Assembly: GCA_029259055.1 (NCBI GenBank)
Contig: JAPDJP010000009.1
Coordinates: 1 to 47,476, forward strand
Length of the DNA: 47,476 nucleotides
From: Thermoplasmatota archaeon
Lineage (GTDB): Archaea; Thermoplasmatota; E2; UBA202; JdFR-43
Direction of reading: 5' to 3'
Below, piece by piece: positions 1 through 47,476 of the stretch. How positions within the stretch are numbered: position 1 is the stretch's first letter; each line of letters begins with the position of its first letter. The notes under the pieces were generated by a model. It had not been told where the DNA came from. It ran no database searches and saw only the letters and a list, made by a program, of their open reading frames with translations. Both the position numbers and the translations under genes were made by a program.

Positions 1-271
1 CTTTTCCAGAAACCATTCCCTCGCCAACCGTGTATATGGAACCCTCAAAAATAGCAGCATAAACCTCTCCAGGACGTGTAGCTTTTGCATTTCTTTGGTA
101 GAGATAAGTAGCATTTACATCAAAATTCGGTGGAACCGGAATGGTTTCGGGAGTTGGCAATAAATCCAGCATAGCATTTACTATTTCCTCATCGCTAATT
201 GCTTTAACATCGTAACCACAAACTAACAAAAACACCACAAAAGCCAGCGCAGGAAGCAAAAGCTTTTTCAT
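1..271 (-). CDS. Secreted protein of unknown function, N-terminal part only (runs off the window start)
   Basis: Reading minus strand from ATG at 271: MKKLLLPALAFVVFLLVCGYDVKAISDEEIVNAMLDLLPTPETIPVPPNFDVNATYLYQRNAKATRPGEVYAAIFEGSIYTVGEGMVSGK; signal peptide-like start, open to window edge. Confidence 0.7.
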   Translation of the reverse strand, partial: MKKLLLPALAFVVFLLVCGYDVKAISDEEIVNAMLDLLPTPETIPVPPNFDVNATYLYQRNAKATRPGEVYAAIFEGSIYTVGEGMVSGK

Positions 272-442
272 GCCCTTACCTCCTACAAAAAAGAAGCGAT
301 TTTTTGTATAAAATATTTATGGAGGCATAATAAATCTGCCAATAAGCTAATTTTTAGTAAGAATGTAATGACAAAGCATTTGAAAAAAAATGCGAGCAAA
401 GAAAAGCAGAGATAGAAAAACAAAGAAATTTTATTATGAATT

Positions 443-1093
443 TTATTTCGGATACCATCTACAATCTTTTTTATCCATAGGACAAATATTTTTTGTTTTA
501 CATGGTGGCCCAGCTTTTTCAAATATAACAGGAGCCACCTGCCTAACTAATTTTAACATCTTCCATGCAAGCTTTCTTATTTCCCATTGAGCATGCAAGC
601 AACAACGTAATTCAAAAAAATTGAGCAAACTTCTGGCATTCATTGAAACTATTATTTTGCTACAGGTTGCATTTGGTAATATATAACGAGCATCTTCAAT
701 TGGCACTTCTTTCTTTAATTCATCGTACAACTCCCAAATTTTTTCAATCATTTCTTCATATTTTTTCCTAAGTTCTCCTTTTATACTAGGAGGAATAACA
801 TATTCTTTTTCCTGTTTTACATATCTCTGACTTTGCTGAGAGTAAGAAGCTATTCTATGCCTAACTAACTGATGAGTTAAAGCTCTTGAAACACCTTCGA
901 TAGCGAACGTAAAATAGGCATGTTCTACAACACTTGTATGCCCCATATCAATAACGATTCTCAAAATTTTTTTTAATTCCTCCTCATTTTCTTTAAATAA
1001 ACCATCTACATTACTTTTTGAATGCGTTAGTTTAGCAGCTATAGCTGCCATCAAATCTGCTTGGGGAGTATAAGCAATTAACTTTACTTTCAT
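443..1093 (-). CDS. thyX: Flavin-dependent thymidylate synthase ThyX
   Basis: ThyX signature RHRIASYSQQSQRYV; size 216 aa. Confidence 0.95.
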   Translation of the reverse strand: MKVKLIAYTPQADLMAAIAAKLTHSKSNVDGLFKENEEELKKILRIVIDMGHTSVVEHAYFTFAIEGVSRALTHQLVRHRIASYSQQSQRYVKQEKEYVIPPSIKGELRKKYEEMIEKIWELYDELKKEVPIEDARYILPNATCSKIIVSMNARSLLNFFELRCCLHAQWEIRKLAWKMLKLVRQVAPVIFEKAGPPCKTKNICPMDKKDCRWYPK

Positions 1094-2001
1094 TTCCTTT
1101 CCATTATCAATTCCATAATTTTTTCTGGTTCTTTTATTTTTACCAATTCATTTTTTCCTATAACTGGAACACCCTCTATATTTTTCCTCCTACAATAATC
1201 CATAAAAATAACAGATTTCTTTTCCGCAACTTTCGCTAAATTGAATATTAATCTAGCTTTTTCTACAATTCTCCTTTCTTTTATCCCTACAATAAGCTTT
1301 TCATCCAAAATTTGACTAATTGCATGGAATGGGCTTCTATGTGTTGGAAATATAAAAGCACCTATCTCCTCCAACAATTTAAAAATTTCATTTTCAATCT
1401 CCCTTTTAATTTCCATATGTTCTCTTCTTATCTCTTCCCAAAAATTAATCGGCTTTATAAAATCTGGTCCCAAAAATTCTGCAATTTTTTCCGCTATCTC
1501 AATGCTTGCCCTTTCCCCACTTTCATACATTCTTATCATCCTTCTTGACACACCCGCAATTCTTGCAAGCTGTCCTATCGAAATACCTTTTTCTATCCTT
1601 ATTTTTCTTAACACTTCCCCATCAATATTCACATAAAAACCGCCCGGGGCGGCGCATATGAATGGCAATATACCTTGTAAATAATTTTCCAAAGTGGCGT
1701 AAGTAATTATGGGTACACCGTAACGGAAATAAACAACATCATCTTTTAAAAAGGATGAGCACGTTCTTCTTCCAATAATTATCGGAATAGCATCTAGAAA
1801 TTTTGCTATTGAAATTAATTCATTTGCTACCTCTTCATTTAAGGCATCTATATTATTTAATACTTTAATGATGATAAGCAGGTCATCTTTTCTTGCGATA
1901 AAATCAAAACTGCTTGGACGAATCTTGCAAATATTGCTACAGTAGAATCCTGCCTTTACAAGTAATCTCCTTGTTTCTTCAACCAGCTCGTCTTTTTTCA
2001 T
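1090..2001 (-). CDS. Archaeal HTH (XRE-type) transcriptional regulator with N-terminal nuclease-like/Fe-S-like region
   Basis: Central HTH GEVLRKIRIEKGISIGQLARIAGVSRRMIRMYESGERASIEIAEKIAEFLG; likely start MKKDELVEETRRLL at 2001 because the longer ORF would overlap tiaS. Confidence 0.8.
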   Translation of the reverse strand: MKKDELVEETRRLLVKAGFYCSNICKIRPSSFDFIARKDDLLIIIKVLNNIDALNEEVANELISIAKFLDAIPIIIGRRTCSSFLKDDVVYFRYGVPIITYATLENYLQGILPFICAAPGGFYVNIDGEVLRKIRIEKGISIGQLARIAGVSRRMIRMYESGERASIEIAEKIAEFLGPDFIKPINFWEEIRREHMEIKREIENEIFKLLEEIGAFIFPTHRSPFHAISQILDEKLIVGIKERRIVEKARLIFNLAKVAEKKSVIFMDYCRRKNIEGVPVIGKNELVKIKEPEKIMELIMERK

Positions 2002-2036
2002 CAAAATCATATACCTCTTTCCTATATAAAAATTTA

Positions 2037-3290
2037 ATGTGGATTGGCATAGATGATACGGATTCGTTAGAAGGCGGCTGTACAACATACGTCGCGGTAG
2101 AATTAATCAAGGAAATGCCTTATGATTTAATTGGCTTTCCTCGTTTAGTAAGACTCAATCCTAATATTCCATGGAAAACAAGGGGAAACGGAGCTATAGC
2201 TTTACAAATTGGTGTGGGAGGAGGAGGAAAAATAGAAATCGGAGAAATTGACAATAAAAAAATTTATTGCTTCTCTTATAAAAAGAAAGATGCAGATGAA
2301 GAGGAAATAGAAAAATTGGCTAATAAAATAATCAAGGAAAAAGCTATGAAGGATTCAGACCCCGCCTTTATCATATCAAAAAGAAAATTGCCTTACTGGA
2401 TTTACAAAAAAGCTGTTAGAAGTATATTGACAATTGATGAAATCAAAAACGAAATAAAAAATACAATTTATAAAGGAGGGAGGGGTTTAATAGGGGCGTC
2501 TGCCGCCATTGCATGGAGACCAAGAGATAGGACTTATGAACTTATAACTTATGCAAAAAATAAATGGATTGATAAGAAAAGCGTTATTGAAATGGATAAA
2601 ATTTGTAAAACAACTTTTAATAACTATGATTATGAAAATGATTATTTAGCGATTTTACCAAAGGCAAATTCTCCTGTATTTTTTGGAATAAGAGGAGATG
2701 ATTATCAAGAACTAAAAAAAGCAAGGAAAATCGTTAGAACTTCTCCATACAAAAAATGGCTCATTTTTTTAACCAATCAGGCCACAGATGAACATTTACA
2801 AAGGAAGAAAATAAAGGATATTAAGCCTTACGAATCCGTAATTGTAAAAGGAATCGTCAAAAAAGAACCATATGTAATAAAAGGAGGGCATGTTATATTT
2901 TCAATATATGATGGAAATGAAATAGACTGTACTGCCTATGAGCCAACAAAAAAATTCCGTAATATAATTAAGCAGTTAAGAAAAGGGGACGAGGTAGTCG
3001 TTTATGGAGGGGTAAGAGAGGAACCATTTACTATAAATTTGGAAAAAATTGAGATAAAAAAGCTGGTTGATATATATAAAAAGGTGGAAAACCCTATTTG
3101 TAAAAAATGCAAAAAACACATGAAATCTATCGGAAAACAAAAAGGATATCGTTGCCCCATTTGCGGAAGCAAGGCAAAAGAGGAGGAAGCCAAATATGTT
3201 AAGGTTAAAAGAAATTTAAGGGAGGGATTGTATGAAGTGCCAGTTATTGCGATGCGCCATTTAGCAAAACCAATAAAAAGGATGAAATAG
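2037..3290 (+). CDS. tiaS: tRNA(Ile2) 2-agmatinylcytidine synthetase TiaS
   Basis: Starts MWIGIDDTDSLEGGCTTYVAVELI; OB-fold and C-terminal zinc ribbon CKKCKKHMKSIGKQKGYRCPICG; the ORF track start at 1914 is over-extended. Confidence 0.93.
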   Translation: MWIGIDDTDSLEGGCTTYVAVELIKEMPYDLIGFPRLVRLNPNIPWKTRGNGAIALQIGVGGGGKIEIGEIDNKKIYCFSYKKKDADEEEIEKLANKIIKEKAMKDSDPAFIISKRKLPYWIYKKAVRSILTIDEIKNEIKNTIYKGGRGLIGASAAIAWRPRDRTYELITYAKNKWIDKKSVIEMDKICKTTFNNYDYENDYLAILPKANSPVFFGIRGDDYQELKKARKIVRTSPYKKWLIFLTNQATDEHLQRKKIKDIKPYESVIVKGIVKKEPYVIKGGHVIFSIYDGNEIDCTAYEPTKKFRNIIKQLRKGDEVVVYGGVREEPFTINLEKIEIKKLVDIYKKVENPICKKCKKHMKSIGKQKGYRCPICGSKAKEEEAKYVKVKRNLREGLYEVPVIAMRHLAKPIKRMK

Positions 3291-3292
3291 TT

Positions 3293-4702
3293 TTATTCAC
3301 CCAACAACATTTTTTCTATTGCAATTGCCTTTATTTGCAGTTTTATATCAGAAAGGGTTAAAAGCAATTTTGCTTCTTGTTCCTTTCTTTCATTCAATAA
3401 ACACAACGCTTTCTCTTCTGCCTTCTTCGTTTCATTAATAAAATCTTTTTCGATTTCTTCAAATATTTTGGTTAGGTTTCCATGTCCATATTTCTCTAAA
3501 AGTTTCGCTGCTATTCTATGTGCTTCGCCATTTTCATACGCATCATAAATATCAAAAGAGCAGATATGAATGGGCACAAAAATGGAAGAACATTGATTAG
3601 GAGCAAACCATATACAGCTCAATATTTCTGGATAATCTTTTGGTATTTTATAAATCGTTGCAGCTTCATATCCTCCTTCACACATAGCTCTTACTTCTAA
3701 ATCATGCAATCTTGACCATTTCATGGCATCATTAACATCGATTTTACCATATCTTTTTTCAACAATTTCTTTTAATTTTCTTTCCCACTCATAGTATTTG
3801 AAGCACAAATATATTCTTGCTTTCCTTTCCTTAATTTCAAATAGCTCCAACCAAAAATTTCCAATAACAACACCTTCACCAACTTTTATTTTCTTACTAA
3901 TCCCCACTGGATAAAGACAGGCTCTTACATAATCATTGCCAATTTTTGCAATATAGATGCCCAATAAACTTCCAAGCTTGACGATTTCTTTTTCTTTTAC
4001 CCATCCAAAGAATGTTTCATTAAATTTTGATGCTGTAAATAATGGATAGAGAAAATGAATATTCCATAGCATTTTTGGATAATTTGATCGTATTTCTATC
4101 CCATCCTTGACTTCCTTAATTCTATAGTTGAAGGCATCTGCTTCCACAATTATTCCTTTATTTGCATCAACAACAAAAATGTTTTCTGCTACTGAAGTAG
4201 CATGAAATTTATCTACGACATCGATCAATAGTTTCACAGCCTCTTCAATATTATCGGCATATTGGGCAGCATACCTAAGCCAGTCAAAATCGTCCCAAGC
4301 AAAAATGGAAGGATTAACAAAATAGGATATTGTATCTGCGTCAGCAAAAGCTATGCCAGCATCATTAATTAGCATGCCCGGCTTCGTAATGTTTGGGGGC
4401 GTATCATATAGGGTTGTTGTTCCAATAAACGAGTGTTCAACAACAAAATGCAATTTATATCCAAACCAAGGATGATGGTAGTCATATTCATAGCCTCTCG
4501 GTATATGACATAAAACCTGCCAGCCAACGCGTGCGGGGTCTCTTACTTTAAGTAATATACTATAGTTGCCTTTGGTTGCATTTCCGACAGCCATTATAAG
4601 CTTGCATTCTTTGTGAAAATGATGTTGTTTATATACTGTGCTTTCATTAGTTGGAAATAAAAGTAGAATAATACTAAAAACAATGATTATAACTTTCTTC
4701 AT
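3293..4702 (-). CDS. Secreted Ntn-hydrolase-like peptidase (C69 dipeptidase/C45-like)
   Basis: Signal peptide, then possible N-terminal nucleophile Cys in ECKLIMAVGNATKGNYSILLKVRDP, resembling CTTIIVGKxATxDGS of C69; DANKGIIVEADAFNY region. Confidence 0.6.
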   Translation of the reverse strand: MKKVIIIVFSIILLLFPTNESTVYKQHHFHKECKLIMAVGNATKGNYSILLKVRDPARVGWQVLCHIPRGYEYDYHHPWFGYKLHFVVEHSFIGTTTLYDTPPNITKPGMLINDAGIAFADADTISYFVNPSIFAWDDFDWLRYAAQYADNIEEAVKLLIDVVDKFHATSVAENIFVVDANKGIIVEADAFNYRIKEVKDGIEIRSNYPKMLWNIHFLYPLFTASKFNETFFGWVKEKEIVKLGSLLGIYIAKIGNDYVRACLYPVGISKKIKVGEGVVIGNFWLELFEIKERKARIYLCFKYYEWERKLKEIVEKRYGKIDVNDAMKWSRLHDLEVRAMCEGGYEAATIYKIPKDYPEILSCIWFAPNQCSSIFVPIHICSFDIYDAYENGEAHRIAAKLLEKYGHGNLTKIFEEIEKDFINETKKAEEKALCLLNERKEQEAKLLLTLSDIKLQIKAIAIEKMLLGE

Positions 4703-4753
4703 CTTGTAACAATTTATTTTTTGATATAAGTATTTAACTCTATACTTTTCAAG

Positions 4754-5470
4754 TCATATCCATATTACATCAAATTCTTTTGGCAAAATAATTGGAGAAA
4801 AAATTTTGACGGCTTCCCTCAACTTTTCTTCCACATTTTCTTTCCTGAATATATGAACCATTGCCAATAACTTAGCGTTGGATTCTTTTGCCATTCTCGC
4901 TGCCCTTATTATAGATGAATGATTTTCAAATCCCTCCGCATATGCTTCCGCTATTAACAAATCCGCATTTTTAGCCAACTTTATTGTTTCGTTTGTGGGT
5001 TGCCCATCTCCAGTATATACAAGTTTTTTACCATTTTTTGTAATAGAAATGGAATAGCATGGAAATGAATGAGGAATCTTGCTAAACAAAAATTTATATC
5101 CTTCTATTTTTATTTCCATTTCTTTTATTTCTATGGTTTTAATTTCAAAATTAAGATTTTTTCTTTCCTTATTATATGATATTCTCAAAGAATCGTCAAT
5201 ATATTTATCTATTCCACGAGGAGCCATTATTTTAATTTCCTCCCCCCTTCCTTCTTCAGATGAACATAATAGAAAAGCTGGCAACCCTAAAGCATGGTCA
5301 GCATGTAAATGGCTTAGATAAACAACTTTTATATTTTTAATGATTCCTAATTTTTGCAATTGCAAAACAGTATGCATTCCACATTCAATAAGTATTTTAT
5401 TATCTACAAGAAAAGATATGTTCGGCTCATTTCCCCAGGCTTCGCCAGCCCCCAAAAACGTTATTTTCAT
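4754..5470 (-). CDS. Metallo-beta-lactamase fold hydrolase (RNase Z/ElaC-like)
   Basis: MKITFLGAGEAWG, LSHLHADHALG, YTGDGQPT, AEAYAEGFENHSS. Confidence 0.85.
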   Translation of the reverse strand: MKITFLGAGEAWGNEPNISFLVDNKILIECGMHTVLQLQKLGIIKNIKVVYLSHLHADHALGLPAFLLCSSEEGRGEEIKIMAPRGIDKYIDDSLRISYNKERKNLNFEIKTIEIKEMEIKIEGYKFLFSKIPHSFPCYSISITKNGKKLVYTGDGQPTNETIKLAKNADLLIAEAYAEGFENHSSIIRAARMAKESNAKLLAMVHIFRKENVEEKLREAVKIFSPIILPKEFDVIWI

Positions 5471-5499
5471 AAAATTTAATTGAAACACTCTTTTTCAAT

Positions 5500-7026
5500 T
5501 TATCTCTTTAATTTGTTTTTCATTTCTTCTTTCATATATAAAAGCATTTTCTTTGGATTAATTGTATCAATAAATAAATCAAAATCTTCTTTTTTAAACT
5601 CTCTTATAGCTACTAAAATGCCTAGATATATAAAAATCCCCATTATAAATAGAATTAGCAAATCATACCATCTATTAACAATATAGAATTCGGTTAGATA
5701 ATTCATTATTAATCCCATTATAATAGCAGCTATAAAATGTTTTATTACGCTAACATTTACTCCAATCTTACTTATTTTATAAATTATTATTCTTGTATAA
5801 ACCAAACCAGAAAAATACGCGACAACTGTCGCTATCGCTGCCCCCGTTCCCGCCAATCCAAATAATTTTATTCCCAAACTTCTTATGTCGCGAGGTATAA
5901 GGAGTAAATTTAAAATAACATTTACGAAGAGCATTATTAGCATTCTATTTCTGGCTAATTTTGGCAAATCCATTCCCAATAAAATACTTTGATATGGTCT
6001 TTCCAAAGCATCAAATAATGCAAATAAGGGTAATACCTGCAAAATGGGTATAGCGGTTGAGAATTTCTTTGTTAGCAAAATGGATGTTACTGGGGGAGCA
6101 AGAAAAATCAGAAGAAAAACAACAGGCATCAAAATCATACTCATGTATCTCTCTGCTTTTATTGAAATTGCCTTCATTTCTTCTAATCTATTCCTTATAT
6201 ACATTGCTGACATCGTCGGCAATAGAAGCAGACCAAAAGCTACCGTTATACTGTTTATAAAGCGAGTTAATCTAACTATTGAAAAATAATCTGCTCCTTC
6301 TTCATAACTCCAAAACAACTGCACTAATACTTTATCCAGATTTGTCATAATTATAAAAGATACAGATACCAAGGAAACAGGTATGGCAAATTGAAAATAC
6401 GTAGAAAAATATTCTTTTGAAGGTTTATCAATTGGTTCTCTAAAGAAAAGAATGGAAGTAAAAAATAATGCAGCTCCTCCTATTACATATGTATAAACAA
6501 TAAATATTAGTGGGTAATCAAAAGCTACAAAATATGCTGTTGCAATTGTTCTTGCCAAAGCTTCCATAAAAAATGGAAATTGAGCAATTGCAATCTCTTT
6601 TTTAGCCCTATAGGTTGTTATAAAATTTTGGGCTAACATCAATAAAATGTTATAACATAACATTACATAAACCGCTTTTTCTTGGACAGGGTCTTCAAAT
6701 CCTCTGCCAACGACATGTTTCCATATGAATAGCGAGGCAAAAACAGCGAATATCATAACAAAAGTCAATATCAATCTAATGAAAAAGAAAGTTGCATTGC
6801 ATTTTCCTATATCTTTTCCTTCAGATACTCTTTTTATATGGGCTTGAGGGAATCCTGCGTTAGGAATAAGTCTATAGAGAGCAACAAATCCTATTGTAAA
6901 GTTAAGTAAACCAAGAGCAAATTTTGGTAGATAATAAAATCTTGCAATTAAATATAAGGAAAGATAATTTAGCAAACCATTAAGAACATTTGTTACAACA
7001 ACTAAAGCGGATTTTCTAGCAATCAC
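5500..7026 (-). CDS. Polysaccharide biosynthesis/flippase (MATE/Wzx-like) membrane protein
   Basis: Multi-TM ORF with Wzx-like features (DKVLVQLFWSYEEGADYFSIVRL, LGMDLPKLARNRMLIMLFVNVILNLLLIP); upstream part of the ORF is RNase P RNA, so the start is probably GTG at 7026 (VIARKSALVVVTNVLNG). Confidence 0.8.
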   Translation of the reverse strand: MIARKSALVVVTNVLNGLLNYLSLYLIARFYYLPKFALGLLNFTIGFVALYRLIPNAGFPQAHIKRVSEGKDIGKCNATFFFIRLILTFVMIFAVFASLFIWKHVVGRGFEDPVQEKAVYVMLCYNILLMLAQNFITTYRAKKEIAIAQFPFFMEALARTIATAYFVAFDYPLIFIVYTYVIGGAALFFTSILFFREPIDKPSKEYFSTYFQFAIPVSLVSVSFIIMTNLDKVLVQLFWSYEEGADYFSIVRLTRFINSITVAFGLLLLPTMSAMYIRNRLEEMKAISIKAERYMSMILMPVVFLLIFLAPPVTSILLTKKFSTAIPILQVLPLFALFDALERPYQSILLGMDLPKLARNRMLIMLFVNVILNLLLIPRDIRSLGIKLFGLAGTGAAIATVVAYFSGLVYTRIIIYKISKIGVNVSVIKHFIAAIIMGLIMNYLTEFYIVNRWYDLLILFIMGIFIYLGILVAIREFKKEDFDLFIDTINPKKMLLYMKEEMKNKLKR

Positions 7027-7056
7027 AAAAGTAATGGTTGCAATATTTAAATATAT

Positions 7057-7351
7057 GGGGTCAGGTGTGGGTAGTAACCCCCCTTCTGTTTCAGGCGGCA
7101 TTCGTCTAAGCGTCCCACCTCCGGGAGGTCCTGGGCTACCTATCCCGGTATTTGGACTTGCTCCAGGGCGGGGGCCGTTTCACCAAATCCTGAGGCAACG
7201 TCATCCTCAAAGGAATCATCCTAACCTCAGGCTGTGGCGTTTCTGCTCCACCCGGCGGGGCTCTCGCCCCGGCTTTTACGCCCCTGGCCCAGGAACGAGG
7301 GGGGTGTTTCCTCGGCACGAAGCCGTGAGCCGCCCTCCCACTCCTGACCCC
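7057..7351 (-). ncRNA. rnpB: RNase P RNA (archaeal)
   Basis: GC-rich island; P1 helix GGGGTCAGG...CCTGACCCC; conserved GAGGAAA, GAAACGCCACAGCC, GGTGAAACGG, CTGGAGCAAGTCCAAATA, GGTAGCCC, TTAGACGAATGCCGCC, AAACAGAAGGGGGGTTAC. Confidence 0.95.
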
Positions 7352-7394
7352 ATATTAACATAGTAGCTTTATAAATATTTTTGGCTTTATTATC

Positions 7395-8066
7395 ATGGAT
7401 GTAGAGGAGATGAAAAGAATGGCTGCTTATGAGGCGGTGAAGCAAGTTAAAGATGGAATGATTATAGGACTTGGAACTGGTTCCACCGCAAGATATGCGA
7501 TTTTAAGGTTGGGGGAAATGGTTAGGGAAGGTATTGAAATAATTGGCATTGCCACATCAAAACAAAGTGAGAAACTCGCTAAAAAAGTCGGAATAAAAAT
7601 TGCCGATTTAAATGACTATGAGGAAATTGATTTGACGATTGATGGTGCTGACGAAATAGATAAGAATCTAAATTTGATAAAGGGAGGAGGGGGAGCATTA
7701 CTTAGAGAGAAAATTGTTGCTACTTGTAGCAAAAAAGAAATAATAATTGCCGATGAAAGAAAAATAGTAAATAAATTTTCTTTCCCTTTACCTGTTGAAG
7801 TTGTAAAATTTGGGTGGAAAAGAACTGCCGATAAATTAAGAAAGTTAGGATTTGAAGTAGAGATAAGGCATGGATTTGTTACTGATAATGGAAACTATAT
7901 TTTGGATTGTAAATATGATGGGTTGGAGAATGCGAAAGAAATGGAAATGGAAATAAACAATCTGCCTGGAGTGGTTGAGAATGGTTTATTTGTGGGGCTT
8001 GCTGATGAAATTATTATAGGAACAAAAGATGGCGTGGTAAAAAAAGTAAGCATGCACAATAAATAA
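7395..8066 (+). CDS. rpiA: Ribose-5-phosphate isomerase A
   Basis: GLGTGSTARYAI, DLTIDGADEIDKNLNLIKGGGGALLREKI. Confidence 0.97.
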   Translation: MDVEEMKRMAAYEAVKQVKDGMIIGLGTGSTARYAILRLGEMVREGIEIIGIATSKQSEKLAKKVGIKIADLNDYEEIDLTIDGADEIDKNLNLIKGGGGALLREKIVATCSKKEIIIADERKIVNKFSFPLPVEVVKFGWKRTADKLRKLGFEVEIRHGFVTDNGNYILDCKYDGLENAKEMEMEINNLPGVVENGLFVGLADEIIIGTKDGVVKKVSMHNK

Positions 8067-8089
8067 ATAATCGATATTATTACAAGCTT

Positions 8090-8794
8090 ATGCCAGAGAG
8101 GAAAAAGAAGAAACAGAAAATATGGTATTCATTGATTGCTCCTTCAATGTTTGGAAAAAAGAAGATTGCAGAAACACCAGCAGATGACCCAGAAAAAGTT
8201 TTGGGAAGAACTGTTGAAGTTTCGCTGCAGGAACTAACAGGAGATTTTGCCAAAGCCCATATAAAACTAATTTTTAAAGTTGTTGAAGTTAAAGGATTGG
8301 AAGCTCATACGGTATTTATAGGACACACTACCACTACTGATTATGTAAAGAGGATGGCTAGACGTCATAAATCTAAAATTGATGGTGTTTTTGATGTTAC
8401 CACTAAGGATGGAAAAAGAATAAGAGTTAAGCCTTCGGCTTATACTAGTAAAAGAATACAAACTTCTCAAAAGAAAGCGATTAGAGCTGTAATGAAGCAG
8501 GTAATAGAAACGATAGCTCAAAATAATACACTAGAAGATTTTGTTAAATTTATGTTAGATGGAGAAATAGGAAAACAAACTTATAAGCTCTCAAAACCCA
8601 TTTATCCCGTTAAAAGAGTAGAAGTTCATAAGTCTGAGCTATTGGAAGTACCAAAAGTTGAGGTAAAGAAAGAGGAGGAAGAGGAAGAAGTAGAAGAAAT
8701 TGAAGAAGAAAAAGAGGAAGAAGAAGGAGAGGAGAAGGAGGAAAAAGAGGAGGAAAAAGAAAAAGAGAAAACGGAAGAAAAATCATCTGAATAA
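8090..8794 (+). CDS. rps3ae: 30S ribosomal protein S3Ae (eS1) with Glu-rich C-terminal tail
   Basis: KKKKQKIWYSLIAPSMFGKKKIAETPADDPEKVLGRTVEVSLQELTGDF; RRHKSKIDGVFDVTTKDG. Confidence 0.95.
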   Translation: MPERKKKKQKIWYSLIAPSMFGKKKIAETPADDPEKVLGRTVEVSLQELTGDFAKAHIKLIFKVVEVKGLEAHTVFIGHTTTTDYVKRMARRHKSKIDGVFDVTTKDGKRIRVKPSAYTSKRIQTSQKKAIRAVMKQVIETIAQNNTLEDFVKFMLDGEIGKQTYKLSKPIYPVKRVEVHKSELLEVPKVEVKKEEEEEEVEEIEEEKEEEEGEEKEEKEEEKEKEKTEEKSSE

Positions 8795-9712
8795 TCTTTT
8801 CTTTATTTCTTCTTTCAATTCTTCTATTCCTTCCCCAGTTTTACAGGATATTTTAAAGTAATCTGTTTTACTGCATATATCAACCTTATTTTCAACAACA
8901 ATCATATCCACTTTAAATTCTCTCTTTATTTCCTCTAATAATTTTTTTTGGCTTTCCAAATCATAACCGCAATGCAATGACGCATCAATAATAAAAATTA
9001 TCAAATCTGGGAGATGTTTTAACGCTATAATTCCCTGTTTCTCAATCTCGTTCCTTTCTTCTTCTCTTCTATCTAACAAGCCGGGAGCCTCAACAAACTG
9101 GATTTTCTTTTTTTCGTGATTTTCTTCAAAAATTAGATGTCCCACAATCAATCCTTTTGTTGTAAATGGATATGGAGCAATTTCTGGCTTTGCAGATGAT
9201 AATAATTTAAGTAAGGAGGATTTACCAACATTTGGATAACCCGCTATTATTACAGTGGGCAAATCAGTAGATATAAATGGCAATTCCTTAATTTTTAATC
9301 TCGCTTCCTCCAAAAAGTTCAAATGCCTATTTATTTCATAAACAATTGAAGAAATCCTTCCATAAACAGATTTTAAAACATTAAGTTCATCTTCCCCACT
9401 TTTTATTTTTCTTATACCATCTGTTGCTATTCTATTTATTTTTTTTCTTGCCCATTCTAAAGATGCTAAAGATTTTTTTAATTTATTTATACCAATCAAC
9501 AAATCCAAAAGTTCATAATAGAACTTGTGCAATTTATCAAAATTGGGAAAGGATTTAACATATTTTTGTAAAGTATTATTCATTATCGCTTTAACGGTCG
9601 CTATCTTATTTATTATTCTCTCCTTTTTCTTCCTTACGCTAATTTTTTTCGCCCTTCCAAATGCTTTATCCAATAATGCTTCAGCATCCAATATATTTGG
9701 TATGTTAAACAT
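8783..9712 (-). CDS. NOG1-family ribosome-associated GTPase
   Basis: GYPNVGKSSLLKLLSSAKPEIAPYPFTTKGLIVGH, VEAPGLLDRREEERNEIE, VENKVD. Confidence 0.93.
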   Translation of the reverse strand: MFNIPNILDAEALLDKAFGRAKKISVRKKKERIINKIATVKAIMNNTLQKYVKSFPNFDKLHKFYYELLDLLIGINKLKKSLASLEWARKKINRIATDGIRKIKSGEDELNVLKSVYGRISSIVYEINRHLNFLEEARLKIKELPFISTDLPTVIIAGYPNVGKSSLLKLLSSAKPEIAPYPFTTKGLIVGHLIFEENHEKKKIQFVEAPGLLDRREEERNEIEKQGIIALKHLPDLIIFIIDASLHCGYDLESQKKLLEEIKREFKVDMIVVENKVDICSKTDYFKISCKTGEGIEELKEEIKKRLFR

Positions 9713-9789
9713 TTGATTTAGCAAAAATTATTTAAAAAATATTTAAAAAAGTTTATCAAATAGTTAATATAATAAAATTTGGTGAAGAA

Positions 9790-10029
9790 ATGGAAGAAGG
9801 TTTCATTATATCAAATAAAATAAGAAAGGCGGTTTTTGTAGAAATAGCAGCTGGAGAAAAATCGCTAACAAGAATTGCAAAGAAACACCATTTAATTGAA
9901 CAAGCTGTTAAAAATGCTATTGAAGAATTGAAAGAACATGGATTGGTTGAGAAAAAGGAGGATGGATATATATTAACAGATTATGGAATGAAAATTTATG
10001 GGAAATTAAAGGGGAGTAATGCATTGTAA
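9790..10029 (+). CDS. Stand-alone winged-helix DNA-binding protein next to ribK
   Basis: KIRKAVFVEIAAGEKSLTRIAKKHHLIEQAVKNAIEELKEHGLVEKKEDGYILTDYGMKIY; resembles the N-terminal HTH found fused to RibK in other archaea. Confidence 0.8.
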   Translation: MEEGFIISNKIRKAVFVEIAAGEKSLTRIAKKHHLIEQAVKNAIEELKEHGLVEKKEDGYILTDYGMKIYGKLKGSNAL

Positions 10030-10720
10030 CATGCTCTCCGGAATTGTTGTATCTGGAAAAAAAGAGGGGAAAAAATATATTTTATTATATCAAAAGCAAA
10101 TAATGGACAAGTTAGGAATAAAACCTTTTGCTGGAACTTTGAATTTAAAAGTAGGTAAAATTATCGAAGACTTAAAGAAAATAGACGGTATTATTATAGA
10201 TAAATTTGTCAAAAATGGCATAGAATATGGAAAAGTAAAATGCTTTCCTATAAAATTCTTTAATGAGGATGCTTTTCTTCTCCTTCCAGAAAAAAGCAGA
10301 TATAAAGATATTGTAGAAATAATTGCCAAAGAGAATTTGAGAGAGAAGTATGAAATAAAAGATGGAGATGAAATTGAAATAAGTTTTAAACCATTTATAA
10401 AAAATAATAGGAAATACAAGGTATATGCTGAGCCATTTATAGGAAAAAAAGAAGCTGAAATAACGATTTTTTATGATTTCCCCTTTTCCTCTGGAAGAAG
10501 AGAGTTATGTTATTTAAAAAATTTTGAGAATTCATATAGAAAAACCATTACGGGGTATCCAGTTGCATGTAATATATTCATGGAAAATGAGAAAGAAGCA
10601 TATGAAGAATTGTTTGACTTTATTGGGAATAACGGATATTCAATAATGTCTCCAATAAGAAAAATAAAATACTCATATCTAAATGAGTGGCAAATTGAAA
10701 TTAAAATAAGTCATAGTTAA
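10019..10720 (+). CDS. ribK: CTP-dependent riboflavin kinase (DUF120) with C-terminal extension
   Basis: LGIKPFAGTLNLKV motif, core to ~FKPF; ~100 aa unassigned extension. Confidence 0.85.
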   Translation: MHCNMLSGIVVSGKKEGKKYILLYQKQIMDKLGIKPFAGTLNLKVGKIIEDLKKIDGIIIDKFVKNGIEYGKVKCFPIKFFNEDAFLLLPEKSRYKDIVEIIAKENLREKYEIKDGDEIEISFKPFIKNNRKYKVYAEPFIGKKEAEITIFYDFPFSSGRRELCYLKNFENSYRKTITGYPVACNIFMENEKEAYEELFDFIGNNGYSIMSPIRKIKYSYLNEWQIEIKISHS

Positions 10721-10950
10721 AATTCTTCTTTTCCTTTTATTCTCTCGATTCTATAATTTCCCTCCTCGATTTTTGGTTTCTTTTGTATTGCCATAATTAT
10801 TGCCAGTATTATTATGAATATAACAAAGATTACTGAAAATAAAGCCAGACTTAGGAGAAGGAATGGAACATGCAGCTTCACAAAATAACTTACAAATAAT
10901 GAAACCAAGTATATTGCTATAATTAATATTGCAAATTTAAATAGGTTCAT
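10717..10950 (-). CDS. Small two-TM membrane protein
   Basis: Two hydrophobic segments; overlaps upstream AIM24 gene by 4 nt. Confidence 0.6.
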   Translation of the reverse strand: MNLFKFAILIIAIYLVSLFVSYFVKLHVPFLLLSLALFSVIFVIFIIILAIIMAIQKKPKIEEGNYRIERIKGKEEF

Positions 10951-11678
10951 CTTCCTAATGTTTCATCCAAGAAAGTTCCCAAAATCCCGCTTCTTCCTGA
11001 AGTTTGTTGTGGTAGGAACGGTGATAACGCCATCGCCAAATTATGCAAAGTCATAGATTGCAAAATAATTTTGCCCGGCCCTCTCAAAGTTGTTAAAAAT
11101 AAGCCCTCTCCTCCAAAGAAAATTGTCTTAATTCCTTTAACGCGTTGTATATCATAATCAACGCTTGCCTCCCAACCAACAACGCTTCCAGTATCAACTT
11201 TTATGCTTTCTCCATCTTTCAAATCCATCTCAATAAAATCTCCACACGCATGTATGAATGCCATTCCCCTGCCAGAAAGCCTCTCTAAAATAAAGCCTTC
11301 TCCTCCAAAGAAAATTGCTCCTAACCTCTTTTGGAATGCAATGCTTAAGTCAACACCATCTTCCGCACAAAGAAAAGCATCTTTCTGAACAATAAATTCC
11401 TTTCCACTATCTATTTCCAAAGGCATGATTGTTCCGGGGGCGTTGCCAGCGAACCCAACAAATCCCTTTCCGCCGGTGGGCGTAAATTCTGTTAGGAAAA
11501 AGGTTTCTCCCGCAAATTTTCTTCCTATTGCTTTTAATAATCCTCCTCTTGCTTTTGCTTCCATTTTAATATTTGGGCTCATATAAACCATTGAGCCAGC
11601 TTCAGCATATACTTTTTCCCCTTCATCTAATTCTATCGTTACAATTTGTAAATTATCTCCAGTTATTTTATATTTCAT
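10947..11678 (-). CDS. AIM24/TIGR00266 family protein
   Basis: EGEKVYAEAGSMVYMSPNIKMEAKARGGL, GGEGFILERLSGRGMAFIHACG, GGEGLFLTTLRGPGKIILQSM. Confidence 0.92.
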   Translation of the reverse strand: MKYKITGDNLQIVTIELDEGEKVYAEAGSMVYMSPNIKMEAKARGGLLKAIGRKFAGETFFLTEFTPTGGKGFVGFAGNAPGTIMPLEIDSGKEFIVQKDAFLCAEDGVDLSIAFQKRLGAIFFGGEGFILERLSGRGMAFIHACGDFIEMDLKDGESIKVDTGSVVGWEASVDYDIQRVKGIKTIFFGGEGLFLTTLRGPGKIILQSMTLHNLAMALSPFLPQQTSGRSGILGTFLDETLGR

Positions 11679-11737
11679 TATATCACCTATAGAAAATCAC
11701 GGAAAGAAATATAAAGCTTTAGGGTTTTAACTGAAAA

Positions 11738-12163
11738 ATGGAGAAAAAAATAGTGCTCGTAATTGATGATGAAGACACAATGCAGGATTTGATTAGAAGA
11801 AATTTAGAAAGATGCAAAATACCTATTATTGTCTATAGTGCTTTAACAGGAGAGGAAGGAGTAAAAAAATACAAGGAATTAATGGAAAAAGGAAGGAAAC
11901 CTGATTTGGTGATTATGGATTTAAATTTAACTCAGTGGGGGAAGGGAAAAATAGATGGAGTGGAAGCTACAAGAAGAATTTTAAAGATAGACCCAAATGC
12001 AAATATTTATGGATATACCGCTTGGTTCGCAACAGAATGGGCTTATAAATTAAAGGAAGTTGGAGCGAAAGATGTTATTGAAAGAACGATTCTACCTAGT
12101 GAATTCAGAAAAATGATTGAATCAATATTAATTTCTATGGATAAGCATAAAAAATCCGAATAA
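11738..12163 (+). CDS. Stand-alone response-regulator receiver domain, degenerate at the conserved Lys
   Basis: VLVIDDEDTMQDLIRRNLE, DLVIMDLNLTQ, YGYTAW; beta5 region GAKDVIERTI where K-P is usual. Confidence 0.88.
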   Translation: MEKKIVLVIDDEDTMQDLIRRNLERCKIPIIVYSALTGEEGVKKYKELMEKGRKPDLVIMDLNLTQWGKGKIDGVEATRRILKIDPNANIYGYTAWFATEWAYKLKEVGAKDVIERTILPSEFRKMIESILISMDKHKKSE

Positions 12164-12164
12164 T

Positions 12165-12881
12165 TTAAGCAACCCTTCCCATTCTGAAAGCTCCGGTCAA
12201 CCTAATTTCATCTTCTTCCAAAACATAATCAATCCAATGACGAGATATAACCTCCCCACATCCTTGCACTCTTAATTGCAAACGGGCACCTTCTTCCCTC
12301 AATTCAATAACTCCATCCATTAAATGCTTTATAGTTTGTACTTCAATTTCTTCATGCATTCCCCTTGTCATACTAAACATGGAAGTAGCACCCATTCTTT
12401 TACACATTCCACTCAACACTTGCAGGAATCTGAAAACTGCTTTAGCATCTGAATAAACAATTAGAGTTGATAAAGAATCAAAAATTAATCTATAATTTCC
12501 TGCGCTTTCTCTTTGAATTTGTATAATTGATGATGCTATCCTCTCCCTATTTATTGGACTATCAACAAATATTGCCCATTTACTCTCTTCTTTTAATTCA
12601 ACACTTGGGGAATATACATCAATATATCTTATCATGCCCTTGTTTTCATACTCCTCGTATTTATCATCGAGTTTCTTCATCTCTTCTCTTAAATCCGCGA
12701 ATGATTTATCTGTCAAAACGAATATAATTTTTTCTCCTTCTTGTAATCCTGATAAAGCAAATCTTTTCAAAATAATTTCTTTTCCTATAAAAGGAGGAGC
12801 ATATACTAACACATTGCTTTTTATTGGTATACCTCCCTTAAGAAGTTCATCTAATCTATCAATACCTGTTTTAGCTAACAT
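12165..12881 (-). CDS. KaiC/RAD55/ArlH-like RecA-superfamily ATPase
   Basis: TGIDRLDELLKGGIPIKSNVLVYAPPFIGKEIILKRFA; Walker B-like RLIFDSLSTLIVY; P-loop lacks S/T after GK. Confidence 0.87.
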   Translation of the reverse strand: MLAKTGIDRLDELLKGGIPIKSNVLVYAPPFIGKEIILKRFALSGLQEGEKIIFVLTDKSFADLREEMKKLDDKYEEYENKGMIRYIDVYSPSVELKEESKWAIFVDSPINRERIASSIIQIQRESAGNYRLIFDSLSTLIVYSDAKAVFRFLQVLSGMCKRMGATSMFSMTRGMHEEIEVQTIKHLMDGVIELREEGARLQLRVQGCGEVISRHWIDYVLEEDEIRLTGAFRMGRVA

Positions 12882-14034
12882 TTCCCCCCTCTATAATTTT
12901 CTCGACAAGGGCTTCAAAAACTTCATAAATTCCAATTTTATCCTTCGCAACAGCCTCCACAACGATAGCATCTTTATCTAAATTCATCATATCCTTTATC
13001 TTATCGCCTTTCAATGCATTTGGTAAATCCTGCTTATTTGCAACAACCACATATGGTATATCCCCAAAAATATCCAACAATTTTTTCGCAAATTGCAATT
13101 CATTTGGCTTTGTTGAATCAACAATCAGTATAACTCCCTTTGAAGATTCAGCAAACTTTTTAATTAAAGGCAAAAATCTTTCGTGACTCGGTATTCCAAA
13201 AATTTCTGCTCTATATCCTTTATAATCAACTATTCCATATTCAACACCAACAGTTGTTCCAAGCCTTTCAACTGGTGTAAATTCTTTTGCCAAATTTTTT
13301 ATAAAAGTGGTTTTTCCTGACTGCACTGGCCCAATTACACAAATTTTTGGTATATATATTCTTATGCCATCTGGCTTAAAAATCTTGAATTCTAATCTTT
13401 TTCCTTCATTTCCTCCCCAATCATTTTTTTTGATATGCATATACTGCCTAACTGTTTTTTCTTCAACTATTCCTATTTCAATAATTGCATTAAAGATTCT
13501 TTTTATTTTGTACATTACAGATTCTTTGTATGGCCATGCAATGAAATTGTAGATAGCAACAAAACCAGCTTTTTCAATTTCTTTGTTTATTCTTTCTATT
13601 CCTTCCAAAGCTTTTCTTTCTCCGCACATATCCATAATGTTTGATAAGGAATCAAATACAATAACGCCTTTTCCCTCTATTTCCTCAAAAATGCTTAGCA
13701 AAGCATCTTCATAGCTTTCTATATCATGAGGCTCTTCTATACTATAATTCCCCTCTGATGGTGCGCCAATTAAAGAAGAATATCCATCAACAATTATTAG
13801 TTTGTCATACTTATCTATATCCCATTTAAAATCATTAAAAGCTTTTTTAAGGTTTTTTGGAGAACTTTCAGAAGATACATATATACCGTATAAACCTCTT
13901 TCCAAATTATGATGCAAAATATGAATACCAATATTACTTTCTTCAACACCTGGCTCTATATAAAATAGCATCGATTTTCCTTCTGGAATGCCTTTTAAAT
14001 ATTCATCAAGTTTTGGTATACCTGTTTCAATCAT
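12871..14034 (-). CDS. KaiC-like domain (no Walker A) fused to Ras/Arf-like small GTPase
   Basis: N-term TGIPKLDEYLKGIPEGKSMLFYIEPGVEESNIG...GVIVFDSLSNIMDM; C-term G1 GPVQSGKTTFIKNL, switch TTVGVEYG, G3-like FGIPSHERF, G4 NKQD. Confidence 0.88.
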   Translation of the reverse strand: MIETGIPKLDEYLKGIPEGKSMLFYIEPGVEESNIGIHILHHNLERGLYGIYVSSESSPKNLKKAFNDFKWDIDKYDKLIIVDGYSSLIGAPSEGNYSIEEPHDIESYEDALLSIFEEIEGKGVIVFDSLSNIMDMCGERKALEGIERINKEIEKAGFVAIYNFIAWPYKESVMYKIKRIFNAIIEIGIVEEKTVRQYMHIKKNDWGGNEGKRLEFKIFKPDGIRIYIPKICVIGPVQSGKTTFIKNLAKEFTPVERLGTTVGVEYGIVDYKGYRAEIFGIPSHERFLPLIKKFAESSKGVILIVDSTKPNELQFAKKLLDIFGDIPYVVVANKQDLPNALKGDKIKDMMNLDKDAIVVEAVAKDKIGIYEVFEALVEKIIEGGNVS

Positions 14035-14035
14035 A

Positions 14036-14377
14036 TTATCTTAAAATTTTTTTGATTTCTTTTGCAGCTTTTTCAACTATTGGATATACATCCTCACTTT
14101 TGGCAATTACAGCAAGCAGAGCATTTGAGCCAGCGCCAACAACAATTATCTTTCTATTTTTCCCGTCTATAACTACTTTTTTTGGTAAGCCTTCTTTCAA
14201 TTCATCCATTGCAACTTCAGCAGAACCCAATAATGCGGCGGACATAGCAGCAAAAACTTGTGCTTTTATTCCTTCCATATCAGAAAAAATAAGTAAACCA
14301 TCTCTTCCAGCTATACAAGCTGAATCTATACCATTTGCTTTCAAATCGCTAAGAATTTTCATATAGGCTTCTTTCAT
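14036..14377 (-). CDS. Roadblock/LC7 domain protein (MglB-like GTPase regulator)
   Basis: ILSDLKANGIDSACIAGRDGLLIFSDMEGIKAQVFAAMSAALLGSAEVAMDEL...VGAGSNALLAVIAKSE. Confidence 0.93.
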   Translation of the reverse strand: MKEAYMKILSDLKANGIDSACIAGRDGLLIFSDMEGIKAQVFAAMSAALLGSAEVAMDELKEGLPKKVVIDGKNRKIIVVGAGSNALLAVIAKSEDVYPIVEKAAKEIKKILR

Positions 14378-14444
14378 ATTCTTACAAAAATCATGATATG
14401 CTAATAAAACTTTCTAAAAATTTAGGATAGCCGTTTAATTCTCA

Positions 14445-16169
14445 TTACAATAGCAACTTAAAAACAATATATGTAATTAAAATCATAATTGTACCATGCC
14501 TTAATCCAGCCAATGCCCTCCCCTCCGCCAAAGCACCTGCAACAAGTCCATTGCCTATTGCTTGGGATAAGGCGGTGCATATGTATATAAATTTATATTC
14601 ATCTAGCGAAACCGTTGCTCCTCCTCCCACCAAGCCTCCAGCTACCTGGGAAGCCTCCAATAATTTTGGAAGAAACATTCCCGCTAATGCAACAATTACA
14701 GCTAAAAACACAAAAAAGGATATGTATATAATCATAAGATACATTTTCATCTCTGTTCTTCTTTCTGCTTGTAAAATCTTTATTTCTCGGACATTCTTTG
14801 CGGCTGCTTCAATAACATCTGCCACTTTTCCTCCTGCCTCTGAAGCTTTAACAACCATAGTTGTTGTTCTTTTTATCAATGGGGTTTTTAATCTCTCTCC
14901 CAATCTTTTCAATGCCTCACTAAAGGGTAAGCCCCATGAAATTTGCACTGCCATTTTTTTGATTTCTGGTGTTAAATAACCATAATCTCCTTTAGCTGCC
15001 ATTTCAACAGCTTTTGCCATCGTCATTCCAGCTTTTCTTGATTCTGCCAAATCTCTTAAAAAATCTGGAAATCTCTCTTCTATCAAATCCATTTTCTTAT
15101 ATCTCCTATATTCATAAAATCCAAAAGGCCCTATTAAAGCAAGGATTGCAAAAATCGCAAAATCTATGGCATTCTTTTTTGATAGTGATATAGTGCCTAT
15201 TGCTGTCAATTTGCCAAGTTGCAATAATATAGCTATCGTAATAAAAATTCCAGCAATAAAAGCTGATGTTAAAAGAATAACAATCGTATATAATTTCTCC
15301 ACATCATACTTTTCTTTTATTTCTCCAGCCTTCTCTGGAAGTATGAAGATAATGTATAAAATTATAGAAACCAAGATTCCTATACTTAAAAAAATGAGGG
15401 CATAGCCCCATTCAAATTTACTAAGTTCAATTTTGCTAGGGAGTTTTATTATGCTAAGTATATTTATTAAAATATAAAGGGAAATTAAAGAAATGATAAT
15501 AAAATACAGAATATTTTTTCTTAAAACAATTTCTTCTCTTATCGTTCTACCTTTCTCTCTTATTCCAATGATTGATTCAACGGGGCTTGGCATTTCTCCG
15601 CCTGCAATCAGAGAAGCCATCCATGATACTATTGCCATGTTTATTAGGAATAGAGGGTCAGCCATTCTGAAAATGAGGGGGGAAATATTTTCTGGCAAAT
15701 GATAGCCAATATCGAGTTGTGACGCTATTACTATTAAAGAAAATATGAAGGCAAATAGGAAAAAAATAGGATACATGGCTGTTCTCTCAACATTTGGAAT
15801 AGAGAAAATGGTGTATAGCATTAAAAGCAAAACAATACCTAACAGCAAATTTATAAAAACTCTTGGAATGGGCATTTCAAAAAATACAATGAATATATTT
15901 AGGAGGGTTGTAAAAATTAATAGGATGAACGCCATAAGGGAAGAAAAGTAATATCTCCATTCCCTCCTTTTATATTCATCTGTTAAAAATGGTAACATAT
16001 CCTCTTTTATTCTCCTCTGTATCCAGGAAAAAAGGAGGAAGATCACTATTGATAAAGAAAAAATAATGTTTGAGAGAGCAAAAGATTCTCTTATCCTAAA
16101 AATTATGGAAAGAGCAAGTAAAACGATCAAAACAATGAAAGCAAATATAGTTAATCTTTTACCTATCAT
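14445..16169 (-). CDS. Type II/IV filament assembly membrane protein (TadC/ArlJ/GspF family), large
   Basis: FPDFLRDLAESRKAGMTMAKAVEMAAKGDYGYLTPEIKKMAVQISWGLPFSEALKRLGERLKTPLIKRTTTMVVKASEAGGKVADVIEAAA; multiple TM. Confidence 0.92.
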   Translation of the reverse strand: MIGKRLTIFAFIVLIVLLALSIIFRIRESFALSNIIFSLSIVIFLLFSWIQRRIKEDMLPFLTDEYKRREWRYYFSSLMAFILLIFTTLLNIFIVFFEMPIPRVFINLLLGIVLLLMLYTIFSIPNVERTAMYPIFFLFAFIFSLIVIASQLDIGYHLPENISPLIFRMADPLFLINMAIVSWMASLIAGGEMPSPVESIIGIREKGRTIREEIVLRKNILYFIIISLISLYILINILSIIKLPSKIELSKFEWGYALIFLSIGILVSIILYIIFILPEKAGEIKEKYDVEKLYTIVILLTSAFIAGIFITIAILLQLGKLTAIGTISLSKKNAIDFAIFAILALIGPFGFYEYRRYKKMDLIEERFPDFLRDLAESRKAGMTMAKAVEMAAKGDYGYLTPEIKKMAVQISWGLPFSEALKRLGERLKTPLIKRTTTMVVKASEAGGKVADVIEAAAKNVREIKILQAERRTEMKMYLMIIYISFFVFLAVIVALAGMFLPKLLEASQVAGGLVGGGATVSLDEYKFIYICTALSQAIGNGLVAGALAEGRALAGLRHGTIMILITYIVFKLLL

Positions 16170-16171
16170 AT

Positions 16172-17044
16172 TTACACCTCCGGAGCCATGCTTCTTATTG
16201 CCATTGCGAATCCTAAATTAGCAATGGGGAGCATAACAAATGCTATTAAATATAATATGATAGCTGTATTTGCGGGTCCTCCAAATAGAGCCATAACAGA
16301 AAATATTATTATTAAGAAAAGGGGTGCTGCAACAACAACAGTAACATAACTTTCTGCTAACAATCCTAAAGTTTCTAAAAATTCTTTTTGTTGTCTTCTG
16401 TTCTCTCTCATATATTCCTCTGCTTTTGCTAAGAAATAATTTTTTAGATCTCCTCCTGAAGTAATCGTAGTTATTGCTCCTTGTAAAAATTCTTGAAATT
16501 TAATGGATGGTGTTCTATTGGCAGCATTTCTTAATGCGGTTATAATATCAATATTAAAAATAGCAATATCTCTGTAAATCCACGCTGCTTCCTTATGCAC
16601 CTCCCCATAAATTGGCTGTTCCGCCAGGTTTTTAAAAATTTCTGCAGGCGTAATGCCAGCAGTTGCCATAGCGGCAATGAAATTCAATGCATATGGCAAT
16701 TTTACATCAATATCCTTTCTTCTTCTGCTGGCTCTGCTTTCTGGAATCATCATCGTTATAAAATATGCCAACGATGCCAGCAGAAGAGGAGAGGGTATTA
16801 TGATAGCCAACAGTTTCGGAGGAGGTTGAAAAAATATTGGAACTACATAGAAATAAATAATGATTAGTATAATGCCAGCTACTGCTCCCATAATTCCATT
16901 CATCCATGCAAATGAGATATATGCTTCTGGTCTTATTTCCATAAATGCTTTTTCTAACGCTCTCTTTACATATTCTGTCTGTGAGGATTTTGCCGCTTTT
17001 TTGCCAAATATTCTATAGCATAGACTTTGATACTTTGTCAACAT
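16172..17044 (-). CDS. Type II/IV filament assembly membrane protein (TadB/GspF family), small
   Basis: KLPYALNFIAAMATAGITPAEIFKNLAEQPIYGEVHKEAAWIYRDIAIFNIDIITALRNAANRTPS; TM segments. Confidence 0.9.
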   Translation of the reverse strand: MLTKYQSLCYRIFGKKAAKSSQTEYVKRALEKAFMEIRPEAYISFAWMNGIMGAVAGIILIIIYFYVVPIFFQPPPKLLAIIIPSPLLLASLAYFITMMIPESRASRRRKDIDVKLPYALNFIAAMATAGITPAEIFKNLAEQPIYGEVHKEAAWIYRDIAIFNIDIITALRNAANRTPSIKFQEFLQGAITTITSGGDLKNYFLAKAEEYMRENRRQQKEFLETLGLLAESYVTVVVAAPLFLIIIFSVMALFGGPANTAIILYLIAFVMLPIANLGFAMAIRSMAPEV

Positions 17045-18794
17045 CTTCTTCCCTTTCTTTCTTTTCCCTATCTTCTTTTATTCTTTCCATAACTTTATTA
17101 GGATCTTTATAATAGGCAGCTATAACATTTCCAACGTCAACATAATGCTTTATACCCTTCTCAACCATCCACTTTATTACCTCCACTCTTCTATTGAATT
17201 CCTCGTTTAATTGTCTGTCCGTCCAATTCCTTTGCTCAGCGATTCTATCCATTACATATCCCTTACCATAATAATCAAAACTATCTTTTCTTGGGTTCCA
17301 TCTAAAAACTTCGTTTGTGAGCAGATCATCTGTTGTAGGGTCGATACCAACAACCTCAACAACTTCTTTAATTCTCCTAACTCTTCTTTTTCCTATTCTC
17401 ATTAATCCTTGTATTGCGACAATATCCAAAGCTTGGAGTTGAATACGAGGTATGTTAATTGGTTCTCCTTCTAATCTATGGACGACGGAAAAAATAGAAT
17501 CAGCATGCATAGTGGAATATACAGTATGTCCTGTTGCCATTGCCTGGAATAAAACAACTGCTTCCTCTCCTCTTATCTCTCCTACCAGAATATATTCAGG
17601 TCTCTGTCTAAGTGCTGCTTTTAATAAATCAAACATTCCTATCTTGCTTTCTTCGCTTTCTCCTGTTGTTTCTCTTGTAACAGATGCAATCCAGTTTGGG
17701 TGTGGCAAATTTATTTCTCTTGTATCCTCAATAGAAACAATTTTCATTTGCGGGGGAATAAAAAGGCTCAAGGCGTTTAATGTGGTTGTTTTTCCAGATG
17801 CTGTTCCTCCCGCAATAATGGCGGAGGCACCATGCTCTATAGCCATCCAAAAATACGCTGCCATCTCTGCTGACATTGTATTAAATTCTACTAAATGGGT
17901 GGGGGTAAATGGTTCTTCTCTAAATCTTCTTATTGTAAAATTTGAGCCCATTGAAGAAACCTCTCTTGCCAAACATGCTTGTAGTCTCGAACCATCTGGC
18001 ATGGTTGCATCTAGTAGGGGGCGAGCTATTGAAATATGTCTTCCACATTTCTGAGCAAGTTGAATTACAAATGAATCTAATTCACTTTCTGTATGAAAAA
18101 CAATATTTGTTTTTATCGATTCATAATTTCTGTGATAAAGGAAAACAGGCACACCAGCAGCATCACAAGATATATCCTCTATCATCGGGTCTCTCATTAA
18201 AACATCTATTTTTCCGTAACCTAAAAAATCCCTAATAACATAGTACATTATTTTTTCTCTTGTAATATCATCAATATTTAACGAATAATCTTTTATTATT
18301 CTATCTACATTTTTTTTCAAATATTCTTTTGCTTCATCATACGAAAATTCTGTTAATTCTATATCCATTGTTTTAATAAGAGTTTCCTTAATGAAATCCA
18401 GTGTTTTTCTTTCTTCAACACTTAAAGTAGGCTCTAAAACTTCATATATGTATTCATGATTTTTATTGTCATAAACGATTCTAACATAAGCATAGGGTTT
18501 TACAATAGGATGAACCTCCACAACTTCTATATGTTCCTCCTTTGGGGGAGATAGATCTACAATTTGTTTATATTCTCCAAAAATTTTTTCTACATCTTCT
18601 CCTCTCCTTATTTTAATCATAAATTCCTTGGCTCTAAACTTTTCTTCCATTTCCTGTATGTTTTTTAATTCTTCCAAAATTTTTTTTCTAGTTACCATTA
18701 ATTCATCTATTTTGTGCTTACTTAGAAGAAATCCGGCTCTCTTTTTTTCTTCCTTTTCCTCCTTTTTTAATAATTCTTTAAATACTTTTTCCAT
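17013..18794 (-). CDS. Type II/IV secretion system ATPase (GspE/TadA/ArlI family)
   Basis: IIAGGTASGKTTTLNALSLFIPPQMKIVSIEDTREINLPHPNW, RQRPEYILVGEIRGEEAVVLFQAMATGHTVYSTMHAD. Confidence 0.97.
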   Translation of the reverse strand: MEKVFKELLKKEEKEEKKRAGFLLSKHKIDELMVTRKKILEELKNIQEMEEKFRAKEFMIKIRRGEDVEKIFGEYKQIVDLSPPKEEHIEVVEVHPIVKPYAYVRIVYDNKNHEYIYEVLEPTLSVEERKTLDFIKETLIKTMDIELTEFSYDEAKEYLKKNVDRIIKDYSLNIDDITREKIMYYVIRDFLGYGKIDVLMRDPMIEDISCDAAGVPVFLYHRNYESIKTNIVFHTESELDSFVIQLAQKCGRHISIARPLLDATMPDGSRLQACLAREVSSMGSNFTIRRFREEPFTPTHLVEFNTMSAEMAAYFWMAIEHGASAIIAGGTASGKTTTLNALSLFIPPQMKIVSIEDTREINLPHPNWIASVTRETTGESEESKIGMFDLLKAALRQRPEYILVGEIRGEEAVVLFQAMATGHTVYSTMHADSIFSVVHRLEGEPINIPRIQLQALDIVAIQGLMRIGKRRVRRIKEVVEVVGIDPTTDDLLTNEVFRWNPRKDSFDYYGKGYVMDRIAEQRNWTDRQLNEEFNRRVEVIKWMVEKGIKHYVDVGNVIAAYYKDPNKVMERIKEDREKKEREEDVDKVSKSML

Positions 18795-18940
18795 TTCAAA
18801 TATTTAAATCTTTATGATATATATAGGTTTATATTTGTTTAATTTTATTTTTTTGTTTATATTTTTATTTTTTGTTTTTTTAAATCTTTAAATCCTCCTT
18901 CCAACCATAATGATTTATATAATTACAACATCTATATAGA

Positions 18941-19915
18941 ATGGTGTACGTATCTGCAGGAGATTTAGAAAAATATGCATACTGCCCCCTTTCTTGGTGG
19001 CTTAGCAAAAAATATAAAGTTGTTTCTAAAGAAGGGATTGAAAAGCATAGAGAAACGGAAGAAAAACTCAAAGAAATAAAAATAAAAGAAAAGAAAGCAA
19101 AATTTTACGAAAAATATATTTTGTTTTCTTCTATATTTGCTTCTATAGTCGCTATCTCTGGTTTGGCTTTTCTACACGGAAAAATGGAAAAATTCTGGAA
19201 TTACTTTTTTATAGTAATAGCCCTTATTTGGCTACTCAACTCTTCCTTTTTTCTTTATAGGGCAACAAAGGCAGTTGAAATTCTTCAAGCAAAATATGAA
19301 AAAATGTTTTTAGTTTCTTCAATGGGCGCCACCATAATTGCCTTTTTTGTTGTAATATTATCTGTTCCCGCAAATCCCGCATTTAGCAAATTTTTAGAAA
19401 TTTTAGCTTTAATTTGGATAATAATTGCTAACATTATTTTTTACAGGCTAATTTATTTATCCGAAGATATCTTAAGTAAGAAGATAAAATATATTCCGGT
19501 AAAGAGTAAGATAGAATATATTGGAGCAGATAAAGAGGGAAAAGAAATTATTTCTGAGAAATATGGAATAAGAGGAAAACCAGATTATATATTATGTATA
19601 GATGATGATTTCATTCCTGTTGAAGAAAAAACCGCGGATTTAGTCTCTCCTCCATTGTCCCACGTTATACAAATAACAGCATATTGTATGCTTGTAGAAG
19701 ATAAATATGGAAAATCCCCCCCATATGGAATCATTAAATATAAAAATAGCCAATTTAAAATACCTTATGAGATGAGATGGAAAAAAATGGTAATTGAAAT
19801 GAGAAAAAAACTGCTTAAGGATTTGGAAAAAGGGGAAACCCACAGGAATCACTTTAACAAAAGAAAATGTTTAAACTGTGCGAGAAGAGAGTTTTGTAAT
19901 GAGAAGTTAGTATAG
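18941..19915 (+). CDS. Cas4-like PD-(D/E)XK nuclease with internal transmembrane insertion
   Basis: N-term YAYCPLSWW; GIRGKPDYILCIDDDFIPVEEKTA; HVIQITAYCMLVE; C-term KCLNCARREFC; four hydrophobic segments between residues ~60 and 180. Confidence 0.85.
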   Translation: MVYVSAGDLEKYAYCPLSWWLSKKYKVVSKEGIEKHRETEEKLKEIKIKEKKAKFYEKYILFSSIFASIVAISGLAFLHGKMEKFWNYFFIVIALIWLLNSSFFLYRATKAVEILQAKYEKMFLVSSMGATIIAFFVVILSVPANPAFSKFLEILALIWIIIANIIFYRLIYLSEDILSKKIKYIPVKSKIEYIGADKEGKEIISEKYGIRGKPDYILCIDDDFIPVEEKTADLVSPPLSHVIQITAYCMLVEDKYGKSPPYGIIKYKNSQFKIPYEMRWKKMVIEMRKKLLKDLEKGETHRNHFNKRKCLNCARREFCNEKLV

Positions 19916-19916
19916 T

Positions 19917-20147
19917 TTATATATTTTCTAAACTCTTTTTTATATTCTCTATAGCTTTCTTAATTCTTTTTTTCTTATCCTCTTTTTCATCTTCTAACAT
20001 CTTTTTTATTTCTTGAAGCCTTATCCTAATTGCCTCTAACGAGAATTCAGCAACACTAGAATATTTATATTTTGGATTTTCAATAACAATCCTCCTTATT
20101 TCTTCATGCAACTCTTTTGGAACAGATATTGTGCTGTATTTCGTCAT
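19917..20147 (-). CDS. Ribbon-helix-helix (CopG-like) small protein
   Basis: YSTISVPKELHEEIRRIVIENPKYKYSSVAEFSLEAIRIRLQEI. Confidence 0.75.
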   Translation of the reverse strand: MTKYSTISVPKELHEEIRRIVIENPKYKYSSVAEFSLEAIRIRLQEIKKMLEDEKEDKKKRIKKAIENIKKSLENI

Positions 20148-20199
20148 AATATCTTTATTTTGGACGGCAATATATAATTTTTTATGCCCTATTTATATG

Positions 20200-20373
20200 G
20201 AAAACAAGCGGGCACCAATCAAATTGTATTAGCGGATAAAAGAATGCTATTAAGGTTTTAGAATTAAGCCGATCCAATTATCCCTGAAATTTCTTTAAAT
20301 CCATTTGTTGACAATTGCGAGCAATTAGCAAAATAATGATTAAAACTATTGCAACTCTATTCATTTTTCTCAT
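20200..20373 (-). pseudogene. Heavily degraded NosD-like gene remnant (signal peptide plus C-terminal motif)
   Basis: MRKMNRVAIVLIIILLIA signal-like start, then DNWIGLILKP (20253-20282) and FDWCPL (20206-20223) in different frames. Confidence 0.55.
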
Positions 20374-20374
20374 T

Positions 20375-20660
20375 CTATGGCATTATACGAGGCATCCAGT
20401 CAAAATTAATCCATGGTATTCTTGGCATTCTTCCTAAATGCCCTACGATTGGCTTGGGCAAAAAGATATGCCATCTATCCCAATAATTGCGAAGCCATAA
20501 GTTATGGAACGAATATAATTCAACATCTTTTTGATTGCTTATGAAATTATTTTCTATAAATTTGTTGAAATTACTCATACTAAGGAAAGTTGCGTTTCCA
20601 TTGTTTTTAAATGTATTTTTATAAAATTTATTGAATTTTGTTTAGCAAAATCTATTATAT
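20375..20660 (-). pseudogene. C-terminal fragment of a NosD-like beta-helix protein
   Basis: Frame reads TKFNKFYKNTFKNNGNATFLSMSNFNKFIENNFISNQKDVELYSFHNLWLRNYWDRWHIFLPKPIVG...IPWINFDWMP after an in-frame stop. Confidence 0.7.
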
Positions 20661-20889
20661 CATTTTCTAAATCCTTAGAAACATCAATTTCCCATTTTTT
20701 GGGAAAACTCCCATTGTATTTTTCGAGTAAATTCTCCCAAAAAGATTTCACATTTTCTGGAACATGGGTTGCTATCTTTATTCCTCCTTCCTTTTCAACA
20801 TTTGTATATGCAACATGTAATTGCCAGCCTATAAATGGATATGCAAACATTCCAACAACTACTATAGCCAATAACACCTTTTCCATCAT
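20575..20889 (-). CDS. Small membrane-anchored or secreted protein of unknown function, 3' end overlapping a NosD fragment
   Basis: 104-aa ORF with N-terminal hydrophobic segment MMEKVLLAIVVVGMFAYPFIGW; no recognised family. Confidence 0.45.
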   Translation of the reverse strand: MMEKVLLAIVVVGMFAYPFIGWQLHVAYTNVEKEGGIKIATHVPENVKSFWENLLEKYNGSFPKKWEIDVSKDLENDIIDFAKQNSINFIKIHLKTMETQLSLV

Positions 20890-20911
20890 TGTAACATTAT
20901 AATTCTTTTTT

Positions 20912-22649
20912 TTATAACTTTCGAAAGGGAGATTGCCAAAAAAACAATTCCATTTTTACTTCTTCCACCCATTCATATGGTTGCATCAATGGATGCCAAT
21001 CAAAGTTGAGCCATGGTATTCCCATACACCTTCCATATATTGGCTTTGGAAGAAAGGTATGCCAGTCACTCCAATAATTTTTAAACCAGACATTGAGAGA
21101 GAAAAGTTTTACATCAAAATATGCATTTATGCCATTTTCAATAAAATTATTTTCTTTTATCACGTTCCGTTTGCAATCTGTCCCTAAAAACGAGCTGAGA
21201 TATATGCCACATCGAGTATTATAAGATATATTGTTGTTACATTATGATATTCCCAACACCTTCAATTTCTATCCCAACCCAATTGTTATGTAGTACCTCA
21301 TTTTTTGAAATTATATTGCTACGTGTCCAACTCTTTACAGTAGATATTCCACACCAGTATTTGCTCCAACAAACTACATTATGTATAATTTTATTGAAAG
21401 AGCCTCCTTGAATGCTTATACCATACCATTCATTTTTAACGACATTATTCCCATACACAGTATTATGATCTGAATAAGAAAATACCAAAATTCCCATACC
21501 GTTTTCAGTAATTTCATTAATCGAAATGTTATTGTAGCAGGAGTCCCAGAGAAAGATGGCTTCACCACGTGTATTGATTACACGATTTCCTATGATGGTA
21601 TTATTATCACATGTATTCAATGAAATTCCATTTTCATTTGAGTTTGATATGCTATTATTGGAAATTACATTATGTGATGAATAAAAGAGTAAGATGCCTT
21701 CATATGTATTAGAAATGGTGCAATCAGTAATGATATTGTTATTACAATAAGCAGCTTCTATCCCAACGCTGCTATTATTGATTGTAATGTTTTTTATTTT
21801 AGAAGCATTACAATTCACTATTATTAATTCTCCCACTTCAACATCCTCCAAAAGAACATCCTCTTTATTTTTGATATATAACAGTGGCAATCCATTTACA
21901 GTATTGTTATTGATATTATGAATAAATTGAGGAAGTTTTTCACCATATATGTCGATTCCATTACCAACAAAAACATTATTTAAAATTGTGTTGTTTAAGG
22001 AATATTCTATCAAGATACCATCCCATTTATTTTCATAAAATATGCACCGAGAAACTTTATTATGGTTGGAATGTGTAATCCACATCCCTTCCTCGTTATT
22101 AGAAACATTACAGTTTAAAATTTCATTGTTTTCCGAGTAGAGAAGTTTAATGCCCAAATTGTTTTTGTATATATTGCAATTCAAAATTTTGTTCTCATTT
22201 GAGAAATATATTTCAATGGCTACCCAACTATTATAAAAATTGCAATTGGAAATTGTGTTCCCTTCAGACTTATATATTATCGCACTTGCATATTCCCAAC
22301 TACCATTGGTCATGGTAAAATTGATGATATTTACATGGCTTTCAGTTATATTCACAGCGTATCCTTGAATAGCATGTATTATTGTTTTTTCCCTGCACTC
22401 TCCAATCAAATTTATGCTTTTGTATAAATTCACGCTTTCATTATAGACCCCACTATAAACAAATACAGTATCTCCATTGCTTGCATTATCTATAGCATCT
22501 TGTATCTTGCTATAATTTCCTGGGCCTGAGCCGCCAACATATAAAACATTGCCATTATCATTTTTCATGATGGCATAATTTCCTATTTCATCGGCAATTG
22601 CAGGAGTGATTAGTAAAATAATAATCAAAATTGTTGCAATTCTTTTCAT
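20912..22649 (-). pseudogene. NosD-like parallel beta-helix secreted protein, interrupted by a +1 frameshift at ~21237
   Basis: ORF 21237-22649 ends ...GVGNIIM*; skipping one base gives NNNISYNTRCGIYLSSFLGTDCKRNVIKENNFIENGINAYFDVKLFSLNVWFKNYWSDWHTFLPKPIYG...IPWLNFDWHPLMQPYEW, the expected C-terminus. Confidence 0.82.
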
Positions 22650-23608
22650 CTTTCACCCCCATATGAGGATAAACGGGGCATCCAGTCAAAGTTGAGCCAT
22701 GGTATACTAGGAATTATATGATAACCAAGCACTATTGTTGTTACACCAAAAATTGGTTTCGGAGTTAGGGAATACCAATTGTCCCAATAATTACGAAGCC
22801 ATATATTGAAAAATGAGAGAAGAGGCTTAATGCCTGCTCTTAGAAAAATCCAATTCACAAAGAATGCATTCCTTTCGTTGTTGTCGATTAAGTCATTGTA
22901 AAAAATTATATTCTCTTTTCCACCCCAAATATGTATTCCTATATCATTTTTCATAACGATATTATAAGAGACAATATTTTTCTTAGAATATAGCGAAATG
23001 AATATGCCGATCTCATTTTGCAATATACTGTTCCTCGTTATCTTGTTAAAACTACTTTCTTCTAACTGTATTCCCGTTCCAATAGGCCATTCCAATTCAT
23101 TAAAAATTAGATTATCGGATATAGTATTTTTATTTGATTGATTTAGGAATATGCCCCAGTTGTTAACTAATATAACGTTATTAGATATAATATTTGATTG
23201 TGAATTATCAATAAATATTCCAGCAGCTGCCCATATAACCTCCGAGCTATTTCTTATAGTAAAATTTTTAATAACTACGTTATGGTGAATTATTCGGATA
23301 ACGTCTCCCTTCTTCATTCCATCTATTATTGTTGTTTCCCTATTTTCTCCTATAAGCTTAATAGATTTATCAATAACAATATTTTCATAATAAGGTGAGG
23401 AATCATCATATACAAAGATTGTATCTCCATTTTCCGCATCATTTATTGCATCCTGTATATGAGTATAGTTGTTCGGACCTGTTCCTCCTACATACAATGT
23501 TCTTCCATTGTTCAAAACACCGTTTTCCATGATTCTGTTGCTTCCTTTAATGGGGAATACTGAAAAAGCGAGTATAAAAATAATTCCTGTTGCAACGATT
23601 CTTTTCAT
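22646..23608 (-). CDS. NosD-like parallel beta-helix (PbH1) secreted protein
   Basis: TLYVGGTGPNNYTHIQDAINDAENGDTIFVY...IGENRETTIIDG; repeats NIISNNVILVNNWGIFLNQS; C-term NYWDNW...IPWLNFDWMPRL. Confidence 0.92.
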   Translation of the reverse strand: MKRIVATGIIFILAFSVFPIKGSNRIMENGVLNNGRTLYVGGTGPNNYTHIQDAINDAENGDTIFVYDDSSPYYENIVIDKSIKLIGENRETTIIDGMKKGDVIRIIHHNVVIKNFTIRNSSEVIWAAAGIFIDNSQSNIISNNVILVNNWGIFLNQSNKNTISDNLIFNELEWPIGTGIQLEESSFNKITRNSILQNEIGIFISLYSKKNIVSYNIVMKNDIGIHIWGGKENIIFYNDLIDNNERNAFFVNWIFLRAGIKPLLSFFNIWLRNYWDNWYSLTPKPIFGVTTIVLGYHIIPSIPWLNFDWMPRLSSYGGER

Positions 23609-23645
23609 AACATTCATAAATTGGATGTTAAATATAAGGTTTTTG

Positions 23646-24227
23646 CTATAGATATTTTATACGAATTCTTGCAACTACATACAAACCAATATTTATGCAT
23701 AGGAGAATATACAAGATAAAAAGCAGAAATGCTATGAAATCAAATATCAAGAATGCTAATATAGCTGAAAAGATATATAAGATAGGCAAAATTTTTAAGA
23801 AATTTTGAGAAGTTATTTTGGAATATGGAAAAACAGAAACCATATACTCTAACGGAAAAAAGAGATTCGAAAGAATAACTCCAGTAAAAGAAATTGCTAA
23901 TATTCCAAGAAAAATAATGAGAAAAAATAAATCATAAAATGAAATTACAATAGTAACTATAACAGCAGTTATAAAGGAAATTAAAATTAATTTTGCATTT
24001 TTCAAGAACTGCAATACTTTTTCTCCTATTTCATTTCCGTATAATGGCTCTTTGTCAATAAAAATAAAAATAAATAAACTCCACCCAATAAGATGGGTAA
24101 CTAAGATGAAAATTTTCCTTTCTATGGGCAAATCTTCATCTAAGATTATAAAAGGAATAAAAGGAATCCACAAAACTAAAATGAAAATTGAAAATCTTCT
24201 TCTCCCGCCTTTAATTTTCGTTTTCAT
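23646..24227 (-). CDS. Multi-TM membrane protein of unknown function
   Basis: Several hydrophobic segments across 193 aa. Confidence 0.65.
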   Translation of the reverse strand: MKTKIKGGRRRFSIFILVLWIPFIPFIILDEDLPIERKIFILVTHLIGWSLFIFIFIDKEPLYGNEIGEKVLQFLKNAKLILISFITAVIVTIVISFYDLFFLIIFLGILAISFTGVILSNLFFPLEYMVSVFPYSKITSQNFLKILPILYIFSAILAFLIFDFIAFLLFILYILLCINIGLYVVARIRIKYL

Positions 24228-24284
24228 TTCACATAAACAAAATACAAAATAAAGATTATAAATCTTTTATTCATTCAAAAATTA

Positions 24285-24677
24285 ATGTATGTTAAAGCTA
24301 TTCCTGAAAATTGTTCTGGTTGTATGGTTTGTGAGATGGTCTGTTCATTAAAACATTGGAACCTCATAAACAGATATAAAGCTGGTATAAGAATAGAAAA
24401 GAAAAGCGTTATTGAAGATTTACCCCATATATGCACCCATGGAAATGAATGCAATTTTGAATGCATTTCTGCGTGCAAATTTGATGCAATGAAAAAGGAA
24501 AATGGAATAGTATATGTGGATTATGAAAAATGCACAGGTTGTAAGGCCTGTGAAAAAGCATGCCCACTAAATGCAGTATGGATTCATGAAAAAAAGGCAT
24601 ATAAATGTGACTTGTGTAAAGGCGATCCCGCATGCGTTAAATTTTGCTCACAAAATGCTTTAGTTTTGGAGGTGTGA
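24285..24677 (+). CDS. 4Fe-4S dicluster ferredoxin-like electron-transfer protein, AOR partner
   Basis: CSGCMVCEMVCSLKHW, CTGCKACEKACPLNAV, CDLCKGDPACVKFC. Confidence 0.92.
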   Translation: MYVKAIPENCSGCMVCEMVCSLKHWNLINRYKAGIRIEKKSVIEDLPHICTHGNECNFECISACKFDAMKKENGIVYVDYEKCTGCKACEKACPLNAVWIHEKKAYKCDLCKGDPACVKFCSQNALVLEV

Positions 24678-24679
24678 AA

Positions 24680-26497
24680 ATGGAAATGTATGGTTATGCC
24701 GGGAAAATTTTGACCGTGGATTTAACAACGGGGGAAGGAATTAAAAAAGTTTTGGATGAAAAACTTGCCTCCAGATATTTGGGAGGAGACGGCTTTGGAG
24801 CATATTTTTTAAATAAAGTAGTTAATCCTAAAATAGATGCTTTTTCTCCAGATAATGCAATAATTGTTGCGCCGGGCTTATTTGTAGGGACTTTTGTGCA
24901 TACAGCGGGTAAAACAGCGTTTTTCTCAAAATCGGCATTAAACAATGGATGGAATGAAAGCGTTATGGGCGGAAGAATAGGATTAGCTTTAAAACAAGCT
25001 GGATATGATGCCCTGATAATAAAGGGAAAAGCTAACAAATTATCATATCTACTTATAAGAGATGGAGAAGTTTCATTAAAATCTGCCGAGCATTTAAAAG
25101 GAGAGACAACAAGGAAAACGGCAGAGGAAATAAAAAAGGATGAAGGAGATGTTGTTGTTGCAACCATAGGAATTGCGGGAGAAAAACTTGTTAGGTTTGC
25201 AAGCGTTGATTGCGACGAGCGCCAAGCTGGCAGGGGAGGAATAGGCGCCATAATGGGTTCCAAAAATCTTAAGGCAATCGCAATAGAAGGAAAAAATGAT
25301 ATCAGGGTAGCAAAACCAGAGAAGCTATATAAGCTGATGGAGGAATGGTACGAAAAAATGATTACCCACCCATCTTTTGAAGCAGATGGAAAATATGGTA
25401 CAGGAGAATTTTTAGAATGGATGAATGCAGAAAGAGGCACATTTCCAACAAGAAATTGGAATGAAGGCGTTTTTGATGAAAGAAAGGAAATAGACCCCTA
25501 TTATTGGGCTCCAAGATATGCTATAAAAAATAAGGCATGTGTGCAATGTGTTAAACCATGTGGAAAAGCATTTGTTGCAAAGGACATTAAATTGGATGGA
25601 GTGGAATATGAAACCTTATTTGCTTTGGGCTCAAATTGTGGGGTAGCAAATATTGAACATGTGGCAAGAGCAAATGAATTATGCGATTTATATGGAATGG
25701 ATACCATATCTACAGGAGGAGTTATTGGATTTATAATGGATTTATTTGAAAATGGGGTAGTTAGCAAAGAAGAAATTGGAATGGAAATTAAGTTTGGGGA
25801 TGGAGAAGCAATGCTTGAATTAATAGAAAAAATTGCACATAGAGAGGGTATAGGCGATATATTGGCTGAGGGTGTTAAAAAGGCTGCAGAAAAAATAGGA
25901 AAAAATGCTACAAAATATGCAGTCCACGTTAGAGGAATGGAGCCACCGGCATATGATGTAAGGGGAATAAAAGGAATGGCTCTTGCTTTCATGACATCTC
26001 CAAGAGGAGCATGCCATTTACGCTCAGGCGCCTACGCTTTAGAGTTAACAGGGAAATTCTGGAAATTTGATGGTGTTGATAGACTGAGCAGTAAAAATAA
26101 GGGTAGGGAAATTGCGGAAATGGAAAACTTTATGGCAGTTTATGATGCATTGGGTGTTTGCAAATTCTCAAGAGGAATTTTCTTACTTAACTTTGAAGAA
26201 ATATTGGATGCTGTTACGGGAAGAGCATATAAAGAAGATGAATTGCTTATAATAGGCGAGAGAATTTGTAACTTAAAACATATCTTTAACATAAAAGCTG
26301 GCTGGACAAAGGAGGATTGTAAACTCCCAGAAAAAATACATAAGCCTATACCAAAAGGAGTATCTAAAGGAAGTTATGTAAGTGAGGAAGAGGAAAAAGA
26401 AATGCTTGAAGATTATTTCAATGCAAGAGGATGGGACAAAAATGGCATACCGAAAAAAGAAAAATTAAAGGAGCTTGGTATAGAGGATATGATGTAA
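24680..26497 (+). CDS. Tungsten-type aldehyde ferredoxin oxidoreductase family protein
   Basis: YAGKILTVDLTTGEG, GGDGFGAYFLNK, MGGRIGLALKQAGYDALIIKGKA, DERQAGRGGIGAIMGSKNLKAIAI, CVQCVKPCGK. Confidence 0.95.
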   Translation: MEMYGYAGKILTVDLTTGEGIKKVLDEKLASRYLGGDGFGAYFLNKVVNPKIDAFSPDNAIIVAPGLFVGTFVHTAGKTAFFSKSALNNGWNESVMGGRIGLALKQAGYDALIIKGKANKLSYLLIRDGEVSLKSAEHLKGETTRKTAEEIKKDEGDVVVATIGIAGEKLVRFASVDCDERQAGRGGIGAIMGSKNLKAIAIEGKNDIRVAKPEKLYKLMEEWYEKMITHPSFEADGKYGTGEFLEWMNAERGTFPTRNWNEGVFDERKEIDPYYWAPRYAIKNKACVQCVKPCGKAFVAKDIKLDGVEYETLFALGSNCGVANIEHVARANELCDLYGMDTISTGGVIGFIMDLFENGVVSKEEIGMEIKFGDGEAMLELIEKIAHREGIGDILAEGVKKAAEKIGKNATKYAVHVRGMEPPAYDVRGIKGMALAFMTSPRGACHLRSGAYALELTGKFWKFDGVDRLSSKNKGREIAEMENFMAVYDALGVCKFSRGIFLLNFEEILDAVTGRAYKEDELLIIGERICNLKHIFNIKAGWTKEDCKLPEKIHKPIPKGVSKGSYVSEEEEKEMLEDYFNARGWDKNGIPKKEKLKELGIEDMM

Positions 26498-26498
26498 A

Positions 26499-27497
26499 AT
26501 GAAGAAATTTCTTATCCTATTCCTCTCTATCCTGCTTCTCCTTCCTCCATATCAACAATTTTCTTTTGAAATAAAAAACATGGATGCAAGACATTCATAC
26601 AAAAATATAGATTCACCGCCTAAATATCCGGAGGACGCAGCCCATTTTAAATATTATGAGAACGATAGCCATATAATTTACTGGTATGAATGGTGGTATG
26701 CAAATTTGAAGGGAGAAAAAGATATAGTTGTTATGTTTTTTACGGTTGGTGATTTAAATAATGCTTTTTCGAGGCTATTAGGAGTTTTTGTCGCCTTTTT
26801 TGATGAAAGGGAAAGTATAGAAATGGTAACATCTAATCCCCTTATTAACTATAGTTTAGATTATGAAAAATGTAATATTAGCATAGGAGGGAATAGATTC
26901 TATGAAGATAATGGCATATTTATTATTGAGTATCGTAAAAAAGATTTTAAGCTATTTATGAAAATTTTCCCATATGGTATTCCCTTTGGAAATAAGGCAA
27001 AATTGGAAAAATGGGAATGGACTTCTTGGTATGTAGCTGTACCATATGGAAAGGGGGAGGCATATATAGAATATAATGGAAAAAAATATTTCATAAAGGG
27101 GAATGCTTATCATGACCATAACTGGGGAATTTCGAGATATGATATTAAATGGAATTGGGGAGAATTTTGCTGTGGAGATTTCGCAATAATTTATGGAATA
27201 GCGGGACAAAAAGAAATGAAAGGAGGAATCCATTTTGTAAATAATAGCACCCATATCTTTACTCCATGCATTAACTTAGAATATTTAGAATGGGATAGGA
27301 TAAGTGGATTTAAAAAACCTGTAAAAATTTTTTTAAAGGGAGAAAATGTAGATTTTATTGTTGAATTGGAAAAAGCATATATTATAGGATATAAAAATGT
27401 TGGTAAACCATATTTAAAAGGAAGAGCGCATGGTAAAATAAATGGGAAATTCTTTGATTCTGTAGGATTTTATGAATACCATCATCCAATTAAATAA
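26499..27497 (+). CDS. Secreted AttH/CrtC-like lipocalin-fold protein
   Basis: Signal peptide; YWYEWWYANLKGEKDIVVMFFTVGD, WTSWYVAVPYGKGEAYIEYNGKKYFIKGNAYHDHNWG. Confidence 0.65.
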   Translation: MKKFLILFLSILLLLPPYQQFSFEIKNMDARHSYKNIDSPPKYPEDAAHFKYYENDSHIIYWYEWWYANLKGEKDIVVMFFTVGDLNNAFSRLLGVFVAFFDERESIEMVTSNPLINYSLDYEKCNISIGGNRFYEDNGIFIIEYRKKDFKLFMKIFPYGIPFGNKAKLEKWEWTSWYVAVPYGKGEAYIEYNGKKYFIKGNAYHDHNWGISRYDIKWNWGEFCCGDFAIIYGIAGQKEMKGGIHFVNNSTHIFTPCINLEYLEWDRISGFKKPVKIFLKGENVDFIVELEKAYIIGYKNVGKPYLKGRAHGKINGKFFDSVGFYEYHHPIK

Positions 27498-27991
27498 GAT
27501 TCAATTTCCTTTTTCACTTTGTTCCAATTTTCTATAGATAAATAAAACAATTTTACATCATCTCTCTTTTTAATTTTGCTGGTAAATGGATTATCTTTTA
27601 ACATTATTGTTGCCAAAACTTTTTTCTCGCTGTTTAAAGCTGATAAAACAGCATCTCTAAACTTTTTTGAAAATAACTCCATTTTTCCTATTTCATCTAT
27701 AACTATAATGTCTTTTTTTTCTATTGCATTTAAAACGGATTTTACGCCTATTTCCTCTAAACTTTTTAAATCAACACCATATTTCGAAACTTTATATGGG
27801 CTATCAATATTTACATGCGCCAAAATACCTTCTTCCCCATTTAGACTTATTATTTTAAATCCCTCTCTCTTTTCCCCCTTCTTAATTTCTAAAGTATAAA
27901 AACCACCAGCATTTAGTTTCAAATCTTCAATAATCTTTTTTATCAATGTTGTTTTTCCGCTCCTTGGTTTTCCTGTTATCAGGATATTCAT
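27482..27991 (-). CDS. THEP1-family nucleoside-triphosphatase
   Basis: MNILITGKPRSGKTTLIKKIIEDLKLNAGGFYTLEIKKGEKREGFKI, IIVIDEIGKMELFSKKF. Confidence 0.95.
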   Translation of the reverse strand: MNILITGKPRSGKTTLIKKIIEDLKLNAGGFYTLEIKKGEKREGFKIISLNGEEGILAHVNIDSPYKVSKYGVDLKSLEEIGVKSVLNAIEKKDIIVIDEIGKMELFSKKFRDAVLSALNSEKKVLATIMLKDNPFTSKIKKRDDVKLFYLSIENWNKVKKEIESYLIG

Positions 27992-28038
27992 AATAATATA
28001 ACATAAATAATAAGTATTATATTACTATCACCTTGAAA

Positions 28039-29670
28039 ATGAAAAGAATCGAAGAAATAGCAAAAAAGATTGGAATAAGAGAAGATGAGTTAATTCCTTG
28101 GGGAAGATATAAAGCGAAAGTTAGCTTAGACATTTTTAAAAGAATAAATACAAGGAAAGATGGAAAGCTTATTTTGGTAACAACAATAAATCCGACTTTT
28201 GATGGGGAAGGAAAAACAACTATAACGATAGGATTAGCCCAAGCTTTGGAAAGATTGGGAAAGAAAGTTTGTCTTGCAATAAGAGAGCCAAGCATTGGTC
28301 CTGTAATGGGATTAAAGGGAGGGGGAACAGGAGGGGGAAAAAGCCAAGTATTGCCAGCAGAAGATATAAATTTACATTTTACTGGAGATTTACATGCAAT
28401 AACATCCGCCCATAACTTACTTTCCGCTCTGCTCGACAATCATATTTTTCATGGAGATAAATTCCATATTGACCCTCGTTACATTGTGTGGCCTCGCGTT
28501 ATGGATGTAAATGATCGCAACTTAAGAAATGTTGTTGTGGGGCTGGGTGGTCCAAAAGATGGGGTACCGCGACAAGACAAGTTTTCTATAACTGCAGCAA
28601 GCGAAATTATGGCAATTTTGTGTTTGAGTCAAAGTATAGAGGAATTGAAAGAGAGATTGGCAAAAATTATCGTTGCATATTCATATGATGAGGAGCCGAT
28701 AACGGCTAAGCAATTAAAAGCTGTTGGAGCCATGGCAGCTTTACTAAAAGATGCAATAAAACCAAACTTAGTGCAGACAACGGAGCATACGCCTGCCTTT
28801 GTTCATGGTGGTCCTTTTGCAAATATAGCTCATGGAACTAGTAGTTTGATATCTGCAAGACTCGGGCTGAAATTGGCAGATTATTTTGTTACCGAAGCAG
28901 GTTTTGGTACAGATTTGGGAGCAGAGAAATTCTTTAACATCGTTTGCAGATACGGAATAAAGCCTACTGTTGTTGTTTTAGTTGTTTCTATAAAGGCTTT
29001 AAAATGGCATGGAGGAATGAAACTTGAAGAAGCAAAAAAGGGGAAAAGGAATGTGAGAGCTTTGAAAAAGGGTCTCGAAAATTTGCAAAAACATATAGAG
29101 AATATACAGTTATTTGGGGTACCTTTAGTTATAGCATTAAATAAGTTTCCTTATGATAGGGATGATGAAATAAGGATTGTTGAAGAATTTTGTAATGATT
29201 TGCCATTTGCTGTTGCTGAAGTTTTCAGTCAAGGGGGAGAAGGGGGCATAGAACTTGCTGGGAAAGTTATAGATACAATATATAATAAAAAAGCAAACTT
29301 TAAATTCCTGTATGATTTGGATTTGCCTGTAAGAGAAAAAATAGAAATCATCGCTAAAAAAATTTATGGAGCAAGTAGGGTTGTTTATAGTGTAACCGCT
29401 GAAGATGACTTAAGAATAATAAATAAGCTTGGACTAAATGAATTGCCAATATGCATGGCAAAAACCCCATATAGTTTAACAGATGACCCTGCCATAAGAG
29501 GAAGACCAAAAAATTTTAAAATAACAATAAAGGAAATCCGTATTTCGGCAGGAGCAGGCTTTTTAGTTCCAATTACTGGTAAAATAACAACTATGCCCGG
29601 CTTACCCGCAAAACCAGCAGCAGAAAAAATTGATATAGATGGGGAGGGAAATATAATAGGAATAGATTAG
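28039..29670 (+). CDS. fhs: Formate--tetrahydrofolate ligase
   Basis: TTINPTFDGEGKTTITIGLAQAL, REPSIGPVMGLKGGGTGGGKSQVLPAEDINLHFTGDLHAI. Confidence 0.97.
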   Translation: MKRIEEIAKKIGIREDELIPWGRYKAKVSLDIFKRINTRKDGKLILVTTINPTFDGEGKTTITIGLAQALERLGKKVCLAIREPSIGPVMGLKGGGTGGGKSQVLPAEDINLHFTGDLHAITSAHNLLSALLDNHIFHGDKFHIDPRYIVWPRVMDVNDRNLRNVVVGLGGPKDGVPRQDKFSITAASEIMAILCLSQSIEELKERLAKIIVAYSYDEEPITAKQLKAVGAMAALLKDAIKPNLVQTTEHTPAFVHGGPFANIAHGTSSLISARLGLKLADYFVTEAGFGTDLGAEKFFNIVCRYGIKPTVVVLVVSIKALKWHGGMKLEEAKKGKRNVRALKKGLENLQKHIENIQLFGVPLVIALNKFPYDRDDEIRIVEEFCNDLPFAVAEVFSQGGEGGIELAGKVIDTIYNKKANFKFLYDLDLPVREKIEIIAKKIYGASRVVYSVTAEDDLRIINKLGLNELPICMAKTPYSLTDDPAIRGRPKNFKITIKEIRISAGAGFLVPITGKITTMPGLPAKPAAEKIDIDGEGNIIGID

Positions 29671-29687
29671 GATAGACTAAAAGCAGA

Positions 29688-30569
29688 TTAAACAAAAACA
29701 GAATAGATTCTATATAAAATGGTCTCTAGCATTGTCAAAATTAAACCTTTCCTAATGAACTTCTTTTCTATTACAATATCTTTTACTCCTTTATCACTTA
29801 TTTCATAATCCAAACCCCTTATTACTACAACTGGAATTCCCTCCGAGGTTTGCCCCATAAGTAATGCGGCTGCGGAAGCTATTTCATCAACTATAATATC
29901 TACTCCACCAAATTTTCTTTTTCCATATCTATCCAATGATGCAAAACATCTTGAAACTGGTTCAATTCCACTTGCTCCTATTGCAATATCTGTTGAACCG
30001 TATCTATACATATTAAATTCAGTATCTGAAATTATTACCGCTACATCAATTCCTAAAATTCTCTTTATTTCTTCCCTTATTCGGCTTGCTTCTTTATCTG
30101 GATCTGGTGGTGGATAGGTGAAAAAATCGTTTGGCACATTTGACATATCTACACCAGCATCTGTAGCTAATCTTCCATCTTTTGTTTCTGCAATAATGAT
30201 ACAGCTTTCTTCATTTAATAGTTCTATCGCAGATTCTCTATCTTGCGTAAATTCTTCAGGAAATTTACTATCTTCTAATATTTTTTTCAATGGTATTATT
30301 GCAAGTATGTTCTTGGAATTTCTTATAATTGCTTCTAAAAGTTTTAAAGGTTTTCCAGTAAATTTTGATAATTTAATAGCTCTTTTTGACGGGATAATTT
30401 CTTTAAAAATATAGCCCCTTGCTTTCGAAATTATTTTTGAAGTTATAACAATGATGTCCTTCTCCCTCAATCCCCCTATTTGTTTCTCCGCATATTGACA
30501 AATTATTTCAGGAATATTGTCGTTCTCTCTTATTTCTCCAAGTTTTAATCCATATATTTTTAATTCCAT
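29688..30569 (-). CDS. cofE: CofE-like coenzyme F420:gamma-L-glutamate ligase
   Basis: LREKDIIVITSKIISKARG, GVDMSNVPNDFFTYPPPDPDKEASRIREEI, VIISDTEFNMYRYGSTDIAIGASGIEP. Confidence 0.9.
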   Translation of the reverse strand: MELKIYGLKLGEIRENDNIPEIICQYAEKQIGGLREKDIIVITSKIISKARGYIFKEIIPSKRAIKLSKFTGKPLKLLEAIIRNSKNILAIIPLKKILEDSKFPEEFTQDRESAIELLNEESCIIIAETKDGRLATDAGVDMSNVPNDFFTYPPPDPDKEASRIREEIKRILGIDVAVIISDTEFNMYRYGSTDIAIGASGIEPVSRCFASLDRYGKRKFGGVDIIVDEIASAAALLMGQTSEGIPVVVIRGLDYEISDKGVKDIVIEKKFIRKGLILTMLETILYRIYSVFV

Positions 30570-30704
30570 AAATCCCTAAATTTTTAATTAAATTTTTAAT
30601 TTTTATTTCATTTACTTTTGAATATTATTGTTCATCTTGTAGCATTTTTAATTTTGCTTATTTTTTCAACTATATTTTTCACCGCTTTCTTCATAAATAT
30701 TTTA

Positions 30705-30949
30705 ATGAAATATAGAGATGGAACTTATGGAAAATCTCTAGCTGATGAAGAATGGATTGCTGACCCATGTGTTACATAAATTGGAGATAATACAAATGAT
30801 AGGAGGCAGAGCATTAATAGCGGGCATTTGGCGGAAGATAGGCGTTACTATACAAGATTGGTGCAAAGAGTCTAATTACAAAAGGAAAAAGATTAGAAAG
30901 AGGAAAAGTTTATATTGGGATACCTACAAAAGATTTGAATCAGGTATAG
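30705..30949 (+). pseudogene. Decayed hexapeptide-repeat transferase/gamma-carbonic-anhydrase-like gene
   Basis: Fragments in three frames: WIADPCVT*IGDNTN, IGGRALIAG, IGAKSLITKGKRLERGKVYIGIPTKDLNQV*; the last matches the usual VGAxALVTKGKxIPxGSLVxGxPAKxV end. Confidence 0.6.
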
Positions 30950-32556
30950 CCACCTATTTTTAAAGAAGGGTCTCCTAATAGAACCCATTCTTGCACGGTT
31001 TTGCAATTTACTAAATCAACAGTATATGGCTTTACTCCTGTCCAATCTTTGCTCCAATTAATCGGGAATTTGTTTAAATAATCTATTAAAGCTGTCCCCC
31101 ATACCTCTCCTAAAATATCTTTTCCTTTACTATAAACTTCAAAGAAATGTGGTTCAAGCCATCCCCCTAAATACTGTATACAATCCGGTATTCCATCAGG
31201 CACACTATCTGGAATCTCATCTACTGGGCCGTCTCCAATTGTTCCATATCCTAAACCAGTATTACCAATGGTTGCAATGCTTCCTCCATCGGCTTTCCTT
31301 GTAAAAAGCCATCCCCAGCATTCGGGCGCCATCTCTCCCAAGAAATAAGCCCATATACCTTCTTTAAATATTCTTAAAACGCTGACATTAAATTGGCAAT
31401 TATGGCATCCTCCCACTACAACAACTGGTAATTTATTTCCATTGCTCAACTTTTTAATTTCATCTAAACCAAAATCAATCCAAGTATCGAAATCATTGTA
31501 TGGGTGGGTTGCCCAAGATGCTGGATTACCGTGCCCACTAAAATAAACAAATCCTTCCCCTTCCGATAAAACTTTTACAGCATTTTCTGGCGTAAATTCA
31601 ACATCTCCTCCTTTAACATAAATCCTTATATGTTCAAATCCTTCCATAAAACTTAAAGCATAATCACATTCAACCTGTCCTTCTATATAGTCGGTTCCTA
31701 CTTCCTTATCTGGAAATGAATCTCCTCCTATGACAACCATTCTTTTGAACCATTCTTTATTTCCATTTGATTCATATTCTATTATTTTTTCTACCATTTG
31801 CTTAACTTCAAATTTATATCTACATGGTAGCCTGCCTACATAAACATCTGGATACATATCTAAAACATCTTTATTATTTGCATTCCATTCTGCAAAAATT
31901 CCATTTCCATTACTATCCCAATCATCAAATTTTATCTCTCCATTTTCATATTTATAGATGTCAGCATAATATAAATCGGTTATATAACTTGTTTCCCAAC
32001 TTGAATTATCATCTAAATGACTATAGCGAACAGGAACATACCATTTAAATCTTTGTCCCTTCATTCCACCAACAAGCAAAACATATTTGATATTCCATTT
32101 TTCTATAGCATCCTTTATAAAATATTTTATTTTTTCAGCATTATCTCTTCCATTATAATTTGAATATATTTCTTCGGTTGTAACCAATTTTGTTCTTATT
32201 CCATTTTTTTCTTTATGTTGCACCAGCTTTTCTAAATATTTAGAAAATTTTTTCGGGGATATTATTACCAAATCATAAATATCATTGAAGGAAATGGTCT
32301 CATTTTTTCCAAATTTTATTTTTAATTTTTGAGCATCTGTTGTTACAAATATTACTCTGCTTCCATTGTACAAACCAACCCCAATATTATATGTTGCATT
32401 TGGAGGATAGCATTCAATATCTATTATTTTTGTTCCAATAGGGAAAATATATGTATGATGGATACTTTTCCTTATCAAACTTTTGGATATGGATGAATTA
32501 GATATGGATGGAAATATCATGAGCAGAAATATTACAAATACTACTACTTTTTTCAT
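30940..32556 (-). CDS. Gingipain-like C25 family cysteine peptidase, secreted
   Basis: Signal peptide; GFVYFSGHGNPASWATHPY (His), VVVVGGCHNCQFN (Cys); ends EWVLLGDPSLKIGGYT. Confidence 0.93.
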   Translation of the reverse strand: MKKVVVFVIFLLMIFPSISNSSISKSLIRKSIHHTYIFPIGTKIIDIECYPPNATYNIGVGLYNGSRVIFVTTDAQKLKIKFGKNETISFNDIYDLVIISPKKFSKYLEKLVQHKEKNGIRTKLVTTEEIYSNYNGRDNAEKIKYFIKDAIEKWNIKYVLLVGGMKGQRFKWYVPVRYSHLDDNSSWETSYITDLYYADIYKYENGEIKFDDWDSNGNGIFAEWNANNKDVLDMYPDVYVGRLPCRYKFEVKQMVEKIIEYESNGNKEWFKRMVVIGGDSFPDKEVGTDYIEGQVECDYALSFMEGFEHIRIYVKGGDVEFTPENAVKVLSEGEGFVYFSGHGNPASWATHPYNDFDTWIDFGLDEIKKLSNGNKLPVVVVGGCHNCQFNVSVLRIFKEGIWAYFLGEMAPECWGWLFTRKADGGSIATIGNTGLGYGTIGDGPVDEIPDSVPDGIPDCIQYLGGWLEPHFFEVYSKGKDILGEVWGTALIDYLNKFPINWSKDWTGVKPYTVDLVNCKTVQEWVLLGDPSLKIGGYT

Positions 32557-32586
32557 AAAAATATATTGGGAATTGTTTAAAAAGCT

Positions 32587-33537
32587 TTATTCAAAAATTA
32601 TGCTCTTTCTTTCGAGTTCAATTTTTGGCATTTTATATCCTTTCCTAACCTTTTTATCATATTCTTCTTCGCCAATCTCTTCCAATATTTTCTTTCCTTT
32701 TTCGTATTGTTTCAATATGCTATTATTTATTTTTTTAACACTTGAAGGAGCGATTTTTTCCATAAGAATTTTAGAAGCCATACCAAGGCCCAATGGCAAG
32801 GATTCAACTCTCATTATACTGCCTGGAATTGCTTGAAACCATATACCAATGGAATCTTCTCCAAATTTCGTTATTGGTATGCCCGCGGATGCCTGCCTTT
32901 CTGGAGTTGGGCCCACATCCGCAACAATCCATTTTCCATCAATTAATACTTCCCCCTCTCCATGCAACATGAAATAGCCCATTGCATTATACCATTCTTG
33001 CATTAATGGGTCGGGCTGAACGAATGTTTCATACCATTGCTGAATCATTGTTAAAGCATATAGTTTATACCTCGCTTTTAATCCAGCAACTCTGCATAAA
33101 GCGATGAATAGAGAAATTTTGTGTAAACAGGTTCCATATCCTCTTCTTAAAGTTGCTACAACACCATCTAATGGTAAAATTTGGAGAATAATGTTTCTTT
33201 TAACAAATTCAAAAACATCTCTTGCATATTCATATGGCTCCTTTTCAAAAGCCCCTAAATGATTAGCTAAAGCAATAATTTCCTTAGCATATGGATTACA
33301 ATATAGAGTTGGGCGCAGATATTTTTCATCTGACTTAATATATTTCATATTTGGATTGTAAGAAGGTAATTTGTATTTTCTTTTTGGAGGAATGTATTCC
33401 ACTTTTTCCATTCTATTTTTTTTAAGCTTGTTCAAATTTTTTATTATAACTTTGCTTAATGCAAAAGTACCTTTTGTAAATAACTTGACCATTGTTTTTG
33501 GAGGAATATATTCCTTATCTTTCCATTCCCTGAACAT
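32587..33537 (-). CDS. Transglutaminase-like superfamily protein
   Basis: Putative C-H-D triad: RRGYGTCLHKISLFIALCRVAGLKAR, YFMLHGEGEVLIDGKWIVADVGPT. Confidence 0.85.
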   Translation of the reverse strand: MFREWKDKEYIPPKTMVKLFTKGTFALSKVIIKNLNKLKKNRMEKVEYIPPKRKYKLPSYNPNMKYIKSDEKYLRPTLYCNPYAKEIIALANHLGAFEKEPYEYARDVFEFVKRNIILQILPLDGVVATLRRGYGTCLHKISLFIALCRVAGLKARYKLYALTMIQQWYETFVQPDPLMQEWYNAMGYFMLHGEGEVLIDGKWIVADVGPTPERQASAGIPITKFGEDSIGIWFQAIPGSIMRVESLPLGLGMASKILMEKIAPSSVKKINNSILKQYEKGKKILEEIGEEEYDKKVRKGYKMPKIELERKSIIFE

Positions 33538-33538
33538 G

Positions 33539-34909
33539 TTATCTACTCATATCCATAGAAAGAACTCTCCTCATTTCTTCTGCACAACCTCTCATTTCAT
33601 CTCCTTTGGCTCTCTTAACTTCGGGCTCTAAAACAGGCGTGTTACGGTGACAGCAAGGACATTCTTCAAGCATTCTAACCTCATCTCCAGATATGATGAA
33701 ACCTGGATAACTCAACGCCAAACCATCTAAGAAAGCAAATCTTCCTTTCTCTCCATAAGCAACTGGCTCACCATTCTCATCGATTACCATCGCATGATAA
33801 TATGTTGTTGGAACATGCAAATAATGACCTTCTGGACAATGAACCATCCACCCATTTCCTTCAACCATTCCATACAAATCCAAACAATATTCTGGAGGTA
33901 TGCCAAGCACTTCTTCAACCATTTTTCTGAATTCTTCTACTGGCATCCTCTTATCTTCATATATTTTCCATCCTCCTCCCGTTGCCACAGCCCCATTTTC
34001 TCCAAAATCAAATGTTTCTCCACTTTTCTTTAACTCTTCCATAACAAAATATAAAATGAATGGCGCCCCCACCATGGCTATTTTATTTTTCTGTTTATGT
34101 TGTTCTTTAAGCCATTTTACTATCCTATTGATCATTTTCCTATTCTCTCTTTGCATTGCATATCTAACTATTTTTCCCTTTAAATTATCTTGCATTGCAG
34201 CTTGTATTATATCTGCTGTTATTTCTCTATCTATAGCAACTTCAACATTTTTTATTACATCAAAATACACGCTACATACTTTTCCAGCAAAAACATTTGT
34301 TTTAAATGGATTTGGCATTAATAAATAGCCGTTTATATCATATTCCCAAAATGGATAAATCATTGTTACAACTGATTTTGCAATACCATATTCGGAATTG
34401 TAAAATGTTCTTTTATCTCTTGGAATAAAGGTATGCCTACCGCTTGTCCCACTACTATAAGATATTACTAAACCCGCGTCATTGAATTTTTTTATTATAT
34501 CATCATATGAATCATTTTTCCTTATAACTATGTTGGGCAATTCTCCTGTATAAATTGTTGCAAGCCACATTGCAAATTCTTTACCAGCAGGATATGTCTT
34601 ATAGAATTTATCTGGAATTAATGGAATCTTAACAAAATCATCTATACTTTTTATATCATCTGGTCTAACATCATTTTCTTTGCAAAATTTCCTATAAAAG
34701 GAATTATTTTCGTAATGGTGTTTAAAAGCATATTTTATGGCTTTATATTTATATTCATCTGCCTCCTTTTTTGGAACATCAAAAATATTTAATGGCTTGT
34801 ACAAAGCTTCTTCTGATGGTAAAAGAGAGGCAGGAATGTACTTTTTTAATCTTTCGTTTAATTTTTTTATATATTCTTTAAATTCTATCATTGTACCAAA
34901 TTTTTTCAT
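33539..34909 (-). CDS. LuxE/PaaK-like adenylate-forming acyl-protein synthetase
   Basis: IPLIPDKFYKTYP, LVISYSSGTSGRHTFIPRDKRT, DLYGMVEGNGWMVHCPEGHYLHVP, Cys cluster EECPCCHRNTPV. Confidence 0.87.
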   Translation of the reverse strand: MKKFGTMIEFKEYIKKLNERLKKYIPASLLPSEEALYKPLNIFDVPKKEADEYKYKAIKYAFKHHYENNSFYRKFCKENDVRPDDIKSIDDFVKIPLIPDKFYKTYPAGKEFAMWLATIYTGELPNIVIRKNDSYDDIIKKFNDAGLVISYSSGTSGRHTFIPRDKRTFYNSEYGIAKSVVTMIYPFWEYDINGYLLMPNPFKTNVFAGKVCSVYFDVIKNVEVAIDREITADIIQAAMQDNLKGKIVRYAMQRENRKMINRIVKWLKEQHKQKNKIAMVGAPFILYFVMEELKKSGETFDFGENGAVATGGGWKIYEDKRMPVEEFRKMVEEVLGIPPEYCLDLYGMVEGNGWMVHCPEGHYLHVPTTYYHAMVIDENGEPVAYGEKGRFAFLDGLALSYPGFIISGDEVRMLEECPCCHRNTPVLEPEVKRAKGDEMRGCAEEMRRVLSMDMSR

Positions 34910-35017
34910 TTCTTATATCGTTTATTTAAACAATACTTTAGAGATATTAAAAATTTTTTGAACTAAATTTCTCAACTATTATAACAAGATATATAAAATG
35001 GAATGATATTCACTTTT

Positions 35018-35233
35018 ATGGTATTACCTTTAGATTTACTGGAAGTCAGTTTAAACAGGGATGTTTCGTTACTTCTTAAAGATGGAAGAATTTTAAATGG
35101 TAAATTGGTTGGATATGACCAGCATATGAACTTAGTTTTAGATGATGCGAGAGAGGAAAAGGAAAATGAAGAGAGAAGATTGGGAAGAATTGTTGTTAGA
35201 GGAAGTAATATTGTAAGTATTGCCTTAATATAA
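35018..35233 (+). CDS. LSm/Sm-like archaeal protein
   Basis: PLDLLEVSLNRDVSLLLKDGRILNGKLVGYDQHMNLVLDDA...LGRIVVRGSNIVSI. Confidence 0.96.
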   Translation: MVLPLDLLEVSLNRDVSLLLKDGRILNGKLVGYDQHMNLVLDDAREEKENEERRLGRIVVRGSNIVSIALI

Positions 35234-35269
35234 TGGCAGTAAAACTTTTTTATATAAAAAATATATTTC

Positions 35270-35497
35270 ATGCAAGGTGATTCCTTGGGAAATGTGAAGC
35301 CAGCGTTTGTAAAAAGGATAGCATTAGAATTGATTCAGAAATTTCCAGACGAATTTACAGATGACTTCGAAAAGAACAAAATGTTAATAGAAAAGTTAAC
35401 AACAATAAGCACAAAAAATGTCAGAAATAGAGTGGCTGGCTATATTACAAGGCTAATGGAAGACAGGAAAAAATTGGAAAATGAAGAAGAAAGTTGA
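35270..35497 (+). CDS. rps17e: 30S ribosomal protein S17e (eS17)
   Basis: KPAFVKRIALELIQKFPDEFTDDFEKNKMLIEKLTTISTKNVRNRVAGYITRLM. Confidence 0.92.
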   Translation: MQGDSLGNVKPAFVKRIALELIQKFPDEFTDDFEKNKMLIEKLTTISTKNVRNRVAGYITRLMEDRKKLENEEES

Positions 35498-36166
35498 AAA
35501 AGCTTTAGAAGCATTAAAAAAGGGCAATTTTGTTTTAGTTTATGATGCTGATGGGAGGGAAGAAGAGACGGATTTTATGATTGCGGGAGAATTTGTTAAT
35601 AGTCAATCTATTTATAAAATGAGGATGGACGGAGGAGGTTTAATTTTTATAATGTTAAAATATGAATTTGCTGAAAAACTCGGCTTACCATATATGGCAG
35701 ATGTCATTTATAAATGTGGAAATAAATGGCCAGTTTTTAAGGAGTTAATTCCAAATGATATTCCATATGATACAAAATCATCCTTCTCACTAACCATAAA
35801 CCATAGAAAAACATTTACAGGGATAAGAGATGTTGACCGAGCTCTAACAATTTCTGAATTTGCCAAACTAATAAAGGAAATCAAAGAAATGGAAAATGAG
35901 AAAGCTCAGAGAATATTTGGACAAAGATTTAGGAGCCCGGGGCACGTGCCCATTTGTATTGCGGTAAAAAACTTGTTGAGGGAAAGGAAGGGACATACAG
36001 AATTGGGTATTGCGCTGGCGGAAATGGCGGGCATTACGCCTGTTATGGCAGGTTGCGAAATGCTTGATTTGGACGTGAGCTTGGAAAAGAAAAAGGCGAT
36101 GAAATACGCGGAGGAAAACGGTTTTATATTCCTCGAAGGTTGTGAAATCTTGGAAGCGTGGGAAAA

Positions 36167-36179
<13 letters not shown>
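35481..36179 (+). CDS. ribB: 3,4-dihydroxy-2-butanone 4-phosphate synthase
   Basis: VLVYDADGREEETDFMIAGEFV, SSFSLTINHRKTFTGIRDVDRALTI, GHTELGIALAEMAG. Confidence 0.95.
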
Positions 36180-37058
<879 letters not shown>

Positions 37059-37102
37059 TTCATTAACGCAACATTTTTTAACCAAAATTTAATAATTTTT
37101 TT

Positions 37103-37576
37103 ATGAAAAAAGTCTTTGTTTTAATGGCTATATCGTTAATCATCCCTTTTATTATACCATGTGAGGAAGCAAAGGAAGAAAATAAAATAACTTTTGCTGA
37201 GTTCAAAGAAATGGCAAAGGATATGCCATATAGCAAAATTTTGATTAAAAATATGGAGAAATTTGGGTTGCAGGATAACGATGAAGGCTTTATAATAAAA
37301 TTTATTGCTGGAATGATTACTCAGGGAAATGGTTATGCCTATCCAACAACATTCCGTTTCTCTTTCTTTTCGCTTTTGCCAGTAATATGGTATTATACCG
37401 ATGGCTCCACAGAATTCTATACTTTTATGGGAAAAGAAGTATATGGAGGAAGTCAAATAGGAGCAGCTCTGATATATCCCATCGGTATGTGGATTGCTCC
37501 CCGTCTATTTCAACAACCAGGAAACATATTTGGAATAGGAATAGTTGCTATTGCAGTTATTTATCCAGTTACCTAA
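37103..37576 (+). CDS. Secreted or membrane protein of unknown function
   Basis: Signal peptide MKKVFVLMAISLIIPFIIPCEEAKEEN, two further hydrophobic segments; no recognised family. Confidence 0.65.
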   Translation: MKKVFVLMAISLIIPFIIPCEEAKEENKITFAEFKEMAKDMPYSKILIKNMEKFGLQDNDEGFIIKFIAGMITQGNGYAYPTTFRFSFFSLLPVIWYYTDGSTEFYTFMGKEVYGGSQIGAALIYPIGMWIAPRLFQQPGNIFGIGIVAIAVIYPVT

Positions 37577-37790
37577 CAGTAGGCAGTCCTTGGGCTTTCC
37601 ATTCGATTATTCCTTATTGTAAATTTTCCCATTAAATCCATTATTTGCTAATATTTTTGATGCAATAAAGCTTCTATGACCACCCCTACAATATAGATTA
37701 TTTCTTTCCCCTCGAATAGTTTCATAAACAATTTGATTTGTAATAAAATTGGCTTATCATAAATATGTGGAATGCTATTCTCTCATTAAA
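37569..37790 (-). pseudogene. Rhodanese-like gene remnant with multiple frameshifts
   Basis: Minus strand: LFMKLFEGKEIIY / YCRGGHRSFIASKILANNGFNGKIYNK / IIEWKAQGLPTVR*, in successive frames; CRGGHRS is a rhodanese active-site loop. Confidence 0.78.
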
Positions 37791-37911
37791 ATATTCTGGG
37801 AAATGTTCTTACATGGATAGGAATTTAGCATCGTTATCAACACAATTGCCGATGCTTTCATATAAAATTAACGATGGTAAAGATTTTATATAATAATGCT
37901 TATCTATCCTC

Positions 37912-38424
37912 ATGGCAAGAAAACCAGCAAGGATGTATAGGGATATAAAGGGCAGAGTAACAACTAGAAAGGAATATATTGGAGGAGTTCCAAATCCACG
38001 TATTACACAATTCGATTTAGGGAATTTAACAGCTGATTTTCCTGTAGAAATTACTCTCATTGCCAAAGAAAAATGCAATATCCTGCATAGAGCTTTGGAA
38101 GCAGCTCGTGTCGCCGCCAACCGTTATATAATGAAAAAAGCTGGAAAAATGAATTATAGGCTTAAAATAAGGGTTTATCCACATGCTGTTGTCAGGGAAA
38201 ATAAGCAAGCAACTGGAGCGGGAGCGGATAGAGTTTCTCAGGGAATGAGAAAAGCATATGGTAAACCAGTTGGAACAGCTGCTAGAGTTAAAGAGGGGCA
38301 AAAGCTAATTAGCATATGGACAACTCCAGAAAATGTTGAACATGCAAAATTAGCTTTAAAAAGGGCAATTGCAAAATTACCTACTCCATGTAGAATAGAG
38401 GTTTTGCAAAAAGAGGCATGCTGA
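37912..38424 (+). CDS. rpl10e: 50S ribosomal protein L10e (uL16)
   Basis: [61 protein letters not shown]. Confidence 0.98.
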
Positions 38425-38852
38425 AAATACCCCAGTATGAAATATTATATTTTAGGGAGAAAGTTAATAAAGAAAAGATAAAACTGGCTAAAAAAGATTT
38501 GCCAAAGAAAAGGGAGATTTTAGTGCTTTTAATAGTTATTTTTGCTGGGATAGTACAAACAATTTGGGAGGATTTTTATTTGATAAGTTTGATTGCTGTT
38601 GCTGGAGGAATAGCTTCCCTTTTTGGTAATAACATTCCATCAGAATGGGCACTGGGTAGCAGGGGAATATATTTACCATGGCGTTTTATTTCATGGCATG
38701 AAATAAATAACTCTTTCGAAGTAGAAGAAAGAAAATATGGTTTTCTCTTTAGGGCTAAAAAATTTTATAAAGGGAATATCTACCTTATCACAAATAACAA
38801 ACAAAAAGTAAGACAGATTATAAGGAATTATGTGGTAAATTTTTTTATATGA
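38418..38852 (+). CDS. Two-TM membrane protein, PH-like C-terminus, unknown function
   Basis: Overlaps rpl10e end by 7 nt; TM pair [37 protein letters not shown]. Confidence 0.6.
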
Positions 38853-38867
38853 TTACTTATTACAATT

Positions 38868-39182
38868 GTGCTGGAAATGAATCTATTAGAAAAATTAAAA
38901 GGGGAAATAGATGTCATGCAGAGGCATTTACAAATTTTGCAGATAGTTATACAAAAGGGACCCATCGGAATAATAAAATTATCTGAAATAACAGGATTTC
39001 CTCCACATAAGGTAAGATACTCTTTAAGGATTTTGGAAAGTAATGGACTTATTAAGCCATCAACAAATGGAGCCATTGTAACAGAAAAGACAGAAGAATT
39101 TATTAATGACTTTAGAAATATATTAAATGAGCTGATCGGGAGACTCCAAGAGTTGGAAAATGCTTTAAATGTGCCGCGGTAG
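38868..39182 (+). CDS. Winged-helix transcriptional regulator
   Basis: LQILQIVIQKGPIGIIKLSEITGFPPHKVRYSLRILESNGLIKPSTNGAIVTEKTEEFI; stop codon lies in the tRNA. Confidence 0.85.
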   Translation: MLEMNLLEKLKGEIDVMQRHLQILQIVIQKGPIGIIKLSEITGFPPHKVRYSLRILESNGLIKPSTNGAIVTEKTEEFINDFRNILNELIGRLQELENALNVPR

Positions 39183-39246
39183 CTCAGTTTGGGAGAGCGT
39201 GCGGCTGAAGACCGCAAGGTCGAGGGTTCGAACCCCTCCCGCGGCA
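39173..39246 (+). tRNA. tRNA-Phe (GAA), no encoded CCA
   Basis: GCCGCGG TA GCTCAGTTTGGGAGAGC G TGCGG CTGAAGA CCGCA AGGTC GAGGG TTCGAAC CCCTC CCGCGGC A; cloverleaf folds, anticodon GAA. Confidence 0.98.
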
Positions 39247-39251
39247 TTTTT

Positions 39252-39914
39252 ATGAATGAAAAAAATATTTTATTAAAGCTCTCCTTTGCTGATTCTTTTA
39301 CTATTATAAATGGTATTTTTGGTTTACTTTCGATTTTTTTTGCTATACATGAAAAAATGGAAATTGCTTTCACGCTTATTTTACTTGCTGTACTCGCAGA
39401 TGGAATGGATGGAATTATGGCAAGAAAATATGGAGGATTTTTGGGGAGATATTTAGATGAATTCTCGGACATCGTTTCTTTTTTAATTGCTCCTTGCGTT
39501 TTTTCCTATACATTATATAATATTAGTTTTAATCCATTCTTTTTACTCTCATCATCTATATTCATAATTTTTGGAATGCTTCATTTAGTTTGCTATCATT
39601 TAAGTAAAAAAGATTTTTTTATTGGTCTAACAACACCCGCCTCCGCCATCATTTTAATTTGCCTATCTTCCCTTCAATTTCCTGTAATATTTTTCATGAT
39701 AAGTATGCTGATTCTATCGTTTTTAATGGTATTGAACATTCCTTATCCTAGAATTGAAAAATATTTTGCAATTATAGCATGTATAATCATTTTTCTTGCA
39801 ATAAGCAGGATAAAAATTTTCATTTATTTGCTTCTATTTTCAACATTATTATATATTATCATTGGTCCTTTCTATGTATCGAGGAAAAGATTTAAAAAGG
39901 GTTTATATATATAA
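39252..39914 (+). CDS. CDP-alcohol phosphatidyltransferase (archaetidylserine synthase-like)
   Basis: CDP-OH motif DGMDGIMARKYGGFLGRYLDEFSD; the ORF track start at 39189 is translated tRNA. Confidence 0.92.
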   Translation: MNEKNILLKLSFADSFTIINGIFGLLSIFFAIHEKMEIAFTLILLAVLADGMDGIMARKYGGFLGRYLDEFSDIVSFLIAPCVFSYTLYNISFNPFFLLSSSIFIIFGMLHLVCYHLSKKDFFIGLTTPASAIILICLSSLQFPVIFFMISMLILSFLMVLNIPYPRIEKYFAIIACIIIFLAISRIKIFIYLLLFSTLLYIIIGPFYVSRKRFKKGLYI

Positions 39915-39931
39915 TAATTGGAGGGGTAGGG

Positions 39932-40195
39932 ATGCAAAAGGAGGAATTAATACAAATTCATTATTTGATTTTGCAAATAAAAAACGAGTTAGAAAAGATC
40001 TTCAAACTAAATGGTGCATTTGAAGAATATGAAAAACTTGGTGTTTTACCACATCATGTCCACAAATCAAAAAGTGCTCACAAAAAGGCAATTCTAACTC
40101 TTGCAAGAGATTTGGCAAAGGCTTTTTCTTATAATAAACTATCCGAAATGGAAAGAGTTGCAGAAAGATTCGATAGATTTCTTGCAAGGCTATAA
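39932..40195 (+). CDS. UPF0058 family protein
   Basis: MQKEELIQIHYLILQIKNELEKI...LGVLPHHVHKSKSAHKKAILTLARDLAKAF. Confidence 0.9.
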   Translation: MQKEELIQIHYLILQIKNELEKIFKLNGAFEEYEKLGVLPHHVHKSKSAHKKAILTLARDLAKAFSYNKLSEMERVAERFDRFLARL

Positions 40196-40231
40196 TTAGT
40201 TACATTTAAATAGACAAAAAAACATACCATC

Positions 40232-42229
40232 ATGAAGCAGAGTTTCATTATATTTCTAGCAGTTGCATTAGTTAGTAGTGGAATAATAATTGGGGGAAAA
40301 ACAGAGGATAACAACCTTAATATTGAAGAGATAGGCAACTACTGTATAATAAAAATAGACAATGCAAGCTATATGTACAGGGAAGGCTATCCCATTATTC
40401 CTTACTATGTAAAAACATATGAATTTCCTGCTGGGACAAAAATTAAAGGAATAAATGTTGAAACAAAAGATGTCAGAAAAATTCATTTAAACAAAAAAAT
40501 TGCACCCTCCCCTCCTATTTTGCCTTTAGGAAAGGAGGCAAATGCAAAGGAAGGAGATATTTATAGAAAAGACACTTTTTATCCTGAAAAATGGTATGAT
40601 TATAATATAGGAATGGGGTTGGTGGGGGGAGAAAGAAAAGTAATCGTATCTATTCATTTATATCCTATAAGATATAATGCTTTTAGAAATGAAGTATTAT
40701 TTACTCATTTTAACATAAATATAGATTATGAATTACCTACCCATCCACTTTTCACAGCAGATGAATATGATTTATTGATCATATGCCCTGATGAGTGGAA
40801 GGATGAAGTGGAAGTTCTAAAACAACATAAGGAAAGTTATGGGATAAGAACTTTAATAAAAACAACTGGAGAAATATACACATATCATAAGGGAAAAGAT
40901 AATGCCGAAAAGATAAAATATGCTATCAAATCAGCAATAGAAGATTATGGAATAAAATATGTCTTACTTGTAGGAGATGCTGATAAAATACCAGCCCGTC
41001 TTTCCTATATTCCTTCTGGAAATTATGAAGTTTCTTTCCCAAGCGATTTATACTATGCAGATATTTATTTCCAAGATGGAAGTTTTTGTAGCTGGGATTC
41101 AAATGATAATGGCTTCTTTGGAGAATTTAAGTATAATGGAAGAACAGATGAAGTTGATTTGTATCCAGATGTTGCAATAGGAAGACTTGCATGTAGCAAC
41201 GATAAAGAAGTATCGAATGTAATAAATAAAATTATTACATATGAAACAACAACATATGGTTCTACATGGTTCAGAAACATTTTGGTTTGTGGAGGAGATA
41301 CATTTATACCAAAAGATGGCGATGATTCTGGAATATATGAAGGAGAATACATGAATCAAAGAATATTGAGTGTAATGAGTGATTTCAATGGAATAAAATT
41401 GTGGGCATCTTTGGGAAATTTAAGTGCATCAAATATTAAGAAAGTCATAAACAATGGTGTGGGTTTCATTGATTTTAGCGGACATGGTAATGTTGTTTCA
41501 TGGGCTACTCATCCGCCTCTATCAGATACTTGGATAGGCTTTACTTTATGGGATACCGCACAACTCTCAAACGGTAATAAATTGCCAGTTGTTGTTATCG
41601 ATGCCTGTTCATGTGGAAGATTTGATGAAAGTACTTGTTTTGCCTGGGGATTTGTTCAAAAATCAAATGGCGGTGGTATAGCAAGTTTGGGAGCATCAGG
41701 CATAGCATATGGAATTCCGGGCTATCCTGCAGCTGGCGTCTTGGGATGGATGGAGCTACAGTTTTTCGTTTATTACAGACAGGATGATATTATCGGAAAT
41801 ATATGGCTTAAATCCTTAAATGGATATATAAATACATTTGGTAAAAAACATCTTGAAGATGTGAAAACAGTTGAAGAATGGGCGCTATTTGGTGACCCAA
41901 CGCTTAAAATAGGAGGGTATTCTTCAGAACATGCAGTTGTTTATATTGATAATCCTGTAGAAGGATATCTGTATTTTGCAAATAAGCCAATCATGCCCAC
42001 TCTCTTCGGAAGAACAATTATATTGGGAAAAATAAATGTAGAAGTAACTGCCTATAATGTTGATAAAGTTGAATTTTATGTGGATGACGAATTAAAGCAT
42101 ATAGATGAAGATGAACCGTTTGAATGGCTCTGGGACGAAACTGTATTTGGAAAACATACCATCAAAGTTAAGGGATATGGAGAGGGAGAAGCAGAAGATG
42201 AGATAAGCTTCTTCATATTTAATATATGA
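40232..42229 (+). CDS. Gingipain-like C25 family peptidase with propeptide and C-terminal Ig-like domain
   Basis: Signal peptide; FIDFSGHGNVVSWATHPP (His), VVVIDACSCGRFD (Cys), EWALFGDPTLKIGGYSS; Ig-like tail VDKVEFYVDDELKHIDEDEPFEWLWDETVFGKHTIKVKGYG. Confidence 0.93.
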   Translation: MKQSFIIFLAVALVSSGIIIGGKTEDNNLNIEEIGNYCIIKIDNASYMYREGYPIIPYYVKTYEFPAGTKIKGINVETKDVRKIHLNKKIAPSPPILPLGKEANAKEGDIYRKDTFYPEKWYDYNIGMGLVGGERKVIVSIHLYPIRYNAFRNEVLFTHFNINIDYELPTHPLFTADEYDLLIICPDEWKDEVEVLKQHKESYGIRTLIKTTGEIYTYHKGKDNAEKIKYAIKSAIEDYGIKYVLLVGDADKIPARLSYIPSGNYEVSFPSDLYYADIYFQDGSFCSWDSNDNGFFGEFKYNGRTDEVDLYPDVAIGRLACSNDKEVSNVINKIITYETTTYGSTWFRNILVCGGDTFIPKDGDDSGIYEGEYMNQRILSVMSDFNGIKLWASLGNLSASNIKKVINNGVGFIDFSGHGNVVSWATHPPLSDTWIGFTLWDTAQLSNGNKLPVVVIDACSCGRFDESTCFAWGFVQKSNGGGIASLGASGIAYGIPGYPAAGVLGWMELQFFVYYRQDDIIGNIWLKSLNGYINTFGKKHLEDVKTVEEWALFGDPTLKIGGYSSEHAVVYIDNPVEGYLYFANKPIMPTLFGRTIILGKINVEVTAYNVDKVEFYVDDELKHIDEDEPFEWLWDETVFGKHTIKVKGYGEGEAEDEISFFIFNI

Positions 42230-43053
42230 AGATAACTGTAGTTGGCCATACTGCATATGACTACATTTGTATAGTTAATCAGCATCCCCCATTAAACCAC
42301 TCCTCTTATATTACTAAATGGAACAGATTTTATGGCGGGGGCGGAGCAAACATTGCTGTAGGACTGGCAAAACTATTAGGGCAAGCTACTTTATACTCAG
42401 CTATTGGTATAGATGGGAAAAGATATGAGAATTATTTAAAAAGGATTGGTGTAAGCTGTAATTTTTATAGGAGCAAAAAGAGAACAGCGAGAGCTTTCAT
42501 TTTTAATTCGGATAAAGGTCAAAAAATGTATTTTTATTGGGGTGCCTCCCAGGAAATGGATAAAATGCGTGGGATAAAAAGCGATTTGTTGCATATTGCT
42601 CCATGCCATCCTAAATTGGCTATGAAAATGGCAGAAAAAGCAAAATTTTTTGGTTTTGAACCCGGGCAAGATTTAAAAAAGTATGATAAGGAAAGTCTTT
42701 TGTATATAATAGAAAGGGCGGATATTATTTTTTGTAATGAAGTGGAAATGAAATATCTTGAAAAATTTATAAAAGGAAAAAATGTTGTTTTAACACTTGG
42801 AAAAAAGGGGAGCATTTGCAATAAAAAAAGAATACCAGCCATACCAGTAAAAGCTGTCGACCCAACAGGGGCTGGAGATGCTTATAAAGTTGGTTTTTGG
42901 GTGGGATATATAAAGGGATATGATATGGAAAAATGTTGTAAACTGGGAAGCATTTTATCTTCTTTTATTGTCGAAAAATTAGGAGCTCAAAATTTTCCTA
43001 ATTGGAATAAAATAGAAAAAAGATACAAAAAATATTATGGAAAAATTGAATAA
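42226..43053 (+). CDS. PfkB-family sugar/nucleoside kinase
   Basis: RFYGGGGANIAVGLAKLLG, AVDPTGAGDAYKVGFWVGYIKG. Confidence 0.93.
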   Translation: MKITVVGHTAYDYICIVNQHPPLNHSSYITKWNRFYGGGGANIAVGLAKLLGQATLYSAIGIDGKRYENYLKRIGVSCNFYRSKKRTARAFIFNSDKGQKMYFYWGASQEMDKMRGIKSDLLHIAPCHPKLAMKMAEKAKFFGFEPGQDLKKYDKESLLYIIERADIIFCNEVEMKYLEKFIKGKNVVLTLGKKGSICNKKRIPAIPVKAVDPTGAGDAYKVGFWVGYIKGYDMEKCCKLGSILSSFIVEKLGAQNFPNWNKIEKRYKKYYGKIE

Positions 43054-43073
43054 AGGGAAGAGAATTTATGTTC

Positions 43074-44702
43074 TTAGAATTCTTCCTCACCGCCTGGCGT
43101 CTCTTCCTTTCCTTTCTTCTTTTCTACTTCTTTTGCTGCGATTATGTCGTCAATGCGCAAAATCATTATTGCTGCTTCTGTTGCTGATTTAATTGCTTGT
43201 ACTCCTACTCTTAACGGTTCTAAAACGTTGTTTTCTCTCATATCAGCAATATCTCCCTTGAATACATCTACTCCATGGTATTTCTTGCCTTCTGAATGAG
43301 CCTTTCTTAACTTTATTAATATGTCAATTGGGTCAATACCAGCATTTGTTGCCAATGCTCTTGGAACTACTTCTACTGCATCAGCGAATTTTTCAATAGC
43401 CAGTTGTTCTCTTCCTCCAACTGTTGCTGCATAATCCCTTAACCCGAGAGCAATTTCTGTGGCTGCTGAGCCTCCTCCAGTAATCATTTTTCCATCTTCG
43501 ATTGCTACCGCAATAACACTTAAAGCATCTTTTAGTCCTCTCTCAATTTCATCTACAACATGTTCTGTTCCTCCTCTTACAAGAATACTTACCGCCTTTG
43601 CTTCCTTGCAATCTGTAATGAATACCATTTTGTCTTCTCCTATTTTTCTCTCTTCCACTTTCCCTGCCTCTCCTAAATCTTCTGGCTTTATTTCATCTAA
43701 GTCGCTTAATATTGATGCTCCTGTTGCCTTTGCAAGCTTCTCCATGTCGGATTTCTTTACTCTCCTCACAGCAAATATTCCCGCCTTTGCCAAGTAATGC
43801 TGGGCTAAATCATCAATTCCTTTCTGACAAATCAATACATTGGCTCCGCTGTTCTTTATCTTATCAACCATGTCCTTTATCATTTTTTCTTCTTGGTCTA
43901 AGAATTTTTGAAGCTGTTCTGGGTCAGTAATACGAATCTGAGCGTCAACTTCTGTTTTTCTAACTTCAAGCGCAGCATTCAAAAGCAAAATCTTTGCATC
44001 TTTTACAATCATTGGCATATCTGGATGAACTCTTTCCTTGTCTAAGATTATTCCATTTATTAGCTCTGTATCTTCTACTGAACCACCTTGTTTCTTTTCT
44101 ACTTTTACATTATCCAAATCTACCTTTATTTTTCCATTAACTTCCTCTGCAACTGCTCTTACAGCTTTATATGCAATATCTGCAAGCATTTCCTTGTTTG
44201 TTTCTGCTACTTTTCCAGTCATTGATGTTTCTGCAATCTTTTTTAACAAACTTTCATCATCTGGTTTAACCTCCAATGCCATTTTTTCTAAGATTTCGCA
44301 TGCTTTCCTGCTAGCCAATCTATAACCTTCTGCAATTACTGTTGGATGTATATCTTGCTCAATTAAATCCCTAGCATACTTAAGTAACTCTCCAGCTAAG
44401 ACAACTGCTGTTGTTGTGCCGTCTCCGCATTCTTCGTCTTGAGCTTTGGCAACTTCAACAATCATCTTTGCAGCTGGATGCTCGATTTCGATTTCCTTTA
44501 GTATCGTGACTCCGTCATTTGTAATAACAACGTCTCCCATGCTGTCCACGAGCATCTTGTCCATTCCTTTTGGTCCCAATGTGGAGCGAACCGCATCCGC
44601 AATAGCCATTGCAGCTCTTATATTATTGTCCTGAGCTTCTCTGCCCCTCTCTCTTTCCGTTCCTTCCTTTAATATTAAAATTGGCGTCCTCCCAGTCAAC
44701 AT
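43074..44702 (-). CDS. ths: Thermosome subunit (group II chaperonin)
   Basis: [69 protein letters not shown]. Confidence 0.98.
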
Positions 44703-44746
44703 TTTCAATCACCGAACGGTATAATAATTCTTCTATATAAAACTTT

Positions 44747-44911
44747 CTACTCGGCTGTCACATTGGGAGAACCATTTTTATATGCAATATAACAACTTTG
44801 GCATAAATAAGCAGAAATTTCTTCAATAAAATGGGCGTGTTGACTGCATATATCCAAATAACAATGATGACATTTTGCAATGCTTCTATCTCCGCAAATG
44901 TAACAGCCCAT
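44747..44911 (-). CDS. Small zinc-finger (B-box-like) protein, 54 aa; absent from the supplied ORF track
   Basis: MGCYICGDRSIAKCHHCYLDICSQHAHFIEEISAYLCQSCYIAYKNGSPNVTAE*; paired Cys/His ligands. Confidence 0.72.
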   Translation of the reverse strand: MGCYICGDRSIAKCHHCYLDICSQHAHFIEEISAYLCQSCYIAYKNGSPNVTAE

Positions 44912-44942
44912 GCTTATATATCCTATTTAAATATTTAATTTT

Positions 44943-45878
44943 ATGCAAATCCTATTTGAAATGTCCAAAGAGCATCCAACTCTACCAGTCGCTGAAATTA
45001 GAGCTTGCTTGAAAACATATAAAATGGATTATGAAGAAATATATCACAATGGTATTTATATTGCGGAATTAAATGATGGAAAATTAAAAAAAATAGCAAA
45101 TAGGCTCGCAATGTCATATAGCATAAACGAAATAATAGGAAAGAATGAAAAAGAATTTATTGAAAAAATAAGGAAATCTGACTATATGGGAAGTTTTAAA
45201 GTTGAGGGAGGGAGCTATAATTTAAGAAAAAGGGTCGGGGAAATAGTCGTTAAAGAGAAAAAACTTAAGGTTGATTTAAAAAATCCAGATATAATAATAA
45301 AGGTGTGCGATGGTTATTTCTGCAGAGAACTATATAAAATTGATAGAAGCCAATTTGAGGATAGAAGACCAAATAAAAGAATATATTCAATGCCAACGAC
45401 GATGCATCCAAGATTAGCAAGAGCATTGGTTAATTTAGCCGAACTAAAAGAAAATGAAATCATGCTTGACCCTTTTTGTGGAACAGGAGGAATATTAATA
45501 GAAGCTGGCCTGTTGGGAATTAAAACCATTGGAATAGAAATAAAGAGAGAGCTGGTAAAAGGTTGTAAAATGAATTTGGAATATTATGGTATAAAAAATT
45601 ATGAAATTTATGAATCAGATATGAGGGAAATGGATATAAAAGCGGATGCTGTTGTAACCGATTTTCCATATGGAAGAGCATCGCATTTATCAGATAAAAT
45701 GGATAAATTATATAGAGATGCGATTAAAAAATTAGCAGAATTCGCAACCAAAGCTGTAATTGGTTTGCCTTCATTAAAATATAATGAGCTTCTCGAAAAA
45801 TATTTTTATATTGAGCAAATTCATCCAGTAAGAGTGCATAAAAGTTTGACCAGATTTTTTTATAAACTCACGGTTTAG
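44943..45878 (+). CDS. THUMP-type tRNA (guanine-10-N2) methyltransferase (Trm11/TrmG10-like)
   Basis: MLDPFCGTGGILIEAGLLGIKTIGIEI, VVTDFPYGRAS. Confidence 0.9.
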   Translation: MQILFEMSKEHPTLPVAEIRACLKTYKMDYEEIYHNGIYIAELNDGKLKKIANRLAMSYSINEIIGKNEKEFIEKIRKSDYMGSFKVEGGSYNLRKRVGEIVVKEKKLKVDLKNPDIIIKVCDGYFCRELYKIDRSQFEDRRPNKRIYSMPTTMHPRLARALVNLAELKENEIMLDPFCGTGGILIEAGLLGIKTIGIEIKRELVKGCKMNLEYYGIKNYEIYESDMREMDIKADAVVTDFPYGRASHLSDKMDKLYRDAIKKLAEFATKAVIGLPSLKYNELLEKYFYIEQIHPVRVHKSLTRFFYKLTV

Positions 45879-46428
45879 ATACAAATTCATTTCCTTTTAT
45901 ATAAAAGCGCAAAGGTATCGGTAAATCTTTTTTAACACCTATTCTAAATCTTTCTACAATTTCGATGTCCTTTCTATTACCTTTTTCTATATAAATTGGA
46001 GAATCCCTCCTATATACCTTTATTCCATTATATGACTTATCGATTCCAAAAGCTTTTGTAAATTTCCCCGGTCCTGATGTCAAATCTTTAAGTTCTTTTA
46101 CTCCCCTTCTTTTTTTCATTAAATCTATCCCCTGCAATGGTTCTACAGCTCTTATCAAAATACCCGATGGACTTCCTTTTGGCATTGTAATTATGTTAAA
46201 AAGCCAGTTTCCATGCACCATGTATATGAAAGTAATTCCAGCATCCTCCCACATTATTTTGGCTCCTTTTCTTGCTCTTGATGCTGGGTCGCTCATTCCA
46301 TAATAGGCTTCCGTTTCAACGATTCTTCCTTTTAAAATCTTTTCATCCTTCTTCACGAGTATACAACCAAGAATTTCCTTAGCCACAACTGATGGGTCTC
46401 TGTTAAAGAATTTCTTTGGAAGAGGCAT
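45868..46428 (-). CDS. DNA-3-methyladenine glycosylase (AAG/MPG family)
   Basis: LVKKDEKILKGRIVETEAYYGMSDPASRARKG, GNWLFNIITMPKGSPSGILIRAVEP, LTSGPGKFTKAFGI. Confidence 0.95.
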   Translation of the reverse strand: MPLPKKFFNRDPSVVAKEILGCILVKKDEKILKGRIVETEAYYGMSDPASRARKGAKIMWEDAGITFIYMVHGNWLFNIITMPKGSPSGILIRAVEPLQGIDLMKKRRGVKELKDLTSGPGKFTKAFGIDKSYNGIKVYRRDSPIYIEKGNRKDIEIVERFRIGVKKDLPIPLRFYIKGNEFVSKP

Positions 46429-46433
46429 AATTA

Positions 46434-47476
46434 CTAATAACCACCTATCTTTAGTGATGGATCCCCTAACAAAACCCATTCTTCTACTGTTTTACAATCT
46501 ATTATATCTCTGTCAACATCATGAGTCAGTATATACCTTGAAATTGTATTTGCCCATGCTATACCAAGTATGTCAACACCATCCATTCCATATTCCTTAA
46601 AGAAGTTCACATTCAAAAAACCTGAATAATATTGCACACAATCTGGAATTCCATCTCCATCCTCATCCTTTATTGCAAAATAATCATAACCAGTGTATCC
46701 TATGGTGGCGATGGCTCCGCCATCTATTTTGCGGGTTAGCCACCAGCTCCAGCATTCTGGGCTCCATTCTGATTTATAATATGTTTCATATAGCTTCCTT
46801 ATCTTTAACAGATTGAACACGCTAACATTGAACTGGCTATTATGGCATCCTCCAACAACACATACTGGATACATGTCCTTATTCTTTAATTTTGGTATAT
46901 CTGAAACTATTAGCCCGCCAATCCATGTTTCTTCGTCATGAGGAGGATGAGTTGCCCAGCTCATGGGATTGCCATGACCATCAAAAAATAAAAATCCGCA
47001 TCCTTTACTTACTTCTCTAATCACATCTGATGGGCCTGTCAAAGTTCCTAACGATGTCCATAGTTTTATTCCTTGAAAATCTTGCATATATTGTAAGGCA
47101 AGTTTATTTTCTTCTTCTCCTTCATAATATGGGTCGTCTTTATTTGGCCAACTATCTCCGCCTACAACAACCATTCTTTTGAACCAGTCTTTATTATTGC
47201 TGTTCTCATATGATATTATCTTATCAACCATTATTTTTACTTCCATTTTATTTCTGCATGCGAGTCTTCCTACATAAACATCTGGCATTAAATCGATTTC
47301 ATCCTTGGCAAACGTTTTCCATTCTCCATAAATGCCATTTCCATTGCTGTCCCAGTCTTCAAATTTTATTTCTCCATCTTCATATTTATAGATGTCTGCA
47401 AAATATAAATCGCTGAGAAATCTTTTTTCTCCCCCATCATCTAAATGGGCATATCTTACTGGCATTAGCCATCTTT
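46434..47476 (-). CDS. Gingipain-like C25 family peptidase, N-terminus beyond window end
   Basis: FLFFDGHGNPMSWATHPPH, VCVVGGCHNSQFNVS, EWVLLGDPSLKIGGY*; frame open to window edge (RWLMPVRYAHL). Confidence 0.93.
   Translation of the reverse strand, partial: RWLMPVRYAHLDDGGEKRFLSDLYFADIYKYEDGEIKFEDWDSNGNGIYGEWKTFAKDEIDLMPDVYVGRLACRNKMEVKIMVDKIISYENSNNKDWFKRMVVVGGDSWPNKDDPYYEGEEENKLALQYMQDFQGIKLWTSLGTLTGPSDVIREVSKGCGFLFFDGHGNPMSWATHPPHDEETWIGGLIVSDIPKLKNKDMYPVCVVGGCHNSQFNVSVFNLLKIRKLYETYYKSEWSPECWSWWLTRKIDGGAIATIGYTGYDYFAIKDEDGDGIPDCVQYYSGFLNVNFFKEYGMDGVDILGIAWANTISRYILTHDVDRDIIDCKTVEEWVLLGDPSLKIGGY

Follow-up and report, generated by a model that had tools for sequence, protein, structure and literature searches.

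What could a protein do that joins a KaiC-like domain without an ATP-binding loop to a small GTPase, and which neighbouring genes might it act with? The question is raised by one gene in the window (the whole 47,476-nucleotide stretch of Thermoplasmatota DNA that was analysed), whose product had originally been predicted, from its letters, to be a pseudo-ATPase scaffold carrying a GTPase. The gene and its main motifs are:

12871-14034, minus strand: fusion protein, a pseudo-KaiC domain (residues 2-228) followed by an MglA-type GTPase (residues 229-385), from Pfam, AlphaFold2 and Foldseek
13933-13956, minus strand: former Walker A, EPGVEESN (residues 27-34), with Lys and Ser/Thr gone and a conserved acidic residue, from the PH0186 and homologue alignments
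13309-13332, minus strand: GTPase G1/P-loop, GPVQSGKT (residues 235-242), intact, from the homologue alignment
13174-13200, minus strand: GTPase G3, FGIPSHERF (residues 279-287), where relatives mostly have FGIPGQERF or FGTPGQERF, from the alignment and parsimony
13027-13038, minus strand: GTPase G4, NKQD (residues 333-336), intact, from the alignment and ORF translation

The gene is a single open reading frame on the minus strand, encoding 387 amino acids from an ATG start; we rejected a plus-strand reading of the same interval because it contains stops throughout. Residues 2-228 match the Pfam KaiC family (PF06745, E 8e-22) and residues 230-379 match the Arf/small GTPase family (PF00025, E 4e-14), with other small-GTPase models scoring more weakly, and the C-terminal half also matches TIGR00231 (small_GTP) above its curated cut-off. 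An AlphaFold2 model built on 21 homologues has a pLDDT of 91 and a pTM of 0.86. Using Foldseek against the PDB, its N-terminal half matched the KaiC-like protein PH0284 (target TM 0.84) and also KaiC, i.e., it has a KaiC/RecA fold. The original prediction had called this half KaiC-like and proposed a structural model as a check, and the profile match and the model both bear it out. The domain identities and fold of the fusion are established.

Full-length fusions are present in all 17 genomes of the window's family, in 3/5 genomes elsewhere in the order, and in 34 of the 293 Thermoplasmatota genomes sampled, spanning 13 families. One scan of genome contigs found close relatives only, and the sensitive search covered Thermoplasmatota. 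Three trivial origins were considered and rejected: a decaying pseudogene, because the fusion is intact and kept across 13 families; an assembly artefact, because it is full-length in independently named MAG projects; and a viral or mobile origin, because no relative was found in the viral contigs searched. The fusion is a real, conserved architecture and a variant of two kinds of regulator that are already known. We found no mention of a KaiC-GTPase fusion in the open-access literature searched, though an earlier notice is possible.

When aligned with PH0186, residues E27-P-G-V-E-E-S-N34 of the fusion fall on GGTGTGKT and contain no GK[ST], confirming what had been predicted for the P-loop position (EPGVEESNIG). 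The absence of Walker A was counted over 33 aligned fusions, and the KaiC-family motif GxxxxGK[ST] is found in none of them. Among the 32 aligned homologues, none has a Lys in the former loop, all have Glu or Asp at one loop position, and 31 have Pro at the second. Because the loss is common to all homologues in 13 families, it is ancestral, and the conserved replacement residues indicate that selection, not decay, keeps the altered Walker A. The search for homologues with a canonical Walker A, also proposed as a check, found none among the 32, so the claim of a pseudo-ATPase carrying a GTPase survives, supported by the KaiC fold, the loss of Walker A in every homologue, and the intact G1 and G4 motifs.

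The fusion is part of a roadblock-fusion-KaiC2 cassette, which the original prediction missed and which occurs widely across the phylum, often close to a type IV pilus (T4P) motor. In the window, its other members and an adjacent response regulator are:

14036-14377, minus strand: roadblock/LC7 protein, MglB-like, 113 amino acids, with Arg-Asp-Gly at residues 25-27 (PF03259, 1.1e-13)
12165-12881, minus strand: KaiC2, a second KaiC-family protein of 238 amino acids, with an 11-bp overlap between its gene and the fusion gene's end (PF06745, 4.9e-29)
12777-12800, minus strand: degenerate Walker A of KaiC2, APPFIGKE, with Gly-Lys kept and Ser/Thr replaced by Glu, from comparison of cassette orthologues
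11738-12163, plus strand: receiver-only response regulator, convergent with KaiC2 (PF00072, 1.9e-14)

The predominant order is roadblock-fusion-KaiC2 with the genes abutting or overlapping, and it occurs wherever the contig allows in families f1, f2, f5, f9, f12, f23, and f27 (the last with an extra ORF between roadblock and fusion). Families f21 and f28 have the roadblock gene on the fusion's opposite side and additional KaiC-like genes. In f15, f22, and f33, no roadblock gene was seen in the stretch read around the fusion.

An MglA-type GTPase itself points to a roadblock protein as its likely partner, and the gene adjoining the fusion is the only roadblock match in the window's whole genome; genomes of f1 and f2 likewise have one roadblock gene each, beside the fusion. 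Across the class, a roadblock gene is present in 23/23 genomes with the fusion versus 3/56 without it (Fisher 5e-17, kinship ignored). The adjacent roadblock gene is therefore likely to encode the fusion's partner. Roadblock and fusion genes are neighbours in the majority of cassettes. Most of these partners have RDG, and those of f21 and f28 have RNG.

KaiC2 also has a KaiC fold: its AlphaFold2 model (pLDDT 85) matches PH0284 and FlaH (4yds) in Foldseek, so PF06745 and Foldseek place both KaiC domains of the cassette in the RecA/KaiC fold. In structure and in sequence, both match the archaeal KaiC-like proteins PH0284 and PH0186 best; these have an intact Walker A (seen for PH0186), unlike the cassette proteins. 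Cassette orthologues of KaiC2 lack the Walker A Ser/Thr and in some the Lys is replaced as well (Gly-Arg), so KaiC2 appears from its motifs to be a degenerate ATPase too, a point absent from the original prediction. With Gly-Lys retained in many species, it might still bind ATP. KaiC2 is the best-conserved cassette member within the window's family (78% mean pairwise identity versus 62% and 59% for the N- and C-terminal halves of the fusion, which are similarly conserved, and 53% for the roadblock protein). The KaiC-family proteins in the window's genome are the fusion, KaiC2, and one Rad51 homologue, with none further. We saw canonical GKT only in KaiC-like genes of genome G085, where the fusion was not found. 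These are a tandem pair with intact Walker A motifs (GPPGSGKT and GKTGAGKT; L082, 1821-3248), which may resemble the state that preceded loss of the ATP site. The response regulator is next to KaiC2 in at least six relatives (L033, L034, L036, L039, L041, and L043) and is a possible input to the cassette.

To which class does the GTPase half belong? In MglA Groups 2-5, G3 reads GTPGQ and lacks the Asp, G2 carries a Thr, and the coupled roadblock protein has a conserved Asp-Gly pair (PMC4316618). Nearly all fusions outside f1 and f2 have GTPGQ, most of those in f1 and f2 have GIPGQ, and the G3 Asp occurs nowhere. G2 is GTTV in the window and GTTV, GATV, GTTI, or similar in relatives, never with the Arg of Group 1, and deep fusions read GTTVALDHG...FGTPGQERF. 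Most of the fusions have in common with Groups 2-5 (including CvnD of the Streptomyces conservon and the MglA-like proteins of Deinococcus and Thermus, with MglB-type partners) a GxPGQ G3 that lacks Asp, a Thr in G2, and an adjacent RDG roadblock protein, and related solo genes beside a roadblock gene occur in the phylum as well. Unlike in Groups 2-5, the G domain is fused to KaiC and the window's G3 lacks the Gly and Gln, i.e., GIPSH shows only the missing Asp of the Groups 2-5 G3 traits. On these motifs, the G domain seems to fit the MglA class (Groups 2-5) better than Arf. Arf/Arl GTPases are its best-scoring solved structures by sequence, but their G3 is DxxGQ, against GxPGQ in the fusions, and they are not paired with a roadblock gene. 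Since the fusion lacks the G3 Asp and does have such a gene as partner, we disfavour a eukaryotic-type Arf.

In our tree, bacterial MglA/CvnD proteins join the deep fusions; it is a rough tree of a short alignment with long branches, and it draws Arf/Rab inside f1. The plasmid-borne MglA/CvnD-type genes of Thermus, Deinococcus, and Streptomyces that fall in this group each have a roadblock gene nearby. Standalone MglA-like GTPases with GTPGQ are encoded in the Thermoplasmatota genomes G096 and G104 (L079, 31-849; L080, 9134-9942; L081, 9659-10174); next to two of these three, L079 and L080, lies a roadblock gene that scores above the PF03259 cut-off. The fused G domain may derive from such standalone GTPases. 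The census by Wuichet and Sogaard-Andersen took single-domain proteins of at most 240 amino acids (PMC4316618), so KaiC-GTPase fusions would have been excluded; at 387 amino acids and KaiC-fused, the window's protein exceeds this limit, which belongs to the census and is not a biochemical trait. We prefer the wording "MglA-type G domain" over "an MglA".

What might such a switch control? In the window, the cassette comes after genes for a TadA/FlaI-like ATPase and two TadC-like platform proteins:

17013-18794, minus strand: T4P motor ATPase, TadA/FlaI-like (PF00437, 1.6e-35)
16172-17044, minus strand: T4P/archaellum platform protein, T2SSF, TadC1 (PF00482, 2.5e-17)
14445-16169, minus strand: T4P/archaellum platform protein, T2SSF, TadC2 (PF00482, 7e-23)

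The ATPase matches the FlaI model at 1e-134, which is below the curated cut-off. The same neighbours occur in the same order in G002, G009, and G019, and T4P neighbours lie within ~10 kb in other orders in G023, G031, G117, and G091. G080 has a TadA fragment at the edge of its stretch, ~8 kb from the cassette. A T4P motor is thus found no more than 10 kb from the cassette in 6 of the 13 families (P ~2e-5, or 3e-4 without G080, assuming a 5% chance per family and ignoring shared ancestry). In most genomes of the window's family, including the genus mate G001, the cassette is away from T4P genes. Of the class's 79 genomes, 74 have a T4P ATPase, whether or not they carry the fusion, so the motor itself does not require the cassette. 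The strand opposite holds another neighbour of the ATPase gene, unusual beside T4P genes: 18941-19915 (plus strand) encodes a Cas4/PD-(D/E)XK-like nuclease domain preceded by an N-terminal hydrophobic, apparently transmembrane, region.

Two precedents guide our reading. The KaiC-like protein ArlH assembles as a hexamer on the ATPase ArlI; it binds ATP without hydrolysing it and autophosphorylates (PMC8978795). MglA and SofG control T4P, and in Myxococcus pole choice and T4P are under the control of MglA and its roadblock partner MglB, with a response regulator acting too (PMC4316618, PMC9481161, PMC7668184). The cassette resembles ArlH/FlaH in its KaiC-family fold and in its linkage with genes for an ATPase of FlaI/TadA type and for TadC platform proteins. 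In contrast to the ATP-binding, autophosphorylating ArlH, the fusion has no Walker A and carries a GTPase, and a search of the window's genome (assembly ~92% complete) turned up no archaellin. Both proteins also score below the curated ArlH model's cut-off of 215 (22.1 bits for the fusion, 34.9 bits for KaiC2). We therefore rejected an archaellum regulator.

From the ArlH and MglA/MglB precedents, the pair of KaiC proteins without normal ATP sites, the MglA-type switch, the roadblock protein, and the receiver-only response regulator that adjoins the cassette in several genomes, we infer a GTP-controlled T4P adaptor. Its full form, the reading we prefer although our judgement on it is evenly balanced, is that the T4P motor is gated by a KaiC platform resembling ArlH, into which a GTP switch of MglA/MglB type has been incorporated. 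The MglA-type switch would be mounted on a KaiC-family domain without an ATP site, and the adjacent roadblock protein would regulate it in an MglB-like way, as a GAP and/or GEF. KaiC2 would pair with the pseudo-KaiC half, and together they would make a platform that docks on the T4P motor ATPase, much as the KaiC-like ArlH does on ArlI. Whether or where the motor engages would then depend on the fused switch being in its GTP or GDP state, which would replace ArlH-style ATP binding and autophosphorylation. What we infer in this scheme is that GTP is bound, that the roadblock protein regulates the switch, that the proteins form rings or oligomers and dock on the motor, and that pili are so controlled. 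A bolder version, which we hold tentatively and think somewhat doubtful, is that a KaiC/ArlH-type ring has been switched from ATP to GTP control, such that both KaiC subunits would be dead ATPases and the sole nucleotide input would be the in-built MglA-type GTPase, read by its roadblock partner. Such a motor switch would be widespread in archaea.

Alternatively, the cassette could be a general signalling hub: an MglA/CvnD-like relay on a pseudo-KaiC scaffold, fed by the response regulator, would control transcription or metabolism, and its proximity to T4P genes would be incidental. This would suit the separation of cassette and T4P genes in most family members and the receiver protein that adjoins KaiC2 in several genomes, and in the conservon an MglA-type system operates without any connection to pili (PMC4316618). 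However, linkage to a T4P motor recurs in the six families in differing gene orders, KaiC-like and MglA-like proteins are each known to regulate the archaellum or T4P (PMC8978795, PMC4316618), and archaeal T4P loci with KaiC-like and roadblock genes had already been noted (PMC4858521). We consider this alternative unlikely.

Other alternatives concern nucleotide use by the two halves. Of the GTPase motifs originally predicted, the intact G1 and G4 hold up: the GK[ST] of G1 is conserved in 32/32 aligned homologues, and G4 is NKxD in most, varying in a few deep ones. The altered G3 (GIPSHERF) is correct for the window's protein, where the Gly and Gln of PGQ are both replaced (Ser-His), but not as a family feature, since PGQ is kept by most relatives. 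Gln is replaced by His (window, G007), Tyr (G001), Leu (G002, G009), or Arg (G013, G015, G016); parsimony requires at least four changes of state, given a tree inferred after masking the G3 motif and with several forks unresolved. The G3 oddity is thus a lineage trait, not a feature of the fusion architecture. A slow GTPase is plausible in the window's species, where Ser-His in G3 probably makes hydrolysis slow or entirely partner-dependent. One could go further and take the G domain of this lineage as GTP-locked or non-cycling and the protein as a structural adaptor, as the several Gln losses in the window's own family, with none seen elsewhere among fusions, might suggest. But the G1 Lys and NKxD are constant within that family, the two halves are similarly conserved, and some GTPases without the Gln are thought to obtain one from a partner (PMC4316618), so we find a dead switch quite improbable. 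More improbable by far is that the N-terminal half still binds a nucleotide or other ligand via a non-canonical P-loop and is no pseudo-ATPase. The fold and the Walker B-like VFDSLS or FDSLS are retained in most homologues (the motif is gone from two deep lineages, f5 and f27), but the Lys and Ser/Thr pair is in no homologue, the loop has an acidic residue, and the second Glu of the catalytic pair is altered (SES in the fusion versus LEE in PH0186).

If a GTP switch on a KaiC platform does gate the T4P motor, archaea would possess a polarity or activity switch of MglA/MglB type that is permanently joined to a KaiC-like motor adaptor, offering a testable route to archaeal pilus control and a KaiC-family platform with a swapped nucleotide. 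If the ring has moved from ATP to GTP control, one cassette would join MglA/MglB (bacterial T4P) and ArlH (archaellum), so far known separately. The fusion's distribution, if read correctly, also suggests a widespread archaeal branch that was missed when censuses of prokaryotic small GTPases covered single-domain proteins only.

Elsewhere in the window, 21237-23617 (minus strand) encodes an adjacent pair of NosD/right-handed beta-helix proteins with signal-like N-termini, and three genes with strong Pfam scores encode C25 peptidases (gingipain-type fold) at 30940-32556 (minus strand), 40232-42229 (plus strand), and 46434-47465 (minus strand).
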